A DNA stretch of 64,000 nucleotides, from assembly GCA_945889195.1 (NCBI GenBank), contig CAMDBB010000004.1, forward strand, positions 1-64,000. Reading direction: 5' to 3'. This document shows, piece after piece, positions 1 to 64,000 of this stretch (its first letter is position 1; each line of letters begins with the position of its first letter). The notes below the pieces were generated by a model. It saw only the letters and a program-made list of their open reading frames with translations, did no database searches and was not told the origin of the DNA. The position numbers and the translations under genes were made by a program. Source of the stretch: Bifidobacterium breve (lineage in GTDB: Bacteria; Actinomycetota; Actinomycetes; Nanopelagicales; Nanopelagicaceae).

Positions 1-704
1 TCATCTAAATCTAAATCTTGATTTCTTGTTACTCGGAAGAAGAAATGATCCTTGAGTTTTACTCCAGGGAAGAGTTCTGGCAGGTGCTCAGCAATGAGCT
101 CATCGATGAGGACGAACCGATGCTTTGAAATATCTGAGGTGCGGATAAATCTAGGTAAGTTGGTTGGCACCTTAACCCGGGCGAAGCTGATGTCATGATC
201 TTCGCCTGATTCAATATTGATTCCGATATTCAGGGAAAGACCTGAAATATATGGAAAAGGGTGGGAGGGATCGACAACGAGCGGGGTAAGCACCGGAAAG
301 ATTCGTCGGTTGTAGTAACCCTTCAGGTCTTCACGCTCTGCTTCCGATAGTTCGCTGATTCTTGCGAATTCAATTCCATGCTCTTTAAGTTCAGGGACAA
401 TCACATCACGGAAGCGCTCAGCTTGGGTGTTGACGAGTAGCTGAGTTCGCTCAAGCACCAGCTTGAGAAGTTCTTGTGGGGCATAGCCTGCGCTATTGAT
501 GGTTGTACTTCCACGTTCTATCTTCGCTTTAAGGGATGCAACACGAACCATGAAGAACTCATCTAAGTTAGAAGAGAAGATGGAAAGAAATCGAACGCGT
601 TCAAGAAGAGGAATAGTTGGATCTTCGGTGAGTTCAAGAACTCGGGCATCGAAATCAAGCCAGGTGAGTTCACGATCCTGATACGGACTCTTTAACTCCT
701 TCAC
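1..704 (-). CDS. ppk1: Polyphosphate kinase PPK1, N-terminal part (gene runs off the left edge)
   Basis: Polyphosphate kinase makes polyphosphate chains from ATP in the cytoplasm. About 234 N-terminal residues are visible; the catalytic C-terminal half lies outside the window. The reverse strand reads through without a stop and carries the PPK1 N-domain signatures RELTWLDFDARVLEL, PLLERVRFLSIFSSNLDEFF and FFRVTRNQDL. The proposed start is a GTG at about 704, the only plausible initiator close to the RELTWLDF block; a run of six G lies directly against it, so it has no normal Shine-Dalgarno spacing and the exact start is uncertain. It follows the LysE gene on the same strand, 58 nt downstream of its stop. 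Family assignment is firm; the start is not. Confidence 0.9.
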   Translation of the reverse strand, partial: MKELKSPYQDRELTWLDFDARVLELTEDPTIPLLERVRFLSIFSSNLDEFFMVRVASLKAKIERGSTTINSAGYAPQELLKLVLERTQLLVNTQAERFRDVIVPELKEHGIEFARISELSEAEREDLKGYYNRRIFPVLTPLVVDPSHPFPYISGLSLNIGINIESGEDHDISFARVKVPTNLPRFIRTSDISKHRFVLIDELIAEHLPELFPGVKLKDHFFFRVTRNQDLDLD

Positions 705-762
705 CCCCCTAGTTTGGCGCAGGTAGGTGAATTTGAGGTAATCGGGAGGTGAACCGAGAACT

Positions 763-1389
763 CTAGCTCTTCTCGAAAGCCACTCTGATGCCAAAACCAA
801 TGAGAGCTAGCCCTGATGCACGCTCCACAAATTTTTGCACCCGTGGGTTGCGCAGAGCGTTCTGCGCAAAGCCAGCACCAAGAATGATCAGTGAGAACCA
901 AGTAAAGGTCAGCACGTTGTGAATTGTGGCGAGGATAAATCCACCCAATAGCGCAGGTAATTCTGTAGGAAGAAATTGAGGCAATACAGCAACGTAGAAG
1001 ACGCCATTCTTCGGATTACTCAAAGTAATAAAGAGTGCGCGAGTGAAAGATTTCCAGAAAGAAGATTTAGATTCGATGCGCGCCTGGATTGTCTCGGGAG
1101 AAATATGGCGAGAATCCATCCACATCTTGACGCCTAGATAGACCAGATAGATTGCACCAATCCATTTAAGGATTGTGTATGCGATCTCTGAAGCGATAAG
1201 TAGTGCGCTAATTCCGAGGGCTGCTGCAATTCCCCAAACCCAAACCCCACCAAGGATTCCGAAGAGAGTTGCATATCCTGTGCTTCGACCACCAATGGTG
1301 ACAGCGCGGAGAATTTGCGCGGTATCAAGACCTGGGAGCAAAGTAAGCAATCCAGCAAGGACAGCAAAGCTAAGCAGGTTCTCTAGCAT
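763..1389 (-). CDS. LysE/RhtB-family amino-acid exporter
   Basis: A 208-residue hydrophobic protein of the usual length for LysE/RhtB transporters, which export amino acids or related small molecules across the inner membrane. The family N-terminal block is visible as LLTLLPGLDTAQILRAV (about residues 14-30), followed by about five further membrane segments; an amphipathic stretch WMDSRHISPETIQ marks the central cytoplasmic loop. The ATG is preceded by TAGGAT and 6 nt, a leaderless promoter arrangement that supports this start. It is divergent from the proline-racemase-like gene, with only about 46 nt between them, so it might export an amino acid linked to that pathway, but the substrate cannot be read from sequence. 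Confidence 0.85.
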   Translation of the reverse strand: MLENLLSFAVLAGLLTLLPGLDTAQILRAVTIGGRSTGYATLFGILGGVWVWGIAAALGISALLIASEIAYTILKWIGAIYLVYLGVKMWMDSRHISPETIQARIESKSSFWKSFTRALFITLSNPKNGVFYVAVLPQFLPTELPALLGGFILATIHNVLTFTWFSLIILGAGFAQNALRNPRVQKFVERASGLALIGFGIRVAFEKS

Positions 1390-1401
1390 CTGCGTATCCT
1401 A
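1390..1401 (-). promoter_or_regulatory. Leaderless promoter of the LysE gene
   Basis: On the reverse strand TAGGAT is followed by ACGCAG and then the ATG. A -10 box six bases before the start codon implies transcription begins at or next to the ATG. Confidence 0.6.
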
Positions 1402-1435
1402 CTCATGTGTCATTCTTACTTGAAGGGTCGCTCTT

Positions 1436-2449
1436 GTGCGTGAGATAAGAACTACCGATTATCACACTGCTGGCGAGCCTTTTCGTATCGTGGCAAAACC
1501 ACCAGTTGAGATTGTGGGAGATACCGTTGCTAATCGTCGCGTCTATGCGATGGCGAGTGCGGAAGTAGATGGTCTAAGAAAACTTCTCTGCTTCGAACCC
1601 CGAGGGCATGCCGATATGTATGGATGTTTCATAACACCGCCGGATGATGATGGTGCAGATTTTGGAGTTCTCTTCTGGCATAAAGATGGATTCTCAACAG
1701 CGTGCGGCCACGGAACTATTGCACTTGGCGTCTGGGCTATTGAATCTGGAAAAGTCGCCATTAATCCCAGCGGAGTCACAGATGTAGTCATTGATGTTCC
1801 TTCTGGCCGCGTTACTGCCCGCGTACATACAAAAGGCTCAGTTATTGAGAGCGTTGATTTCGTCAATGTTGCCAGCTATCACATGCATAGCGATATCAGC
1901 GTGGATACATCTCTAGGTGCGCTCACAGTTGATGTCTCATTCGGTGGGGCTATCTATGCCCAACTAGATGTTGCTCAAATTGGGCTCTCTGTTACGCCTG
2001 AACATTACGGAGAGATTATTGCGATTGGTCGCGAAATCAAATGGGCTCTTAACGATTCAGAGTATGCAGAGCACCCAACCGATCCACGGTTAAGCGGCAT
2101 ATACGGAACTATTGTTTATGAAGAGTTAGCCTCTGACGCTGATGGACTTAAGCGCCAGAGAAATGCCACAATCTTTGCCGACGGCGAAGTCGATCGTTCG
2201 CCATGTGGTTCAGGAACCTGCGCACGTTTAGCCACGCTAGTAGAAAAGAAGCAGTTAAAGATTGGCGAGGTACTCAAACACGATTCAATCGTTGATTCAC
2301 AATTTCTTGGAGTAGCAAAAGCTCAAGTGACATCCGATGGATACGATGCAATATTGCCGCAAGTAACCGGAATGGCTTATAAGACTGGTGAGTCAGTGTT
2401 TACCGTTGATCCGCGCGACCCACTAACTCCTGGGTTTGTCCTTCGATGA
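1436..2449 (+). CDS. Proline racemase family protein (4-hydroxyproline epimerase or proline racemase type)
   Basis: A 337-residue member of the proline racemase superfamily, enzymes that interconvert proline or hydroxyproline stereoisomers or dehydrate 3-hydroxyproline. Both catalytic cysteines are present: C90 in TACGHGTIALG and C257 in DRSPCGSGT. Within this family a Cys/Cys pair is typical of racemases and epimerases, whereas trans-3-hydroxy-L-proline dehydratases replace the second Cys with Thr. Translation starts at GTG 1436. The stop overlaps the ATG of the ornithine-cyclodeaminase-like gene (ATGA), so the two are translationally coupled. That partner family includes pyrroline-2-carboxylate reductases, pointing to hydroxyproline or proline degradation. 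The exact substrate is not determined. Confidence 0.85.
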   Translation: MREIRTTDYHTAGEPFRIVAKPPVEIVGDTVANRRVYAMASAEVDGLRKLLCFEPRGHADMYGCFITPPDDDGADFGVLFWHKDGFSTACGHGTIALGVWAIESGKVAINPSGVTDVVIDVPSGRVTARVHTKGSVIESVDFVNVASYHMHSDISVDTSLGALTVDVSFGGAIYAQLDVAQIGLSVTPEHYGEIIAIGREIKWALNDSEYAEHPTDPRLSGIYGTIVYEELASDADGLKRQRNATIFADGEVDRSPCGSGTCARLATLVEKKQLKIGEVLKHDSIVDSQFLGVAKAQVTSDGYDAILPQVTGMAYKTGESVFTVDPRDPLTPGFVLR

Positions 2450-3414
2450 ATCCAAGAAGTATTTCAGCGGCAGAAATCATCAAGAACTTCACATTCCTCG
2501 GCGCAGTTACCGCTATCGAAGAGGCGCTTAAGGGCGGGTTAGATCCGGCCGCAGATTTACAGCGTTCGATTCTTCCGATTGAAAAAGGTGAGCTGCTGCT
2601 GATGCCGGCGACATCGGCTGAAGGCTCTGGCATCAAGATTCTTACCATCGCACCAAATAACCCAGCGCTTAACCAACCGCGCATCCAAGGTGTTTACATC
2701 CTCTTTGATAGAGAGAACCTTTCTATCTCTTCACTTCTTGATGGCGCAGCGCTGACAACGTATCGAACTCCGGCAATCTCATTTGCAGCCATTCGCCAGG
2801 CACTGGAATTAAGTCAAGAAGATCTGTCAGTAGTTGTCTTTGGGTCAGGCCCACAGGCAATCTCGCATATTCAAACGCTTGCAGCTGTTCTTCCCGCGCA
2901 TGTAAAGGTAAAGAGCGTCACATTTGTAGCCAGAGATTTAGAAAAAGCAAAGCAGAGAGTTCCTGATTTAGTAGAACTAGGGCTTAGCCCTGAGTGTGAA
3001 CTGCAGATTTTCGAAACTGGCGCTGCAGAAGTTCAAGGACATCTTCAGCGCGCTGATTTAGTTATCGCAGCAACTACCGCGCGAAGCCCGCTCTTTGACT
3101 CATCCCTTCTCAAGGATTTAGTCATTGTTGTCGCGGTTGGCTCGCACGAACCCGATGTTCGTGAAGTCGATTCCAAACTCCTTGGTCGGGCACAGATTGT
3201 TGTAGAAACCAGAGCAAGTGCGCTGCGTGAAGCAGGAGATGTCATCATGGCTATCAACGATGGCTCAATTAGAGAAAATTCACTCAATGATTTAGCCGAT
3301 GTTGTCTGCGGCAGAGTCACGTTAAATCGAGATAAGCCAATCTTCTTTAAGAGCTCTGGAATGTCCTGGGAAGATCTAGTGATTGCTCGCGCGATTGAGC
3401 AGGCGCTTAAGTAG
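2446..3414 (+). CDS. Ornithine cyclodeaminase / mu-crystallin family protein (possible pyrroline-2-carboxylate reductase)
   Basis: A 322-residue protein of the OCD/mu-crystallin family, NAD(P)-dependent enzymes acting on imino or amino acids. The dinucleotide-binding loop is VVVFGSGPQAISHI (about residues 129-142), and the family substrate-binding block ALTTYRTPA lies at 102-110. It overlaps the upstream proline-racemase-like gene by 4 nt and converges on the DUF418 gene with an 8-nt overlap. Coupling to a proline-racemase-family gene favours reduction of delta-1-pyrroline-2-carboxylate to proline over true ornithine cyclodeamination; this is inference from gene pairing, and alanine dehydrogenase-like or ketimine reductase activity is also possible. 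Confidence 0.85.
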   Translation: MNPRSISAAEIIKNFTFLGAVTAIEEALKGGLDPAADLQRSILPIEKGELLLMPATSAEGSGIKILTIAPNNPALNQPRIQGVYILFDRENLSISSLLDGAALTTYRTPAISFAAIRQALELSQEDLSVVVFGSGPQAISHIQTLAAVLPAHVKVKSVTFVARDLEKAKQRVPDLVELGLSPECELQIFETGAAEVQGHLQRADLVIAATTARSPLFDSSLLKDLVIVVAVGSHEPDVREVDSKLLGRAQIVVETRASALREAGDVIMAINDGSIRENSLNDLADVVCGRVTLNRDKPIFFKSSGMSWEDLVIARAIEQALK

Positions 3415-4579
3415 CTTTTCTTGATCGCGTGAGTTGATGCACGACCCACTCAAGTGGCCCTTGGCTATATCGCTTAAGCCATTGCGTAGATGCCCAGACA
3501 AGTAGCAGCCAGATTGCTAAAGCAATCAGCATGACAACCCAGATTTCTAGTTTTTGAAAGAGCCCTAGTCCCCATGGTCCAAAGATGATTGAGGCTAAAA
3601 CAGATTCACCGATATAAACGGTGAGCGACATTCTGCCAGCTGGGCGCATCCATGCAACTAAGTGTGGCTTGGTCATAATCAGCTTAAGTATTACCCCGAC
3701 ATAGAACATTGAAAGTAGGGGCGCTGCCAGAAAGGCAAAGAAGAGCGTCGCTAGGTTAATTGCTTCTGAAACATCAGCAGATTGTTCATTGCGAATTGCG
3801 ATAGTGGCACATACAACTTGAATAGGAAGCCCAAATATCAACCCATTCTTGATCATTCGGGAGATGCGTTGGGTATCAAAAGGTTCTTTGAGGAATCCAG
3901 AGCGTTGAGTTCGAAGCCCATAAAGAAATGCAGCAAAGGCGAATCCACCTTGAAGAATTAGCCCAGCACCAAGTACGCCCCAGACCCACAAATCAACACG
4001 TGGTGCAATCGATTCCAAGAACGTGCTATTTCGAAGTACTTCATCTAAACCAGATTCTGGCAGTGGTGCACTTGATTCTTCGGGAAAGTATCTTTCTGCA
4101 ATATAAATGAGGGACCCAAGAACAATCAGAATCGTTGAAGAGATTGAATAGATTATTCGCGTCCAGATTTTGAGGGTGCGATCAGTGCGAAAGAAAAAGG
4201 GGATAAGCAGCAACCCGAAAGCTCCGTACATAAAGAGGATGTCACCATGCCATAAGAAGGTGAAGTGGAGGCCACCAAGAGCCATTAGGACAATACATCT
4301 ACGGACCCAGCGCCAACGATTACTTCGCTCGTTCTTAACGATGTAGCCAGAGCTAAATCCAAAGAGGAAAGAGAAGAGAAGATAAAACTTGCCAGCAAAG
4401 AGCGCCAACATCACAAGCGCAACTGATCCATTGAGAGCGCCTTGGACATACTCGCCTCGAGCACCGTTCTCGCTACTTAAGGCCATAAATGGGATGTTGA
4501 CTACAAGAATCCCAAAGAGGGCAAAGCCTCGTAGAACATCAGGAGCTATATCTCGCTCGCTTTTTAACACGACAGGCAA
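3407..4579 (-). CDS. DUF418 multi-pass membrane protein
   Basis: A 390-residue integral membrane protein. The N-terminal block RDIAPDVLRGFALFGILVVN (residues 9-28) and the C-terminal block RPAGRMSLTVYIGES belong to the DUF418 family, which is distantly related to membrane acyltransferases of the heparan-alpha-glucosaminide acetyltransferase type. About ten hydrophobic segments are visible. No biochemical role is established for the family. The frame opens at a TTG at 4579; an in-frame GTG three codons later is equally possible. It lies immediately downstream of, and on the same strand as, the CAT tRNA, so the two may share a transcript, and its 3' end overlaps the convergent OCD gene by 8 nt. 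Confidence 0.8.
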   Translation of the reverse strand: MPVVLKSERDIAPDVLRGFALFGILVVNIPFMALSSENGARGEYVQGALNGSVALVMLALFAGKFYLLFSFLFGFSSGYIVKNERSNRWRWVRRCIVLMALGGLHFTFLWHGDILFMYGAFGLLLIPFFFRTDRTLKIWTRIIYSISSTILIVLGSLIYIAERYFPEESSAPLPESGLDEVLRNSTFLESIAPRVDLWVWGVLGAGLILQGGFAFAAFLYGLRTQRSGFLKEPFDTQRISRMIKNGLIFGLPIQVVCATIAIRNEQSADVSEAINLATLFFAFLAAPLLSMFYVGVILKLIMTKPHLVAWMRPAGRMSLTVYIGESVLASIIFGPWGLGLFQKLEIWVVMLIALAIWLLLVWASTQWLKRYSQGPLEWVVHQLTRSRKAT

Positions 4580-4601
4580 CTCGATTCTCTTGGGAAAGTT
4601 G

Positions 4602-4678
4602 TGGTGAGGCGGGTCGGGCTCGAACCGACGACGACCGAATTATGAGTTCGGGGCTCTAACCAACTGAGCTACCGCCTC
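4602..4678 (-). tRNA. tRNA with CAT anticodon (elongator tRNA-Met; tRNA-Ile2 not excluded)
   Basis: A complete cloverleaf folds on the reverse strand: acceptor GAGGCGG pairs perfectly with CCGCCTC, D stem GCTC/GAGC, anticodon stem CCGAA/TTCGG with loop CTCATAA (anticodon CAT), T stem GTCGG/CCGAC with loop TTCGAGC. The 3' CCA is encoded, unlike in the other tRNAs here. A CAT anticodon serves initiator Met, elongator Met or lysidine-modified Ile2. The paired 1-72 position argues against an initiator in its usual bacterial form. Distinguishing Met from Ile2 needs a covariance-model comparison. Confidence 0.92.
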
Positions 4679-4707
4679 CTCGTAGACAATCTTAAGGGGT
4701 TGCTCAT

Positions 4708-4719
4708 TAAGATAAAGCC
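4708..4719 (+). promoter_or_regulatory. Leaderless promoter of the alpha-galactosidase gene
   Basis: TAAGAT, six bases (AAAGCC), then ATG at 4720. There is no Shine-Dalgarno sequence between box and start, consistent with a leaderless transcript. Confidence 0.65.
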
Positions 4720-6828
4720 ATGAATCACCTCAGCCAATCGCGCTCTTCTATCATTTTTGAGCGAGAGGGAGATTCTCTTTCAATCCTTTACTGGGGAAAG
4801 AAGATTGGCAAGCTAAGTTCTGATTTCGAAAAATCTATTGAATCGGCTCTGGCAAGAGCATCAGCTCATGGTGGCCTCGATGCAGCTATTGGAAATTTGG
4901 TTCTACGCGAGCATTCACGTGGGTGGTCGGGACATCCTGCTCTGCGTGGACATCGCAGCGGAGTAAGTGCATCAAATGGCTTTACAGTAAAAAACCTTTC
5001 GCAAAAAGACCAGACACTTTCAGTCGAGTTTGAAGATCCTCTTGCTGGCCTTGAAATTTCTATGACATATACGCTGACCGAGTCAGATATCTTGTTAATG
5101 GATGCTGAGGTAAAGAACGTTGCAGAAGGCGACTACTTCCTAGAGCACTTCCTTTACTGGCTACCTCTTGCTGAGCAAGCAGATGAAGTCTTAGATTTTT
5201 ACGGCCACTGGACTAAAGAACGTCAGCCGCAGCGCCGGGCGATTAGTTACGGGCTTAGTAGCCGAGAAGGTTTTGAAGGAAGAAGCGGCCACGATTACAC
5301 AATCACACAAGTAGCGCTCAACCACGCCACAGGTTTCCGCCACGGAGAAGCTTGGTCGCTCGGAATGGCATGGAGCGGTAACAACCTGGCACATGTAGAG
5401 CGTTTGATTGATGGACATAAATCGATTGGCGCTGGCGAATATCTCTTGCCAGGTGAAATCATCTTAAAGAAGGGGCAGAGCTATAAGGCGCCTCGTGCTG
5501 TGGCCACCTTTAGTGATCGCGGTTTAGATGGAGTAACTAATAACCATTACACATGGATTAGATCTCGTAGCAACCACATTACAAAGAAGAAGCCACGTCC
5601 ATTGACTTTGAATATGTGGGAAGCGGTCTACTTCAATCACAATGAAGATGGAATTCGAAAGATTGTCGATAAGGCAGCAGAGATTGGCGTCGAACGCGTT
5701 GTGCTCGATGATGGATGGTTTGGATCTCGCCGTGATGACAAGTCAGGGCTAGGGGATTGGGTAGTTTCGAAAGAGGCGTGGCCAAATGGGCTTGGACCAA
5801 TCATTAAGTACATCAACGATAAAGGTATTGAGTTCGGTCTCTGGTTTGAGGGCGAGATGGTCAATCGCGATTCAGATATTTATCGCGCACATCCTGATTG
5901 GATTCTGCAAGAGCCTGGGCGTATTCCGGTCGAAGGTCGTTGGCAACAAGTTCTAGATCTGACTAAAGAGGGCGCCTATAACCATGTGCTCACGCAGGTC
6001 GATGCAGTTCTTACTGAAAATAACATCGCCTACATCAAATGGGATCACAACCGCCATCTGACTGATCCGATCTCTGACGGCCGCCCTGTAGTACATAAGC
6101 AGACAGAGGCCATCTATCGACTCTTTGATGAACTCAAGCGCCGCCATCCAGGTCTAGAGATTGAATCCTGTTCATCAGGTGGCGGTCGAGTAGATCTTGG
6201 AATGATTGAACATGCAGATCGCTTCTGGACTTCAGATCAGAATGATGCGCTAGAGCGTCAGCAGATTCAGCGCTGGACAGGGCTTGTGATTCCACCTGAA
6301 TTCTTGGGAACACATATTGGTCCAACAGTTAGCCATCAAACTCATCGCACTCACTCAATTAGTTTTAGAGCGCTGAACGCGCTCTTTGGCCACGCCGGCA
6401 TCGAGTGGAATATCAGCGAAGCGGATGCGCACGAGACTAAGGTCTTGAAGGCTTACATAGATTTCTATAAGAAGCATCGCGGGCTTCTACATTCAGGAAC
6501 TGTTGTCCGTAGCGATGAAATTGTTGGTAGCGCTTATCTCTATGGCACCGTAGCGCAGGATAAGAAAGAGGCGATCTTTACTTATATGCAGCTTTCGACC
6601 ATCGATACTTTTGGGCCACAGCTTGCAACTTTTGATGGCCTCGATAAAGAGAGTGTTTACCAAGTCACAGTAGTGGAAGAGTTAAGTTCCAAAGACTTTA
6701 TGCACAAGCGCGGACCTGGGTGGTGGCCAACTGTCACTATGACTGGCGATCACTTTGCTCACATTGGACTGCAATTGCCTGTGCTAAAACCTGAAAGTGG
6801 CCTGCTTTTTCATTTTCGCACTAAGTAG
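4720..6828 (+). CDS. Alpha-galactosidase, glycoside hydrolase family 36
   Basis: A 702-residue GH36 retaining alpha-galactosidase that removes terminal alpha-galactose from oligosaccharides such as melibiose and raffinose. The N-terminal beta-sandwich domain is followed by the TIM barrel with LDDGWFGSR, then the nucleophile Asp442 in YIKWDHNR and the proposed acid/base Asp506 in FWTSDQNDALER; ESCSSGGGRVDLGM lies between them. Length matches bacterial GH36 enzymes. No signal peptide is visible, so it should act in the cytoplasm on imported sugar. The start is set by the leaderless promoter. It stands alone, with no sugar transporter beside it; alanine dehydrogenase follows after 51 nt. Confidence 0.95.
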   Translation: MNHLSQSRSSIIFEREGDSLSILYWGKKIGKLSSDFEKSIESALARASAHGGLDAAIGNLVLREHSRGWSGHPALRGHRSGVSASNGFTVKNLSQKDQTLSVEFEDPLAGLEISMTYTLTESDILLMDAEVKNVAEGDYFLEHFLYWLPLAEQADEVLDFYGHWTKERQPQRRAISYGLSSREGFEGRSGHDYTITQVALNHATGFRHGEAWSLGMAWSGNNLAHVERLIDGHKSIGAGEYLLPGEIILKKGQSYKAPRAVATFSDRGLDGVTNNHYTWIRSRSNHITKKKPRPLTLNMWEAVYFNHNEDGIRKIVDKAAEIGVERVVLDDGWFGSRRDDKSGLGDWVVSKEAWPNGLGPIIKYINDKGIEFGLWFEGEMVNRDSDIYRAHPDWILQEPGRIPVEGRWQQVLDLTKEGAYNHVLTQVDAVLTENNIAYIKWDHNRHLTDPISDGRPVVHKQTEAIYRLFDELKRRHPGLEIESCSSGGGRVDLGMIEHADRFWTSDQNDALERQQIQRWTGLVIPPEFLGTHIGPTVSHQTHRTHSISFRALNALFGHAGIEWNISEADAHETKVLKAYIDFYKKHRGLLHSGTVVRSDEIVGSAYLYGTVAQDKKEAIFTYMQLSTIDTFGPQLATFDGLDKESVYQVTVVEELSSKDFMHKRGPGWWPTVTMTGDHFAHIGLQLPVLKPESGLLFHFRTK

Positions 6829-6879
6829 GGGTAGCATCTAATACGTCCATAACAGTCAGCGTCGACTTAGGAGTAAAAA

Positions 6880-7959
6880 GTGCTTGTCGGTATCCCAAAA
6901 GAAGTTAAGAACAACGAATTTCGAGTTTCAAATACACCGGCAGGAGTTCACTCTCTCGTCCTGGCAGGCCACCAAGTCTTTGTTGAAAAGGGTGCAGGGC
7001 TAGGTTCAGCAATCACCGATAGCGAATATGTAAAAGCTGGGGCGACAATCCTCGATACCGCCGATGAAGTATGGGCGAAGTCCGAGATGATCATTAAGGT
7101 GAAAGAGCCTGTCGCTGAGGAATATCACCGCATGCGTAAGGGTCAGATCCTCTTTACCTATCTGCACTTAGCCGCATCACGCGAATGCACAGATGCCATT
7201 GTGAAATCAGGCATCACAGCGATCGCCTACGAAACTGTTGAAATTAATCGCTTTCTTCCGCTTCTAGCTCCTATGTCAGAAGTCGCAGGACGTATGTCGA
7301 TCCAAGTTGGTGCCGCAGCTCTGCAACGCCCAGCGGGTGGACGCGGAGTATTGCTCGGCGGCGTACCTGGAGTTGCTCCCGGCAAGGTAGTAATTCTCGG
7401 TGGCGGAAGCGTTGGAGTATCAGCTGCAGCGATGGCGATTGGCCTTCGCGCAGATGTAACGCTGCTCGATATTAATTTAAAGCGTTTAGGTGAAATCGAT
7501 GAGATGTTCCATGGACAGGTAAAGACTGTCGCATCTTCTCCATACTCAATCGAAGAGCACTGCGCGCAAGCTGACTTAGTTGTGGGTGGAGTTCTTATCC
7601 CAGGAGCAGCTGCGCCAAAGCTTGTTACCGATGCGATGGTGGCAAAGATGAAGCCAGGCTCAGTTCTGGTTGACGTTGCAATCGATCAAGGAGGTTGCTT
7701 TGAAGGTTCACATGCAACAACCCACGCAGATCCAACATTTAAGGTTCATAACTCGCTCTATTACTGCGTGGCCAATATGCCAGGCGCAGTTCCAGCTACC
7801 TCAACTGCTGCACTTTCCAATGCCACACTCAAGTATTCGTTGGCACTTGCCAATAAGGGTTGGCAGAAGGCGATGGAAGATGATGCAGCACTTGCTGCAG
7901 GGTTAAATGTGCATGAAGGAAAGATCATGTACGCAGCAGTTGCTGCAGCACATGGCTAA
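6880..7959 (+). CDS. ald: Alanine dehydrogenase
   Basis: NAD-dependent alanine dehydrogenase interconverting L-alanine and pyruvate plus ammonia in the cytoplasm. The known functional residues fall close to their usual numbering: Arg15, Lys75 (VKEP), His96 (TYLHLA), nucleotide-binding GGGSVG at 174-179, and Asp269 (VDVAIDQGG) as the counterpart of the family's Asp270. At 359 residues it is slightly shorter than the common ~370. Translation starts at GTG 6880 after a TAGGAG Shine-Dalgarno. It probably has its own promoter in the 51-nt gap after the GH36 gene. A short hairpin follows its stop and faces the convergent carotenoid genes. Confidence 0.95.
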   Translation: MLVGIPKEVKNNEFRVSNTPAGVHSLVLAGHQVFVEKGAGLGSAITDSEYVKAGATILDTADEVWAKSEMIIKVKEPVAEEYHRMRKGQILFTYLHLAASRECTDAIVKSGITAIAYETVEINRFLPLLAPMSEVAGRMSIQVGAAALQRPAGGRGVLLGGVPGVAPGKVVILGGGSVGVSAAAMAIGLRADVTLLDINLKRLGEIDEMFHGQVKTVASSPYSIEEHCAQADLVVGGVLIPGAAAPKLVTDAMVAKMKPGSVLVDVAIDQGGCFEGSHATTHADPTFKVHNSLYYCVANMPGAVPATSTAALSNATLKYSLALANKGWQKAMEDDAALAAGLNVHEGKIMYAAVAAAHG

Positions 7960-7960
7960 T

Positions 7961-7978
7961 CAACTAATTTATTAGTTG
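7961..7978. terminator. Short hairpin between convergent genes, possible bidirectional terminator
   Basis: CAACTAAT/ATTAGTTG forms an AT-rich palindromic stem of 7-8 bp in the 27-nt gap between ald and the lycopene-cyclase gene. There is no clear T run on either side, so its strength as a terminator is doubtful. Confidence 0.4.
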
Positions 7979-7986
7979 TTATCGAG

Positions 7987-8292
7987 TTAGTGGCGCTGAA
8001 AACCTTTACGTCCCCAGACTTCCCATAGCCCCATCACACTCAATATCAGCGCGAAACCAAAGAGCACATCTTCAGCAGGGGCCGAGAAGAAGCGAAGACC
8101 AACGATGGCATCAGGGTCATACATCACAATGTTGCGCGAAGTCAGCCACCAATTCGTTAAGAATTGGAATGGCAAGATGATTGCGTAAGAAGTCCAAAAG
8201 GCCGGACGAGTCAACATCGAAGTCTTAAATCCAAATAAATCATTCATGACGGCAAGGGCAAAGGCGGTAATTGCGATATCAGAGTAAATCAT
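7987..8292 (-). CDS. crtYd: Lycopene cyclase domain protein, second subunit (CrtYd-like)
   Basis: A 101-residue membrane protein of the CarR/CrtYc-CrtYd heterodimeric lycopene cyclase family, which closes the ends of lycopene to give beta-carotene. The diagnostic acidic motif PAEDVLFGFALI is near residue 72, with about three membrane segments before and after it. Its ATG overlaps the stop of the first subunit gene by 4 nt, so the two subunits are translationally coupled. An actinobacterial C50 cyclase subunit (CrtYe/f) is an alternative reading, but the divergent Blh gene, which needs beta-carotene, favours beta-cyclase. Confidence 0.82.
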   Translation of the reverse strand: MIYSDIAITAFALAVMNDLFGFKTSMLTRPAFWTSYAIILPFQFLTNWWLTSRNIVMYDPDAIVGLRFFSAPAEDVLFGFALILSVMGLWEVWGRKGFQRH

Positions 8293-8624
8293 TCGCCGAA
8301 CTCATCCTTTCGCCAGTGTGGTTTCACTTTTGTGACGCCCTCGATGGTAAAGATGGCTGCCATCGGAATAATCATGAAGAAGAGATACTCCTCAAGCGGA
8401 ATGTTCAATGGACCATAAATTCCTAATATCTGCTCGCGATCAAAGAACCAATGTCCTTGTGCAATCGCGTATGCATCCCAGGCGAGAAAGAGAGCGCTGA
8501 TAGGCAGCACGCTGATAGCAACGCGTTTGATGCGGCGCAGTACTCCGGTCTTGAGATAGAGCTCGAGCCAAGCGGAGCCGCAGAAGGTAAATATGAGCAT
8601 CGCCATATATGACCACTGTTTCAT
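8289..8624 (-). CDS. crtYc: Lycopene cyclase domain protein, first subunit (CrtYc-like)
   Basis: A 111-residue membrane protein of the same cyclase family; the signature IPLEEYLFFMIIP lies near residues 75-87, preceded by the family tract LFLAWDAYAIAQGHWFFD. It is transcribed divergently from the Blh gene with about 40-48 nt between the start codons, so one small intergenic region drives both halves of the route lycopene to beta-carotene to retinal. The other carotenoid genes (crtE, crtB, crtI) and an opsin gene are not in this window. Start ATG at 8624; no clear leaderless box is seen on this side. Confidence 0.84.
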   Translation of the reverse strand: MKQWSYMAMLIFTFCGSAWLELYLKTGVLRRIKRVAISVLPISALFLAWDAYAIAQGHWFFDREQILGIYGPLNIPLEEYLFFMIIPMAAIFTIEGVTKVKPHWRKDEFGE

Positions 8625-8659
8625 GTTCGCATTTTGGCATAGTCGAGGGCGAAAATTGC

Positions 8660-8672
8660 TACTGTGGCGTTT
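8660..8672 (+). promoter_or_regulatory. Probable leaderless promoter of blh; decides the start
   Basis: TACTGT is followed by seven bases (GGCGTTT) and ATG. The box overlaps the GTG that opens the frame at 8664, which argues for the ATG at 8673 as the true start. Confidence 0.5.
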
Positions 8673-9629
8673 ATGGACACAGCAAAGTTAAGAACTTTCT
8701 CGAGAGTCCGAACCTTCTCGAGTGGAGCAGTTGCTCTAGCAATTGTGCTCTCTCTTCTTTTCTCATCATGGCTCGGAAGTGGCTCACTTAACTGGCAGGT
8801 AGTACTTGCTGTTATTGCGCTAGCTATCGGCATCCCACATGGAGCGCTCGATCATTTAGTGACGCTGCCTAAAGCAAAGCCGCTGAAAATGGCCTTCTTT
8901 ATCGCTATCTATGTTGCGATTGCACTTGCTGCAATCTGGGCAATCTTGCAGTGGAATGTGTGGGGCTTTATTGGCGTGGTGATAATGAGCGCCACTCACT
9001 TTGGTATCGGCGATAGCGCATTTATCTCTGAGTTAGATCGCCTTAAAGGTCGCACATCTTCTCCGCTACCTGTCTGGGCATATGCCAGCGCTGGGGGAGC
9101 TCTGCCGGTTGCGATTCCGTTGGTCAATAGCCGGAGCACTGAAGCTTTAGAACAGGTAAATAGCAATCTCGTTAACTGGCACTACGGGTATGACGCACAG
9201 ATACAAATGGCAGTTGCAGCGATTGCCACAATCTCATTATTGGTATTGGCATCACGTAAGCGTTATCGCGACTGCGTTGATATAGCACTCCTTGCAGCTC
9301 TAGCTGCCTTTGCGCCTCCTCTTGTTGCATTCGCTGTCTACTTCGGATGTTGGCACGCGATGCGCCATACCGCTCGCCTTACATCCTTATTACCGGCATC
9401 GATTGCGGCATATGAAAGAGAAGACTCAGGTGCAGCGTTTGGCAAAGCGGTAATCCCAGGTCTGCCAGCATTATTTGGAACTCTCATCTTTGTCGCACTT
9501 CTTGCTGGTTTTTCGCGGGATGACATCACCGATCAATTCCTCTGGTTGACCCTGGTCACTATTTGGGCTCTGACAGTTCCTCACATGATTGTCACAGCAA
9601 AACTCGACCGCGCCGCACTCAAGAATTGA
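8673..9629 (+). CDS. blh: Brp/Blh-family beta-carotene 15,15'-dioxygenase
   Basis: An integral membrane protein of about 318 residues from the Brp/Blh family, which cleaves beta-carotene into two retinals, the chromophore of microbial rhodopsins. Conserved His-containing motifs are visible in order: GIPHGALDHLV, SATHFGIGDSAF and YFGCWHAMRHT, the likely iron ligands. At least seven hydrophobic segments are present. The frame also opens at a GTG at 8664, three codons earlier; the ATG at 8673 is preferred because of the promoter spacing. Its placement divergent to the lycopene cyclase subunits strongly suggests retinal production for an actinorhodopsin encoded elsewhere. Confidence 0.9.
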   Translation: MDTAKLRTFSRVRTFSSGAVALAIVLSLLFSSWLGSGSLNWQVVLAVIALAIGIPHGALDHLVTLPKAKPLKMAFFIAIYVAIALAAIWAILQWNVWGFIGVVIMSATHFGIGDSAFISELDRLKGRTSSPLPVWAYASAGGALPVAIPLVNSRSTEALEQVNSNLVNWHYGYDAQIQMAVAAIATISLLVLASRKRYRDCVDIALLAALAAFAPPLVAFAVYFGCWHAMRHTARLTSLLPASIAAYEREDSGAAFGKAVIPGLPALFGTLIFVALLAGFSRDDITDQFLWLTLVTIWALTVPHMIVTAKLDRAALKN

Positions 9630-9641
9630 GCGCGCATTAGT

Positions 9642-9654
9642 TAGGCTCTGCGAC
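9642..9654 (+). promoter_or_regulatory. Leaderless promoter of the M23-like gene; decides the start
   Basis: TAGGCT, seven bases (CTGCGAC), then ATG at 9655. This supports the ATG that begins a clean signal peptide over the upstream frame opening at 9589. Confidence 0.55.
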
Positions 9655-10239
9655 ATGTTAAGAAAACTGCTTGCTCTTACGCTCCTCTTTACAACAATTC
9701 CAAGTGCACAAGCAGCCCCGGTATATGTATTTCCTGTTCCTAACTGCGAAGTCAATTACGCGCGTGCGCATCACGACTATCCAGCAACGGATATCTTGGC
9801 TAAGGCAGGGTGCCGCTTTGTTGCACCTACCAGCGGAATAGTTGATGAAGTAAATCGAATTGATACCTGGCGAAGCCCACCCAATCTAGGTATTACTCGT
9901 GGTGGACTTTCAGTTTCAATTATTGGCGATGATGGCGTGCGTTATTACGGATCGCATCTTCGCTCTATTCCTCTGAGCATTGAACCTGGCGTAGTCGTAA
10001 AGGCAGGAAGATTTCTTGGAACGATTGGTTCAACAGGTAGTGCGCGTGGCACAGCACCACATCTTCACTTTGGAATTTCGTGGCCAACACCTGCAGATAC
10101 ATGGTGGGTTCGCCGTGGAGTGGTCTTGCCGTGGAAATATCTAGAGGCTTGGAAGAGCGGAAAAGATTTATCTCCAGTAAAGGAAGTAAATGCAAAGCGT
10201 GAAAAGCTAGGCGAGCTTCCGTCAGAGCCAAGTAAATAA
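9655..10239 (+). CDS. Exported M23/LytM-type peptidase-like protein
   Basis: A 194-residue secreted protein with a signal peptide, MLRKLLALTLLFTTIPSAQA, with cleavage after AQA. The body is a peptidoglycan-hydrolase-type M23 (LytM) fold: RAHHDYPATDILAKAG supplies the His...Asp zinc ligands, and TAPHLHFGI supplies the final HxH. Members are zinc endopeptidases cutting peptide cross-bridges of peptidoglycan, or inactive activators of amidases; here the metal ligands look intact. It acts outside the membrane. It is followed by a strong bidirectional terminator shared with the convergent cold-shock gene. Confidence 0.85.
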   Translation: MLRKLLALTLLFTTIPSAQAAPVYVFPVPNCEVNYARAHHDYPATDILAKAGCRFVAPTSGIVDEVNRIDTWRSPPNLGITRGGLSVSIIGDDGVRYYGSHLRSIPLSIEPGVVVKAGRFLGTIGSTGSARGTAPHLHFGISWPTPADTWWVRRGVVLPWKYLEAWKSGKDLSPVKEVNAKREKLGELPSEPSK

Positions 10240-10248
10240 GGGCAAAAA

Positions 10249-10284
10249 AATAAGACCCGCTCAATTTCTTGAGCGAGCCTTATT
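10249..10284. terminator. Bidirectional intrinsic terminator between the M23-like gene and the cold-shock gene
   Basis: A long hairpin with outer arms AATAAG/CTTATT and inner arms CGCTCAA/TTGAGCG around a TTTC loop. On the plus strand a run of six T lies at about 10292-10297; on the minus strand a run of seven T lies at 10250-10244. It fits termination from both sides. Confidence 0.85.
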
Positions 10285-10300
10285 TGTAAGTGTTTTTTAA

Positions 10301-10504
10301 TTAAGCAGGATTTACTGCGTCAGCCTGTGGACCCTTTGGACCCTGGACGACCTCAAATGAAACTGCCTGACCCTCTTCAAGGCTCTTGTAACCGTTTCCT
10401 TGGATTGCTGAGTAGTGAACGAATACATCTTGTCCGCCACCATCAACTGCAATGAAACCGAAACCCTTTTCAGAGTTGAACCACTTAACTGTGCCTGTTG
10501 CCAT
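10301..10504 (-). CDS. cspA: Cold-shock domain protein (CspA family)
   Basis: A 67-residue single-domain nucleic-acid-binding protein of the CspA family, an RNA chaperone that keeps mRNA unstructured, particularly in the cold. RNP1 is KGFGFI (13-18) and RNP2 is VFVHYSAI (27-34); aromatic residues of the binding face are all present. A good Shine-Dalgarno, GAAGGA, precedes the ATG. It is monocistronic, with a strong terminator directly downstream and a gene-free stretch of about 300 bp upstream that would hold its promoter and a long 5' leader, as is usual for cold-shock genes. Confidence 0.96.
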
Positions 10505-10821
10505 ATGTTTTTACTATTCCTTCGATATGTTGGGATTTCGAGAATTCCTCGAACTCCAGTCTTCGTCTTGCTACAGCCATACCGAGTAAAGAATTACATC
10601 TAACAACGGGTACTGATAAAGCGTCCGACTAGGGTAAAGCGTACCCGCTACTTAGGCGTAGACCTATTTCGGGTTTGGATAAATCACGCTCAAAATCGAT
10701 GGCAAAAGCCCCTATATTCACAAAGTCAGCGGAAAGTTGTATAAATAAGGCACTCACTAGCAGTTGGCAGTTGTGGATCGGGGAAGGTCGCACAAATTCT
10801 GCGCCTTGCTAGGAGCACTTC
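10505..10821. other. Gene-free region: cold-shock leader and promoters for the flanking divergent genes
   Basis: This 317-bp gap holds no credible gene. On the minus strand, next to the cold-shock gene, the perfect inverted repeat TTCGAG/CTCGAA (10537-10542, 10548-10553, five-base loop) would form a hairpin in the leader. A second inverted repeat, CGGGTAC/GTACCCG, spans 10607-10613 and 10641-10647. On the plus strand an AT-rich tract, TATAAATAAGG, at about 10740-10750 may be the -10 region for the DUF3145 gene. Promoter assignments are tentative. Confidence 0.5.
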
Positions 10822-11307
10822 ATGCAACACATTTATATGAACGGTCACCTGACCATTCATTCAGCGCCATCTGCCCTCCGTCAACATATCGAGTGGGGAC
10901 TCAACTCGCTCCTCGGTTCGCCGCAAAGTTATTCATGGCGCGATCAACCACTTGCGCAAGGAACCTCAAGGACATCTCTTGAATTCCGCGCTGCCATCGG
11001 AACAGCTGCAAAGATTGCAACTGCTCTCAAAAATTGGCACTACCTGCGATTTGAAGTTCATGAACTCGATAAGAACGGTGGCGAACTCTTTCGATGTACT
11101 CCTGAATTGGGAATTCATCGCGCCAGCCTTGATCCGGCTGGAAACATTCAAATTAGTGAGAGCCAAATTGCAAAGGCGCTCTCTCGTTTTGATGACTTAG
11201 AACTTCGTGAGAATTTAGAGGTAGCACTCGGAAAACCTTGGGATGCTGCGCTTGAACCTTTCCGCGGAGTAGATTTGCAAGAGATTGCTCGCCTGCGCGC
11301 CATATAG
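10822..11307 (+). CDS. DUF3145 family protein, actinobacteria-specific
   Basis: A 161-residue cytoplasmic protein matching the DUF3145 family in its opening block, where a small beta-rich segment is followed by IHSAPSALRQHIEWGLNSLL, then YSWRDQPLAQGTSR and RFEVHELDKNGGELFRCTPE. The family is restricted to Actinobacteria and in Streptomyces sits beside the fatty-acid synthesis cluster fabD-fabH-acpP-fabF, exactly as here (the accD-fabF cluster starts about 0.8 kb downstream on the opposite strand). Function is unknown; the conserved neighbourhood hints at a role linked to fatty acid synthesis. Start ATG after AGGAG. Confidence 0.85.
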   Translation: MQHIYMNGHLTIHSAPSALRQHIEWGLNSLLGSPQSYSWRDQPLAQGTSRTSLEFRAAIGTAAKIATALKNWHYLRFEVHELDKNGGELFRCTPELGIHRASLDPAGNIQISESQIAKALSRFDDLELRENLEVALGKPWDAALEPFRGVDLQEIARLRAI

Positions 11308-11316
11308 AATGAAGCC
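11305..11316 (+). promoter_or_regulatory. Leaderless promoter of the SIMPL gene, overlapping the DUF3145 stop codon
   Basis: TAGAAT, six bases (GAAGCC), then ATG at 11317. The first three bases of the -10 box are the TAG stop of the DUF3145 gene. Confidence 0.6.
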
Positions 11317-12072
11317 ATGACAACACAAGCACCTATGACTTCAACTGAACGCCGCCGCTTTATTCTCTACATTGCAGTTGCTGTAATTATTGCAACAGCG
11401 CTAGGTGGTGGGCTCTTCCAAGTAGGTGCGGGGTTTGCAGCTCGTAATACAAATGGCATTACTGTCACAGGATCTGCCAAGACATCTGCAACTGCAGATA
11501 ATGTTGTCTGGACACTTAACGTTGCTTTAACTCGCCCAACAGTCGCTGAAGCAGTCGCTCGCGTTGGCACTGACGTTGAAGCAGTGACAAAGTATTTAGT
11601 AGATGGCGGAATCCCTAAGGATGCGCTCGTTCTTGGTTCAGTCTCTTCTTATGGAAATGAACAATGGGTCAACGGAAATAACACCGGCAAGATTCTTAAC
11701 TACCGCGCATCTCGTGATGTCGTAGTCCGCACTGATGATGTGCAATTAGTTGCCAAGCTTTCACAAGAGATTGGCTCTTTGCTTCAGAAAGGCGTGACCG
11801 TCAATAATTACGGTCCGCAGTACTACATCTCAACACTTCCGCAGATGCGCCCTAAGTTGCTTGAAGAAGCGATGAAAGATGCCAAGATCCGCGCAGAGGC
11901 AATTACCAAGGCGGTCGGCGGCAAGGTTGGATCAGTTCAATCTGTGCGCTCTGGGGTTTTCCAAGTAACGACCCCAGATTCAACGATGACTGCAGATACT
12001 GGCGCCTATGACACCTCAAGTATTGAGAAGACAGTTACTTCGACAGTCTCAGTCACCTTCGACGTTAAGTAA
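11317..12072 (+). CDS. SIMPL domain (DUF541) membrane-anchored extracytoplasmic protein
   Basis: A 251-residue protein with one N-terminal membrane anchor (about residues 16-38, FILYIAVAVIIATALGGGLF) and an outward-facing SIMPL/DUF541 domain. Family features seen are the opening ITVTGSAKTSATADN and a helix-rich segment, LLEEAMKDAKIRAEAITKAV. SIMPL proteins form oligomeric rings of unclear function and have been tied to outer-surface stress responses. It has its own leaderless promoter, so it is not simply co-transcribed with the DUF3145 gene. It converges on the accD gene with a 1-nt gap. Confidence 0.85.
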   Translation: MTTQAPMTSTERRRFILYIAVAVIIATALGGGLFQVGAGFAARNTNGITVTGSAKTSATADNVVWTLNVALTRPTVAEAVARVGTDVEAVTKYLVDGGIPKDALVLGSVSSYGNEQWVNGNNTGKILNYRASRDVVVRTDDVQLVAKLSQEIGSLLQKGVTVNNYGPQYYISTLPQMRPKLLEEAMKDAKIRAEAITKAVGGKVGSVQSVRSGVFQVTTPDSTMTADTGAYDTSSIEKTVTSTVSVTFDVK

Positions 12073-12073
12073 A

Positions 12074-13456
12074 TTACAGCGGAATATTGCCGTGTGAACC
12101 ACGGCGGTATTCAGATTCAGCTAAAACTTTAGCAATCGCGCTACGAGTCTTATCGGGCTCAATCATTTCATCGACTGCGCCGATTTCTATTGCGCGTGCA
12201 ACTCCTCCTGAAACTCGCTCATGTTCTGCGGCGAGTTCTAGCTCCATATCTGCGCGTTGAGATTCAGGAAGATCGGCAAGTAAGCGGCGATGCAATACGC
12301 GCACTGCAGCAACTGCTCCCATGACAGAAACTTCAGCTTGTGGCCAGGCAAAGACGCGGGTAGCACCGAGAGACTTGGAGTTCATCGCAACAAAGGCGCC
12401 ACCGTAGGCCTTGCGGGTAATGACGGTAACGCGCGGAACAACAGATTCTGCAAAGGCGTGCAATAACTTTGCGCCGCGGCGAACAGCGCCTTCCCATTCT
12501 TGGCCGATGCCAGGTAAGAAGCCAGTCACATCTGCAATCACAATCAGTGGAATTCCAAAGGCATCACAGGTGCGCACAAAGCGTGCCGCCTTTTCACCCG
12601 CTGCAGAATCGAGAACGCCACCAATCACTTGTGGGTTATTTGCAATAACGCCCACTGTGCGGCCGCCAAGACGTCCGATAACTGTGGTCATATTTTCAGC
12701 CCACATATCAAGGAGCTCAATCTTTTCGCCATCGCTATCGAGAATTGCATCTACCAGTGGATGGACTTCATAGATTCGCTGCGCGGAATCTGGAACTAAG
12801 TGCGCCAGTGGAACATCAGCAACATCTGTCGCCATCAACCCTTGGTTGGAGAAGAGCGAGACGAGATCTTGGATTTCGCGATAAGCAATCTCTTCAGTCG
12901 GCGCAATGACGTGAGCAACGCCAGAGTTCTTACTATGCGCCTCGGGTCCACCTAGCAGCGCCATATCTACAACATCGCCAGTTACTGATTTCACGACATC
13001 GGGACCTGTGACAAAGATGCGACCTTCTGGTGCAAGGACTACAACATCGGTAAGCGCTGGACCATATGCACCGCCACCTGCGGTTGGTCCTAAGACGAGC
13101 GAGAGTTGTGGAATGCGACCACTTGCTGTGACCATCGCTTGGAAAACTTCGCCGAAGGCGTTAAGAGATGCAACGCCATCGCTGAGCCGTGCACCACCTG
13201 AGTGCCAGATTCCAATGACAGGAACTTGTGCACCCATTGCGGCGCGATAGGCCTGCACAATGACCTGCGAACCTTCGATACCTAGTGCGCCGCCTTTAAT
13301 GGTGGGATCGGATGCGAAGACAACAACTTTATTTCCTTTTATGAGCCCAGTGGCAGCAACCATTCCGCAATCAGTGCGAGGCAGAAGAAGTTCGTAGTTC
13401 GGTGAATCAAGAAGCTTGGCGATGCGCGCTTCAGGGTCCAACAACGTTGTTGACAT
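12074..13456 (-). CDS. accD: Acyl-CoA carboxylase beta (carboxyltransferase) subunit
   Basis: A 460-residue biotin-dependent carboxyltransferase that moves the carboxyl group from carboxybiotin to acetyl-CoA or propionyl-CoA, supplying malonyl- or methylmalonyl-CoA. Two crotonase-like halves are visible: the N-terminal one with VPVIGIWHSGGARLSDGV and GPTAGGGAYGPAL, the C-terminal one with PLIVIADVTGFLPGIGQEWE and RKAYGGAFVAMNSK. No zinc-binding N-terminal domain is present, so it is the actinobacterial PccB/AccD type rather than E. coli AccD. It is the last gene of the fab cluster, 9 nt after fabF. Substrate preference cannot be read here. Confidence 0.92.
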   Translation of the reverse strand: MSTTLLDPEARIAKLLDSPNYELLLPRTDCGMVAATGLIKGNKVVVFASDPTIKGGALGIEGSQVIVQAYRAAMGAQVPVIGIWHSGGARLSDGVASLNAFGEVFQAMVTASGRIPQLSLVLGPTAGGGAYGPALTDVVVLAPEGRIFVTGPDVVKSVTGDVVDMALLGGPEAHSKNSGVAHVIAPTEEIAYREIQDLVSLFSNQGLMATDVADVPLAHLVPDSAQRIYEVHPLVDAILDSDGEKIELLDMWAENMTTVIGRLGGRTVGVIANNPQVIGGVLDSAAGEKAARFVRTCDAFGIPLIVIADVTGFLPGIGQEWEGAVRRGAKLLHAFAESVVPRVTVITRKAYGGAFVAMNSKSLGATRVFAWPQAEVSVMGAVAAVRVLHRRLLADLPESQRADMELELAAEHERVSGGVARAIEIGAVDEMIEPDKTRSAIAKVLAESEYRRGSHGNIPL

Positions 13457-13465
13457 AGCCCTAGA

Positions 13466-14704
13466 TTAGAGCGATTTAAATGCAAGCACCACGTTGTGGC
13501 CACCAAAACCGAAAGAATCATTGAGCGCTGCGATATCTCCCGCTGGAAGTTGGCGCGGTGTGTCGCGAACGACATCGATGGTGACGGCAGGATCTAACTT
13601 TTCAATATTGATAGTTGGGGGAGCAAGGCGATCTTGGAGCGCCTTGACGATAAAGACAGATTCGATTGCGCCAGCGCCACCAAGGAGATGGCCAGTCATT
13701 GATTTAGTTGCAGAGACAGCAACGTGATCTGCATCTGCGCCCAGCGCTTTACGGAGCGCATTTGCTTCAGCAACATCGCCTGCTGGAGTTGATGTGGCGT
13801 GTGCGTTGAGATGGACAATATCTTTTGTAGATAAACCCGAAGCTTGGAGCGCAAACTTAATAGCGCGCTGCACACCTTCTCCATCTGGATCAGGAGCTGC
13901 GATGTGATACCCATCAGAGGTTAAACCTTGACCGGCGACTTCACAGTAAATTTTGGCGCCACGCGCTTTGGCAGATTCGTATTCTTCAAGAATGAGTACT
14001 CCGCCACCTTCGCCCAAGACAAAGCCATCGCGATCTAGATCGTATGGACGGGAAGCTCGTTGTGGCGCATCGTTACGTGTTGAAAGCGCCTTCATGGCAG
14101 CAAAGCCAGCCATAGGAAGTTGATGGATGGCAGCTTCAACGCCGCCAGTGACAATAATGTCGGCGCGATTGTTTTTAATCATCTCGTAGGCATAGCCGAT
14201 TGCTTCGGCTCCAGATGCGCAGGCACTGACAGGGGTATGCACTCCCGCCTTCGCTTTGAGTTCAAGGCCAACATTTGCAGCAGGTCCATTCGGCATCAAC
14301 ATCGGGACTGTATGTGGGCTTACGCCACGGGCGCCCTTTTCGTTGAGATTAACAAATTGGTCGAGCAATGTAATAACTCCGCCGATACCTGATGCGATGA
14401 CAACGCCGAGACGTTCTTTATCTATATCGTCAGGGGAACCGGCATCTTTCCAAGCTTCGCGAGAGGCAACGAGGGCGAATTGTTCAGAGCGATCAAGGCG
14501 GCGCATCTCAACGCGCTCCATCTGGTCTGCCGGTTCAGTGGCAACGCGCGCTGCGAAGTGAACAGGAAGAAGCTCTCGCCAATCTTCGGTAAGAAGTCGC
14601 ACCCCACTCTGGCCGGCAAGAAGCGCCTGCCAGGTGGTTTCGACATCTCCGCCCAGGGGAGTTGTAGCCCCGAGGCCTGTTACAACTACGCGACGTTCAG
14701 ACAT
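13466..14704 (-). CDS. fabF: 3-oxoacyl-ACP synthase II
   Basis: KAS II, the elongating condensing enzyme of type II fatty acid synthesis. The catalytic triad is intact: Cys162 in SACASGAEAIGYA, His302 in NAHATSTPAGD and His339 in KSMTGHLLGGAGA, with Lys334 just before. At 412 residues it has the normal length. It lies 31 nt after acpP and 9 nt before accD in a fabD-fabH-acpP-fabF-accD order identical to that of Streptomyces. Start ATG 14704. Confidence 0.97.
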   Translation of the reverse strand: MSERRVVVTGLGATTPLGGDVETTWQALLAGQSGVRLLTEDWRELLPVHFAARVATEPADQMERVEMRRLDRSEQFALVASREAWKDAGSPDDIDKERLGVVIASGIGGVITLLDQFVNLNEKGARGVSPHTVPMLMPNGPAANVGLELKAKAGVHTPVSACASGAEAIGYAYEMIKNNRADIIVTGGVEAAIHQLPMAGFAAMKALSTRNDAPQRASRPYDLDRDGFVLGEGGGVLILEEYESAKARGAKIYCEVAGQGLTSDGYHIAAPDPDGEGVQRAIKFALQASGLSTKDIVHLNAHATSTPAGDVAEANALRKALGADADHVAVSATKSMTGHLLGGAGAIESVFIVKALQDRLAPPTINIEKLDPAVTIDVVRDTPRQLPAGDIAALNDSFGFGGHNVVLAFKSL

Positions 14705-14735
14705 TCGTTTAATTCAAACTTTTAATTCAAGGTTG

Positions 14736-14984
14736 TTAGGCAGCAGCGTTAACGATGAAGTTGACTGCATCTCCAACAGTTGCGAGTTCAGTTACCTTTT
14801 CGTCAGGAATCTTCACGCCAAAGCGCTCTTCGCATGCGACGACAACTTCAACCATGCTGAGTGAGTCAACTTCGAGATCTTCTGTGAAGTTCTTACCGAG
14901 TTCGATTGATGCAGCTGGAATGCCTGCAACTTCTTCTACGATCTCTTTAATTCCTGCAAGTACATCTGCTGGTGACAGCGCCAT
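14736..14984 (-). CDS. acpP: Acyl carrier protein
   Basis: An 82-residue acidic helical protein that carries growing acyl chains on a phosphopantetheine arm. The attachment site is Ser41 in the DSLSMVE motif. It sits between fabH and fabF; the gap of about 100 nt upstream may hold an internal promoter, as acpP is often needed at higher level than its neighbours. A good Shine-Dalgarno, AAGGAA, precedes the ATG. Confidence 0.97.
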   Translation of the reverse strand: MALSPADVLAGIKEIVEEVAGIPAASIELGKNFTEDLEVDSLSMVEVVVACEERFGVKIPDEKVTELATVGDAVNFIVNAAA

Positions 14985-15088
14985 TGTGATTCCTTTTCTT
15001 CTATTTACTCTTGTCTTACCTTAGGTGTGTAATTGTCTACGAAGGAAGCCCTTACTTCCCAGTAAATGGGGGAGTAATTCGATAAAAA

Positions 15089-16117
15089 TTATGGTTTTTC
15101 GGGCAATCTGACAACTTGTCCCGCATAAACGAGACCTGCGCCATAGCCAATGAGCAGAGCCAATTTTCCATGTAGCTCTGGATGTTTATCCAAGAGAGCA
15201 TCCATGGCGAGCGGAATTGATGCTGCAGAGGTATTTCCGTTGGTGCGAATGTCATCTGCGATTATTACTGAATCTGGCATATCCATCTCTTTTGCCATCG
15301 TTTCAATAATTCGGATATTTGCTTGATGCGGAATAAATGCATCGAGATCGTTAACGGTAAGACCGGCAGATTCCAGCGCCTTAAGAGCTGCCTTGCTCAT
15401 TGAGAAAACAGCCCAGCGGAATACTTTCTGACCTTCTTGCGAGATGTTGGGCCACTTACCGCCCGCTTTAGTGAGCTGTGTTTCGTTATCGCGAATATCA
15501 ACCCATGATGGGTTCATCAAGATGGCATCGCGGCTATCGGCATCTGATCCCCATTCAACGGGGCCGATGCCTGCATCGCGAGAAGGCCCGATAACAACAG
15601 CTCCTGCGCCATCTGCGAAGATAAATGCAGTTGCGCGATCGTTAGGGTCGGTAAAGTCTGAAATCTTTTCTGCGCCAATGACAAGTACATGCTTTGAGGT
15701 GCCCGATTTAATGAAGTCATGCGCCATCGCAACACCGTATGAAAAGCCAGCACAGGCAGCATTGACATCGAAGGCGGCAGCCTTGGGATGGCCTAACCGT
15801 TGCAGGATTGCAGTTGCCGCAGAAGGTGCCTGAAAGGGAAAGGTAATTGTGGCAACGATGATGGTGTCGATATCGCTAATCGAAAGTTTGGCGTTCTTAA
15901 GGGCTGCTTCTGCCGCCCACGTTGCCATATCGAGAACAGTTTCATCACTGCCGGCAAAGCGTCGAGTTTCAATTCCAGTGCGCTGTTGAATCCATTCATC
16001 GCTGGAATCGATGCGATCGACAATTTCGGAGTTAGGCACAACTCTCTTGGGACGATAAGAACCGACGGCAAGGATCTGGCTTTCGGTTCCTGTCTTTGTT
16101 GAAATTACCTTTGTCAT
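15089..16117 (-). CDS. fabH: 3-oxoacyl-ACP synthase III
   Basis: KAS III starts fatty acid synthesis by condensing an acyl-CoA primer with malonyl-ACP. The triad is Cys122 (NAACAGFSYG), His264 (FIPHQANIRI) and Asn295 (RTNGNTSAAS). At 342 residues it is of usual length. It begins 1 nt after the fabD stop, so the two are tightly coupled. Primer choice (acetyl or branched acyl-CoA) cannot be decided from these motifs. Confidence 0.97.
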   Translation of the reverse strand: MTKVISTKTGTESQILAVGSYRPKRVVPNSEIVDRIDSSDEWIQQRTGIETRRFAGSDETVLDMATWAAEAALKNAKLSISDIDTIIVATITFPFQAPSAATAILQRLGHPKAAAFDVNAACAGFSYGVAMAHDFIKSGTSKHVLVIGAEKISDFTDPNDRATAFIFADGAGAVVIGPSRDAGIGPVEWGSDADSRDAILMNPSWVDIRDNETQLTKAGGKWPNISQEGQKVFRWAVFSMSKAALKALESAGLTVNDLDAFIPHQANIRIIETMAKEMDMPDSVIIADDIRTNGNTSAASIPLAMDALLDKHPELHGKLALLIGYGAGLVYAGQVVRLPEKP

Positions 16118-17026
16118 TTATGCCTTTCCATGGCGTGCTGCAAATTCACGAGCTGCTGCAATATCTGCAGGTGACTTGAGAGCGAGCTGTTCGATTTCAG
16201 GGGCGGCGCGCTTAATGAGCCCAGCAAGTGTCCCACCTGGTGCGAGTTCTATAACGCCTGTGACACCTTGCGCGCGCAGAGTTTCCATACAGAGATCCCA
16301 ACGAACTGGGTTGGCAATCTGGTTAATGATGCGATCGAGGACTTCGCGTCCATCGCGCACAACTGCGCCATCTCTATTTGAAATCACTGCAACCTTTGCA
16401 GCGCTTGTTTTGATTTCTGCAGCCATAGCGCGAAGAGGAGCAACGGCAGGTTCCATAAAGGGTGTGTGAAAAGCACCGGCAACTGCAAGTGCGCGAACTC
16501 GCGCACCATCGGGGGCTAACTGCGAGAGCGCATCTAGATTTCCCGCTGCAACTATCTGCCCCGCGCCATTGTCATTTGCGGCAACTAGTCCTAATTCCTT
16601 AATTGCAGCGAGAACAACTGATCTCTCGCCTCCGAGAACGGCCGCCATTCCAGCAGGCGAAAGAGCTGCGGCCCTTGCCATCTCTTGTCCACGCAAGTGC
16701 ACCAATTTCATGGCATCAAGTTGGGTGATTGTTCCGGCCAGTGCTGCTGCAGCGATTTCGCCGACAGAGTGGCCAGCAACGAAAGATGCATTGACATCAG
16801 AACCAAGCGCGTGAGCACTGAGAAGACTGGCTGCAACAATCAAGGGCTGTGCGTTAGCGGTATCTTTGATTTCATCTGCGTCGGCTACGGTTCCTAAGCG
16901 TTCTAGATCTAGGTTGATAGCGCTGGAGTAGGAAGTTAAAAGATTTTTGAGCTCTGCATCTTCAAGCCATGCTGTGAGCATGCCCGGTGTTTGTGAACCT
17001 TGACCGGGAGCGAGTATGGCGAGCAC
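16118..17026 (-). CDS. fabD: Malonyl-CoA:ACP transacylase
   Basis: It transfers malonyl from CoA to ACP for chain elongation. The active-site serine is Ser87 in GHSVGEIAAAALAG, and the partner His187 is in AVAGAFHTPFM. 302 residues, starting at GTG 17026. On the reverse strand TATATT and six bases precede the GTG, so the fab cluster probably has its own leaderless promoter despite following glgX by only 17 nt. First gene of fabD-fabH-acpP-fabF-accD. Confidence 0.96.
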   Translation of the reverse strand: MLAILAPGQGSQTPGMLTAWLEDAELKNLLTSYSSAINLDLERLGTVADADEIKDTANAQPLIVAASLLSAHALGSDVNASFVAGHSVGEIAAAALAGTITQLDAMKLVHLRGQEMARAAALSPAGMAAVLGGERSVVLAAIKELGLVAANDNGAGQIVAAGNLDALSQLAPDGARVRALAVAGAFHTPFMEPAVAPLRAMAAEIKTSAAKVAVISNRDGAVVRDGREVLDRIINQIANPVRWDLCMETLRAQGVTGVIELAPGGTLAGLIKRAAPEIEQLALKSPADIAAAREFAARHGKA

Positions 17027-17038
17027 GTAGTAAATATA
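17027..17038 (-). promoter_or_regulatory. Leaderless promoter of fabD, overlapping the glgX gap
   Basis: On the reverse strand TATATT, then TACTAC, then the GTG of fabD. It lies in the 17-nt gap before glgX ends, giving the fatty-acid cluster independent expression. Confidence 0.55.
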
Positions 17039-17043
17039 TGGGG

Positions 17044-19263
17044 TTACGAACGAGTAACTAGCCAGACTTGAGCGCAGTGTGGCGCAACTCTTACCTTTGC
17101 AGCAGGTAATTCAATGATTGGTTGGTGTGTATCTACAGGAGATGATGCATCAAAGATACGACGGAAACTTGTTCCCCACTTTTCATCAGGCAAGGTAAAT
17201 GTAGTCTCTTCCGTTGCAGAGTTAAGTAGCAACAAGAGACCTCGATCAGGCCCTGCTTCAATCTGCACAGTCAGGCTTCGCTTCTCACCATCTGTCCAAT
17301 GCGCTTCATTCATTTCGTGTCCACCCAAACTAAACCAGGCAATATCTTTTCGTTGCGTACCTAAATCAAGGCGACCAGTGAAAAACTCTGCAGCAACATC
17401 GGCGAGATAGGTTTTACGAATACGCGTTAGTTCAGCAACGCAGTCACGCATATCTTTCTGCAGATCTGAAAGTTCCCATGGATTTGCCCAACCGCCCATA
17501 AATGTTTCTGGGCTATCTGCAATATCTACTGTCATATCGCGCGGCATGGAGTAACCATTATTGGAACCTGCTTGAGTGCGGCAGAGCTCATCACCCATCG
17601 TGAGCATCGGAACTCCCGCAGATAAGAGCAGAGTGGCCATGATGGATTTCTTTAGTGAATGGCGGAGCGCATTTATTTGCGGGTCATCAGTAGGCCCTTC
17701 GATGCCCATATTCCAAGAACGATTTTCAGTTGAACCATCGCGATTATTTTCCAGGTTAGCTTCATTTCGTTTTTGCGAATACATCACCAAGTCGGTCAAG
17801 GTAAATCCATCGTGTGCGGTAACAAAGTTGATAGATGAAGTTGGGCCGCGATAGAAGAAGACATCGGAGGAGCCGCTAATGCCGTCGGCAATATCTGAAA
17901 CCCCTTCGCCATAGCCACGCGCTAAATCGCCTAACCAGAATTGGCGTACAGAGTCGCGGTAGCGGTCATTCCATTCGCGCCAAGGATGTGGAAAATCACC
18001 GAGTGAATAGCGAGATATATCCCAAGGCTCGGCAATCATTTTAAAGTTACGTAAGGTTGAATCAGCTTCAATGGCAGACATCAACGCCGAATCAAAGGCT
18101 GAATGAGTTGAGTAGAGCGCAGTTGTTAGGTCGAAGCGGAACCCATCTACGCCGATTACCTCAACCCACCAGCGTAGAGAATCGACTATATGGCGCACAC
18201 CGTGCGGGCTCGATGCGCGAATCGTATTTCCACAGCCAGTGACATCGATGTAGTTGCCTTGTCCATCGTGGCGATACCACGAGTTGTTATCGATTCCTTT
18301 ATAAGAAAAAGTTGGTCCGCCAACTCCACCTTCTGCAGTGTGGTTATAGACAACATCAAGAAAAACTTCAATACCGTTCTCGTGTAAACGATCAATAGCC
18401 CATTGCAACTCTGTCACAGGATCATCGGTTGCCGCATATTCTGAATGCGGCGCCGAAAAGGCAATGGCGTTATAGCCCCAATGGTTCTTTCTTCCGCGAT
18501 CCCAGATGGCTGGTTCAGTTGCATAGGAGTGAATCGGAAGAAGTTCAAGTGCGGTCACACCCAAGTGCTTCAAGTGCTCGATGGTGCTGGGATGTCCGAG
18601 CGCTTTATAGGTACCGCGCTCTTCGGCAGGTATCTGCATATTTTTTGCGGTAAGTCCCTGGACATGTGCTTCATAGATCACTTCTTGCGTCCACGAGTAG
18701 ATAGGGCGATGAATTTCGCGAGCGCGGTAATCGGTGACCACAGAGAATGGAACGAAGTCGGCGCTATCGCGGTTATCGCGAATGGTGTTATCGCCCGCGC
18801 CAGTTCCATCGATAGCAAGATGTCCGTAAATCTCAGGGACATAGGAAACGGAGCCAGCTAACTTGTGGGCGTAAGGATCGATTAATAATTTGGCTGCGTT
18901 AAAGCGCGATCCATATTCAGGCGCCCAAGTTCCGTAGACGCGATAGCCGTATCGCTGTCCGGCGCGCACACCTGCGAGGTAGCCATGCCAGATAGGTCCA
19001 TTGCGATGTGAAAGGGCGAAGCGGGTTTCGACTAACTTGCCATTGACTTCATTGAAGAGGCAGAGCTCAACGGCGGTTGCGGCTTGGGTCCAGAGAGCAA
19101 AATTGCATCCACCCTCGGTGAGAGTGGCGCCGAGGATGCGCGGGTCTGCTGGAAGCACTGGCTCATCATATAAACGAGTTCGGCAATACTGAGCAAAATA
19201 AGCGCTGGCAATAGGTCGAAACTTCGCTTGAGGAACCACGGAGTTCCATTTTTCAGCATCCAT
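17044..19263 (-). CDS. glgX: Glycogen debranching enzyme GlgX (GH13)
   Basis: Hydrolyses alpha-1,6 branches in glycogen limit dextrins. An N-terminal CBM48-like domain is followed by the GH13 barrel with DVVYNHTAEGG, nucleophile Asp378 (VDGFRFDLTT), acid/base Glu412 (MIAEPWDI) and transition-state stabiliser Asp485 (VTAHDGFTL); residue numbers count from the ATG at 19263. Recognisable homology begins only around residue 36 (VLPADPRILGATL), so the real start may be the GTG at 19158 rather than the ATG at 19263. Either way it overlaps the 3' end of the SGNH hydrolase gene in another frame (see that entry). 17 nt separate it from fabD. Confidence 0.93.
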   Translation of the reverse strand: MDAEKWNSVVPQAKFRPIASAYFAQYCRTRLYDEPVLPADPRILGATLTEGGCNFALWTQAATAVELCLFNEVNGKLVETRFALSHRNGPIWHGYLAGVRAGQRYGYRVYGTWAPEYGSRFNAAKLLIDPYAHKLAGSVSYVPEIYGHLAIDGTGAGDNTIRDNRDSADFVPFSVVTDYRAREIHRPIYSWTQEVIYEAHVQGLTAKNMQIPAEERGTYKALGHPSTIEHLKHLGVTALELLPIHSYATEPAIWDRGRKNHWGYNAIAFSAPHSEYAATDDPVTELQWAIDRLHENGIEVFLDVVYNHTAEGGVGGPTFSYKGIDNNSWYRHDGQGNYIDVTGCGNTIRASSPHGVRHIVDSLRWWVEVIGVDGFRFDLTTALYSTHSAFDSALMSAIEADSTLRNFKMIAEPWDISRYSLGDFPHPWREWNDRYRDSVRQFWLGDLARGYGEGVSDIADGISGSSDVFFYRGPTSSINFVTAHDGFTLTDLVMYSQKRNEANLENNRDGSTENRSWNMGIEGPTDDPQINALRHSLKKSIMATLLLSAGVPMLTMGDELCRTQAGSNNGYSMPRDMTVDIADSPETFMGGWANPWELSDLQKDMRDCVAELTRIRKTYLADVAAEFFTGRLDLGTQRKDIAWFSLGGHEMNEAHWTDGEKRSLTVQIEAGPDRGLLLLLNSATEETTFTLPDEKWGTSFRRIFDASSPVDTHQPIIELPAAKVRVAPHCAQVWLVTRS

Positions 19264-19913
19264 TTGATCGAATCACGTCGACTGCGATTATTGTGATGTG
19301 CGTACTTCATCGCGCCAACGTTATATCCACGTTTACGCAGAAGATGCCCAAAGTTATCTGCGATAAATTGATGGCCCAATCGACTCGGATGCATACGATC
19401 AACATGCCATTTATTTCGGTCGTAGATATCAGGCATGGAGCGCGTTTCAAGAAGGATGGCTCCATATCGATATGCAATCTTTCTCGTGGCTTGATTTACG
19501 GCATCAACGCGCCTGCGGCAAACCCGAGCAATGAGGCGGGGCATCGGAACAATCTTCGTTGGATCATGTAGCTCAAGTAGCATCACGGTGGCCCCGGTAA
19601 GAACTATCTCTTTGATGGTCTGGTTGAGATTATTCTCAAAGACTTCAGGTGAGAAGCCATTTCTGAGCAAATCATTTCCTCCGACAATGACTGCCACAAG
19701 TTCTGGCTCATGGATAAGAATCTTGGGCAGCTGATCATGGCGAACCTCGTGGGATTGAGCTCCGGGCCGTGCAACATTTATATAGACGAGTGGTTCAGCG
19801 AAAGCTTGAGCGAGGTGGTAGCCCCACCCGAAATACTGCTTTGCACTATTTGAATCACCAACTCCTGAAGCCGCGCTATCGCCAATGATTGCGAAGGTAA
19901 GCGGATTTTCCAC
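19032..19913 (-). CDS. SGNH/GDSL-type hydrolase, 3' end overlapping glgX
   Basis: About 293 residues from a GTG at 19913, placed 1 nt after the stop of the upstream glycosyltransferase gene. SGNH blocks are clear: FAIIGDSAASGVGD (Ser nucleophile), VAVIVGGNDLL and DRMHPSRLGHQFIADN (Asp...His). These are lipases or esterases, often acting on cell-wall acyl groups. The frame stays open through a hydrophobic segment, SFDLLPALILLSIAELVYMM, a family-like C-terminal tract, and ends at 19032, inside glgX. The overlap is therefore 127-232 nt depending on the glgX start. The last ~40 residues are low-complexity and look like read-through. The upstream frame to 20066 is rejected. Confidence 0.78.
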   Translation of the reverse strand: MENPLTFAIIGDSAASGVGDSNSAKQYFGWGYHLAQAFAEPLVYINVARPGAQSHEVRHDQLPKILIHEPELVAVIVGGNDLLRNGFSPEVFENNLNQTIKEIVLTGATVMLLELHDPTKIVPMPRLIARVCRRRVDAVNQATRKIAYRYGAILLETRSMPDIYDRNKWHVDRMHPSRLGHQFIADNFGHLLRKRGYNVGAMKYAHHNNRSRRDSIKWMLKNGTPWFLKRSFDLLPALILLSIAELVYMMSQCFQQTRASSAPLSPRVDAILLSGPKPQPPLSSASSMKSMAS

Positions 19914-19914
19914 C

Positions 19915-21051
19915 TTAAGCCGCCTTAATTGGCAGAGGTTGATGGAGCGAATTGAGTTCGAAAATTGTCTTTGACCAAGGAAAGTTCTCAGCTTGAGTGC
20001 GACAACGTTGCCGCATCTGAAGATCTTGGTTTGAGAGCGAGAGTAGCTTTTCAATGGAATCAGCAAAGGCTGCGCCGTTGTTATCGGCCGTCAGCCCCAC
20101 GCAATTTCCATCTTTAGTATTTAGGAATTCCCCAACGGCGCTGGTATTTGAAGCAACAACGGGAGTGCCGCTAGCTAGCGATTCAAGCGCTGCCAAGCAG
20201 AAAGTTTCAATGGGGCCGGGCGCAATTGAAATATCGGCAGATGCAATCATCTGCGCCAAAAGATTTTTGTTAGCTACATATCCCCAAAAGGTGACTGGGA
20301 TGTCTCTTGATGAGTCATAAAGTTTCTTATGAAGTGGCCCGCTTCCAATAAAGACAAGGCGCGCATTAACTCCGCGATTTAGCAGTTCGCGCAAGGCTTG
20401 CAGAGAACGTTCTGGTTTCTTCTCTGGCGATAGTCGTCCACAGTGAACGAGTAGAACTTCGCCACCCTTGAGCATCTTGGTGCGTAGCTCTTCGTTATAT
20501 CGATCAGGTGAGAAATTGGTTAGATCTACACCCAGTGGTATCTGCACTAGATTGCTAGCGCCAATCTCATTGAACTCGGATGAGGCAAAGTCGGTGGTGG
20601 TGACAACGTAATCAAATTTGGAGGCTAATTTGGTGTTATGCCATCTCACAAACTTGTTGAGTGAAAATCCTAGATAGCTCTTTACCAAGCCTTTCAGGGT
20701 TTCATGGCTAAAGACAATCGCTGGAATCTTGCGATGTGATGCCCATCGACCGAGACACGAAAGGGTGAAGCGATCTGAAACTTCCAAACGATCGGGCTTG
20801 AGCGCTTGCAGGATTGACTTCACCTGTCTCGTTGAACGAATAACTCGATATCCACCGCTAAATGGAATCACCCACGATGGGAGAGTGATGCAACCACCAT
20901 ATTCATTGGATTCACGAGCAAACTTCTTGCCAGGGATGAGATAGATAAATTCATGGCCTTCGCTGCGATAGCCAAGACCTAAGTTGTGCAGCGTAGTTTT
21001 GATTCCACCAGATTTAGGCCCGTAGAAGTTGGCTACATGGATAATCTTCAT
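19915..21051 (-). CDS. GT4-family glycosyltransferase
   Basis: A 378-residue GT-B retaining glycosyltransferase. The N-terminal domain opens MKIIHVANFYGPKSGGIKTT; the C-terminal nucleotide-sugar domain has LVHCGRLSPEKKPERSL and the ExxxE-type SIAPGPIETFCLAALESLAS motif. It overlaps the upstream MgtA-like gene by 4 nt, forming a coupled pair. In actinobacteria such pairs build mannosylated or glycosylated envelope lipids; the acceptor here is unknown. No membrane segment is visible, so it should act at the inner face of the membrane. Confidence 0.85.
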   Translation of the reverse strand: MKIIHVANFYGPKSGGIKTTLHNLGLGYRSEGHEFIYLIPGKKFARESNEYGGCITLPSWVIPFSGGYRVIRSTRQVKSILQALKPDRLEVSDRFTLSCLGRWASHRKIPAIVFSHETLKGLVKSYLGFSLNKFVRWHNTKLASKFDYVVTTTDFASSEFNEIGASNLVQIPLGVDLTNFSPDRYNEELRTKMLKGGEVLLVHCGRLSPEKKPERSLQALRELLNRGVNARLVFIGSGPLHKKLYDSSRDIPVTFWGYVANKNLLAQMIASADISIAPGPIETFCLAALESLASGTPVVASNTSAVGEFLNTKDGNCVGLTADNNGAAFADSIEKLLSLSNQDLQMRQRCRTQAENFPWSKTIFELNSLHQPLPIKAA

Positions 21052-22172
21052 GCCACCAGCCCTCGCTCTTTGGAAAGTTGGTCAATTGCATCTTGGTAAT
21101 GAGATATCAGCTGAGAATTGATGTAATCCCAGGTGCGATGTTCTACCGATTTACGTGCAGCTAGCTGCATTAAATCGAAGGAGCTGTGGTTGCGCAGAGT
21201 TGCAACAGCTTCTAAAAGTTGATGTGCATCAGCGGTGTCAATCAGCAGCCCAGTGATGCCATGCTCAATGAGATCAACGGGACCGCCAGTATCAGGCCCA
21301 ATTACAGGAACCCCACTTGCGAGCGCCTCTTGAATTCCTTGGCAGAAAGTCTCATGTTTTCCGGTATGAACGAAGATGTCGAAAGATGCGACGTACCGCG
21401 CCAGTTCAGTTCCAGATTGGTAGCCGACAAAACGTGCGCCGGGAAGTTCCCTCTTGATTCTAGGAGCTGCAGGTCCATCACCGACAATGACTAGTTGAAT
21501 ATCTTTTTGCTGATCAAGAATCTTTAAGTCATCGATTCGTTTTTCATTGGCGATGCGTCCCACATATCCAACAATCAGCTTCTCTTTGCTTCCAGCAATA
21601 TTTGAGCGGAGAGATTCATCTCGCCTTGCAGGGGTGAAATTGACGAGATCGACTCCGCGCTTCCAGAGACGAACGTTCTTCACGCCACTTTGTTCTAAAT
21701 CTCGGCAAGCCCATTTAGATGGCGCCAAGGTAATGTCTGAGGCTTGATGAATACGAGAGACCCATTTCTTCAGAGTGTTATGCGCGATTGTTAGCCCGTA
21801 GTGGCGAGCGAAACCGGCGATATCGGTCTGATAGACGGAGACAGTTGGTATCCCTGCTTTGCGAGCGATACGCGCAACGTAATGTCCGAGAAAGATCGGC
21901 GATGCTAAATGGATAACATCAGGTGCAAATCCTTCTAAGAGTGGTTCTAGATATTTCTTAGGAACTGCCATTGGGATGAGTTTCTTCATCGAAATACTTG
22001 GGACATGTTTGATTTTGTAGCCAAGGTATTCCGAAGGAGCGCCTTCGCTTTCGGGCGCAATGATCAAGACATCATGCCCCTGCGCTTTACAGAATTCGAG
22101 CAGGCGCAGGACAGAGTTGGTTACTCCATTTACCTGAGGCAGGAAGGCCTCGGTGACAACTGCGATTCTCAT
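21048..22172 (-). CDS. GT4-family glycosyltransferase, MgtA/PimB-like
   Basis: About 374 residues. The N-terminus MRIAVVTEAFLPQVNGVTNS matches actinobacterial GDP-mannose-dependent alpha-mannosyltransferases (MgtA type), which mannosylate glycolipids of the envelope. The sugar-nucleotide site is VGYVGRIANEKRIDDL and FVHTGKHETFCQGIQEAL. The start at 22172 is preferred over the frame opening at 22196 because homology begins there and a CAATCT box lies six bases before it. First gene of a run continuing with a second GT4, an SGNH hydrolase and glgX. Donor and acceptor are inferred only by resemblance. Confidence 0.86.
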   Translation of the reverse strand: MRIAVVTEAFLPQVNGVTNSVLRLLEFCKAQGHDVLIIAPESEGAPSEYLGYKIKHVPSISMKKLIPMAVPKKYLEPLLEGFAPDVIHLASPIFLGHYVARIARKAGIPTVSVYQTDIAGFARHYGLTIAHNTLKKWVSRIHQASDITLAPSKWACRDLEQSGVKNVRLWKRGVDLVNFTPARRDESLRSNIAGSKEKLIVGYVGRIANEKRIDDLKILDQQKDIQLVIVGDGPAAPRIKRELPGARFVGYQSGTELARYVASFDIFVHTGKHETFCQGIQEALASGVPVIGPDTGGPVDLIEHGITGLLIDTADAHQLLEAVATLRNHSSFDLMQLAARKSVEHRTWDYINSQLISHYQDAIDQLSKERGLVA

Positions 22173-22184
22173 ACCCGTAGATTG
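22173..22184 (-). promoter_or_regulatory. Probable leaderless promoter of the MgtA-like gene
   Basis: On the reverse strand CAATCT, ACGGGT, then ATG at 22172. The box departs from TANNNT in its first base but has the usual spacing. Confidence 0.4.
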
Positions 22185-22287
22185 GGTGGAGCCCACAACC
22201 GGGTAGGCAAGGCAAGGTGAAGTGTCACTGAATAGAAGGTGAAGTATTAGTTGAGAGTTTCGCGTTGTGAAAGCACCTACCCGTCAG

Positions 22288-22300
22288 TAACATAAGGGCC
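22288..22300 (+). promoter_or_regulatory. Leaderless promoter of etfB
   Basis: TAACAT, seven bases (AAGGGCC), then ATG at 22301. Confidence 0.55.
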
Positions 22301-23083
22301 ATGAAGATTGCTGTCTGCGTAAAGCAAGTTCCTGATTCATGGGCTGAGAAGAAGATGGTCGGTGGCGTTCTCGATCGCGAAAACGTTGATGCCGTTCTCA
22401 ATGACCTCGATGAATATGCCGTTGAAGAAGCTCTGCGTATTGCAGAAGCGCACGGCGGTAATGAAGAAGGTGGCCCACATACAGTCACAGTGATTTCGAT
22501 GGGACCGGAGCGCGCAACCGAAGCAGTTCGCAAAGCGCTCTCTATGGGTGCAAATGGCGCCATCTTGGTTTCTGATGCAGCGCTCGCAGGATCAGATGCG
22601 CTCGCCACATCTGCAGTTCTCGCCAAAGTAATTAGCGATGGCGGATATGACATTGTTATCTGCGGAACTGAATCAACAGATGCTCGTATGAGCGTTGTTC
22701 CAGCGATGCTCAGCGCTCGCCTTGGTTGGGCGCAGCTCACCTTCGCTTCAAAAGTTGTGGTCGATCCTGCCGGCAAGGTTTCAATTACTCGCGTGACTGA
22801 AGCTGGCGTCGATGAAATTTCGGCAGCGTTTCCAGTTGTTGTCAGCGTTGTCGAAAAGATTAATGAACCGCGCTACCCATCCTTTAAGGGAATCATGGCA
22901 GCGAAGAAGAAGACTATTGAGCAGAAAGATTTAGCAGCAGTCGGCGTTGCAGCCCAAAGTGCTTGGTCACAAGTTAAAGATGCAACCCCACGTCCACCAA
23001 GAGAAGCTGGCCTTAAGGTCAACGATGAAGGTAGCGGCGGCGAAGCGTTAGCCACATTCCTAGCAGAGAAGAAGTTGATATGA
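22301..23083 (+). CDS. etfB: Electron transfer flavoprotein, beta subunit
   Basis: 260 residues of the FixA/EtfB family. With EtfA it takes electrons from acyl-CoA and other flavin dehydrogenases and passes them to the quinone pool. Family features: MKIAVCVKQVPDS at the N-terminus, LNDLDEYAVEEALRI, and the AMP-site region DIVICGTESTDARMSVVPAM. Its stop overlaps the etfA start (ATGA), giving coupled translation of the heterodimer. No dehydrogenase gene is adjacent. Confidence 0.95.
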   Translation: MKIAVCVKQVPDSWAEKKMVGGVLDRENVDAVLNDLDEYAVEEALRIAEAHGGNEEGGPHTVTVISMGPERATEAVRKALSMGANGAILVSDAALAGSDALATSAVLAKVISDGGYDIVICGTESTDARMSVVPAMLSARLGWAQLTFASKVVVDPAGKVSITRVTEAGVDEISAAFPVVVSVVEKINEPRYPSFKGIMAAKKKTIEQKDLAAVGVAAQSAWSQVKDATPRPPREAGLKVNDEGSGGEALATFLAEKKLI

Positions 23084-24033
23084 GCACAGTATTAATCCTT
23101 GCTGATTTCTCAGGCGATCACGCAACTAAGACAACTGCAGAGTTAGCTACTGCAGCAGCTCGTATCGGTTCAGTATCAGCAGTTGTTCTTGCACCTGCCG
23201 GTAAAGGTGCAGCCCTAGCTGCAACTGTTAACCAAGGTCCAATTAGCAACGTGATTGTCATTGAATCAAACGACTTTGCATCTCACGGAGTAGCAGCAGT
23301 AGCTGATGCTTTAGCTGGCGTTGTGAAAGATAAGTCGCCAGCAGCTCTTCTGATTGCTTCCCACGCCTTCGGCAAAGAGGTAGCAGCGCGTGTTGCAGTG
23401 CTCACCGAATCAGGAATCATTACTGATGCAGTTGATGTTGCAGCTGATGCAACTGCAACGCAACTTGTCTTTGGTGGCTCAACCACTGTTCATTCGCAGG
23501 TTTCACAAGGCACACCCATCATTACGGTGCGCCCAAATAGCATCGATGCAGATGTGAGCGCTGCCAGCCCAGCGATTGAAAATGCAACAGCTGCAATTAG
23601 CGATATTGCTAAGAAGGCAACGATTGCTTCATCACAGCCACCAGTAAAGGGTGGACGTCCAGAGTTAACAGAGGCAAACATCGTTGTTTCAGGTGGCCGT
23701 GGTACTGATGGAAACTTCAGCGCAGTCGAAGCATTTGCAGACCTACTTGGCGCAGCAGTTGGCGCATCACGAGCTGCAACGGATGCAGGTTGGTATCCAC
23801 ATTCACATCAAGTGGGACAGACCGGTAAGACCGTCAGCCCACAGCTCTATGTTGCCTGCGGAATCTCTGGCGCAATCCAACACCGCGCAGGTATGCAGAC
23901 TTCAAAGACAATCGTCGTGGTCAATAAAGATCCAGAAGCGCCGCTCTTTGATATTGCAGATTTCGGCGTGATCGGCGACCTCTTTAACGTGCTGCCGCAG
24001 GCGACCGCTGCAGTTGCAGCCAAAAAAGGCTAA
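23080..24033 (+). CDS. etfA: Electron transfer flavoprotein, alpha subunit
   Basis: 317 residues. The C-terminal FAD-binding domain carries the family blocks [33 protein letters not shown] (about 253-272) and [17 protein letters not shown]. The N-terminal domain is more divergent, as is normal. It is translationally coupled to etfB and followed after 27 nt by the cysteine desulfurase gene, which has its own promoter. Confidence 0.95.
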
Positions 24034-24048
24034 TACCGAAGCACGAAC

Positions 24049-24060
24049 TAGACTGCTCCT
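24049..24060 (+). promoter_or_regulatory. Leaderless promoter of the cysteine desulfurase operon
   Basis: TAGACT, six bases (GCTCCT), then ATG at 24061. The following mnmA and ligA genes overlap head to tail, so this box may serve all three. Confidence 0.65.
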
Positions 24061-25199
24061 ATGAGCGTCTATCTCGACCATGCGGCAACCACGCCGATGT
24101 TCGATGTTGCCATCGAGGCGATGAACGCATCTCTGCGCAAACTTGGAAATCCATCTTCACTTCATACTGAAGGTCGTTCTACTCGTAAAGATGTCGAAGA
24201 TGCGCGCGAGAAGTTGGCAAAGGCGATTGACTGCTTGCCGAGTGAAGTAATTTTCACAGGCTCTGGTACTGAAGCAAATAACGCTGCAATCAAAGGTTTG
24301 TACTGGCACTCAGGCAAGAAGGTCGTTGTTGTATCCAGTATTGAGCATCACGCAGTTCTTGATCCGGCGCACTGGCTGGTCGAGCACGAAGGCGCTGAAC
24401 TTATTGAACTTCCTGTCAGCAGCGCAGGCGTTACTGATTTAGATTTTCTGCAAAAACTTGTGGCAGAGCGCGGAACAGAGATTGCACTGATCTCTGTCAT
24501 GCATAGCAATAACGAGACTGGGGTTATTCAACCGGTCGGTGAAATTGTGAAGATTGCTGGCGATATTCCAGTTCACTGTGATGCGGTGCAGAGTTTCTCT
24601 AAGGTCCCACTTTCCTATAAAGCACTTGGCCTCTTTGCGATGACCATCAGTGCACATAAAGTCGGTGGTCCCCTTGGAATTGGTGCGCTCATTTTGCGAC
24701 GCGCAGTTGAAATTCCACCGCTGCTCCATGGCGGGGGACAAGAGCGCGATATCCGCAGTGGAACGCTCAATGCTCCATCTATCGTCGCCTTTGCTGCAGC
24801 CGTTGAGGCTCATCTTTATGATTCTAAAAAAGTCGCACAATTACGTGATGCATTTGAAGCAGGCGTAATGAAGTCTCGCCCTGATGCTGTCATTAATGGA
24901 AGAACATCACCGCGACTTCCAGGAATTTCAAATATCACCTTTCCTGGCACACAGAGTGATTCGCTTCTATTGTTGATGGATTCTGAGAAAGTCTCTTGTT
25001 CAACAGGAGCTGCCTGCACCGCGGGAGTTCATCGCCCTAGCCACGTATTGATGGCGATGGGGCTGAGCGATGTTGTTGCGCAATCATCTCTTCGCTTCTC
25101 ATTTGGATCGACATCAACGCAGGCCGATGTTGATTACACGCTCTCAGTGCTGCCACGTGTTATTGAGCGCGGCCTTGCCGCACATGCTGTGGGTCGCTC

Positions 25200-25203
<4 letters not shown>
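24061..25203 (+). CDS. Cysteine desulfurase (NifS/IscS type)
   Basis: A PLP enzyme that strips sulfur from cysteine for tRNA thiolation and iron-sulfur assembly. PLP lysine is Lys200 in TISAHKVGGPLG; the persulfide cysteine is Cys319 in CSTGAACTAG; MHSNNETGVIQPV is the family block at 148-160. 380 residues. Its stop overlaps the start of mnmA by 4 nt, so its main job here is probably to feed sulfur to MnmA for 2-thiouridine synthesis in tRNA. Confidence 0.94.
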
Positions 25204-28303
<3,100 letters not shown>

Positions 28304-28315
28304 TAATCTAACGCC
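28304..28315 (+). promoter_or_regulatory. Leaderless promoter of the 39-residue membrane protein gene
   Basis: TAATCT, six bases (AACGCC), then ATG at 28316. It begins 1 nt after the ligA stop and may drive the small gene, nadD, rsfS and the phosphatase. Confidence 0.6.
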
Positions 28316-28435
28316 ATGATTAATAAGGCATCTGAAGTAGTTCGTGAACTTCCTATCTCTCCTGAAGCATTTGGATTAATCGCCTTTGGAGTCTTTGCCT
28401 TTCTTCTCTACATCACACTTCGTTTAGACAAGTAA
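28316..28435 (+). CDS. Small single-pass membrane protein, 39 residues
   Basis: A short frame beginning MINKASEVVRELPISPEAFG, then one clear membrane helix (FGLIAFGVFAFLLYITLRL) and a charged LDK tail. It has a leaderless promoter directly before the ATG and lies between ligA and nadD. A similarly small membrane protein is, as I recall, common just upstream of nadD in other actinobacteria, which supports a real gene. Function is unknown. Nothing in the sequence links it to NAD synthesis beyond position. Confidence 0.7.
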   Translation: MINKASEVVRELPISPEAFGLIAFGVFAFLLYITLRLDK

Positions 28436-28457
28436 GCAAAAGTAGAGCCGCGCAATA

Positions 28458-29006
28458 GTGAAAGTTGGTCTATACGGCGGGACCTTTGATCCCATCCATG
28501 ATGGCCATCTTCATGTGATTACTACTCTAATCTCTCAAAATCTCGTCGATACTCTCTTGGTCCTTCCTGCCGGCAATCCACGTCTGCGCGATGGGGCGCC
28601 ACAGGCAACAGGTGCGCAACGCAGACAGATGTGCCAACTGGCAGTGAACTCACTTCCTGATGAGATCAAGAAGCGCGTTGAAGTAAATCCCATTGAAATT
28701 CTGCGTGAAGGACCTAGCTACACTATCGATACAGTAGAAGCTGTAGCGCAGACATATCCTGGTGCACAAATAGTTCTGATTGTCGGCACCGATGCCTACG
28801 AAAAGATTGATCAATGGCATCGCGCTGATGAGTTGAAACAGATGGTTGAATTTCTGGTTATTGATCGTCCAGATTTTCCAGGTCAGGCAAACCTGCAGAT
28901 TGACGCTCTCAAGGTGTCAGCTACTGAGATTCGTGAAGGTAAATCAAGTGCAGTACCGGCGGCAGTTGCAGCCTTTATCAAGGAGAATAACCTCTATGCC
29001 AGCTAG
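28458..29006 (+). CDS. nadD: Nicotinate-nucleotide adenylyltransferase
   Basis: Joins nicotinate mononucleotide and ATP into deamido-NAD. The nucleotidyltransferase loop GGTFDPIHDGHLHV is at residues 7-20 with the HxxH-type signature, and the C-terminal SATEIREGKSS matches the family ISST-type motif. 182 residues, GTG start. Its 3' end overlaps rsfS by 11 nt. nadD-rsfS-phosphatase is the same order as in mycobacteria (Rv2421c-Rv2420c-Rv2419c). Confidence 0.95.
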   Translation: MKVGLYGGTFDPIHDGHLHVITTLISQNLVDTLLVLPAGNPRLRDGAPQATGAQRRQMCQLAVNSLPDEIKKRVEVNPIEILREGPSYTIDTVEAVAQTYPGAQIVLIVGTDAYEKIDQWHRADELKQMVEFLVIDRPDFPGQANLQIDALKVSATEIREGKSSAVPAAVAAFIKENNLYAS

Positions 29007-29373
29007 CCAACCATGCGTTGAAAGAACTCAGATTGCAGCCCGCGCTGCCGCTGAAAAATTCGGTACCGAACTAGTCGCCCTTGATCTATCGGATCAGACC
29101 GTACTCAGTGAAGTCTTCCTCATTATTACTGCGACCAACGCGAAGATGATTGACTCGATAGCTGACAATGTGGAAGAACAACTTCGCTTAGCCGGAGATA
29201 AGCCGCTGCGCCGTGAAGGCACAGATGAGTGGGTTCTTCTGGATTACTCAGATTTAGTTGTTCATATCCAATCGAGCGAGCTACGTCGTTATTACATGTT
29301 AGATCGACTCTGGAATGACTGCCCAAAGATTGAACTCGATATCGTTGCTGAAGAGGCTGCAACGCGTGGCTAA
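28996..29373 (+). CDS. rsfS: Ribosomal silencing factor
   Basis: A 125-residue RsfS/Iojap protein that binds L14 on the large ribosomal subunit and blocks subunit joining when nutrients are scarce. Family blocks: LVALDLSDQTVLSEVFLI, DEWVLLDYSDLVVHI and YYMLDRLWNDCP. The start is the ATG at 28996 (MPASQPCVER), overlapping the nadD end; the longer frame from 28846 is only read-through of nadD in another frame. It overlaps the following phosphatase gene by 8 nt. Confidence 0.93.
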   Translation: MPASQPCVERTQIAARAAAEKFGTELVALDLSDQTVLSEVFLIITATNAKMIDSIADNVEEQLRLAGDKPLRREGTDEWVLLDYSDLVVHIQSSELRRYYMLDRLWNDCPKIELDIVAEEAATRG

Positions 29374-30025
29374 TCAAATTATCTTATGGCGCCATGGCCA
29401 GACCGATTGGAATGTGGCAAATAAGTTCCAGGGCCATACCGATATTCCGCTTAACGAAGTTGGTAAATTTCAAGCAGCACATGCAGCTCCTCTTATCGCT
29501 GCCATAAATCCAACAATGTTGATTGCCAGTGATCTCGACCGCGCACAGAAGACAGCGCACGAATTAGTGAAGTTAACTGGGCTTGAAGTACTTACTGATG
29601 AGCGTTTACGCGAAACTAATTGCGGAAATTGGGAAGGCCTGACAGGAGATGAAATCCGTAAGGTAGATCTAGATAATTTACGTCAATGGTCGCTCGGTGG
29701 CGATAACCCTGCTGGTGGAATTGGCGAACGTCGCAGCGAAGTTGGAGCACGTGCAGTAGCAGCAATTACAGATGCACTTGTCGGAAAAGATAATCAACGC
29801 ATCGTAGTGGCAACGCATGGCGGAACAGCGCGCACAATCATCGGCTCATATCTAGAGCTACCAATTCCGTTTTGGTCTCGCATTGGTGGGCTTTCAAATG
29901 CACAATGGTCGATTCTTGATCATTCACCAAAGGGCTGGTTGCTGGTTGAACATAATGCCGGTTCGATTCCAGAGCCTGTATATGGCGAAGAATCTGGGGC
30001 AGTGATACCTGATTCAGTGCGGTAA
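29366..30025 (+). CDS. Histidine phosphatase (phosphoglycerate mutase family; GpgP-like)
   Basis: About 219 residues from GTG 29366. The phosphohistidine motif is LWRHGQTDWN near the N-terminus, and the second His is in VATHGGTARTII. The gene after nadD-rsfS in mycobacteria (Rv2419c) is glucosyl-3-phosphoglycerate phosphatase, so a similar role is possible, but the phosphoglycerate-mutase fold covers many substrates and no GpgS is seen nearby. The longer frame starting at 29315 is rejected because the homology begins at the GTG, which overlaps the rsfS stop. Confidence 0.85.
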   Translation: MANQIILWRHGQTDWNVANKFQGHTDIPLNEVGKFQAAHAAPLIAAINPTMLIASDLDRAQKTAHELVKLTGLEVLTDERLRETNCGNWEGLTGDEIRKVDLDNLRQWSLGGDNPAGGIGERRSEVGARAVAAITDALVGKDNQRIVVATHGGTARTIIGSYLELPIPFWSRIGGLSNAQWSILDHSPKGWLLVEHNAGSIPEPVYGEESGAVIPDSVR

Positions 30026-30042
30026 AGTACCTTTTTGTTCGA

Positions 30043-30115
30043 GGGGATATGGCGCAATTGGTAGCGCGCTTCCATGGCATGGAAGAGGTTAGGGGTTCGA
30101 TTCCCCTTATCTCCA
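30043..30115 (+). tRNA. tRNA-Ala (GGC anticodon)
   Basis: The cloverleaf is complete: acceptor GGGGATA/TATCTCC, D stem GCGC/GCGC, anticodon stem CTTCC/GGAAG with loop ATGGCAT (anticodon GGC), T stem AGGGG/CCCCT with loop TTCGATT. CCA is not encoded. It lies between the phosphatase gene and leuS. Confidence 0.95.
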
Positions 30116-30142
30116 CAAAAGTTTTAATCAGCGCTCTGTAGA

Positions 30143-30154
30143 TAGAATGGACTA
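30143..30154 (+). promoter_or_regulatory. Leaderless promoter of leuS
   Basis: TAGAAT, six bases (GGACTA), then ATG at 30155; it lies 27 nt after the tRNA-Ala 3' end. Confidence 0.65.
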
Positions 30155-32626
30155 ATGGAAACTTCATCTGAACACCAGGCGTATGACTTCGCCTACGTTC
30201 AAGAGAAGTGGCTTCCCATCTGGGACAAGCTAGAGCCATTTAAATCAGGTCGCGCCAACGATCCGCGCCCCAAGAAGTATGTACTCGATATGTTTCCGTA
30301 TCCATCGGGTGATCTTCATATGGGCCATGCCGAGGCATATGCGTTAGGCGATGTCATCGCTCGCTATTGGATTCAAAAAGGATTTAACGTCATGCACCCA
30401 ATTGGTTGGGATGCCTTTGGTTTACCTGCTGAAAATGCTGCGATTAAGCGCAATGAAGATCCACGTATTTGGACCTACGAAAATATTGCAACGCAGAAAT
30501 CTTCGATGCGTCGCTACGCATGTTCCTTCGATTGGGATCGCGTCTTTAACACCTGCGACCCTGAGTATTACAAGTGGAACCAGTGGCTCTTTACCAAACT
30601 TCATGACCGCGGCTTGGCCTATCGCAAAGACTCTGCAGTTAACTGGTGCCCAGGGTGTCAGACAGTATTGGCAAACGAACAAGTAGTGGCGGGTCTTTGC
30701 GAACGTTGTGATTCTGCTGTCACTAAGAAGAAGCTCAATCAGTGGTATTTCAAGATTACCGATTACGCAGATCGACTTCTTGATGACATGGAAGAACTTG
30801 AAGGTAAGTGGCCAGAAAAAGTCTTGCTGATGCAGCGCAACTGGATTGGTCGCTCACAAGGAGCCAACGTTAACTTTGTCATCGAAGGTCGTACTGAACC
30901 AGTAACGATCTACACAACTCGACCAGATACTTTGTATGGCGCAACATTTATGGTGGTTGCAGCAGATTCTGCTCTCGCTGCCGAACTTGCAGCAGGAACT
31001 CCTGTTGAAGCTGAATTTACTTCTTATCTCGAAAAGATTAAGGCTGCATCCGATATTGATCGCCTTGCCACAGATCGCCCTAAGTCAGGCGTTGATTTAA
31101 AGCGCTTTGCCATTAACCCAGTCAATGGCGAGAAGTTACCTATTTGGGCATCTGATTATGTACTTGCCGATTACGGAACTGGCGCCATCATGGCTGTTCC
31201 AGCTCATGATCAGCGCGACCTTGATTTTGCTCGCGCTATGAAGCTACCTGTTCGCGTCGTTGTTGAAACTGGCGAAGAAGATCCTAATGAAACAGGAATC
31301 GCCACTACAGGCGATGGAAAACTTGTTAATTCAGGTGCGCTTAATGGCCTAACCAAGAACGATGCAATTGCTGCAATCAATAAGCAGCTAGAAGCAGATG
31401 GCCTTGGAAAGTCGGCACGTAACTATCGTCTGCGCGATTGGCTTGTCTCTCGTCAGCGTTATTGGGGCACACCTATTCCTATTGTTCACTGCGATAAGTG
31501 CGGTGAAGTAGCTGTTCCTGATTCTGAACTTCCGCTACTTCTGCCTGATGCAAAGGGCTTAGACCTGAAGCCAAAGGGACAGTCACCGCTTGCCGCCGCA
31601 ACTGAATGGGTCAATACCAAGTGTCCGAAGTGCGCGGGTCCTGCCATGCGCGATACCGACACGATGGATACCTTCGTGGATTCATCTTGGTACTACCTAC
31701 GTTATCCATCATCAACGAACGCGACCGAACCATTTAATCGTGCGGAGATTGATACCTGGCTTCCGGTTGATCAATATGTCGGCGGCGTAACCCACGCAAT
31801 CTTGCACTTGCTCTATTCACGCTTCTTTACCAAAGTTTTATATGACATGAAGATGCTCGACTTCACTGAACCATTTACCCGTCTACTTAATCAGGGCATG
31901 GTTGTCATGGATGGCTCTGCCATGTCTAAATCTCGCGGCAACCTCGTGCGCCTTTCCGATGAACTTGAAAACCATGGCGTCGATGCGATTCGCCTATCAA
32001 TGGTCTTCTCCGGTCCACCGGAAGATGATGTTGATTGGTCTGATGTTTCTCCATCTGGTTCAGTTAAATTCTTAAGCCGTGCGTGGCGCCTATCGGGTGA
32101 TGTGACATCTGCGCCTAACGCAGATTTCAGTAAGGGCGAGATTTCACTGCGCAAGGCAACTCATAAGGCGCTTCATGATGCCGGCTTTGCCGTTGAATCA
32201 TTCCGCTTCAACGTGGCAGTTGCTCGCGTCATGGAACTTGTCAATGCAACTCGTAAGGCGATTGACAGTGGTTGTGGAGCAGCAGATCCAGCAGTCCGCG
32301 AAGCAACTGAGGCGATTGCCATCATGCTTTCACTTGTTGCACCATTTACTGCAGAAGAGATGTGGGAGCGCTTAGGGCATAAGCCTGCGATTGCCTTGGC
32401 TGGTTGGCCAAGCGTTGATCCAGCTCTTCTGATTGATGATGAAGTTGAAGCGGTTATTCAAATTAACGGCAAGATCAAAGATCGCATGAACGTTTCACCG
32501 AATATCTCAGAGGCAGATTTTGAAGCAGCAGCGCTAGCTCTGCCTTCGATTGTCGCTGAATTGGCAGGGGCTGCGCCTAAGAAGGTAATCGCGCGTCCGC
32601 CAAAGCTTGTCAATATCGTTCTCTAA
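30155..32626 (+). CDS. leuS: Leucyl-tRNA synthetase
   Basis: Class I synthetase charging tRNA-Leu. HIGH-type motif HMGH at 55-58 ([14 protein letters not shown]), KMSKS-type motif in [14 protein letters not shown]1 editing domain between them ([13 protein letters not shown], the threonine-rich editing site), and a C-terminal anticodon-binding domain. 823 residues, shorter than many actinobacterial LeuRS but with all core domains present. Confidence 0.97.
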
Positions 32627-32688
32627 CTTATCCACATTCACTCATTGCGTGCTGACTCCGCTCTGGGCCATTACTGCACCATCGGCGG

Positions 32689-33318
32689 ATGGAAAATTCA
32701 AATATCGCAGGTAAATATCTCACTCAAGTAAATACGTGGTGGAGCCAACTCCACTACTCATCGCTGCAGAAGCGCGGGTTAGCAATCGTCGCCGCGCTCG
32801 TACTCTTGATATCAGCGCTCTTTGTCGCACGCGGTTCTTCACAAGAAGTTGTGGCCGCGCCTATTCCTCTCGAAATTGAGAGCGTTGTCGAACAGATGGT
32901 GATGATTGATGTTGCGGGAGCGGTAGTAAATCCCGGTGTGTATTCGCTTCCCTTGAATGCACGCGTCTTTGAAGCAATTAAGGCAGCGGGAGGGCTGAAG
33001 AAGGGCGCCGATGCTTCTGATGTAAATCAAGCACGCATCCTTAAAGACGGCGAGCAGATTTATATCTATCCCACATCTCAGTCGTTTACTTCTTCTAGCG
33101 GAAGTAAGAAAACAGTTCGCAAGAACGGTCCCATCATGATTAATCGAGCGAGCGTGAAAGAATTTGAATCTCTCGATGGTATTGGCCCGGTTCTTGCAAA
33201 TCGGATCGTCGCCTATCGCAAGATCAACGGACCATTTGCTGCGATTGAAGATCTCATGAAAGTTCCCGGAATTGGATCAAGCACATTCGCCAAATTCAAA
33301 GAGAAGCTGCGCGTGTAA
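32689..33318 (+). CDS. comEA: ComEA-type DNA-binding competence protein
   Basis: 209 residues. A single membrane anchor (GLAIVAALVLLISALFVARG, about 29-48) is followed by an SLBB domain (MIDVAGAVVNPGVYSLP) and two helix-hairpin-helix motifs (SLDGIGPVLANRIVAYRK, KVPGIGSSTFAKFKEKL). This is the ComEA order: membrane-held DNA receptor for uptake. It is directly upstream of comEC; whether the cell is naturally competent depends on pilus genes outside the window. Confidence 0.92.
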   Translation: MENSNIAGKYLTQVNTWWSQLHYSSLQKRGLAIVAALVLLISALFVARGSSQEVVAAPIPLEIESVVEQMVMIDVAGAVVNPGVYSLPLNARVFEAIKAAGGLKKGADASDVNQARILKDGEQIYIYPTSQSFTSSSGSKKTVRKNGPIMINRASVKEFESLDGIGPVLANRIVAYRKINGPFAAIEDLMKVPGIGSSTFAKFKEKLRV

Positions 33319-35432
33319 TCGATAGCCGCGCTCTCGCACTTGGGGGCGCGGTCTGGGTCGGCGCACTTGTACAGAGCTGGAGCGCACCGTGGGCAGTTAC
33401 CGCGGTTGCGCTCCTTCTCTTTATCTTGCTTCGCAATAAGAAGAGCTCAGCTGTTCTGTTGATCGCTCTGCTTATTGGATCGGGTGTGATGTCACTTCGT
33501 TTGGCGGCGTTGGGCAATAGCAAAATACAGAGCTATCAGGGGAGTACTACTGAAGTAACTCTGCAACTTTCTACTGATCCAGTAAAGGTAAAGCCAAAGG
33601 TCTTTGGCGATAACTTTGCACCCACAAGTTTCTCTTTTCTTGGTCAAGCGCTCCTTGTAGATCAAAGGCACCAGATGCGAATTCCGGTGCGAGTAATTGC
33701 AGCAACGAACTCTGTGAAGGGGCTGCTACCTGGCCAGAAGATTGTGGTGCAGGCTAAGGTAGTAAAGAGTAAAGAGCGCCGTGTAGCAGCTCTGCTTATC
33801 GTTGGTAAGAAAGTTACCGTAATTAATGAAGCATCACAGTGGGCTCGCTTGCTGGCACATATTCGACAGGGGCTACGAGTTGCTTCCGGTGGCGGAGATG
33901 CTGGTGCACTAATTCCTGGAATGGTGATTGGCGATACCTCAAAGCAGAGCGAAGAGTTTAAGAATGAGATGCGGCGATCGGGATTGACTCACCTGGTTGC
34001 AGTCAGTGGCGCTAACTTCGCCATTGTTTCGGCCTTTGTTCTATGGGGGATGCAGTTCATCTTCCGTCGCACCAACTATCGATTACTTGCAACTGCCGTA
34101 GCTCTGGCAGCATTTATCGCACTTGTACGTCCATCGCCTTCAGTTCTGCGCGCTGCTGCGATGGCCGCTGTCTTATTGGCAGCCCATGCATCGCGCCGTG
34201 GTCGAGATTCGCTACCCGCACTTGGTTTTGCCATCGCAGCTGTTGTTCTGCTGGATCCCTTTCAGGCGCGCGATCCAGGTTTTGCGCTCTCAGTATTAGC
34301 AACTGCTGGGCTATTGCTCTTTGCTCCTCGTATTAAGCCAATAATTCTGGCAGCGCCGATTGCTGCAATGGTTTTCTGCTCGCCCTTAATCATCGCTTTA
34401 AGTGGATACATCAGCCCCATGAGCGTTCTAGCCAATGTTTTGGCAGCACCTGCTGTAACACCGATAACGATTGTGGGATTTATTGCAGCGCTGATCGCAC
34501 CGATTACTCCTTTGGGTGCGCAGCTCCTGGTGGCGCTGATAAAGCCCTTTGCGTTCTGGGTTACCGCAATTGCTGAGTGGACAGCGCGCTTTCCAGTTTT
34601 CACTCTGCGCACAGGGCTCTATGGCTTTATTACAGCTCTCATTCTTATCGCTCTCTTGGTGTGGGGCAGGCGCAAAGCTGCCGCCGCTCTCTTAGTACTG
34701 ATTCTGGCCTTCACCTGGCTACAACGTTTTCCGGCAGGTGATTGGCAGATTGCTAACTGCGATATTGGCCAAGGTGATGCACTGGTACTCAATCTGCATA
34801 ATAAGCGCGCCATTGTGATTGATGTCGGTCCTGATCCTGAACTCATTGATCGCTGCTTACATCAACTAGGAATCAAAGAGATTCCACTATTAATTCTCAC
34901 GCATTCGCATGCAGATCATGTTGGAGGTCTAGCGGGCGCCGAGAAGCGGCGCACCATCGGTCAAACTTGGTATGGAAATATGTATGCAGGTACAACAGCG
35001 CAGATCGGTGAGTATCACATCACAGTGCATTGGCCCGATGGCGATGGATATAGCCCAAATAACTCGAGTATTGCAACGACGATTCGCAGTAAAGATTTCA
35101 CTCTCTTTGCAGCTGGAGATTTAGAACCCTTGGCGCAAGAGCGGCTAGTCGGAAAAATCGGTGAAGTTGATATCTATAAAGTCTCACATCACGGATCTCG
35201 CTATCAAGATTTTCAACTGCTGACTGAGCTCTCACCGCAGCTAGCAATTATCAGCGTCGGTGCTGAAAATACCTTTGGCCATCCCGCACCTGAGGTTCTC
35301 ACCGCCCTCGAGCGCACAGGGGCTAGAGTTCTGCGTACCGATAGAGATGGGGCGGTGGCGGTTCACGCCACAGAACATCGCATCACCGTGCAACGTGCCA
35401 AACGGTGGACTCGGTTATTTTCTTGGTACTGA
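33318..35432 (+). CDS. comEC: ComEC/Rec2 DNA-uptake channel; start codon unusual
   Basis: The membrane channel that imports single-stranded DNA, with a C-terminal metallo-beta-lactamase-like domain (LILTHSHADHVGG). Canonical starts in this frame begin only at TTG 33426 (668 residues), yet in-frame codons upstream encode a family-like N-terminus, DSRALALGGAVWVGALVQS, plus a further membrane segment. Tracing back, there is no ATG, GTG or TTG between 33315 and 33426; the first candidate is an ATC at 33318 overlapping the comEA stop TAA, which would give 704 residues. I list the longer form; the TTG start is the conservative alternative. holA follows after 43 nt. Confidence 0.85.
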   Translation: MDSRALALGGAVWVGALVQSWSAPWAVTAVALLLFILLRNKKSSAVLLIALLIGSGVMSLRLAALGNSKIQSYQGSTTEVTLQLSTDPVKVKPKVFGDNFAPTSFSFLGQALLVDQRHQMRIPVRVIAATNSVKGLLPGQKIVVQAKVVKSKERRVAALLIVGKKVTVINEASQWARLLAHIRQGLRVASGGGDAGALIPGMVIGDTSKQSEEFKNEMRRSGLTHLVAVSGANFAIVSAFVLWGMQFIFRRTNYRLLATAVALAAFIALVRPSPSVLRAAAMAAVLLAAHASRRGRDSLPALGFAIAAVVLLDPFQARDPGFALSVLATAGLLLFAPRIKPIILAAPIAAMVFCSPLIIALSGYISPMSVLANVLAAPAVTPITIVGFIAALIAPITPLGAQLLVALIKPFAFWVTAIAEWTARFPVFTLRTGLYGFITALILIALLVWGRRKAAAALLVLILAFTWLQRFPAGDWQIANCDIGQGDALVLNLHNKRAIVIDVGPDPELIDRCLHQLGIKEIPLLILTHSHADHVGGLAGAEKRRTIGQTWYGNMYAGTTAQIGEYHITVHWPDGDGYSPNNSSIATTIRSKDFTLFAAGDLEPLAQERLVGKIGEVDIYKVSHHGSRYQDFQLLTELSPQLAIISVGAENTFGHPAPEVLTALERTGARVLRTDRDGAVAVHATEHRITVQRAKRWTRLFSWY

Positions 35433-35475
35433 AGTAATATCTAGCAGTACTTATACGCAACCGAAGAGGAGATAT

Positions 35476-36426
35476 ATGAATTCGTTCTATCTCCTGCTCG
35501 GCTCTGAAGGCGCTCTTGCCGATCGCGCCCTGGCCAAGTTGGTTGCGCAATGTAAAGAGGAAAACTCTGAAATCACCACTATCGCCGCCAGCGATGCGCT
35601 ACCCGGCGATATCGCAGATGCACTGGCGCCTTCGCTCTTTTCAGAACGCCGCACTCTGATTATCAAAGACTTGCAAGATCTACCTGAAGATTCCAAGGAT
35701 GAAGTAACACGGTATTTAGATTCTCCTGATCCCACTATGACAGTTGTCTTTGCCCATAAAGGTGGAGTCAAAGGTAAAGCGCTCCTTGATGCAATCAAAA
35801 AGGCAAAGCCCGAAATCATCGCCTGTGATGCAATCAAGAAAGAAGCAGATAAAGAGAGCTTTGTAAAAGATTTATTCCTGGATTCTGGTCGCAAGGCAAC
35901 ACCTGGCGCAGTGAAGGCTTTAGTTGGTGCACTTGGTAGCGACCTACGTGAATTGCAACAGGCAGTTTCTCAGATTTCACTTGATGCACCTGCCGGACCA
36001 ATCGATGAACAAATCGTTGATAAGTTCCATCAAGGACGAATCGAGACAACAGGTTTTGATGTTGCCGATGCAACTATTGAAGGTAATTTGCCCATTGCGC
36101 TAGTTACTTTGCGCAGCGCACTTGAAACAGGTACCGATCCAGTAATGGTTACCTCTGCAATTGCCTCATCACTACGTTCGATGGCGAAAGTTTCTGGAAC
36201 AAATCGCGGAACGAAATCATTTGAACTCGCTGGCCAATTAGGTATGGCTCCCTGGCAGATCGATAAAGCGCGCAGACAGTTGCAATCGTGGACTCCGCGT
36301 GGAATCGCAACGGCTGTCGAAGCTATCGCCAAGGCCGATGCCGATGTGAAGGGCGCCTCATCTGACCCGATTTATGCGCTGGAAAAAGCCGTTCGGACCA
36401 TCACCTCAGCCCGTTCTGCCCGATAA
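35476..36426 (+). CDS. holA: DNA polymerase III subunit delta
   Basis: A 316-residue clamp-loader subunit that opens the beta sliding clamp. Family features: MNSFYLLLGSEGALADRAL at the start, IADALAPSLFSERRTLIIKD, and the C-terminal block LAGQLGMAPWQIDKARRQL. The start is the ATG at 35476 after GAGGAGATAT; the frame open from 35260 lies inside comEC and is rejected. comEA-comEC-holA-rpsT is a common bacterial order. Confidence 0.93.
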   Translation: MNSFYLLLGSEGALADRALAKLVAQCKEENSEITTIAASDALPGDIADALAPSLFSERRTLIIKDLQDLPEDSKDEVTRYLDSPDPTMTVVFAHKGGVKGKALLDAIKKAKPEIIACDAIKKEADKESFVKDLFLDSGRKATPGAVKALVGALGSDLRELQQAVSQISLDAPAGPIDEQIVDKFHQGRIETTGFDVADATIEGNLPIALVTLRSALETGTDPVMVTSAIASSLRSMAKVSGTNRGTKSFELAGQLGMAPWQIDKARRQLQSWTPRGIATAVEAIAKADADVKGASSDPIYALEKAVRTITSARSAR

Positions 36427-36520
36427 ATCTCGATTTTGGGGTCATAGGCCCACGCTGATAACCTACGCTCCTGCACAAATCACAAGGTTTGGCTAAAACA
36501 GATAAATCGGAGCAATACAC

Positions 36521-36790
36521 GTGGCAAATATCAAGTCGCAGATTAAGCGTATTAAGACAAACGAGAAGGCATACCTTCGCAATAAGTCTGTCTCATCTTC
36601 TATCAAGACTGCTGTTCGCAAGTTCCGCGAAGCAGTTGCTAAGGGTGACGCTGCTGTAACTACCGCTGAACTCCGCGCGGCATCAAAGGCTCTCGATGTT
36701 GCAGTCTCAAAGGGCGTTATTCACAAGAACGCTGCTGCAAATAAGAAGTCTTCAATGGCTAAGGCTGCTGCTAAAGCCGGCGTTCGTTAA
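36521..36790 (+). CDS. rpsT: 30S ribosomal protein S20
   Basis: An 89-residue, lysine/arginine-rich, all-helical ribosomal protein that binds 16S rRNA. Characteristic opening: [17 protein letters not shown]. It begins with GTG after a GGAG sequence; E. coli rpsT also uses a weak start (TTG), which there is part of translational autoregulation. It has a leader of roughly 50 nt if TAACCT at about 36459 is the -10 box. A hairpin follows its stop. Confidence 0.96.
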
Positions 36791-36794
36791 TTTA

Positions 36795-36823
36795 ACCTTC
36801 GCTTCTAAAGATAATTCGAAGGT
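36795..36823 (+). terminator. Hairpin between rpsT and lepA, possible terminator or attenuator
   Basis: ACCTTCG at 36795-36801 pairs with CGAAGGT at 36817-36823 around a 15-base loop. There is no T run after it, so it may process or partly attenuate the transcript rather than end it. Confidence 0.4.
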
Positions 36824-36836
36824 AGAGGTCGCTTAA

Positions 36837-38717
36837 GTGCCTGCAATCTCGATTGCCAAGGCTCCGCAACCGGCATCAACTAATCCAGCCCAGATTCGCA
36901 ATTTCTGCATCATCGCGCATATCGATCACGGCAAATCAACACTTGCTGATCGCATGCTCCAAATTACTGAAGTAGTCGAAGCTCGCAATATGCGCGCCCA
37001 ATATCTCGACCGTATGGATATTGAACGCGAACGCGGTATCACCATTAAATCTCAGGCAGTACGTCTGCCATGGCGTAGCGGTCTTGATGGGCAGGAATAT
37101 GTCCTCAATATGATTGATACACCCGGACACGTTGACTTTACCTACGAAGTTTCTCGATCTCTTGCCGCTTGTGAAGGCGCTGTCTTGCTTGTGGACTGCG
37201 CTCAGGGAATCGAAGCCCAAACTCTGGCCAATCTTTATCTAGCGATGGAGAACAACCTCACCATTATTCCGGTGCTCAACAAAATCGATCTTCCTAATGC
37301 ACAACCTGAAAAGTTTGCGGCAGAACTCGCTGGGCTCATTGGTTGCAAAGTCGAAGATGTCTTACGCGTCTCCGGTAAAACTGGAGATGGCGTAGCAGAT
37401 CTGCTTGATCAAATTATTGATCAGATTCCAGCACCTGTCGGTGATCCTGATGCACCAGCACGCGCACTTATCTTTGACTCTGTCTACGATGCCTATCGCG
37501 GCGTTGTTACCTACGTCCGCGTTGTCGATGGTCGCATTAATCCACGCGAACAAATCCAAATGTTCTCAACTGGCGTAAAGCATGAAGCCCTCGAAGTTGG
37601 CGTTATCTCGCCAGAACCGCTGCCATCAAAGGGCTTAGGCGTTGGTGAGGTAGGTTATTTAATTACTGGTGTTAAGGATGTACGCCAATCTCGCGTCGGT
37701 GACACCATTACCAACTTTGCACGTCCAACAAAGAACCCATTGGGCGGATATAAAGATCCTAAGCCAATGGTCTTCTCTGGTCTCTTCCCACTCGATGGCG
37801 CTGATTTTCCTGTCTTGCGCGATGCGCTAGAAAAGCTGCAGCTCAATGATGCAGCTCTTGTCTATGAACCAGAAAGCTCTGCAGCCCTTGGCTTTGGCTT
37901 CCGTTGCGGCTTTCTTGGGCTACTTCACATGGAAATTGTGCGCGAACGCTTAGAACGCGAAGCAAAACTTAACTTGATTTCAACAGCTCCTAACGTGGTC
38001 TATCGCGTCACGATGGAAGATGGCAAAGAACACATCGTTACCAACCCATCGGAGTTTCCCGATGGCAAGATCAACAATGTGAAGGAGCCAATCGTTAAAT
38101 CAACTATTTTGGCCCCTGCAGAATTTATCGGAACCATCATGGAGCTCTGCCAAGATCGCCGTGGAGTAATGCTGGGCATGGATTACATCTCTGAAGATCG
38201 CGTCGAAATTCGCTACACCCTGCCTCTTGCTGAAATCGTCTTTGACTTCTTTGATCAGCTCAAGAGCCGCACCCGTGGTTATGCATCTCTCGATTATGAA
38301 GAGATGGGCGATGAAGAAGGTAACTTGGTCAAGGTCGATATCTTGTTGCAGGGCGAAGCGGTAGATGCCTTTAGCGCAATTGTTCACCGTGATAAGGCTT
38401 ATTCATATGGCGTGATGATGACCGGCAAGCTGCGCGAACTCATTCCGCGCCAGCAATTTGAAGTTCCTATTCAGGCTGCTATCGGCTCTCGCATCATCGC
38501 CCGCGAATCAATCCGTGCGATCCGTAAAGATGTTCTTGCTAAGTGCTACGGCGGAGATATTTCACGTAAGCGCAAACTTCTTGAGAAGCAGAAGGAAGGT
38601 AAGAAGCGCATGAAGATGGTGGGACGTGTAGAAGTTCCACAAGAAGCCTTCGTTGCCGCCCTTGCTACCGATGCTGATATCGAGAAGATTAAAGCAGCGC
38701 GCAAGCTCGAATCTTAA
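36837..38717 (+). CDS. lepA: Elongation factor 4
   Basis: A 626-residue translational GTPase that back-translocates or rescues stalled ribosomes. G1 motif [13 protein letters not shown] (33-45), G2 region [13 protein letters not shown]3 DTPGHVDF, G4 NKIDLP, and the LepA-specific C-terminal domain near the end ([19 protein letters not shown]). GTG start 46 nt after rpsT. Confidence 0.97.
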
Positions 38718-38725
38718 GGATTGCC

Positions 38726-39844
38726 ATGCTCTCGTATTACGTCCATATTCCTTACTGTGTAAGACGTTGCGGCTACTGCGACTTCAATACCTACACACCC
38801 GCTGAGCTTCAAGATGGTGCAACCCTCGAGATAGTTTCCGGCGATTACATCGATGCAGTTTTGCGCGAACTTGATACAACGCCCACAGATGTAGTTCCGA
38901 CAATCTTCTTTGGGGGAGGAACTCCATCTCTTCTGCCGCCGAAGGATCTAGGCAGAGTTATTGCAGCGATTAAGGCTCGCAATGGGGTTACTGAAGGCTG
39001 CGAGATAACTCTTGAGGCAAACCCAGATTCTGTAACGCAGGAGAAACTCAATGAGTTGATTGCTGTTGGATTTAATCGCATCTCATTCGGAATGCAATCG
39101 GCTAACTCTGAAGTATTGAAGGTACTGGATCGCACTCACAACCCTGAGAATGTGAGAAAAGCTGTCGATATGGCTCGGGCTGCAGGTTTTGGATCAGTAA
39201 GCGTTGACCTCATCTATGGAGCACCTGGTGAGTCGTTAAGTGATTGGGCTGCAACTGTAAAAGAGGCGCTCTCGCTCAATATCGATCACATCAGCGCCTA
39301 TGCACTTATCGTTGAAGACGGCACAAAGCTGGCTGCGCAAATTAAGCGTGGTGAATACACGATGCCTGATGATGATCTGATGGCAGATATGTATCTACTT
39401 GTAGATCAGCAATGTCTGCAGAAAGGTTTGAAGTGGTATGAACTCTCTAACTGGTCAAAGCCAGGGCATGAATGTCGCCACAACATTGCATATTGGAAAT
39501 CAAATAATTGGTGGGGCCTAGGCCCGGGAGCGCATTCACATATCAATCTGAAGCGTTTCTGGAATGTGAAGCATCCAAACGCCTATAAAGAGAAGGTCTT
39601 TGCAGGTAGCTCACCGATCAAAGACTCTGAAGTACTTGGCGAAGAAGAGAAGAAATCTGAATACATCATGCTGGCAATTCGTATGCCCCAGGGCGTAAAG
39701 AAGGCAGCTTTGACCGTGGCGCAGTACGAACGGAGCATGGAGTACATCAAGAGTGGCCATGTGATTGAACGAGAAGACTCTTTGGCGCTGACTGCGACAG
39801 GGCGGCTCATCGCCGACCGCATCACGCACGAAATGCTTCGGTAA
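38726..39844 (+). CDS. hemW: Radical SAM protein HemW (heme chaperone, HemN-like)
   Basis: A 372-residue radical SAM protein with the cluster-binding CxxxCxxC at Cys11, Cys15 and Cys18 (YCVRRCGYCDF). GGGTPSLL and ITLEANPDSV follow as in the HemW/HemN family. HemW inserts heme into respiratory enzymes and does not decarboxylate coproporphyrinogen; the short length and lack of HemN-specific extension favour HemW. It lies 8 nt after lepA, a very widespread pairing, and 26 nt before hrcA. Confidence 0.93.
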   Translation: MLSYYVHIPYCVRRCGYCDFNTYTPAELQDGATLEIVSGDYIDAVLRELDTTPTDVVPTIFFGGGTPSLLPPKDLGRVIAAIKARNGVTEGCEITLEANPDSVTQEKLNELIAVGFNRISFGMQSANSEVLKVLDRTHNPENVRKAVDMARAAGFGSVSVDLIYGAPGESLSDWAATVKEALSLNIDHISAYALIVEDGTKLAAQIKRGEYTMPDDDLMADMYLLVDQQCLQKGLKWYELSNWSKPGHECRHNIAYWKSNNWWGLGPGAHSHINLKRFWNVKHPNAYKEKVFAGSSPIKDSEVLGEEEKKSEYIMLAIRMPQGVKKAALTVAQYERSMEYIKSGHVIEREDSLALTATGRLIADRITHEMLR

Positions 39845-39870
39845 TTGGCAAGCGATAAGATTGCCAAACT
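39845..39870 (+). promoter_or_regulatory. hrcA promoter with inverted repeat, candidate operator
   Basis: TTGGCAA (39845-39851) and TTGCCAA (39861-39867) form a perfect 7-bp inverted repeat with a 9-base spacer, starting directly after the hemW stop. A -10-like TAAGAT (39856-39861) lies inside it, nine bases before the hrcA ATG. The CIRCE operator of HrcA is a longer inverted repeat, also with 9-base spacer, and its outer half-site TTAGCA resembles TTGGCA. A hairpin terminator for hemW is the alternative. Confidence 0.45.
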
Positions 39871-40599
39871 ATGACAACTGATCGCCGCCTCGAGATTCTG
39901 CGAGCAATCGTCGATGAATATGTCGAAACCCAAGAACCTGTTGGTTCGAAGGCGATTGCCGATAAGCGCGCACTTGGTATCAGCCCTGCAACTATTCGTA
40001 ACGAGATGGCTGTTCTTGAAGACGAAGGTTTGATTACTCAACCTCACACAAGCGCTGGCCGCATTCCCACAGATCGTGGCTATCGCCTCTTCGTGGATAA
40101 GTTGGCAACTGTAAAGCCGCTATCGACTGCCGAACGTCGCGCTATTGAAACGTTCTTAGAGGGCGCCATTGATCTCGATGATGTCGTTAAGCGCAGCGCC
40201 AAGTTACTTGCCGATATCACCAAGCAGGTTGCAGTTGTGAAATACCCCAATATTGGCGATTCACATGGGCGCGAAATGATGGCGATTTCAGGAACTGCCA
40301 ACCTGGCTCGCTCTGGGGAAGATTTAGGTGCAACGCTCTCGCCGATTCTGGAAGCGTTAGAAGAACAAGTTGTATTACTCCGCCTTCTCGGTGATTCTCA
40401 TTCCACAGTGCATGTCACTATTGGCAGCGAACAAGCAGATAGCAGCTTGCAGACAACTTCCCTTGTCACGGTGGGATATGGCTCCGATGCATCCCTTGGA
40501 ATTTTGGGACCTACCCGTATGGATTACGCCAGCTCGATTGCGGCCGTTTCAACAGTTGCTCGTTATGTTGGCCGCTTCATTACAGAGGGCGCTAAGTAA
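39871..40599 (+). CDS. hrcA: Heat-shock repressor HrcA, unusually short
   Basis: HrcA represses chaperone genes by binding CIRCE operators. The N-terminal winged-helix domain is intact: [38 protein letters not shown] and [14 protein letters not shown]. The C-terminal end is also typical ([19 protein letters not shown]). At 242 residues it is about 90-100 residues below the usual ~340, and the missing part maps to the middle: residue ~122 (VVKYPNI) runs into [13 protein letters not shown] after a short linker, so most of the inserted dimerisation domain and part of the GAF-like domain are gone. It overlaps dnaJ (TAATG). Confidence 0.88.
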
Positions 40600-41699
40600 T
40601 GGCTGATTATTACGGTCTATTAGGTCTTGATCGTGGTGCATCTCAAGATGAGATTAAGAAGGCTTATCGCAAGATTGCGCGCGAACTTCACCCCGATGTA
40701 AATCCAGATCCTGAAGTTCAGAATAAATTTAAAGAGGTAACTGCTGCCTACGATGTTTTGAGTGACCCACAGAAGCGTCAGCAATATGACATGGGTGGTC
40801 AGGGTTTTGGTGGGGGATTCGGTGGCGGTGGTTTTAGCGACATCATGGATGCCTTCTTTGGTGGCGGTGGAAATCGCGGACCACGTCCACGTATGCGACA
40901 AGGACAAGATGCACTTATTCGTATTGAGGTTGATCTCAATGAAGCGTGCTTTGGAACAGAGCGCGATATCACTCTCGAATCAGCAGTTGTCTGTACCAAG
41001 TGTGAAGGACAAGGAACAGCAAATAACTCGGCTCCATCTATGTGTCCTGTATGTAAGGGGCGCGGTGAAACACAGTTTGTCCAGAAATCATTCTTGGGCC
41101 AAGTAATGACTTCTAGACCGTGCAATAACTGTTCTGGTTATGGCAGCGTCATTACAGATCCATGTCGCGAATGTGCTGGCGATGGACGCGTACGTGCGCG
41201 ACAGACCATAAACGTCAAAGTTCCAGCGGGCGTTGAAACCGGAAATCGAATTCAGTTAGCTGGCCGCGGAGAAGTAGGCGCAGGTGGCGGTCCCGCCGGA
41301 GATCTCTATGTTGAAATTGTGGAGAGTGAACATGAGTTCTTACTTCGCGATGGCGATAACTTACATGTGGCCATTGAAGTCTCGATCGCAGCCGCCTCAC
41401 TCGGCACAACTGTCAACGTGGAAACTCTTGATGGACCAGTAAAGGTTGATATTAAGGCTGGCACGCAGAGTGGCGCCATGCTCTCGGTTAAAGGTAAAGG
41501 AATGACGCGCCTGCGCAGCACCCACCGTGGTGATTTGATTGTGCACGTTGATGTAGCAACGCCCCAGAAGTTAAGCCGCGAGCAAGAGAAGCTTTTAAAG
41601 GAATTTGCGCAATCACGCGGTGAGCGCGATGGCGATGTGAAGATTAAGGGGCATCGCGAAGGTCTATTCTCCAAATTTAGAGATGCCTTCGGACGCTAA
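40599..41699 (+). CDS. dnaJ: Chaperone DnaJ
   Basis: A 366-residue type I Hsp40 that delivers substrates to DnaK. J domain with HPD at 31-33, Gly/Phe-rich linker (GFGGGFGGGGF), four zinc repeats (CTKCEGQG, CPVCKGRG, CNNCSGYG, CRECAGDG) and C-terminal substrate-binding domains. It starts inside the hrcA stop and its own stop overlaps the rsmE start, so the three genes are translationally coupled. hrcA-dnaJ pairing indicates this is the HrcA-controlled DnaJ2-type gene of actinobacteria. Confidence 0.97.
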   Translation: MADYYGLLGLDRGASQDEIKKAYRKIARELHPDVNPDPEVQNKFKEVTAAYDVLSDPQKRQQYDMGGQGFGGGFGGGGFSDIMDAFFGGGGNRGPRPRMRQGQDALIRIEVDLNEACFGTERDITLESAVVCTKCEGQGTANNSAPSMCPVCKGRGETQFVQKSFLGQVMTSRPCNNCSGYGSVITDPCRECAGDGRVRARQTINVKVPAGVETGNRIQLAGRGEVGAGGGPAGDLYVEIVESEHEFLLRDGDNLHVAIEVSIAAASLGTTVNVETLDGPVKVDIKAGTQSGAMLSVKGKGMTRLRSTHRGDLIVHVDVATPQKLSREQEKLLKEFAQSRGERDGDVKIKGHREGLFSKFRDAFGR

Positions 41700-42415
41700 T
41701 GCTCAGCCTCTTCTTTGTAGATAACCTGCCCACTGAAGTAGGCCAGGTTTATGAATTCGATAATGAAGATGCTGCCCACGCAGTCCGAGTATTACGTATC
41801 GGAACTGGTGAAATCTTCAACCTCTCTGATGGAGCAGGACGCTGGTCACGGGTGCAAGTTGTTACAGCCGGCAAAAAGTCTGCGCAGGTAAAGGTTTTAG
41901 AAAGTGGTTTTGAAGAACCTCTTGCCATTAGCTTCACCGTAATTCAGGCAATTCCCAAAGGCGATCGCATCAAAGAGACTATTGAGCTCTGCACTGAAGG
42001 CGGCGTAGATCAGATCGTGATGTGGAAGGCTGCGCGTAGTATTGGAAAATCTGATGACAAGATTGAAAAGCTACAAGTCACAGCACGCGAAGCAAGTAAG
42101 CAGTCACGACGCTTTCGTATTCCACAGGTCATTGGAGTAGCTTCAACAAGTATCGTTGTTGATGAAATCGCAAAAGCTGATCTTGCGATTGTCTTTCACG
42201 AATCAGCGACACAGAAAGTCTCAGAACTAGTTCACCCAGGTGCTCAAAAAGTTCTCGTCATCATCGGCCCTGAAGGTGGGCTGACAGATGAAGAAGTCGA
42301 CCTCTTTGCAGCTAGTGGCGCCAAGGTGGCTCTGATGGGTCGTCCGGTACTTCGCTCGGCACATGCTGGCTTGGCAGCGCTTGCTGCGGTCAACACCGCC
42401 CTTTCCGTGTGGTGA
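41699..42415 (+). CDS. rsmE: 16S rRNA m3U1498 methyltransferase
   Basis: A 238-residue SPOUT-class enzyme methylating U1498 of 16S rRNA. An N-terminal PUA-like domain (VLRIGTGEIFNLSDGAG) is followed by the knotted SAM-binding domain with VLVIIGPEGGLTDEEVDLF and VALMGRPVLRSAHAGLAAL. It overlaps dnaJ by 1 nt (TAATG). Confidence 0.95.
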   Translation: MLSLFFVDNLPTEVGQVYEFDNEDAAHAVRVLRIGTGEIFNLSDGAGRWSRVQVVTAGKKSAQVKVLESGFEEPLAISFTVIQAIPKGDRIKETIELCTEGGVDQIVMWKAARSIGKSDDKIEKLQVTAREASKQSRRFRIPQVIGVASTSIVVDEIAKADLAIVFHESATQKVSELVHPGAQKVLVIIGPEGGLTDEEVDLFAASGAKVALMGRPVLRSAHAGLAALAAVNTALSVW

Positions 42416-42447
42416 TTTCACACCAATACCGATAGATTTTCATCCAT

Positions 42448-43431
42448 ATGGAACGCCTTTTAATTACGGTCCCACCAGTCATTCCGATGGTCGCACTCGT
42501 CGGAGCGCAAGATGCAAATATGTTGGCAATCGAGGCGGCCTTCCCATCAGTGAATGTCACAGTACGTGGCAATGAAATTACTCTGCGCGGACCGCATATC
42601 GATTGCATCGCGATGGAGAAGCTCATCAACGAGATGATGGTTGTGATTCGCTCAGGACAAGTGCTGACAGTTGATGCCGTTAAACGTTCGATTGCGATGT
42701 TAGAGGCAGAGCCAACACAGAGCCCTGCCGAAGTTCTCTCGCTCAATATCGTCTCTAATCGCGGTCGCACCATTAGACCGAAGACAGCAAATCAGAAGCT
42801 CTATGTCGATGCCATTGAAGAGAACACAATTACCTTTGGAATTGGACCTGCTGGAACTGGAAAGACTTATCTTGCGATGGCTAAGGCTGTGGCTGCACTG
42901 CAGGCGAAGAAGGTAAATCGCATTATCTTGTCTCGTCCTGCCGTTGAAGCGGGCGAAAAGTTGGGATTCTTACCAGGCACACTGGGCGAGAAGATTGATC
43001 CATATCTACGCCCGTTATTTGATGCGCTTCACGACATGATTGATGTCGAAGCAATTCCACGCTTGATGCAGACCGGCGTTATTGAAGTAGCTCCGCTGGC
43101 ATTTATGCGTGGTCGCACACTCAACGATGCATTTATTATATTGGATGAAGCGCAGAACACCACACCTGAACAGATGAAGATGTTCCTGACTCGCCTAGGT
43201 TTTGGCTCCAAGATGGTAATTACAGGAGATGTCACGCAGACAGATCTTCCAAATGGACAACGTTCTGGGCTTGCCATCATCCGCGATATTTTGGGTGGCG
43301 TTGCTGATATCTCATTTATGGATCTGACCACCGAAGATGTTGTTCGCCATCGCTTGATTGGTGACATCGTTAAGGCATACGACACATTTGAGGCGACTAA
43401 ATCAGTCCCGCGCCCAATTCGTAACAACTAA
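42448..43431 (+). CDS. PhoH-family ATPase
   Basis: A 327-residue PhoH-like protein, a RecA-fold ATPase of poorly defined role in RNA metabolism. A KH-like N-terminal region precedes the Walker A loop GPAGTGKTYLA (about residue 133 onward); Walker B is IILDEAQNTTPEQ, and ITGDVTQTDLP follows. It is the usual partner of ybeY, which begins 6 nt downstream. A TAGATT box lies nine bases before the ATG. Confidence 0.93.
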   Translation: MERLLITVPPVIPMVALVGAQDANMLAIEAAFPSVNVTVRGNEITLRGPHIDCIAMEKLINEMMVVIRSGQVLTVDAVKRSIAMLEAEPTQSPAEVLSLNIVSNRGRTIRPKTANQKLYVDAIEENTITFGIGPAGTGKTYLAMAKAVAALQAKKVNRIILSRPAVEAGEKLGFLPGTLGEKIDPYLRPLFDALHDMIDVEAIPRLMQTGVIEVAPLAFMRGRTLNDAFIILDEAQNTTPEQMKMFLTRLGFGSKMVITGDVTQTDLPNGQRSGLAIIRDILGGVADISFMDLTTEDVVRHRLIGDIVKAYDTFEATKSVPRPIRNN

Positions 43432-43437
43432 TCCCAT

Positions 43438-43872
43438 ATGACCGTTGAACTAGTAAATCGCTCTGGCGCTTTGGTGCCTGAAACCCAGATGCATACTCTC
43501 CTTAACTTTGGCATTGACTACATGGAGCTCAATTCTGAGTGCGAAATTTCTCTGACCTTTGTAGATCCACAAGAGATGGAAGAACTTCATATCAAGTGGA
43601 TGGATGAACCTGGCACAACCGATGTGCTTTCATTTCCGATGGATTTGCCTGAAAAAAGAGGAGATATCGTGACGCTTGGAGATATTGTGATTGCACCAGC
43701 AGTTGCGGCGAAGCAAGCTTTAGACGCAGGTCATAGCACTGAACATGAAATCTATATATTGGCCACCCATGGCCTCTTACATATCCTCGGCTATGACCAT
43801 GCCGATCCTGACGAGGAAAAAGTTATGTTCGCCCTACAAGAGAAGATAGTGAAGGAGTGGTCACAGAAGTGA
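43438..43872 (+). CDS. ybeY: Endoribonuclease YbeY
   Basis: A 144-residue zinc-dependent RNase needed for 16S rRNA 3' maturation and ribosome quality control. The metal site HGLLHILGYDH lies at residues 111-121, and DEPGTTDVLSFPM is the second conserved block. It sits between the PhoH gene and the CBS-domain gene as in most actinobacteria. Confidence 0.95.
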   Translation: MTVELVNRSGALVPETQMHTLLNFGIDYMELNSECEISLTFVDPQEMEELHIKWMDEPGTTDVLSFPMDLPEKRGDIVTLGDIVIAPAVAAKQALDAGHSTEHEIYILATHGLLHILGYDHADPDEEKVMFALQEKIVKEWSQK

Positions 43873-44729
43873 TCAATATTCGCAAGAAACTTACCTTGGC
43901 ATTTAAAGGCTTTGCCGCAGGTCTATTTACCAATGAGAACGAGCTACGTGACTTGATGGATCATGCCCACAACCGCGGGCTCGTTGAATCCGATGAACAC
44001 GAGATGATTCACAACGTATTTGAACTCGGCGATACCTTGGTCCGCGAATTGATGGTGCCACGTACCGATATGGTCTGGATTGAAAGCGATAAGACCTTGC
44101 GTCAAGGGCTATCGCTGGCGCTACGTTCTGGCTATTCCCGAATTCCTGTAGTTGGTACCGGTATCGATAACATCATTGGTATTGCCTATGTAAAGGATTT
44201 AGCAAGGCGCGCTCTCGACCACCATGAAGCTGAAACCACCGAAAAAGTCGAGCAACATATCCGCCCAGCAGTCTTTGTCCCTGAAAATAAAGAGGCGGCA
44301 GAGCTACTGAAAGAGATGCAGCGCGATCAGATTCACTTAGCAATCGTTGTCGATGAATATGGTGGAACTGCTGGAATCATTACTATCGAAGATATCATCG
44401 AAGAAATTGTTGGCGAGATTGCCGATGAATACGATGATGGGGTAGAGGCATTTACCTGGATTAGCGATAAGAAGGCTCGCGCTAAAGCCACGATGCACGT
44501 CGAAGATTTAGCTGATGCGCTTGATATAGAAATTGATCGCGAAGAGTTTGAAGATGTCGACACTATCGGCGGATATATGGCAGAAAAACTTGGCCGCGTA
44601 CCAATTGCCGGTTCAACCATTGATTTACAGGGTTGGTCGGTAACTTCAGAGCGCCCAATCGGACGTAGACGTCGTATCAGTTCAGTTATTATTGAGCGCG
44701 CAGAAAAGGAGGTTGATGAGCATGAATAA
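43869..44729 (+). CDS. CBS-pair/CorC-type protein lacking the DUF21 membrane domain
   Basis: About 286 residues from GTG 43869 (GTG 43857 also possible). Two CBS repeats are clear (RELMVPRTDMVWIES and VDEYGGTAGIITIEDIIEEI), followed by a CorC_HlyC transporter-associated domain (YMAEKLGRVPIAGSTIDL). Most actinobacterial proteins at this locus have a long N-terminal DUF21 membrane domain; here there are only about 35 residues before the CBS region, as in E. coli CorC. It may therefore be a soluble regulator of divalent cation transport. It overlaps ybeY by 4 nt and the next gene by 14 nt. Confidence 0.85.
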   Translation: MINIRKKLTLAFKGFAAGLFTNENELRDLMDHAHNRGLVESDEHEMIHNVFELGDTLVRELMVPRTDMVWIESDKTLRQGLSLALRSGYSRIPVVGTGIDNIIGIAYVKDLARRALDHHEAETTEKVEQHIRPAVFVPENKEAAELLKEMQRDQIHLAIVVDEYGGTAGIITIEDIIEEIVGEIADEYDDGVEAFTWISDKKARAKATMHVEDLADALDIEIDREEFEDVDTIGGYMAEKLGRVPIAGSTIDLQGWSVTSERPIGRRRRISSVIIERAEKEVDEHE

Positions 44730-45033
44730 TCCAGAAGATAACAAGCTCGCCACCCTTGCCACCGCAACTCTTGCTCGTAGCGGTGCAACACAGGCTGCTG
44801 CGTTGCGCGATAACACCGGGCGCACATATGTCGCTATCAATATCGCTTCGCCATCGCTCAACCTTGACGCCTTTGAAGCGGTGCTGACTGTGGCGCTTGC
44901 ATCAGGAATCACTGGAATTGAAAGTGTTGTTGCATGTGGCGCACAGCCTGCAAATAGCAAGGCGATTAAGGGCTTCGCACCTAGTGCAACAGTTTTCTAT
45001 ATTGATTCCAACGGCGAAGAAACCGCGATTTAG
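44716..45033 (+). CDS. Cytidine deaminase-like fold protein, catalytic residues absent
   Basis: A 105-residue protein at the position where actinobacteria encode a short cytidine-deaminase-like protein between the CBS gene and era. Fold-level resemblance: RSGATQAAALRDNTGRTYVA and SLNLDAFEAVLTVALASGI. The zinc-ligand motifs of active deaminases (HAE and PCxxC) are missing; NLDAFEAV stands where HAE would be. It is thus unlikely to deaminate. The start ATG 44716 follows AAAGGAGG. Function unknown. Here era does not follow; a FAH gene does. Confidence 0.7.
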   Translation: MSMNNPEDNKLATLATATLARSGATQAAALRDNTGRTYVAINIASPSLNLDAFEAVLTVALASGITGIESVVACGAQPANSKAIKGFAPSATVFYIDSNGEETAI

Positions 45034-45053
45034 GAATATCGCCTCACAAAAGA

Positions 45054-45065
45054 TAAGATTGGCCA
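45054..45065 (+). promoter_or_regulatory. Leaderless promoter of the FAH-gltX operon
   Basis: TAAGAT, six bases (TGGCCA), then ATG at 45066. gltX overlaps the FAH gene by 4 nt, so this box probably also drives gltX. Confidence 0.65.
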
Positions 45066-45854
45066 ATGCGCGTCGTACGATTTTCTCCACAACCTGATGC
45101 AGGACTAGGCAGCGACCCGCTTTATGGAATTCTGGAAGAAGATAATCAGATCTCAATCATCTCAGGGGACCCGATTTATCACGGCATTCAAAAGACCGCC
45201 GCTAAGGTCGAACTGACCAAGGTTCGCCTTCTAGCGCCAGTGATACCTCGCTCCAAGATTGTCGCTGTTGGTAAGAACTACGCCGATCACGCCGCTGAAA
45301 TGGGTGGGGTAGTACCCGATGAACCCATCATCTTTTTAAAGCCAAATACTTCAGTGATTGGCCCAGGTGACACAATTGTCTGGCCATCGATTGCTCCAAC
45401 AATTGATTATGAAGCAGAGCTTGCGATTGTTATCGGTCGCGTCTGTAAAGAGGTTCCAAAAGAGCGCGTTAACGATGTGATCTTCGGTTACACCATGGCA
45501 AATGACGTCACCTGCCGCGAAATTCAGAAGAGAGATGGTCAGTGGATGCGCGCCAAGTCTTTCGATACTTTCTGCCCCATTGGTCCTTGGATTGAGACCG
45601 AGTTTGTTCCAGGTAATCAACGCATCACCACGACTCTGAATGGTGAAATTAAGCAAGATGCCAAGCTTTCCGACATGATCTTTAAAGTCGCTGATATCGT
45701 GCACTTTGTTACCCAGGTAATGACGTTGCTTCCAGGAGATGTCATCATCACTGGAACACCGGCAGGAATTGGCCCAATGCCTGAGAAATCAACTGTTGCA
45801 ATCTCCATCGAAGGTCTTGGCCAACTAACTAATAAGGTGAGTGCACGAGTATGA
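45066..45854 (+). CDS. Fumarylacetoacetate hydrolase family protein
   Basis: A 262-residue FAH-superfamily enzyme (metal-dependent C-C or decarboxylating hydrolases of diketo acids). Family core: VGKNYADHAAEMG, IIFLKPNTSVIGPGDTIVWP, DYEAELAIVIGR and GDVIITGTPAGIGPM. Metal ligands Glu-Glu-Asp are present in these blocks. A gene of this type precedes gltX in many actinobacteria, and the 4-nt overlap here is tight. Substrate unknown; oxaloacetate or 5-oxopent-3-ene-type acids are possible. Confidence 0.87.
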   Translation: MRVVRFSPQPDAGLGSDPLYGILEEDNQISIISGDPIYHGIQKTAAKVELTKVRLLAPVIPRSKIVAVGKNYADHAAEMGGVVPDEPIIFLKPNTSVIGPGDTIVWPSIAPTIDYEAELAIVIGRVCKEVPKERVNDVIFGYTMANDVTCREIQKRDGQWMRAKSFDTFCPIGPWIETEFVPGNQRITTTLNGEIKQDAKLSDMIFKVADIVHFVTQVMTLLPGDVIITGTPAGIGPMPEKSTVAISIEGLGQLTNKVSARV

Positions 45855-47311
45855 GCGCGAAAAAGGTAAAGGTTCGTTTTGCACCATCACCAACGGGCGA
45901 TCTACACGTTGGCAATATCCGCACTGCACTCTTTGATTGGGCTTACGCCCGCCATACAGGTGGCACATTTCTCTTCCGTATTGAAGATACCGATACCACC
46001 CGCGTTACTGATGAATACATTCAGGCAGCTATCGATACCTTGAAGTGGCTCGGTCTGCAGTGGGATGAAGGCCCAGAAGTTGGTGGACCTAATGGTCCTT
46101 ACCTGCAATCACAGCGTTTAGATATCTATGCGCAGTGGGCGCAGAAGTTCCTCGATCAAAAAGATGCTTACTACTGCTACTGCTCACCGGATGAACTAGA
46201 AGCAGTGCGCGAAGAACAGCGCAAAGCCAACGTTGCACCTGGCTATAACGGCCATTGCCGTGAACTGACTGCAGATCAAATCGCTGCCTTTAAAGCGCAA
46301 GGACGCGAAGGGGTAGTCCGTATGCGCATGCCTGAAGGCACAACATCATTTGTCGATGAAATTCGTGGCGAAGTGACCTTTGATCACAAGTTTGTTCCTG
46401 ACTTTGTCTTGGTACGCGCTGATGGCTCACCGCTCTACACCTTGGCTGTTGCAGTCGATGATATTTTGATGGGCGTTACCCACGTCCTACGCGGTGAAGA
46501 TCTACTTTCATCTACACCGCGACAAATCCGCGTCTATCAGGCGATGGGCGTAGCTCTTGCAGATTACCCAGTATTTGCCCACCTGCCATTTGTGATGGGC
46601 CAAGATAATGCCAAGCTTTCTAAGCGCAATGGCGAAGTTTCGATCGCCTGGTATCGCGAACAGGGTTATTTACCTGAAGCAATCTGTAATTATCTAGCGC
46701 TTCTCGGTTGGTCACCTGGCGATGATGTGGAAAACATCTCGATGAAAGAGCTCACCGAACTCTTTACCGTTGAAAAGGTGCACTCATCACCAGCTCGTTT
46801 TGATATGAAGAAGTTAGAGGCAATTAACGGCGACAAGATTCGCGCTCTGAGCGTTGAAGACTTTGCCAAGTGGACAATTCCATTTCTCAAAAAAGCTGCA
46901 ATCATCGAGGGCACCGATGCCGAAATCGCGCTTGTAAAGCAGGCACTTCCGCTGATCCAAGAGCGCATCGTGAAGTTAGATGAAGCTCCACAGCTTCTCA
47001 AGTTCCTCTTTGTGAAAGAGTTTGCCATCGATAGCGATGCAGTTTCTAAGGTAAACGATGAGAGCGCTAAATCAATTTTGAAGCGTGCTCAATCTGAGTT
47101 GGAGCAACTTTCTACCTGGAACCATGTATCTATTGAAGCTGCCCTGCGCACATCGCTCATTGAAGAGATGGGGCTCAAGCCACGTATTGCATTTACCGCT
47201 CTGCGCATCGCAACGACCGGAAGCACAATCTCGCCACCGCTCTTTGAATCAATGGAGTTGCTTGGTAAGCAGGCCTGCCTTGCACGTATTTCACTGGCTT
47301 TGTCGCTGTAA
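45851..47311 (+). CDS. gltX: Glutamyl-tRNA synthetase
   Basis: A 486-residue class I synthetase for tRNA-Glu. The HIGH-type motif is HVGN (19-22, in PSPTGDLHVGNIRTAL), and the KMSKS-type loop is NAKLSKRNGEVS. The discriminating or non-discriminating nature cannot be read; if gatCAB is present elsewhere it would also charge tRNA-Gln. Downstream come tRNA-Gln(CTG) and tRNA-Glu(CTC), i.e. its own potential substrates. Confidence 0.97.
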   Translation: MSAKKVKVRFAPSPTGDLHVGNIRTALFDWAYARHTGGTFLFRIEDTDTTRVTDEYIQAAIDTLKWLGLQWDEGPEVGGPNGPYLQSQRLDIYAQWAQKFLDQKDAYYCYCSPDELEAVREEQRKANVAPGYNGHCRELTADQIAAFKAQGREGVVRMRMPEGTTSFVDEIRGEVTFDHKFVPDFVLVRADGSPLYTLAVAVDDILMGVTHVLRGEDLLSSTPRQIRVYQAMGVALADYPVFAHLPFVMGQDNAKLSKRNGEVSIAWYREQGYLPEAICNYLALLGWSPGDDVENISMKELTELFTVEKVHSSPARFDMKKLEAINGDKIRALSVEDFAKWTIPFLKKAAIIEGTDAEIALVKQALPLIQERIVKLDEAPQLLKFLFVKEFAIDSDAVSKVNDESAKSILKRAQSELEQLSTWNHVSIEAALRTSLIEEMGLKPRIAFTALRIATTGSTISPPLFESMELLGKQACLARISLALSL

Positions 47312-47369
47312 TTTTCCCTATTTTCTTAAGGTAAACTTCTGTCTTGCGCCGCCAAGCGCTAAAAGTTAT

Positions 47370-47441
47370 TGGGGTATGGGGTAATTGGCAGCCCTGCTGA
47401 TTCTGGTTCAGTAAGTCTAGGTTCGAGTCCTGGTACCCCAG
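47370..47441 (+). tRNA. tRNA-Gln (CTG anticodon)
   Basis: Acceptor TGGGGTA/TACCCCA, D stem GGGT/GCCC, anticodon stem GCTGA/TCAGT with loop TTCTGGT (anticodon CTG), T stem CTAGG/CCTGG. CCA not encoded. It directly follows gltX. Confidence 0.94.
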
Positions 47442-47514
47442 CGCATTACAAGCAGTATGTTTTAAATTGAACAAGATTTCAAAGGCCGAAGGTCTTGTGA
47501 AATTGAACATCTAG

Positions 47515-47587
47515 GGCCCCGTCGTCTAGCGGCCTAGGACTCTGGCTTCTCAAGCCAGCTACGCGGGTTCGAATCCCGTCGGGGCTA
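47515..47587 (+). tRNA. tRNA-Glu (CTC anticodon)
   Basis: Acceptor GGCCCCG/CGGGGCT with a G-U first pair, D arm GTCTAGCGGCCTAGGAC, anticodon stem CTGGC/GCCAG with loop TTCTCAA (anticodon CTC), T stem GCGGG/CCCGT with loop TTCGAAT. CCA not encoded. The 73-nt gap before it contains a hairpin flanked by direct repeats. Confidence 0.94.
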
Positions 47588-47670
47588 CTGTGGATTTCTC
47601 ACATCAACTATTAAGGAATCAACCTTCAAGTATTTAGAAATGTTCATCAAGTACAGAGGATGATAAGGCT

Positions 47671-48393
47671 GTGAAGAGAGTTGAAGACTTTGCGGACTAT
47701 CTACTGGGCAGCCCATCTGATTTGCAGGAGATTCTTTACAATCTCCACAAGAACGTTCTCGCTGAAGATAACGCCGTTTACGTTGCACTGACTGAAAAGA
47801 CTGCAACAGGTGATCTCTTTATTCTCGGCAGCTCTGGGTTAGACCAAGAATCTTTAGTCGGCCTGAGCTGGCTACGCACCACAACTCAGTTTCCAACGAT
47901 TGATTGCCTCAACTCAGGCAACGATGTTTACCTGCCCACCAAAGAGGCATGGCTTGAGAAGTACCCACAGAGCGTGCTCTTTAGAGAAAAACTTGGTATC
48001 GAAGAGATTTTCTGCCAACCAATACATTGGAACCAAGATTCAAGTTACTGCCTCTCTCTCGCCTTTGGGGTGGCAGCTCCTGGAAAGAGCAGAGATTTAG
48101 AGTTACTGCGAACCCTAGGTCGCCTCTTTGAAACTTACCTCGATAAGACTCGTGGAAATAAGGTAGTCACGCTCGAGCCGCCAGCGACTTCCATGAAGCG
48201 CAAAATCGAAGCCCTCAATGATCGCCACCGAGAGACAGTCAATTTAGTTATTAAGGGGCTCAATAATCAAGAGATTGCAGATGCACAGGGCATTAGCGTC
48301 AATACCGTTAAATCAGATTTGAAGAAGATCTTCAAAGATCTCGGCGTCAGCTATCGCTCGCAGATTTATGCGGAGATGATTGACGAAGAGTAG
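47671..48393 (+). CDS. LuxR-type transcriptional regulator
   Basis: A 240-residue protein with a C-terminal LuxR/NarL helix-turn-helix: LVIKGLNNQEIADAQGISVN, then TVKSDLKKIFKDLGVSYRSQ (about 192-231). The N-terminal ~165 residues look like a GAF-like sensor domain (ENAVYVALTE-type beta strand, then SLAFGVAAPGK), with no receiver-domain aspartate, so it is not a classical response regulator. It opens at GTG 47671. It is followed, convergently and with no gap, by the SDR gene of the sugar-acid cluster and could regulate that cluster; that is positional inference only. Confidence 0.8.
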   Translation: MKRVEDFADYLLGSPSDLQEILYNLHKNVLAEDNAVYVALTEKTATGDLFILGSSGLDQESLVGLSWLRTTTQFPTIDCLNSGNDVYLPTKEAWLEKYPQSVLFREKLGIEEIFCQPIHWNQDSSYCLSLAFGVAAPGKSRDLELLRTLGRLFETYLDKTRGNKVVTLEPPATSMKRKIEALNDRHRETVNLVIKGLNNQEIADAQGISVNTVKSDLKKIFKDLGVSYRSQIYAEMIDEE

Positions 48394-49152
48394 CTAGTAA
48401 GTAGCTCGTCCACCTGATGCATCAAAGGTGAAGCCTGTTGTAAATGAGCAAGCGCTCGATCCCATAAAGGCCAAAATCTCTGCAACTTCTTCTGCTTCAC
48501 CAACGCGACCCATCGGGATACGCGAAATCATGTACTTCAATGTTTCATCGCTGGTATCAGCATTCATCGGCGTGCGGATCACAGCAGGAGCGAGTGAGTT
48601 GATAGTGATTCCATCTGGTGCAATCTCTTTGGCAACGCCCTTTACAAAGCCAATCATTCCTGACTTAGAAACGTTATATGGGGTCATGCCTGGGTTTCCT
48701 TCTTTGCCAGCAATCGATGCCACATGCGCGATGCGCCCGTACTTAGCTTTCTTCATGTAAGGAACAACGGCTTGTGTAAGCCAGACAGTTCCAAAGAGGT
48801 TGATGCGGACAGTGGATTCGAAATCTTCCCATTTCACATCTTCAACCTTGACATTGGTTGGACCTACGACGCCTGCTGTGTTGATCAACGCATCAATACG
48901 GCCAGTGAGTTTGAAGATGGCATCAATATTTTCTTTTACCGATGTTTGGCTACCAAGATCAATGGTGGCCACTTGGTTATCAGGAAGCGATAGCTCTTTT
49001 TGAAGCGCGGTCAGACCATCACGTGCAATATCCAGTGCGAAGACTTTTCCGCCGCGCTCTGCGACCAAACGTGCAGTAGCGGCTCCGATGCCACGAGCTG
49101 CACCGGTGATGACGACAACTTGACCGGCATAGCTCACTTTATTCTCTGACAC
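48394..49152 (-). CDS. Short-chain dehydrogenase, possible 2-keto-3-deoxy-sugar-acid dehydrogenase
   Basis: A 252-residue classical SDR: cofactor loop TGAARGIGAA (17-26), NTAGVVG, catalytic Ser and YxxxK in YNVSKSGMIGF. The C-terminal FDASGGRATY is reminiscent of SDRs in sugar-acid clusters that oxidise 2-keto-3-deoxy-L-fuconate or -rhamnonate to diketo acids. Starts at GTG after AAGGGAG. It lies 36 nt downstream of glycerate kinase on the same strand, so the two are probably one operon. Substrate is inferred from context; general 3-oxoacyl reductase activity remains possible. Confidence 0.85.
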   Translation of the reverse strand: MSENKVSYAGQVVVITGAARGIGAATARLVAERGGKVFALDIARDGLTALQKELSLPDNQVATIDLGSQTSVKENIDAIFKLTGRIDALINTAGVVGPTNVKVEDVKWEDFESTVRINLFGTVWLTQAVVPYMKKAKYGRIAHVASIAGKEGNPGMTPYNVSKSGMIGFVKGVAKEIAPDGITINSLAPAVIRTPMNADTSDETLKYMISRIPMGRVGEAEEVAEILAFMGSSACSFTTGFTFDASGGRATY

Positions 49153-49188
49153 GTTTTGCTCCCTTAAAGATGTAGAGGAAAAGGATAT

Positions 49189-50295
49189 TTAAGAAGTAAC
49201 TGCCTTGGCAATGCTTGCTGCAATTTTCTCGATAATTGGACCAGGTTGGGTTATACATTTATCGATATCTGACTCAAATGAATGTAGCGCTGAGATTGAT
49301 TGAAATTTCTCAACTATTTCATCTGAACTGTTCAACGTGGCTTGCCCACAAATCAGCGCAACCGGAACTAATTGCTTTGATGCGATCTCCAAAATACCAA
49401 TAGGCGCCTTGCCGCTCAGACTCTGCGAATCAAATTTACCTTCACCTGTAATTACTAAGTCAGCGCCAGCAAGGTGCTTCTCAAAGTGCACAAGATCAAG
49501 AACCATCTCGATACCGCTTCTGGCCTGAGCGTTGAGAAATGTCAACGCCATATAACCAAAACCACCTGCAGCGCCCGCACCTGGTGTGTTGATATGCGCA
49601 CTTCCGGCAATCTGCGAGAACTGAGTAAGCGCGCGCTCAAGCATCTGAACGTCTTGAGCAGTTGCGCCCTTTTGTGGAGAGTAGATATGAGCTGCGCCGT
49701 GAGCGCCAAGTAGGGGATTAGTGACATCGCTAGCAAGAATGAATTCCACTTCAGAAATACGCGGATCAAATAGCGAAAGATCTATCTCTTGGCACTCTTG
49801 CAACGCAGCTCCACCGAGTGCAATTTGGCGCCCTTGGCCATCGAGTAACTTGGCGCCAAGTGCCTGTAGCGCACCTGCGCCAGCATCGGTACATGCCGAG
49901 CCACCAACGGCGAGAATTATCTTTTTTGCGCCATGATCGAGCGCAGCCTTAATGAGTTCGCCGGTTCCGTACGAGGTTGCAATAAGTGGTTCTAATTTCT
50001 TATTGGTAAGTTGAGATAGCCCCGAAGCTTGCGCCAGTTCTACAAGAGCAGTGGAGTCGCGAATACCGAATTTTGATTGAACTGTTTTATTCGTTGGCCC
50101 TGTGACCTTTACTTCAATCGGGTTGAAGCCAGCGCCGATGACTGCATCTAACGTTCCTTCACCACCATCACCAATAGCAATCTTGATTGTTTCACAATCT
50201 GGGATGGCAGAGAGAATTCCATTTTCAATCCATTGTGCAACCTCTTGCGAAGATGCGCTTCCCTTAAATGAATCGGGAACAATCACAATCTTCAT
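49189..50295 (-). CDS. Glycerate kinase (GarK/GlxK family)
   Basis: A 368-residue type I glycerate kinase phosphorylating glycerate to 2-phosphoglycerate, which enters lower glycolysis. Family blocks: VIVPDSFKGSASSQEVA (4-20), GDGGEGTLDAVI, LAVGGSACTDAGAGALQALG and VITGEGKFDSQSLSGKAP. Start ATG 50295 with TAAGAT six bases upstream. It is divergent from the FAH-UxaA operon across a 36-bp region holding both promoters. Glycerate would be the product of diketo-hexonate hydrolysis by the FAH enzyme opposite. Confidence 0.92.
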   Translation of the reverse strand: MKIVIVPDSFKGSASSQEVAQWIENGILSAIPDCETIKIAIGDGGEGTLDAVIGAGFNPIEVKVTGPTNKTVQSKFGIRDSTALVELAQASGLSQLTNKKLEPLIATSYGTGELIKAALDHGAKKIILAVGGSACTDAGAGALQALGAKLLDGQGRQIALGGAALQECQEIDLSLFDPRISEVEFILASDVTNPLLGAHGAAHIYSPQKGATAQDVQMLERALTQFSQIAGSAHINTPGAGAAGGFGYMALTFLNAQARSGIEMVLDLVHFEKHLAGADLVITGEGKFDSQSLSGKAPIGILEIASKQLVPVALICGQATLNSSDEIVEKFQSISALHSFESDIDKCITQPGPIIEKIAASIAKAVTS

Positions 50296-50307
50296 ATATG
50301 AATCTTA
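50296..50307 (-). promoter_or_regulatory. Leaderless promoter of the glycerate kinase gene
   Basis: On the reverse strand TAAGAT, TCATAT, then ATG at 50295. It faces the FAH promoter (50320-50331); the two -10 boxes are only 12 bp apart. Confidence 0.65.
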
Positions 50308-50319
50308 GGAGCATTGCGC

Positions 50320-50331
50320 TAATCTAAGGTT
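50320..50331 (+). promoter_or_regulatory. Leaderless promoter of the FAH-UxaA operon
   Basis: TAATCT, six bases (AAGGTT), then ATG at 50332. The next three genes abut or overlap, so this box probably serves four genes. Confidence 0.65.
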
Positions 50332-51171
50332 ATGAAAATAGCGAGATTCGGTCACATAGGTTCAGAGCGTCCGGCAGTAATGGTCAACCAGACTCAAGCA
50401 GTCTATGTAGATCACCTGATTAAGGACTGGAATCGCGACGAGCTCGTTGCCGGAGCCCTTGATAAGGTCAAGAGCGCAGATCTTTCAAGCCTTGCTCCAT
50501 TTGATATTGCAGGTCTTCGTATTGGCAGCCCAGTTGCTCGCCCTACGAAGTTAATCTGTATTGGCCTCAACTATGCACGTCACGCAGCCGAATCAGGGAT
50601 GACGCCACCACCTGAGCCGGTAGTTTTTATGAAAGCACCAGATTGCCTCATTGGGCCAAACGATGAGATCGCAGTTCCACCTAACTCAACTGCGACAGAT
50701 TATGAAGTTGAACTTAGCATCGTTATCGGAAAGCGTGCGCTCTATCTCAAATCTGAGTCAGAGGCGCGTTCTCATATCTTGGGTTACAGCATCAGCCAAG
50801 ATGTGAGCGAACGTCACTGGCAGATTGAACGTGCTGGGCAATGGGTAAAGGGAAAGTCATTTCCAACCTTTAATCCAATGGGTCCAGTCATTGTCACAAG
50901 CGATGAATTTAACCCTGACGATGTTCGCCTCTATTGCAGCGTTGATGGCGAGAAGCGCCAAGATTCACGCACCAGCGACCTCATCTTCGGGATCGATCAC
51001 ATCGTTTGGTATGTAAGCCAATTTATGGAGCTATTTCCTGGCGACATCATCAACACCGGAACTCCAGAAGGTGTTGGAATGGGATTTAAGCCAACTAAGT
51101 ACCTACAACGCGGTCAGAAGGTTGTGACTGGTATTGAAGGTATTGGCGAGATGGTCTCTCAGACAATCTAA
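50332..51171 (+). CDS. FAH-family hydrolase resembling 2,4-diketo-3-deoxy-sugar-acid hydrolase
   Basis: A 279-residue FAH-superfamily enzyme. Its N-terminal ~60-residue domain plus the core blocks ICIGLNYARHAAESGM, PPEPVVFMKAPDCLIGPND, DYEVELSIVIGKRA, QDVSERHWQIERAGQWVKGK and GTPEGVGMGFKPTKYL match the subgroup that contains L-2,4-diketo-3-deoxyrhamnonate/fuconate hydrolase, which yields pyruvate plus L-lactate. Metal-binding Glu, Glu and Asp are in place. It is 0 nt upstream of the SAF-domain gene. Known relatives are often mislabelled ureidoglycolate lyase. Confidence 0.86.
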   Translation: MKIARFGHIGSERPAVMVNQTQAVYVDHLIKDWNRDELVAGALDKVKSADLSSLAPFDIAGLRIGSPVARPTKLICIGLNYARHAAESGMTPPPEPVVFMKAPDCLIGPNDEIAVPPNSTATDYEVELSIVIGKRALYLKSESEARSHILGYSISQDVSERHWQIERAGQWVKGKSFPTFNPMGPVIVTSDEFNPDDVRLYCSVDGEKRQDSRTSDLIFGIDHIVWYVSQFMELFPGDIINTGTPEGVGMGFKPTKYLQRGQKVVTGIEGIGEMVSQTI

Positions 51172-51459
51172 ATGACAAATCCAACGCGAAAAGTCCTCAT
51201 TCTCGGTGAGCGAGACAATATCGCCGTCTGCCTTGCTGATCTTTCGGTCGGAGATTTCATCGAACAAGATGAACTCAAGATCAAGGTCCTCAACTTGATT
51301 CCAAGAGGCCACAAGATCGCGACCAAGGCGATAGCCAAGGATGAGGGAATCATCAAATATGGTGAACGCATGGGACATGCCATTGCTCCGATCTCAATCG
51401 GAGAGCATGTTCATGTCCATAATATTTTGGGCGATCGACTATCTGCGGAGCAAGTATGA
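51172..51459 (+). CDS. UxaA-family dehydratase, small SAF-domain subunit
   Basis: A 95-residue SAF domain: VLNLIPRGHKIATKAIAKDE, YGERMGHAIAPISIGEHVHV and a final HNILGD. In altronate and galactarate dehydratases this is the N-terminal domain; in sulfolactate sulfo-lyase it is a separate small subunit (SuyA). It starts immediately after the FAH stop and overlaps the next gene by 4 nt, so it should be made in step with the two larger subunits. Confidence 0.85.
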   Translation: MTNPTRKVLILGERDNIAVCLADLSVGDFIEQDELKIKVLNLIPRGHKIATKAIAKDEGIIKYGERMGHAIAPISIGEHVHVHNILGDRLSAEQV

Positions 51460-52274
51460 CTCTGTCAATATCAGGATTTGACCATGGAAATCGTGGAATA
51501 GGCATCAGGAGCCATCAGTTGATTCTCCCGACGGTCATTTGTTCGACCCATGTTTCTCGCAGAATTGCAGCAGAGGTAGGAGCGGTTACTTTTGCCCACC
51601 AACATGGTTGCGCAATTATTGGTGATGACGTTGCTGGTATCGATAACTTCTTTGTCTCTCTTGCTGATCATCCCAATGTCAGCTCGGTACTTGCGGTTGG
51701 CTTAGGTTGCGAGACTATTCAGAGCCAAGAGCTTTCTGCCAAGTTACTCGGCCGCAACAAGTCGACGCAATATCGCATCATTCAAGAAAGCGGTGGCGTT
51801 GAGGGAACTGTGGCTGCCGGAGTAAAGGCAGCACGAGAACTTTCAGAGGCATTTCCATCAGCGCCAGCTGCCGTTGCCAAGCTTCGCATCGGACTTGATC
51901 TTGGCCGCGAAGTAGATAGCGCTGCAACCCTTGAGCAACTTCTTAAAGACGAGGGGTGCGAAGTTGTTGTCGCGCGCTCAGAATCAAGTTCAGCCGAGAC
52001 TTTCTCCAAGCTCTCACAGGAAAATGTTCACATCATCATCAGCTTCCCGAGTGATAGCCAGCCCGCGTCAGGATTTCCGTTGATTCCAGTCATCAACGTG
52101 GCAGGTACCGGCGTTCTCCACCAAGCTATCCGTGGTGATTTTGATATCGACGAAAGCGCTCTTCTCTCAGGAATTGTCCAACTACTAACAGATGTAGCTA
52201 CCGGAACCGAGACCGTTGCTGAAAAGAGTAAGAGCGGCGAAATTCGAGCCCCAAGAGTTGTGAGAAGCGCATAA
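51456..52274 (+). CDS. UxaA-family dehydratase subunit with the first catalytic domain
   Basis: A 272-residue protein carrying the central GD_AH domain of altronate/galactarate dehydratases: HGNRGIGIRSHQLILPTVIC, FAHQHGCAIIGDD and HPNVSSVLAVGLGCE. The Cys and His residues of the metal site are kept here. After residue ~130 the sequence departs from the usual C-terminal domain; only a tail (ALLSGIVQLLTDVATG) resembles the end of normal UxaA. It overlaps the SAF gene by 4 nt and the third gene by 1 nt. Confidence 0.8.
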   Translation: MTLSISGFDHGNRGIGIRSHQLILPTVICSTHVSRRIAAEVGAVTFAHQHGCAIIGDDVAGIDNFFVSLADHPNVSSVLAVGLGCETIQSQELSAKLLGRNKSTQYRIIQESGGVEGTVAAGVKAARELSEAFPSAPAAVAKLRIGLDLGREVDSAATLEQLLKDEGCEVVVARSESSSAETFSKLSQENVHIIISFPSDSQPASGFPLIPVINVAGTGVLHQAIRGDFDIDESALLSGIVQLLTDVATGTETVAEKSKSGEIRAPRVVRSA

Positions 52275-53437
52275 TGTCAGCGCCACTTAAAGCATATAAG
52301 CGCGCTAATGGTGCCTGGGGTCTACGTAATCAAGTACTTATCTTGCCGCTGCATTCAGCGCTTTCATCTACAGCCCGGGCTATCGCAGATAACTCAGATG
52401 GCGCTGTTGCCATTAGCCACGACTGGTCAGGCGAGAAAGATAACGATTTAGCCCGCATCATCTTCACTCTTAGTGGCTATGCATCTAACCCAAATATCTT
52501 CGCAACAATCTTCCTATCAATTGGTAACCCCGAAGAAGAGCAGATCATTAAGGGCGCGCAGGCGCTGGGCTTAACTCGCTTTAGCAATCTCTTACTTCCT
52601 GAAATTGGCTCTATGGAGAAGTTGCAGCAGCAAGCGCTCACTATTGCCAATGGTTATGTGAAAGAAGCTAGCGCCGAAGTGCGAGTAGATGCGCCTTGGA
52701 GCGCCATCGTTCTTGGCCTTGAATGCGGAGGCTCTGATGCGCTCTCTGGAATTACAGCAAACCCAGCGCTTGGCGTTGCAAGCGATCGCCTCGTTGAGTT
52801 AGGTGCATCATCTGTACTCGGTGAAACAACTGAAATTCTCGGAGCAGAGCACCTGCTTGCCGCTCGCGCCATCGATCCAGCTGTTGGTAAGAAAATTGTT
52901 GAAATGGTTGCACGTTACGAAGATTCGATTAACTACGAAGGTATCGACATTCGTGGAGCGCAGCCCTCACGCGGAAATATTGAAGGAGGACTTTCGACTC
53001 TTGAGGAGAAGTCATTAGGAGCAGCCAAGAAAGCTGGTAATGCTCCCTTTACTGGCACCCTTGAATTTGGTGAGATTCCTAAAGTTGCGGGTCTCTACTT
53101 TATGGATACGCCTGGCCATGACATTGAACAGTTGGCCGGCTTTGGCGCAGGACATATCAACGTCGTCGTCTTTACCTCTGGCCGCGGCACTCCAACAGGA
53201 TCTGCCATCATGCCGACCATCAAAGTTTCAACAAATACGCCTATGTATGAATCTATTCCAGATCTGATTGATCTAGATGCTGGCACTATCGCAGATGGCA
53301 TCGAGACTTTGGCAGAGGTTGGTGACCGTATCTTTGATGAAATCGTTCACGTCGCGAACGGACAATTAACCAAGGCTGAACGCGGTGGCCATCATGAATT
53401 CGCTCTTTCAAGAATGTATAACACTGTCGTTCGTTAA
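52274..53437 (+). CDS. UxaA-family dehydratase, large subunit with the C-terminal domain
   Basis: A 387-residue paralogue-like subunit. It opens with YKRANGAWGLRNQVLILPLH, a second copy of the GD_AH N-region, but the HxxGC motif has become ISHDWSGEKD and the later Cys is also lost (IFLSIGNPEEEQ). The C-terminal domain is well kept: IVLGLECGGSDALSGITANP, GETTEILGAEHLL and PTGSAIMPTIKV. Together with the 272-residue subunit it would supply one good copy of each domain. L-fuconate, L-rhamnonate, altronate or galactarate are possible substrates. Confidence 0.82.
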   Translation: MSAPLKAYKRANGAWGLRNQVLILPLHSALSSTARAIADNSDGAVAISHDWSGEKDNDLARIIFTLSGYASNPNIFATIFLSIGNPEEEQIIKGAQALGLTRFSNLLLPEIGSMEKLQQQALTIANGYVKEASAEVRVDAPWSAIVLGLECGGSDALSGITANPALGVASDRLVELGASSVLGETTEILGAEHLLAARAIDPAVGKKIVEMVARYEDSINYEGIDIRGAQPSRGNIEGGLSTLEEKSLGAAKKAGNAPFTGTLEFGEIPKVAGLYFMDTPGHDIEQLAGFGAGHINVVVFTSGRGTPTGSAIMPTIKVSTNTPMYESIPDLIDLDAGTIADGIETLAEVGDRIFDEIVHVANGQLTKAERGGHHEFALSRMYNTVVR

Positions 53438-53442
53438 GTGAA

Positions 53443-54672
53443 TTAGTTTCGATTCAGCAAGCGCACGTGCCGAGGCTGTAGTTCGTCGAGAGTACGCACA
53501 CCTAGCAACTTCATATTTCGGATCATCTGCCCCTGCATAATCGTCAGTGCGCGTTCTACGCCATCTTGTCCGCCAGCCATGAGGCCATATAGATAAGCGC
53601 GACCGATGTAGGTGAAGTTAGCTCCGTGAGCGATAGCTGCTAGAACATCTGCGCCATGCATGATTCCGGTATCAATATGTAGTTCAAAATCTTTCTTAAA
53701 CTCTTTCTTGATATCTGCAAGTAGGTGCAGCGGAATCGGTGCCTTATCGAGCTGACGACCACCATGGTTTGAAAGAAGCACCGCATCAGCGCCTAACTTG
53801 GCAGCCATCTTGGCATCTTCTAGGTTCTGCACACCCTTAACGATGAGATTGCCATCCCATTCACTACGAATCCACTTCAGATCCTCAAATGTCATTGTTG
53901 GGTCAAACATGTAATCCAGAAGTTCGCCAACGGTTCCGTTCCATGAAGACATCGATGCAAATTCAATGGCAGGAGTTGTTAAGAAGTTCATCCACCAAGC
54001 TGGTCGAGGAATGGCATTAAGCAGAGTCTTTACAGTCAGAGTTGGCGGAATAGTTAGACCGTTATAGGTATCGCGCAATCTGTGGCCTGCAGCTGGAACA
54101 TCGACAGTCAGGTGGAGAGTCTTTACTCCGGCCTGTCGTGCACGTTCAACCAGCGCCATTGAACCTTCGCGGTCTTTCCACATATAAAGCTGGAACCAGT
54201 TATCACCGCTAGGGGCAGCCTTTACAACATCCTCAATAGAAGTTGTTCCAAGAGTTGAAAGCGAGAAGGGAATTCCAAACTTTTCGGCAGCGCGCGCACC
54301 AGCGATTTCGCCTTCGGTCTGCATCAAACGGGTAAATCCTGTTGGAGCGATTCCCATCGGCATCTGATGGGTAACTCCAAAGACTTTGCGAGAGAGATCT
54401 ACATTAGAAACATCGCGCAAGATATTTGGTACGAGTTCGATATCGCGAAATGCTTGACGCGCGCGATCAAGTGAGGCCTCAGATTCAGCAGCGCCATCGG
54501 TGTAATCAAATGGACCTTGTGGCGTGCGCTTTTTAGCGATATCGCGCAGATCCCAGATGGTTGCCGCACGAGTTAAACGCGCCTTTTTACGATGAAGAGA
54601 TGGTCCACGAAAGCGCATCAACTGCGCAAGCTTTATTGGGTTCGGTAGCTGGCGCTTGACGTTCTTAGACAT
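53443..54672 (-). CDS. lldD: FMN-dependent alpha-hydroxy-acid dehydrogenase (L-lactate dehydrogenase type)
   Basis: A 409-residue flavoenzyme oxidising L-2-hydroxy acids, most often L-lactate to pyruvate, with electrons passed to the quinone pool. FMN/substrate blocks: PFDYTDGAAESEASLDRARQ, PMGIAPTGFTRLMQ, LTVDVPAAGHRLRDTYNGL and the catalytic His in LLSNHGGRQLDKAP. Own leaderless promoter. It converges on the UxaA operon with a 5-nt gap. In the proposed pathway it would consume the L-lactate released from 6-deoxy sugar acids. Glycolate or mandelate specificity is not excluded. Confidence 0.9.
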   Translation of the reverse strand: MSKNVKRQLPNPIKLAQLMRFRGPSLHRKKARLTRAATIWDLRDIAKKRTPQGPFDYTDGAAESEASLDRARQAFRDIELVPNILRDVSNVDLSRKVFGVTHQMPMGIAPTGFTRLMQTEGEIAGARAAEKFGIPFSLSTLGTTSIEDVVKAAPSGDNWFQLYMWKDREGSMALVERARQAGVKTLHLTVDVPAAGHRLRDTYNGLTIPPTLTVKTLLNAIPRPAWWMNFLTTPAIEFASMSSWNGTVGELLDYMFDPTMTFEDLKWIRSEWDGNLIVKGVQNLEDAKMAAKLGADAVLLSNHGGRQLDKAPIPLHLLADIKKEFKKDFELHIDTGIMHGADVLAAIAHGANFTYIGRAYLYGLMAGGQDGVERALTIMQGQMIRNMKLLGVRTLDELQPRHVRLLNRN

Positions 54673-54684
54673 GCGCCTATCTTA
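54673..54684 (-). promoter_or_regulatory. Leaderless promoter of the L-lactate dehydrogenase gene
   Basis: On the reverse strand TAAGAT, AGGCGC, then ATG at 54672. Confidence 0.65.
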
Positions 54685-54727
54685 GAACTATCGCTGCGAT
54701 TTTCGCCCAATAGGGCAGAATCACCTC

Positions 54728-56074
54728 ATGCATGAATTTACTCAAGAGGTGGAAGAACTCGCCAAAGCTGTCATGGAGTACAGCCTCGAGCGATTGAAAT
54801 CTAACCCACCCCTTGATGGCCCGCGCAGCGAGCAAGATTTATATGCAGAACTTGGTAACACCATCACCCCGCAAGGTTTGGGTGGGAAGCAGACTCTTAA
54901 GGTATTTACTGAAACGTTAGCGCTGGCCTGTATCTCAACAGATCATCCCCGTAACTTGGCATTTATTCCGTCCGCTCCAAGTGAATACGCCAACCTCTTT
55001 GATTTAGTTGTTGGCGCATCATCGCTCTATGGCGGCTCTTGGCAAGAAGGCGCAGGAGCTGTCTTCGCCGAAAACCAAGCGCTGAAATGGTTGATAGATA
55101 TTGCAGGGCTTCCAAAGAGCGCCGGCGGTGTCTTTGTACAAGGTGGCACGATGGGAAATCTTTCTGCCCTGGTTGTCGCCCGTGATCAAGCGCGCAAAGC
55201 GCACCCGAATGTAAAGCGCTGGGTTATTGCATGTAGCGCTGAATCACATTCATCAATCACATCGGCAGCGCACGTCATGGATGTTGATGTTCTTAAAGTT
55301 GCAACTAATTCTGAAAATAGACTTGATGGCGCACATGTGGCTGCCGCAATTGATGAACTACATACCAACTCTGATAGCCGCGTCTTTGCCATCGTCGGAA
55401 CAGCTGGCACAACCAACCTTGGTATTGTCGATGATTTAGCAACGCTGGCTGATTGCGCTCAGAAACGACAGATTTGGTTCCACGTTGATGGCGCATATGG
55501 TCTTGCTGGTCTGTGCGCACCATCTGTGCGCCCACTCTTTAACGGAGTCGAACACGCAGATTCATTTATCGTCGATCCCCATAAGTGGCTCTTTGCTCCC
55601 TACGATGCCTGCGCACTTGTCTATCGCAACCCTGAGCTAGCGCGCGAAACCCACACTCAGCATGCGTCTTACCTTGAAACTCTTCATGATGATTCATGGT
55701 CTCCTTCCGATTATGCAATTCACTTAACTAGACGTGTACGCGGTCTTCCATTCTGGTTCTCACTCGCAGCCCACGGAACCAACGCATATACAGAGGCAGT
55801 CGAGGAAGGTATTCGCCTTGCCAAAGAGTCAGCGAAGTTGATTAGCGCTCATCCCAATCTAGAACTGGTCTATGAACCAGAGCTCTCTATCGTGGCGTTT
55901 ACAAGAAAAGGTTGGACTGCGGCGCAATACCAAGCATGGTCAGATGCGCTTCTTGAAAAGCAGATTGGCTTTATTCCACCATCAAAGAATCTAGGCGAGC
56001 CAATTTTGCGCTTTGCCTTTGTGAATCCTTGGACATCCCTTGATGATGTTCAGGTAATTCTCGATACGCTCTAG
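54728..56074 (+). CDS. Group II PLP-dependent amino acid decarboxylase
   Basis: A 448-residue decarboxylase of the aromatic-amino-acid/diaminobutyrate/glutamate decarboxylase group. The PLP lysine is in SFIVDPHKWLFAPYDAC; the cofactor-contacting His in ACSAESHSSITSAA and Asp in WFHVDGAYGLAGL are present. It is somewhat shorter than many relatives (~480). It converges with a 4-nt overlap on the ureohydrolase gene. A joint role in polyamine or arginine breakdown is possible but the substrate cannot be named. Confidence 0.86.
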   Translation: MHEFTQEVEELAKAVMEYSLERLKSNPPLDGPRSEQDLYAELGNTITPQGLGGKQTLKVFTETLALACISTDHPRNLAFIPSAPSEYANLFDLVVGASSLYGGSWQEGAGAVFAENQALKWLIDIAGLPKSAGGVFVQGGTMGNLSALVVARDQARKAHPNVKRWVIACSAESHSSITSAAHVMDVDVLKVATNSENRLDGAHVAAAIDELHTNSDSRVFAIVGTAGTTNLGIVDDLATLADCAQKRQIWFHVDGAYGLAGLCAPSVRPLFNGVEHADSFIVDPHKWLFAPYDACALVYRNPELARETHTQHASYLETLHDDSWSPSDYAIHLTRRVRGLPFWFSLAAHGTNAYTEAVEEGIRLAKESAKLISAHPNLELVYEPELSIVAFTRKGWTAAQYQAWSDALLEKQIGFIPPSKNLGEPILRFAFVNPWTSLDDVQVILDTL

Positions 56075-57069
56075 CGATCGAGCAGGTTCTGCTTTGGATC
56101 ATAAGGTGAACCATTACGGCGCTTAGCAATTGCGCTCAGCGCTTCAAGAACAACGCGGTTAGCCAAGATGGCGGTGATATCCGCGCTATCAAATGCGGGA
56201 GCAACTTCAACAACATCGATTCCAACAACGGGAAGTTCAAGGCAGATACGGCGCACGGCCTCTAGAAGTTCGCGTGATGTCATGCCGCCAGGTTCTGGAG
56301 TTCCGGTTCCTGGCGCCATTCCAGGATCAACCACATCGATATCAACAGATAAGAAGACACCGTCGCAACCATCGGTAAGCGTTGCAAATGACTCATCGAG
56401 AACCTCTTTAAGTCCACGGTGATGGATTTCAGTCATTTCATAGGAGCGCATACCTTGATCGCGCATCCACGCCAAAGTCTTGTTATCTGGCCAGTATCCG
56501 CGCAAGCCAAGCTGCAAGAACTTATCGCCACGAACATAACCTTCATCAATTAAGCGGCGCATAGGTGTGCCATGACCGACAAGTGCACCCCATTGGTCTT
56601 CGCCGGTATCGGCGTGCGCATCAAAGTGAATCATCGAAACTTTGCCATGGCCTAAGTGATTGGCAATTCCGGCAACATCTGCAGATGCAATCGAGTGATC
56701 GCCACCGAGCACAACTGCGATAGCGCCCGCACGTGAAATCTTTTCGGTTGCTTCGCGCAACACTGCAAGGGATGCCACTAAATCTCCACCTGGCATTAAT
56801 AGGTCGCCGGCATCAAAGACCTTAAGATCCTTCAAACCATCTGTGCGTAGCGCAAGATGGGGGCGTTCACCATCATGCGGCAGATAGTCGCCACCACGAA
56901 TTGCTTGTGGACCAAATTTTGCACCTGATCGATGTGATGTTCCGCTATCGATTGGCGCACCGACGATGATGACATCGGCGCCTTGATAGCTCTTAGGATC
57001 ATCTAAATCGCAGGCAGGAATACCAAGAAAGGTAAATGCTGGTCCATACATATTGCCGTGGTTAACCAT
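56071..57069 (-). CDS. Ureohydrolase (agmatinase / guanidino-acid hydrolase family)
   Basis: A 332-residue manganese enzyme releasing urea from guanidino compounds. The three metal motifs are intact: VVLGGDHSIA, IHFDAHADTGED and SVDIDVVDPGMAPG. The N-terminal GAPIDSGTSHRSGAKFGP is typical of agmatinase and guanidinobutyrase/guanidinopropionase types; arginase proper is less likely. Start ATG 57069 with TATCCT six bases upstream. It is divergent from the epimerase gene across 54 bp. Substrate undetermined. Confidence 0.9.
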   Translation of the reverse strand: MVNHGNMYGPAFTFLGIPACDLDDPKSYQGADVIIVGAPIDSGTSHRSGAKFGPQAIRGGDYLPHDGERPHLALRTDGLKDLKVFDAGDLLMPGGDLVASLAVLREATEKISRAGAIAVVLGGDHSIASADVAGIANHLGHGKVSMIHFDAHADTGEDQWGALVGHGTPMRRLIDEGYVRGDKFLQLGLRGYWPDNKTLAWMRDQGMRSYEMTEIHHRGLKEVLDESFATLTDGCDGVFLSVDIDVVDPGMAPGTGTPEPGGMTSRELLEAVRRICLELPVVGIDVVEVAPAFDSADITAILANRVVLEALSAIAKRRNGSPYDPKQNLLDR

Positions 57070-57081
57070 GGCTTAAGGATA
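57070..57081 (-). promoter_or_regulatory. Leaderless promoter of the ureohydrolase gene
   Basis: On the reverse strand TATCCT, TAAGCC, then ATG at 57069. Confidence 0.6.
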
Positions 57082-57111
57082 GAGCCCCATTGCTAAGAAT
57101 TATCCGCGCGC

Positions 57112-57123
57112 TAGGGTTGGGAT
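57112..57123 (+). promoter_or_regulatory. Leaderless promoter of the epimerase-DUF305 pair
   Basis: TAGGGT, six bases (TGGGAT), then ATG at 57124. Confidence 0.6.
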
Positions 57124-58086
57124 ATGGCAAAGATTGCAATTACAGGTTCAAATGGCTTTGTCGGTGGAAATATCGCAAAGGTCTTACAGCTAGCCGGCCA
57201 TGAAGTAATTGGTTTAGTACGTAGCCCCCAGCAGAACCCGCTTCCTTGGGCCACAACAGTGGTTGATTTGGCGAGCATCGATTCGATTGCAGCAGCGTTA
57301 CACGGCTGCGATGCAGTTGTTCATAGCGCGATCGCCAATGACTTTAATCGTCTGCAAGAAGATCGCCCCTTTGCCTATGACTCATATGTTGCGCTGACAC
57401 AACGAGTTACTCATGCGGCTAACCGCGCAGGCGCACAGATTGTCTATGTCTCATCCGGTTGGGTTATGGATGGCACTACCCATATGACCCCCGAAACAGA
57501 TTGCGGTAACCCCGTTAACTTCTATGGAGTTCTCAAAGCGTTGAGTGAACAAGTCATCCGCGACTTAGCTCCTGATACCGGAGCCATTGCACGTATTGAA
57601 GGAGTGATGGGAATTCACCAAACGCAGCCTGCCGGCCCGCGCACTCAAGATGTTGGCTTCGGTTACTTTGTTACATCCCTTGTTACTGACCTGCGAGCTG
57701 GCAAGACATTTACCGTCTTTGGGGGAGAGCGCGTTAACAAAGTGACCGCGCCCAGCAACGCCGCAGAATCAAGTGCTCAGATCGAACGCATCATTTCGCG
57801 CAAGGCTGCTGGCACATTTCACTTGGTTCCAGATGATGCAGTCAACCGCATGCAATATGCCCGCCTTGTCTGTGATGTCTTTGACCTTGATGCATCTCTA
57901 CTTCGTGAGGCAGATCCAACCCCAGACCAACTCTTTCCAGGAGCCGTACCGGTTGATACATCTTTATCTAACGTTTCCACCAAGAAAGCGCTGGGGTTGG
58001 GCGCTATCTCCACGCGGGATTTACTGGTCGCCCTGCGCACCGAACTGGATACAGGTAACATCACATTTATCACTCAGCCTGAATAA
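57124..58086 (+). CDS. NAD(P)-dependent epimerase/dehydratase family protein
   Basis: A 320-residue extended SDR. The Rossmann loop is ITGSNGFVGGNIAKVL (6-21), followed by DAVVHSAIA and a proposed Ser/Tyr-Lys active site at YVSSGWVMDG and NFYGVLKALSEQ (YxxxK). A nucleotide-sugar epimerase, reductase or lactone-forming enzyme are all possible. It is followed after 15 nt by the DUF305 gene, which has its own Shine-Dalgarno (AAGGAG), so the two are likely co-transcribed. Confidence 0.85.
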   Translation: MAKIAITGSNGFVGGNIAKVLQLAGHEVIGLVRSPQQNPLPWATTVVDLASIDSIAAALHGCDAVVHSAIANDFNRLQEDRPFAYDSYVALTQRVTHAANRAGAQIVYVSSGWVMDGTTHMTPETDCGNPVNFYGVLKALSEQVIRDLAPDTGAIARIEGVMGIHQTQPAGPRTQDVGFGYFVTSLVTDLRAGKTFTVFGGERVNKVTAPSNAAESSAQIERIISRKAAGTFHLVPDDAVNRMQYARLVCDVFDLDASLLREADPTPDQLFPGAVPVDTSLSNVSTKKALGLGAISTRDLLVALRTELDTGNITFITQPE

Positions 58087-58101
58087 CCTAAGGAGCGCAC
58101 C

Positions 58102-58713
58102 ATGCAGATCAATATCGATCGCAAAACTCGCGTACTACTAGGCGTTATCGTGCTGCTTGCAGCAGCTGTCGTCAGCCTTTCCATTAATCGCAGCGATACC
58201 AACGAGATGGGCAACGCATCAGGCCATATGGGCCACGGCTCAAGTAGTTCAACAAATCCAAACTACACAGGCGCCGACATCATGTTTTTGCAGATGATGA
58301 TTCCTCACCACCAGCAGGCAATTGATATTTCAAACCTAGCCATGAAGGCATCACAGGATGCTGAATTGATTGAACTTGCCAAGATTATTGCGCGCGATCA
58401 AGCTGCAGAGATTAAGCAGATGAAGGTTTGGCTTTCAGATGCCGGAGCCAGTGAAGATATGGGCCATTCCATGGATGGAATGGGCGGAATGCTCAACGAT
58501 GACGAACTTGCTGCGCTCAGTGCAGCCACCGGTAAAGAGTTTGATGTTTTATGGCTCAAAGGAATGACTGAGCACCATGATGGTGCAATCCATATGACTC
58601 AGATGATTGAAGATGCTCAAAATGCAGATATCAAGGCATTTGGCACCAAAGTCATCAAAGATCAATCAGAACAAATTGCTCAGATGAAGAAGATGTTGGC
58701 TCGCCTCTCGTAG
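58102..58713 (+). CDS. DUF305 exported/membrane-anchored protein
   Basis: A 203-residue protein with an N-terminal anchor (VLLGVIVLLAAAVVSLSI, about 12-29), a Met/His-rich linker (MGNASGHMGHGSSSS) and two DUF305 repeats with MMIPHHQQAIDIS and MTEHHDGAIHMTQMI. The family forms ferritin-like four-helix bundles with exposed His pairs and is frequently found next to copper-handling genes. A metal-binding role outside the membrane is inferred. It abuts a convergent small gene without a gap. Confidence 0.87.
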   Translation: MQINIDRKTRVLLGVIVLLAAAVVSLSINRSDTNEMGNASGHMGHGSSSSTNPNYTGADIMFLQMMIPHHQQAIDISNLAMKASQDAELIELAKIIARDQAAEIKQMKVWLSDAGASEDMGHSMDGMGGMLNDDELAALSAATGKEFDVLWLKGMTEHHDGAIHMTQMIEDAQNADIKAFGTKVIKDQSEQIAQMKKMLARLS

Positions 58714-59061
58714 TTAAGGCAGCTGCACAACTTTCTTCACAATATCTTCGGCTGTTGCGCTACCCCCAAGTTCGATACCGACATTGGTAGAGAACCCACG
58801 CAACGTTGCTTCAGATAGGACCACCATCTGAGCTGCGATATCCGTCATCCAATACAACGCACCAGCTCCTACTTGTTGATACAACTCTTCCGCCCTATTG
58901 AGTGCGTCATCGCTAAATTTCTCAGCGCCCAGACGATCTTGTTCGAGGACCCACAACAAGTAATTGCGGATATCGGATGCATCTTGGCGCACCTGCTGAT
59001 GGCGATCGAGAATGTCGCTTAGTTCTCGCTCAATAGCCACGTTGCGAAACCACTTAAACAT
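58714..59061 (-). CDS. Hypothetical helical protein
   Basis: About 115 residues from the ATG at 59061 (MFKWFRNVAIERELSDIL), chosen because a GGGGG tract lies about seven bases upstream; the frame stays open to 59133 without homology cues. It is predicted mostly helical and cytoplasmic, with heptad-like stretches (ILDRHQQVRQDASDIRNYLL). No family recognised. It is convergent to DUF305 with no intervening bases. Confidence 0.55.
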   Translation of the reverse strand: MFKWFRNVAIERELSDILDRHQQVRQDASDIRNYLLWVLEQDRLGAEKFSDDALNRAEELYQQVGAGALYWMTDIAAQMVVLSEATLRGFSTNVGIELGGSATAEDIVKKVVQLP

Positions 59062-59181
59062 TTGTACCCCCAGATTCCTATAGGAAGAATATGTAGAGCC
59101 TCTGACATGAGAAGTGTGTGAGTTAGGAGGCATTTACGCGTGGCTTTGCTTGCTAAACGAGTCTAAATCGTGCGTCATTGC

Positions 59182-59193
59182 TAATCTTTCCTC
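59182..59193 (+). promoter_or_regulatory. Leaderless promoter of the His-rich membrane protein gene
   Basis: TAATCT, six bases (TTCCTC), then ATG at 59194. Confidence 0.55.
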
Positions 59194-59556
59194 ATGTTCA
59201 CATCGAAACAAGGGGTAGCCAGGGCCGCGAGTGCCATTGTGCTGCTCATCTCCTTGATTTCGACAGGGATGGTTGTAGCCCACCAGTGCCACCAGGCATC
59301 GACACAAGTAGCCACCCATGCGCACCACGACGAACCGACTAGTTCGGCAACACCCAACTCTTCACTGCTGACCGATATTTGTATCGGTGTCACTTTTTTG
59401 GTTCTTCTCATTGGAGGCAAGTTTTGGCTGCGCAAGAGAGTCTCCAGCTGGCTGGCGCAAGCAGTTAGCCAGATAAAAGACTTACGACGTTTTGTAAAGC
59501 CACCGAACTTAGTTTTAGCTTTAACTCTTCCACAGCTCGGTATTTCCCGCATTTAA
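59194..59556 (+). CDS. Small membrane protein with His-rich extracytoplasmic loop
   Basis: A 120-residue protein with two membrane segments (AASAIVLLISLISTGMVVA and LTDICIGVTFLVLLIGGKFW) separated by a loop rich in His: HQCHQASTQVATHAHHDE, with one Cys. The C-terminal ~45 residues are basic and cytoplasmic. Layout resembles small metal-associated membrane proteins found near DUF305 in actinobacteria (DUF2946/DUF6153-like), but I cannot assign a family with certainty. Its position between DUF305 and the exported cluster supports a metal-related role. Own leaderless promoter. Confidence 0.65.
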   Translation: MFTSKQGVARAASAIVLLISLISTGMVVAHQCHQASTQVATHAHHDEPTSSATPNSSLLTDICIGVTFLVLLIGGKFWLRKRVSSWLAQAVSQIKDLRRFVKPPNLVLALTLPQLGISRI

Positions 59557-59601
59557 ATCTTCTCGCTGTCCATTTCATAATGACACGAGAAGAGGAAACT
59601 T

Positions 59602-60597
59602 TTGAGGAAATTACTTTTTATTTTTGTTCTGTATCTTGGTTTAACGCCATACGTGAGTTCAGCTGCTCCAACCCTTGAAACTGCACAACGCCAAGTCGAT
59701 CGTCTGCGCACGGTTGCGGCAGAGAAGTTTGAGGCAGCCAACGATGCCACAATCAGGATTCGAAGCCTTGAACGAGAGACCGCGGCACTTGAGCAGCAAG
59801 AGGCAAAACTCCAAAAAGAATTGCAGGCCGCTAATCGCGCACTGGCACAGTTAGCCATCGCCGAATACAAATCTAGTGGTTTTGGTGAGACATTTGGATT
59901 GCTCTTTTCATCTGATCCAACGAAATATTTGTCGGATGCAGGTACGTTGGACGTGATTTCCCGAAACTATGCAAAAAAGCAGCGAGAATTTGCCACCACC
60001 AAACTCAAAGTTGAAGCCTCCCAGTTTGTCATCTCAGACCGAACCACACTTCTGAAAGCGGAGAGAATCAAGCTCAATCGTGAGGTGGCTCAAGCACAGA
60101 GCGCCCTTGCGAAAGCGGAGAAAATCTTGAAGACCTTGAAGAGAGAGGATCGCGAAAGATTAGCAAGACTCGAAGCAGAGCGTGAGAACAAGATTCTTGA
60201 TGAATCAAAAAAGTACGCAGCAAGCTACAAAGGGGATAACACCCGCGGTTCAATCGCGTTGAAATATGCCCTTAAGCAAGTGGGAGATGTTTATGTGTGG
60301 GCAGCTGCGGGCCCAACGAAATGGGACTGTTCAGGCTTAACCATGCGAGCTTTCCAGCAAGCTGGAGTTTCTCTGCCTCATTCATCACGTATCCAAGTCA
60401 AATATGGAAAATCAGTCTCATTCAGCGCTGTAAAGCCTGGCGATCTTCTCTTCTTCGGTAACCCGATCAGCCATGTCTCTATCTATATGGGTGGGGGCAA
60501 AATGGTTCAAGCCCCACGACCAGGCAAGCGTGTTGAAGTCATTACCTTTACTAAAAGATTTGGCGCCAAACCCTTCGTTGCCGCAAGGAGGCTCTAA
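59602..60597 (+). CDS. Secreted NlpC/P60 peptidoglycan hydrolase with coiled coil (first of two)
   Basis: 331 residues starting at TTG 59602 after GAAGAGGAA. Signal peptide (LLFIFVLYLGLTPYVSSAA), then a long coiled coil (about 25-200) as in RipA-type regulators of activity, then a C-terminal NlpC/P60 domain: nucleophile Cys243 (WDCSGLTMRAF), His291 (ISHVSIYMGGG). Such enzymes cut the D-Glu to diaminopimelate bond in stem peptides, for instance in daughter-cell separation. Its stop overlaps the start of the paralogous next gene (TAATG). Confidence 0.9.
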   Translation: MRKLLFIFVLYLGLTPYVSSAAPTLETAQRQVDRLRTVAAEKFEAANDATIRIRSLERETAALEQQEAKLQKELQAANRALAQLAIAEYKSSGFGETFGLLFSSDPTKYLSDAGTLDVISRNYAKKQREFATTKLKVEASQFVISDRTTLLKAERIKLNREVAQAQSALAKAEKILKTLKREDRERLARLEAERENKILDESKKYAASYKGDNTRGSIALKYALKQVGDVYVWAAAGPTKWDCSGLTMRAFQQAGVSLPHSSRIQVKYGKSVSFSAVKPGDLLFFGNPISHVSIYMGGGKMVQAPRPGKRVEVITFTKRFGAKPFVAARRL

Positions 60598-61799
60598 TGA
60601 TTCGCCGCGGAAGTTTATTCCTTGCCGTTTTACTGACTCTTCAAACTGGGATGTCAGGAGCTCTTGCTGCCAACCATAAACCAACTCTCGCCCAAATCGA
60701 AGCTGCGAAAAAAGAAGAATTGGCAAAAAAGAAGGTAGCCGATGCAGCAATGCAACGTCTACTTAAAGCTCGAGGGGATTTGAAGAAGTTGACTGCGTTG
60801 GCAAATCAAGCTCAAGCTAGATTTCTGAGCGCACAGAACGAATTGGTAAAAGCTACTGCAGTTGCCAACAAAGCAGCCGCTGATTATCAAGAAGCTGTAG
60901 CTGCAGTTGCGTTCACGCATCGAGAAATTGGAAAGCTCGCAATCAATGCTTACACCTCAGGTGGCGGCCTGACAGATATTGAAGCCCTTTTATCTGCCAG
61001 CGGCCCTCAGGAAATGATTGATCGTCTTAACACCTTGGAAAATCTTGGCTCTGGGAACAAGACAGCGCTCAAGCGCTTTAAGGCAGCTGAGGAGATTGCT
61101 CAAGAAGCAAAGGCCGAGGCTGAAATAGCTAAGGAAGCACAGCGGGTTGTCACCCTGAAGGTTGCAGCAGCCAAGAAAGAAGCTGATGATGCTAAAGCTG
61201 AACAACAGAAGGAGGTAGACAAGCTTCAAGCGGTACAAGATAAGTTGCAGCGAGACTTAGCTTCTGCGAAAAAGGTTCGAATCACTCTTGAGCAACGGCG
61301 ACAACTGGCGATTTTGGAAGAAACTCGCGCCAATGAAGCAAGCAAGGTCAAAAATCAATCAAGGGTCTGGAAAGCTGGCGGGCCTACAGGTAAGAGCACT
61401 TCACGGACTACAGAGGCTCAACGTTTACAAGCAGTTGAGTTCGCCAAGAAGCAAGTACTCGCTCGAAAACCTTATGTTTGGGGAAATGAAGGACCCAACT
61501 CCTTCGATTGTTCAGGGCTTGTCTATGCAGCATACAAATCAGCAGGGCTTGGTTGGCCCATCTGGGATCGTCTCAATTCAGGTTTGTACTACACATACAC
61601 AAAGCAGATTCCACTTTCAGAAATGCAACCAGGCGATCTGACCTTCTATTCCTACAAAGGAACCATCAGCACTATTCACCACATGGGAATTTACGCTGGT
61701 GGGGGAATGATGTGGGAAGCGCGATCAACTAAAAGTGGGCTCCGATATTCAAGTATCTATAGCGTAGATGGTCTTATGCCATACGCGGGAAGAGTGTAG
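60597..61799 (+). CDS. Secreted NlpC/P60 peptidoglycan hydrolase with coiled coil (second of two)
   Basis: 400 residues. Signal peptide (FLAVLLTLQTGMSGALAA), coiled coil rich in Ala, Lys and Glu (about 30-250), and a C-terminal NlpC/P60 domain with Cys305 (FDCSGLVYAAY) and His362 (IHHMGIYAGGG). It is clearly paralogous to the preceding gene, and the tandem arrangement recalls ripA-ripB of mycobacteria, although here both copies carry the coiled coil. Translationally coupled to the first copy and 2 nt from the beta-propeller gene. Confidence 0.9.
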   Translation: MIRRGSLFLAVLLTLQTGMSGALAANHKPTLAQIEAAKKEELAKKKVADAAMQRLLKARGDLKKLTALANQAQARFLSAQNELVKATAVANKAAADYQEAVAAVAFTHREIGKLAINAYTSGGGLTDIEALLSASGPQEMIDRLNTLENLGSGNKTALKRFKAAEEIAQEAKAEAEIAKEAQRVVTLKVAAAKKEADDAKAEQQKEVDKLQAVQDKLQRDLASAKKVRITLEQRRQLAILEETRANEASKVKNQSRVWKAGGPTGKSTSRTTEAQRLQAVEFAKKQVLARKPYVWGNEGPNSFDCSGLVYAAYKSAGLGWPIWDRLNSGLYYTYTKQIPLSEMQPGDLTFYSYKGTISTIHHMGIYAGGGMMWEARSTKSGLRYSSIYSVDGLMPYAGRV

Positions 61800-61801
61800 A
61801 A

Positions 61802-62599
61802 ATGAAGAAAATAGCAATCGTAATTGCAATCCTGATTTCAATTCCACACGCAGCATTAGCATCAGGAGAGACAATAGGGTCCCTTTCGCATATTCATCAA
61901 GTGAAGGTACAAGGAAAGAAAATTCTTTTGGGTACCCATGAAGGTCTTTACCAATATATTGGTGCAGATAAAGTTTTACGAATGAGCCCTGAAGTATTTG
62001 ATGTAATGGGATTGAGTGTCGATGGAAGAAGGATTTATGCCAGTGGACATCCTGGCCCAGGTTCAAAGTTTCCTGAGCCTGTGGGATTAGTGCTTTCAAC
62101 AAATGGGGGCAAAGACTGGAAGATGGTCTCTCTGCAAGGCACAGTAGATTTTCACCTCTTAGAAAGTAGTGGCTCTGAACTTTACGGAGCTGACTCTCAG
62201 AGTGGAGACTTGTTGTACTCCAGTGACCTGGGCAAACGTTGGGCTAGCCGGGGTAAAAATACTTTTTCCGACATTGCGCTTAATCCTGCTGGAAAAGGAG
62301 ATGCGCTTGCACTGAGCCAAGGGAAGTTATTCGGGACAAAAGATAGTTTCAAAACGAGTTCTGCAATTCCACTAAAGATTCAATTGACACAAATTGAATG
62401 GAACTCAAAGAGGCTAGTGGCAAGTTCTGGAGCGAATCTCTTGATCTCCTCTGACATGGGACGCACTTGGAAAAAGCAGTATTCCTTTAAGAATCCGATT
62501 GGAATTTTGGCTCACTCCAATGAGTTATTGGTCGCAGTTGTGGGTAGCCAGGTCTGGAAATCATCCAATGAGGGTCGCACCTTCGCGTTGGCGGAGTAA
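61802..62599 (+). CDS. Exported beta-propeller (BNR/sortilin-like repeat) protein
   Basis: 265 residues with a signal peptide (IAIVIAILISIPHAALASGE). BNR/Asp-box-like repeats are visible: LSTNGGKDWKMVSL, LYSSDLGKRWASRG, LISSDMGRTWKKQY and SSNEGRTFAL, giving a small propeller. The sequence looks like the F510_1955-type propeller family, which travels with DUF305 and copper genes in actinobacteria; glycosidase activity suggested by that family name is unproven. It is the third gene of the tight run starting at 59602. Confidence 0.75.
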   Translation: MKKIAIVIAILISIPHAALASGETIGSLSHIHQVKVQGKKILLGTHEGLYQYIGADKVLRMSPEVFDVMGLSVDGRRIYASGHPGPGSKFPEPVGLVLSTNGGKDWKMVSLQGTVDFHLLESSGSELYGADSQSGDLLYSSDLGKRWASRGKNTFSDIALNPAGKGDALALSQGKLFGTKDSFKTSSAIPLKIQLTQIEWNSKRLVASSGANLLISSDMGRTWKKQYSFKNPIGILAHSNELLVAVVGSQVWKSSNEGRTFALAE

Positions 62600-62630
62600 T
62601 TTTCGATGGGCACGAGCTGCTACTGCGTAT

Positions 62631-62642
62631 TAACCTAATTTC
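62631..62642 (+). promoter_or_regulatory. Leaderless promoter of the cytochrome-b5 fusion gene
   Basis: TAACCT, six bases (AATTTC), then ATG at 62643. Confidence 0.6.
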
Positions 62643-63488
62643 ATGCGCCGCACACTGATCGCCTCAATTGCTCTGGCCCTTGCCGCAACGTTGGCAGCAC
62701 CAGCATCTGCACATCAACCTGTCTTTCTACTTCCCACCGACACAACTCCTAACGCAGGACCACTGTTAGTCGATGGAACTGTCTCTTTTGCTATTCGCGC
62801 ATCCTTTACCAAGTCAGGTCAGAAGCAAGCATTTCGCGCAGCTCTCAAAGAGGGCGATATCTTGGAAGTGCAATATCTAATTATCGATAAGAAACCAGAG
62901 AAAGCTCTTAAGAACACTAAGTTACCGCAGCTTGTCATTACTTCTCCATTGGGCAAGAAATTTACGATGAAATTCACCGAACGCACCAAGTTCCTTGAAG
63001 AATACAGCCGCACAATGTATCTGTATCTCGGCCGATATTCCGCACCGGCTGAAGCTGGCATCTATCAATTTGTTGCAACTTCTCGTGCACGTGCTGCCAT
63101 CACTATTGCTGTTGGCTACCAGGAAATTCCTGGTCAAGTTCTGCGTGGTCCAGCATCTACACCACCCATGGCACAACCAACTCCGACTCCAGCAGCAGTT
63201 GCACCAACACCTAAGCCCTCACCAACTCCTGAACCAGAGATGACTACTCAAGCTGGTTACACAATGGCAAAGGTAAAAGAAAATAATTCAGCCGCTAGTT
63301 GCTGGTCTGTCATCAACGGCAACGTTTATAACCTGACTCAGTGGATCAACTCGCATCCTGGTGGACCATCTGTCATTCGCGGATTATGTGGAGTCGATGG
63401 CACATCGACATTTAATGGCAAGCACCGCGGTCAAAGTAACCCAACTTCAACTTTGGCTAGCTATCTACTTGGCCCACTTGCTAAGTAA
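62643..63488 (+). CDS. Exported protein with C-terminal cytochrome b5-like heme domain
   Basis: 281 residues. Signal peptide ending ASA|HQP at about residue 24; an unassigned ~135-residue domain (beta-rich, beginning HQPVFLLPTD); a Pro/Thr linker (TPTPAAVAPTPKPSPTPEPE); then a cytochrome b5 domain with the two heme ligands His238 (NSHPGG) and His261 (FNGKHRG), 23 residues apart as expected. Bacterial cytochrome b5 outside the cytoplasm is uncommon. It could pass electrons to a surface oxidoreductase. Own promoter. Confidence 0.82.
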   Translation: MRRTLIASIALALAATLAAPASAHQPVFLLPTDTTPNAGPLLVDGTVSFAIRASFTKSGQKQAFRAALKEGDILEVQYLIIDKKPEKALKNTKLPQLVITSPLGKKFTMKFTERTKFLEEYSRTMYLYLGRYSAPAEAGIYQFVATSRARAAITIAVGYQEIPGQVLRGPASTPPMAQPTPTPAAVAPTPKPSPTPEPEMTTQAGYTMAKVKENNSAASCWSVINGNVYNLTQWINSHPGGPSVIRGLCGVDGTSTFNGKHRGQSNPTSTLASYLLGPLAK

Positions 63489-63495
63489 TCTGCGC

Positions 63496-63508
63496 TAAAG
63501 TAAAAAAT
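63496..63508 (+). promoter_or_regulatory. Leaderless promoter of the DCC-family gene
   Basis: TAAAGT, seven bases, then GTG at 63509; supports the GTG start. Confidence 0.5.
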
Positions 63509-63868
63509 GTGAGCATCGACGAAGCAACTCTTATCTACGATGGCGATTGCCGTCTCTGTCAGGCAAGCGTTGATTGGCTCCGCCTCAAGCTAGATATTGC
63601 TGCCGTTCCTTTTCAACGCGCAAACCTGGAACGCTTTGGATTAACCCACGAAGAATGCGCCAAAGAGGTCATTGTTCACACAAGTCGCGCCACCCATCGC
63701 GGTGCAGCGGCCGTTGCATACTTACTGCGCGCACGAGGCAATGGCCTTGCATCCTTTGTCATCACAGCATCAGGTCCGCTTGGCCGGTACGGCTATCACT
63801 GGGTTGCTACTCACCGAAATTCGCTCGCCATTACGTTACTTACACGTTTTCTCGAGCGTCAGCGCTAG
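63509..63868 (+). CDS. DCC-family (DUF393) thiol-disulfide oxidoreductase-like protein
   Basis: A 119-residue protein with the name-giving motif in LIYDGDCRLCQASVDWL (Cys14, Cys17; a CxxC) and HRGAAAVAYLLRARG further on. The family has a thioredoxin-like fold; function is largely unknown. It starts at GTG. No signal peptide, so it should be cytoplasmic. It follows the exported heme protein by 20 nt but has its own promoter. Confidence 0.85.
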   Translation: MSIDEATLIYDGDCRLCQASVDWLRLKLDIAAVPFQRANLERFGLTHEECAKEVIVHTSRATHRGAAAVAYLLRARGNGLASFVITASGPLGRYGYHWVATHRNSLAITLLTRFLERQR

Positions 63869-63890
63869 TTTCAATCTCAAGTAAAAGACC

Positions 63891-63902
63891 TATCATCACA
63901 CC
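63891..63902 (+). promoter_or_regulatory. Leaderless promoter of the last SDR gene
   Basis: TATCAT, six bases (CACACC), then ATG at 63903. Confidence 0.55.
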
Positions 63903-64000
63903 ATGTCATTAGCTCTGGTCACTGGCGCATCCCGCGGTATCGGCCGTGAAATAACTCTGGCGCTAGCCGCAACTGGTCATCACGTCATTGCGGTATCGCG
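63903..64000 (+). CDS. Short-chain dehydrogenase, N-terminal fragment (runs off the right edge)
   Basis: Only the first 32 residues are visible: MSLALVTGASRGIGREITLA followed by LAATGHHVIAVS. The TGASRGIG cofactor loop identifies a classical SDR, FabG-like. Nothing can be said of the substrate. Confidence 0.85.
   Translation, partial: MSLALVTGASRGIGREITLALAATGHHVIAVS

Follow-up and report, generated by a model that had tools for sequence, protein, structure and literature searches.

The three genes considered here lie in a stretch of 64,000 nucleotides (the window). Positions 51172-53437 of the window are filled, end to end, by overlapping frames for a SAF chain (95 aa) and two large chains of the UxaA/GarD family (272 and 387 aa, hereafter N272 and C387), as the first-pass annotation had read them. 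The SAF and N272 genes are joined by an ATGA overlap and the N272 and C387 genes by a TAATG overlap, and the stop codon of an FAH-family hydrolase gene ends at 51171, immediately ahead of the SAF start. The genes and the four cysteine codons (C1-C4) discussed below are the following.

48394-49152, minus strand: SDR dehydrogenase, possible 2-keto-3-deoxy acid 4-dehydrogenase (putative function; context only)
49189-50295, minus strand: glycerate kinase, divergent neighbour (context only)
50332-51171, plus strand: FAH-family hydrolase, abutting the SAF gene (profile match)
51172-51459, plus strand: SAF small subunit, 95 aa (PF08666 and structure 3k3s match)
51456-52274, plus strand: N272, large-chain relative of 272 aa (GD_AH_second with C1-C3; shrunken C-terminal domain without C4)
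51540-51542, plus strand: codon of N272 Cys29 (C1, motif LPTVIC)
51609-51611, plus strand: codon of N272 Cys52 (C2, motif HQHGC)
51708-51710, plus strand: codon of N272 Cys85 (C3, motif GLGCE)
52274-53437, plus strand: C387, catalytic-type large chain of 387 aa (degraded GD_AH_second without C1-C3; GD_AH_C intact)
52724-52726, plus strand: codon of C387 Cys151 (C4, motif GLECGGSDALSGITANP)
53443-54672, minus strand: FMN-dependent alpha-hydroxyacid (L-lactate type) dehydrogenase, convergent neighbour (context only)

Profile searches confirm the family membership of each chain. The SAF chain matches PF08666 with 28.8 bits (Pfam cut-off 21) and the SAF-domain structure 3k3s with E 3.1e-15, and is the N-terminal domain of UxaA/GarD enzymes as a separate chain. 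N272 scores 94.3 bits against PF04295 (GD_AH_second; cut-off 27.3) and 15.3 bits against PF20629 (GD_AH_C), below the cut-off of 26.8, and C387 scores 57.4 and 302.9 bits against the same two models. All three domains of UxaA/GarD (COG2721) are present across the three chains, and as the main Pfam domain of each lies above its cut-off, the matches are not due to chance. Chance or misassembly as the source of the locus was ruled out, given that its frames and motifs recur in 67 loci. Scanned one at a time, none of the chains reached the curated cut-off of the GarD equivalog TIGR03248 (NCBIfam, 730.85 bits): C387 scored 208.5, SAF 31.8 and N272 17.6 bits. The first-pass claim that both large chains start with a common domain is upheld, and the motifs that it quoted are found in the chains named. 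Its claim that the C-terminal domain is found only in the 387-residue chain is right for an intact domain and wrong in denying N272 any, as the low score marks a shortened copy.

The GD_AH_C score grades down from 93.4 bits in the Halomicrobium B chain through 36.6 bits, above the cut-off, in the N chain of a relative (locus L127), to the 15.3 bits of N272. The predicted N272 model aligns 239 residues with residues 116-523 of GarD (6u7l) at Z 19.5 and rmsd 3.5, with pLDDT falling below 50 at residues 53-55, in the loop that follows Cys52, and over the final 12 residues. GarD was the best match in this fold comparison, and its four chains were the sole PDB matches at E<=0.001; a phmmer sequence search of N272 against the PDB gave no match, so that the link to GarD came through the fold. 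We considered N272 as a single bare domain and rejected this, since the model covers both domains of the GarD large chain and the relatives show graded GD_AH_C scores. The C387 model, a low-confidence one with a poor mean pLDDT of 61.9, also resembles the GarD fold (Z 25.3, rmsd 3.4, 302 residues aligned). From the sub-cut-off GD_AH_C match of N272, the L127 score and the alignment over GarD 116-523, it follows that N272 and C387 are related full-length chains that have decayed in opposite halves.

This complementary loss is clearest at four cysteines. PMC6336799 proposes that enzymes of the UxaA/GarD kind bind iron through four shared cysteines, and the rubredoxin-like site that these would form is itself only a proposal. 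We infer that these cysteines are C1-C4, because no other cysteine columns are among the 64 that at least 14 of 15 canonical chains share (15 of the columns fall in the N part and 49 in the C part). N272 has C1-C3 and lacks C4; C387 has C4, which is the cysteine of GLECGG and the only cysteine in the chain, and lacks C1-C3. The first-pass annotation had correctly placed HQHGC and GLGCE in the 272-residue chain only. It had also quoted ILPTVIC against ILPLHSA, a real difference, and had overlooked that Cys29 of N272 makes this a third complementary motif. In the window, the four conserved cysteines are not found within one large chain, only in the chain set. When the four cysteine positions were tabulated for 56 chains, the canonical enzymes, whether of one chain or two, read CCCC in 15/15, acI N272 chains CCC- in 9/9 and acI C387 chains ---C in 9/9, acI being the actinobacterial type of the window's organism. 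Beyond the cysteines, N272 and its orthologs keep 12/15 conserved columns in the N part and 7/49 in the C part, and C387 and its orthologs keep 7/15 and 44/49. Consistently, mean pairwise identity in the N and C parts is 0.63 and 0.46 for N272 and 0.48 and 0.79 for C387. As read from conservation, this strongly supports the division of labour between the two chains that had been suggested at first pass.

The arrangement is strictly conserved among relatives. Across the 67 acI loci that we compared with the window (with 49 distinct N sequences, one of them fragmentary), the order SAF-N-C is kept in 66, the exception (L106) being truncated at the end of its contig. In the window, as in each of the 66 acI loci with all of SAF, N and C, the SAF and C387-type chains have a third chain between them. 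The N chain has all three cysteines in 66/66 copies covering those positions, and in 67/67 the C chain keeps C4 while lacking cysteines at C1-C3, with C1 uncovered in L043 and L065. Orthologs of N272 and C387 occur in the identical 49 of 296 Nanopelagicaceae genomes; a 272-residue chain conserved in genomes without the other, the finding named beforehand as contrary to the idea, did not turn up. The identical three-chain set was also found in a second actinobacterial order, in 3 of 201 genomes sampled.

Taken together, we consider it probable that the products of the three genes form a single sugar-acid dehydratase of the UxaA/GarD kind that is an obligate heteromer, with the complex, and an iron site across two subunits, predicted. 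The three-to-one division of the cysteines suggests that N272 and C387 probably work only together. The C-terminal domain for substrate and metal, with its GLECGG cysteine, would come from C387. N272, a paralogous large chain with a shrunken C-terminal domain from which this motif is gone, would bring the iron-ligand portion of the second domain, including its three cysteines, and the SAF chain would serve as the detached N-terminal domain. N272 is envisaged to pair with C387, probably replacing a large-chain homodimer, which would give one functional iron site to which one chain contributes three cysteines and the other a single one, the reciprocal site having decayed. The likely reaction is conversion of a sugar acid to a 2-keto-3-deoxy acid. 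Heteromeric archaeal tRNA-splicing endonucleases are a known case of complementary degenerate paralogs, in which each of two paralogs holds part of the active site, as proposed here; they are not homologous to this set, in which the divided element would be a metal site.

Known enzymes of the family share several of these features. UxaA (D-altronate dehydratase) and GarD (galactarate dehydratase) have the same three domains, the four cysteines taken together and the GarD fold, but they are one chain, whereas the window has three, two of them large, with the cysteines split 3+1 and neither large chain holding all motifs. The first-pass contrast of single-chain UxaA/GarD with two-chain SuyAB-type enzymes was correct for the former and incomplete for the latter, as two-chain UxaA-type loci (SAF plus one large chain) also exist, with CCCC in 7/7. 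These are alike in the detached SAF, a large chain of about 390 aa with an intact C domain and a sugar-acid pathway context, but their sole large chain has all four cysteines and no second large chain accompanies it. With such loci in existence, the second large chain is what is new. According to PMC6336799, the Paraburkholderia mimosarum pair, which is excluded from the 7/7, is a heteromeric two-chain L-fuconate dehydratase, from gene context and unpublished data. Another two-chain example, the L118 pair, lies in a cluster with fucP.

SuyAB, the (2R)-sulfolactate sulfo-lyase, provides the basis for the strongest alternative, in which SAF and C387 form a complete two-chain enzyme of SuyAB build that can now do without the cysteine iron site, N272 being an accessory subunit outside the active site, for iron delivery, assembly or regulation. 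In SuyAB the large chain is reported to work with a SAF chain as its sole partner, and like the window it combines a SAF chain with a large chain without C1-C3, but it has no N272-like partner. The actinobacterial chains that we call SuyB-like, a label given by inference with no characterised SuyB among the aligned chains, lack C1-C3 in 6/6, so the loss of C1-C3 from C387 does not by itself prove a need for N272. In the same direction, in 59 other Nanopelagicaceae genomes the only matches to C387 are chains with 32-36% identity, and the two such loci read (L031 and L032) have an adjoining SAF gene and no N272. However, C387 keeps 44/49 dehydratase-type C-domain columns, against 28/49 in SuyB-like chains, and its C-domain motif, ECGGSDALSGITANP, is of the dehydratase type (GGSD...SGITANP) rather than the SuyB-like actinobacterial KCGESD...SGLGSCP. 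C387 also groups with four-cysteine dehydratases in the C-domain tree (95/93), is apart from SuyB-like chains in C-domain trees and, among the 296 genomes, never occurs without N272, whose three cysteines are invariant where covered. We therefore regard an accessory N272 as unlikely.

It is less likely still, and by a good way, that N272 has another job as an independent metal or iron-sulfur protein, such as a homodimer with its own three-cysteine cluster, co-expressed with C387 and not bound to it. Three cysteines suffice to hold a [4Fe-4S] cluster in which one iron stays open, and four orphan N272-like matches exist, in frames of 287-378 codons within stretches without SAF or C387 genes. These orphans give no support to an independent cluster protein, as of the two read by eye one (L086) lacks C1-C3 and the other (L084) lacks C2, and N272 proper is never without C387 in the 49 genomes, at constant gene order. 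That N272 is a functionless remnant of a decaying duplication can practically be dismissed: its C-terminal domain is shortened and without catalytic motifs, but its dN/dS against L033 of 0.048 is near the 0.036 of C387 and the 0.040 of the LldD-type gene that flanks the set, which places N272 under purifying selection, and both C1-C3 and N272 itself persist in every covering copy and every genome with C387.

A similar arrangement is found on haloarchaeal plasmids, where a version in the order A-SAF-B, annotated just as "UxaA family hydrolase", shows the 3+1 cysteine split over two large chains in 9/9 loci read (L047-L051, L054 and L113-L115). The A chains read ---C in 9/9 and the B chains CCC- in 8/8 of the table, as does the ninth B (L049), read separately. 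It differs from the acI SAF-N-C version in order and in that B, unlike the shrunken N272, is full length (364-393 aa among the chains of the table), with a recognisable GD_AH_C (93.4 bits in L047). Haloarchaeal A keeps 11/15 conserved N-part columns, which indicates that its decay is mostly at the cysteines. In the C-domain tree, from which N272-type chains were omitted as too short, actinobacterial C chains lie with the four-cysteine dehydratases and haloarchaeal A lies outside. A constraint that unites acI C with haloarchaeal A was rejected with the first panel (p-AU 0.007), for a group named after the tree was seen; it was not rejected once the panel had been extended with five canonical chains and with three loci from the second actinobacterial lineage (p-AU 0.108, or 0.128 with SuyB-like chains). 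In the N-domain tree, actinobacterial N and haloarchaeal B are weakly joined (74/78), and actinobacterial C and haloarchaeal A are joined without support (21/0). The branches in these comparisons are long. N272 and C387 are not sisters in the best trees, and holding them together was not rejected (p-AU 0.251, then 0.293 in later trees); for haloarchaeal A and B, p-AU was 0.189 in the C domain and 0.409 and 0.429 in the N domain. The later N-domain trees leave out Klebsiella, E. coli UxaA, L029 and Haloarcula for their long branches, and GarD is represented in our comparisons solely by its PDB chain. A reading that we hold at even chances is that the catalytic iron site of a dehydratase spans a subunit boundary, with three cysteine ligands on a paralogous pseudo-large chain and one on the catalytic chain. 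On this reading the arrangement would be kept by a family of freshwater actinobacteria, would recur in haloarchaea and another actinobacterial order, and may have evolved more than once through complementary losses, starting from a four-cysteine ancestor.

These loci are of wider use because the iron site and mechanism of UxaA/GarD enzymes are poorly defined, with one full-length structure found (6u7l) and the four-cysteine site a proposal. A natural 3+1 split makes the iron carrier, the substrate binder and the need for C1-C3 testable by mix-and-match. It may also present a case, in freshwater bacteria and haloarchaea, of two paralogs becoming mutually dependent through complementary loss, and for annotation it suggests that three adjoining "UxaA family hydrolase" genes can be one enzyme. 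No three-subunit UxaA-type enzyme appeared by title among the matches listed in the open-access literature, a search that is weak evidence of novelty because subscription journals are mostly missing from it.

The neighbouring genes bear on the choice of substrate. The nearest NCBIfam model to the FAH hydrolase is 2,4-didehydro-3-deoxy-L-rhamnonate hydrolase, at 262.5 bits, under its cut-off of 500. In the window, the substrate is probably an acid that feeds a route through the SDR dehydrogenase and the FAH hydrolase, of the fuconate, rhamnonate, arabinonate or altronate type. The three-gene set has uxaC and a uxaB/uxuB-type gene next to it in 8 of 19 loci, and altronate is the likely substrate in these relatives.

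The window is located on contig C4 of a 1.43 Mb genome and carries a triplet of overlapping genes:

51172-51459, plus strand: SAF chain, a small subunit of 95 residues with a Pfam SAF domain
51456-52274, plus strand: N272, a 272-residue large-chain relative with a GD_AH_second domain
52274-53437, plus strand: C387, a 387-residue large chain with GD_AH_second and GD_AH_C domains

The SAF and N272 frames overlap by 4 bases and the N272 and C387 frames by 1 base, and a FAH-family hydrolase gene lies directly 5′ of the SAF gene. Across the whole genome, PF04295 is matched at E ≤ 0.001 by N272 and C387 only. According to the available text of PMC6336799, four conserved cysteines (134, 173, 208 and 276) are common to Herbaspirillum D-arabinonate dehydratase and the UxaA/GarD superfamily, SuyAB excepted, and are proposed there to be iron ligands. 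We take these to be the E. coli UxaA cysteines C1 (LPTVGC), C2 (HxxGC), C3 (GLGCE) and C4 (ECGG), the Herbaspirillum protein being outside our alignment, because no other cysteine column occurs in the set of 64 that 14 or more of the 15 canonical chains conserve. In a panel of 56 chains, all four cysteines occur in a single chain in 15/15 canonical enzymes (8 one-chain, 7 two-chain). N272 and its orthologs in this panel have C1-C3 and lack C4 (9/9), and C387 and its orthologs have C4 and lack all of C1-C3 (9/9). This 3+1 split recurs in 67 fetched loci from acI freshwater actinobacteria, which include some genomes twice and hold 49 distinct N sequences, one of them a fragment. The N chain has C1-C3 in all 66 loci covering those positions, the 67th (L106) being cut by a contig end, and the C chain keeps C4 with no cysteine at C1-C3 in 67/67, with a frame break close to the N-C junction leaving the C1 position uncovered in L043 and L065. 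The gene order is SAF-N-C in 66/67 loci, with L106 missing only the SAF end. In L043 and L065, the N chain stops early (261 residues in L043) and the C match begins only at residue 43; the broken frame is either real or an assembly error, and the two are perhaps one locus fetched twice. The search also reported one in-frame TAA each within the C387 matches at G531:C99:44251-45402 and G534:C35:13680-14828.

The first-pass annotation had proposed that a dehydratase is split over these genes as an obligate set. The split set is real and conserved, and its pattern is more specific than first noted. Among 296 genomes of the Nanopelagicaceae, N272 orthologs occur in 49 and C387 orthologs in the identical 49, and N272 was not found conserved without the other two chains. 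Weaker N272-profile matches (E from 8.1e-31 to 1.5e-23), counted separately from these 49, were obtained in G538, G444, G445 and at a second place in G535. These orphans (L084, L085, L086 and L087) are open frames of 287-378 codons with 24-28% identity to N272 and no SAF or C387 match within the 4.8-9 kb fetched around them, and the two whose frames were read have both lost family cysteines:

L084:4034-5158, plus strand: N272-related chain of 374 residues, C2 lost
L086:4020-5123, minus strand: N272-related chain of 367 residues, C1-C3 lost

The orphans may be repurposed N272 copies. The one in L084 lies downstream of an enolase-superfamily dehydratase nearest L-rhamnonate dehydratase (308.7 bits, below the cut-off of 393). 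A further 59 family genomes match C387 solely via chains of 32-36% identity, and in both loci read among them (L031, L032) the chain is SuyB-like with a SAF neighbour. Two genomes, G262 and G531, carry both the triplet and a chain of this lower identity.

The same build was found in other lineages. A search with the N272 profile (E ≤ 1e-6) in 396 genomes sampled from the phylum matched 25 besides that of the window, with one further three-gene locus (L127, in G861). A canonical four-cysteine chain is present in 24 of the 29 loci fetched, some of which are the same place twice. The other five are L127 and L154 from G861, the SuyB-like L151, L141, which is truncated at a contig end, and L142, whose reading frame is interrupted. 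L142:725-2125 holds a SAF gene and a large chain, the latter split into two overlapping frames, possibly through a frameshift or assembly error. Within the order of G861, 3 of 201 sampled genomes (G861, G948 and G966) have the three-gene set, all in SAF-N-C order with the 3+1 split. Outside the phylum, where the survey covered plasmids, the Halomicrobium B chain is matched over 80% or more of its length in 16 records, every one of them haloarchaeal. The nine haloarchaeal loci read all have the order A-SAF-B, where A and B are the two large chains, with overlaps of 1-4 bases at all junctions but the one ahead of B in L049, where the B start is mis-set. Chain A keeps C4 and lacks C1-C3 (9/9), and chain B has C1-C3 and lacks C4 (8/8 in the panel; the ninth, from L049, was read separately and is the same). 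The sole annotation of these genes is 'UxaA family hydrolase'. At L049:5882-7089, in Halostagnicola, a 'hypothetical protein' is annotated over the first part of B, and the DNA encodes one continuous B chain. The actinobacterial C chains of both lineages group together in both domain trees (99/96 for the C domain, 98/94 for the N domain), as do the N chains in the N-domain tree (99/91), which fits a single origin of the actinobacterial split. The C-domain tree leans to a separate haloarchaeal origin (p-AU 0.007 in the first panel, 0.108 with more rows), and the N-domain tree leans weakly to a shared one. A local duplication may have given rise to N272 and C387 as sisters, a grouping that the N-domain trees neither recover nor reject.

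The losses of conserved columns indicate that the complementarity is not confined to the cysteines. The 64 columns divide into 15 second-domain and 49 C-terminal-domain positions, and a column counts as kept when 90% or more of the rows conserve it. N272 keeps 12/15 and 7/49, respectively, and C387 keeps 7/15 and 44/49; the corresponding values are 13/15 and 13/49 for haloarchaeal B and 11/15 and 47/49 for haloarchaeal A. Mean pairwise identities of the N and C parts are 0.63 and 0.46 in N272, 0.48 and 0.79 in C387, 0.58 and 0.51 in haloarchaeal B (a small contrast), and 0.63 and 0.80 in haloarchaeal A. The AlphaFold2 model of N272, built from 12 sequences, has a mean pLDDT of 80.6 and a pTM of 0.83, with residues 53-55 and 261-272 below 50. 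Its top PDB match is galactarate dehydratase (6u7l), whose four chains are the sole matches at E ≤ 0.001; 239 residues align (Z 19.5, rmsd 3.5) to GarD residues 116-523, which span both large-chain domains. The C387 model, a poor one (mean pLDDT 61.9), aligns to 6u7l over 302 residues (Z 25.3, rmsd 3.4). The GD_AH_C profile scores 93.4 bits in Halomicrobium B, 36.6 in the N-type chain of L127 and 15.3 in N272 (cut-off 26.8). N272, as modelled and compared here, is a large chain with a shrunken C-terminal domain, better preserved in the N-type chains of relatives.

The three chains could together build a single active site, with the SAF chain joined by an iron-ligand domain from N272 and a substrate domain from C387. 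In GarD, the second domain reportedly forms the dimer interface and the C-terminal domain holds a metal. If that is correct, N272 paired with C387 would take the place of the homodimer, leaving one live site and one dead site. The kind of enzyme is already known, and the three-chain, split-cysteine build would be a new variant. The chief rival explanation is that SAF and C387 suffice, as in SuyAB, and that N272 is a helper. SuyAB lacks the four-cysteine set in the available text of PMC6336799, and C387 likewise lacks C1-C3. SuyB-like chains in the 56-chain panel lack C1-C3 (6/6) and mostly have C4 (5/6), and they keep 6/15 second-domain and 28/49 C-terminal-domain columns. Purifying selection acts on N272 as well as C387, with dN/dS between the window and locus L033 of 0.048 and 0.036, respectively, values that are approximate since dS is ~0.8 or above. 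The split iron site of the three-chain arrangement is a claim open to direct test.

Neighbouring genes differ among the 19 loci compared. In 8, the triplet adjoins uxaC (glucuronate isomerase) and a mannitol-dehydrogenase-family gene, neighbours that would make altronate the natural substrate there. In L040, the uxaC-linked locus scanned, uxaC scores 507.8 bits with NF002794 (cut-off 387), and the mannitol-dehydrogenase-family gene is nearest fructuronate reductase (225.2 bits, below the cut-off of 603). In 3 loci, the genes upstream of the triplet are rhamnulokinase-like and class II aldolase genes, and in 2 the triplet is near an alpha-L-fucosidase and a DHDPS-family aldolase. These 2, L037 and L121, have contigs of equal length and so probably come from one genome. 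The remaining 6, including the window, have other neighbours, which in the window are FAH-hydrolase, SDR, glycerate kinase and FMN hydroxyacid dehydrogenase genes. The putative functions of this set match the route described for L-fucose in the available text of PMC11199699, where oxidation of a 2-keto-3-deoxy acid precedes its cleavage to pyruvate and a hydroxyacid.

Between the window and L033, dS declines along 51172-54672, from 1.40 in SAF to 1.12 in N272, 0.79 in C387 and 0.43 in an LldD-type gene, and upstream of SAF the window has the FAH gene where L033 has sugar kinases. This suggests recombination or cassette exchange with an end near the SAF gene. In the triplet of L034 (JAIXPU010000099.1), which comes from a MAG, the N chain is 89% identical to that of the window and three flanking genes are 97-99% identical; its title, 'Streptomycetaceae bacterium', is probably a wrong label.
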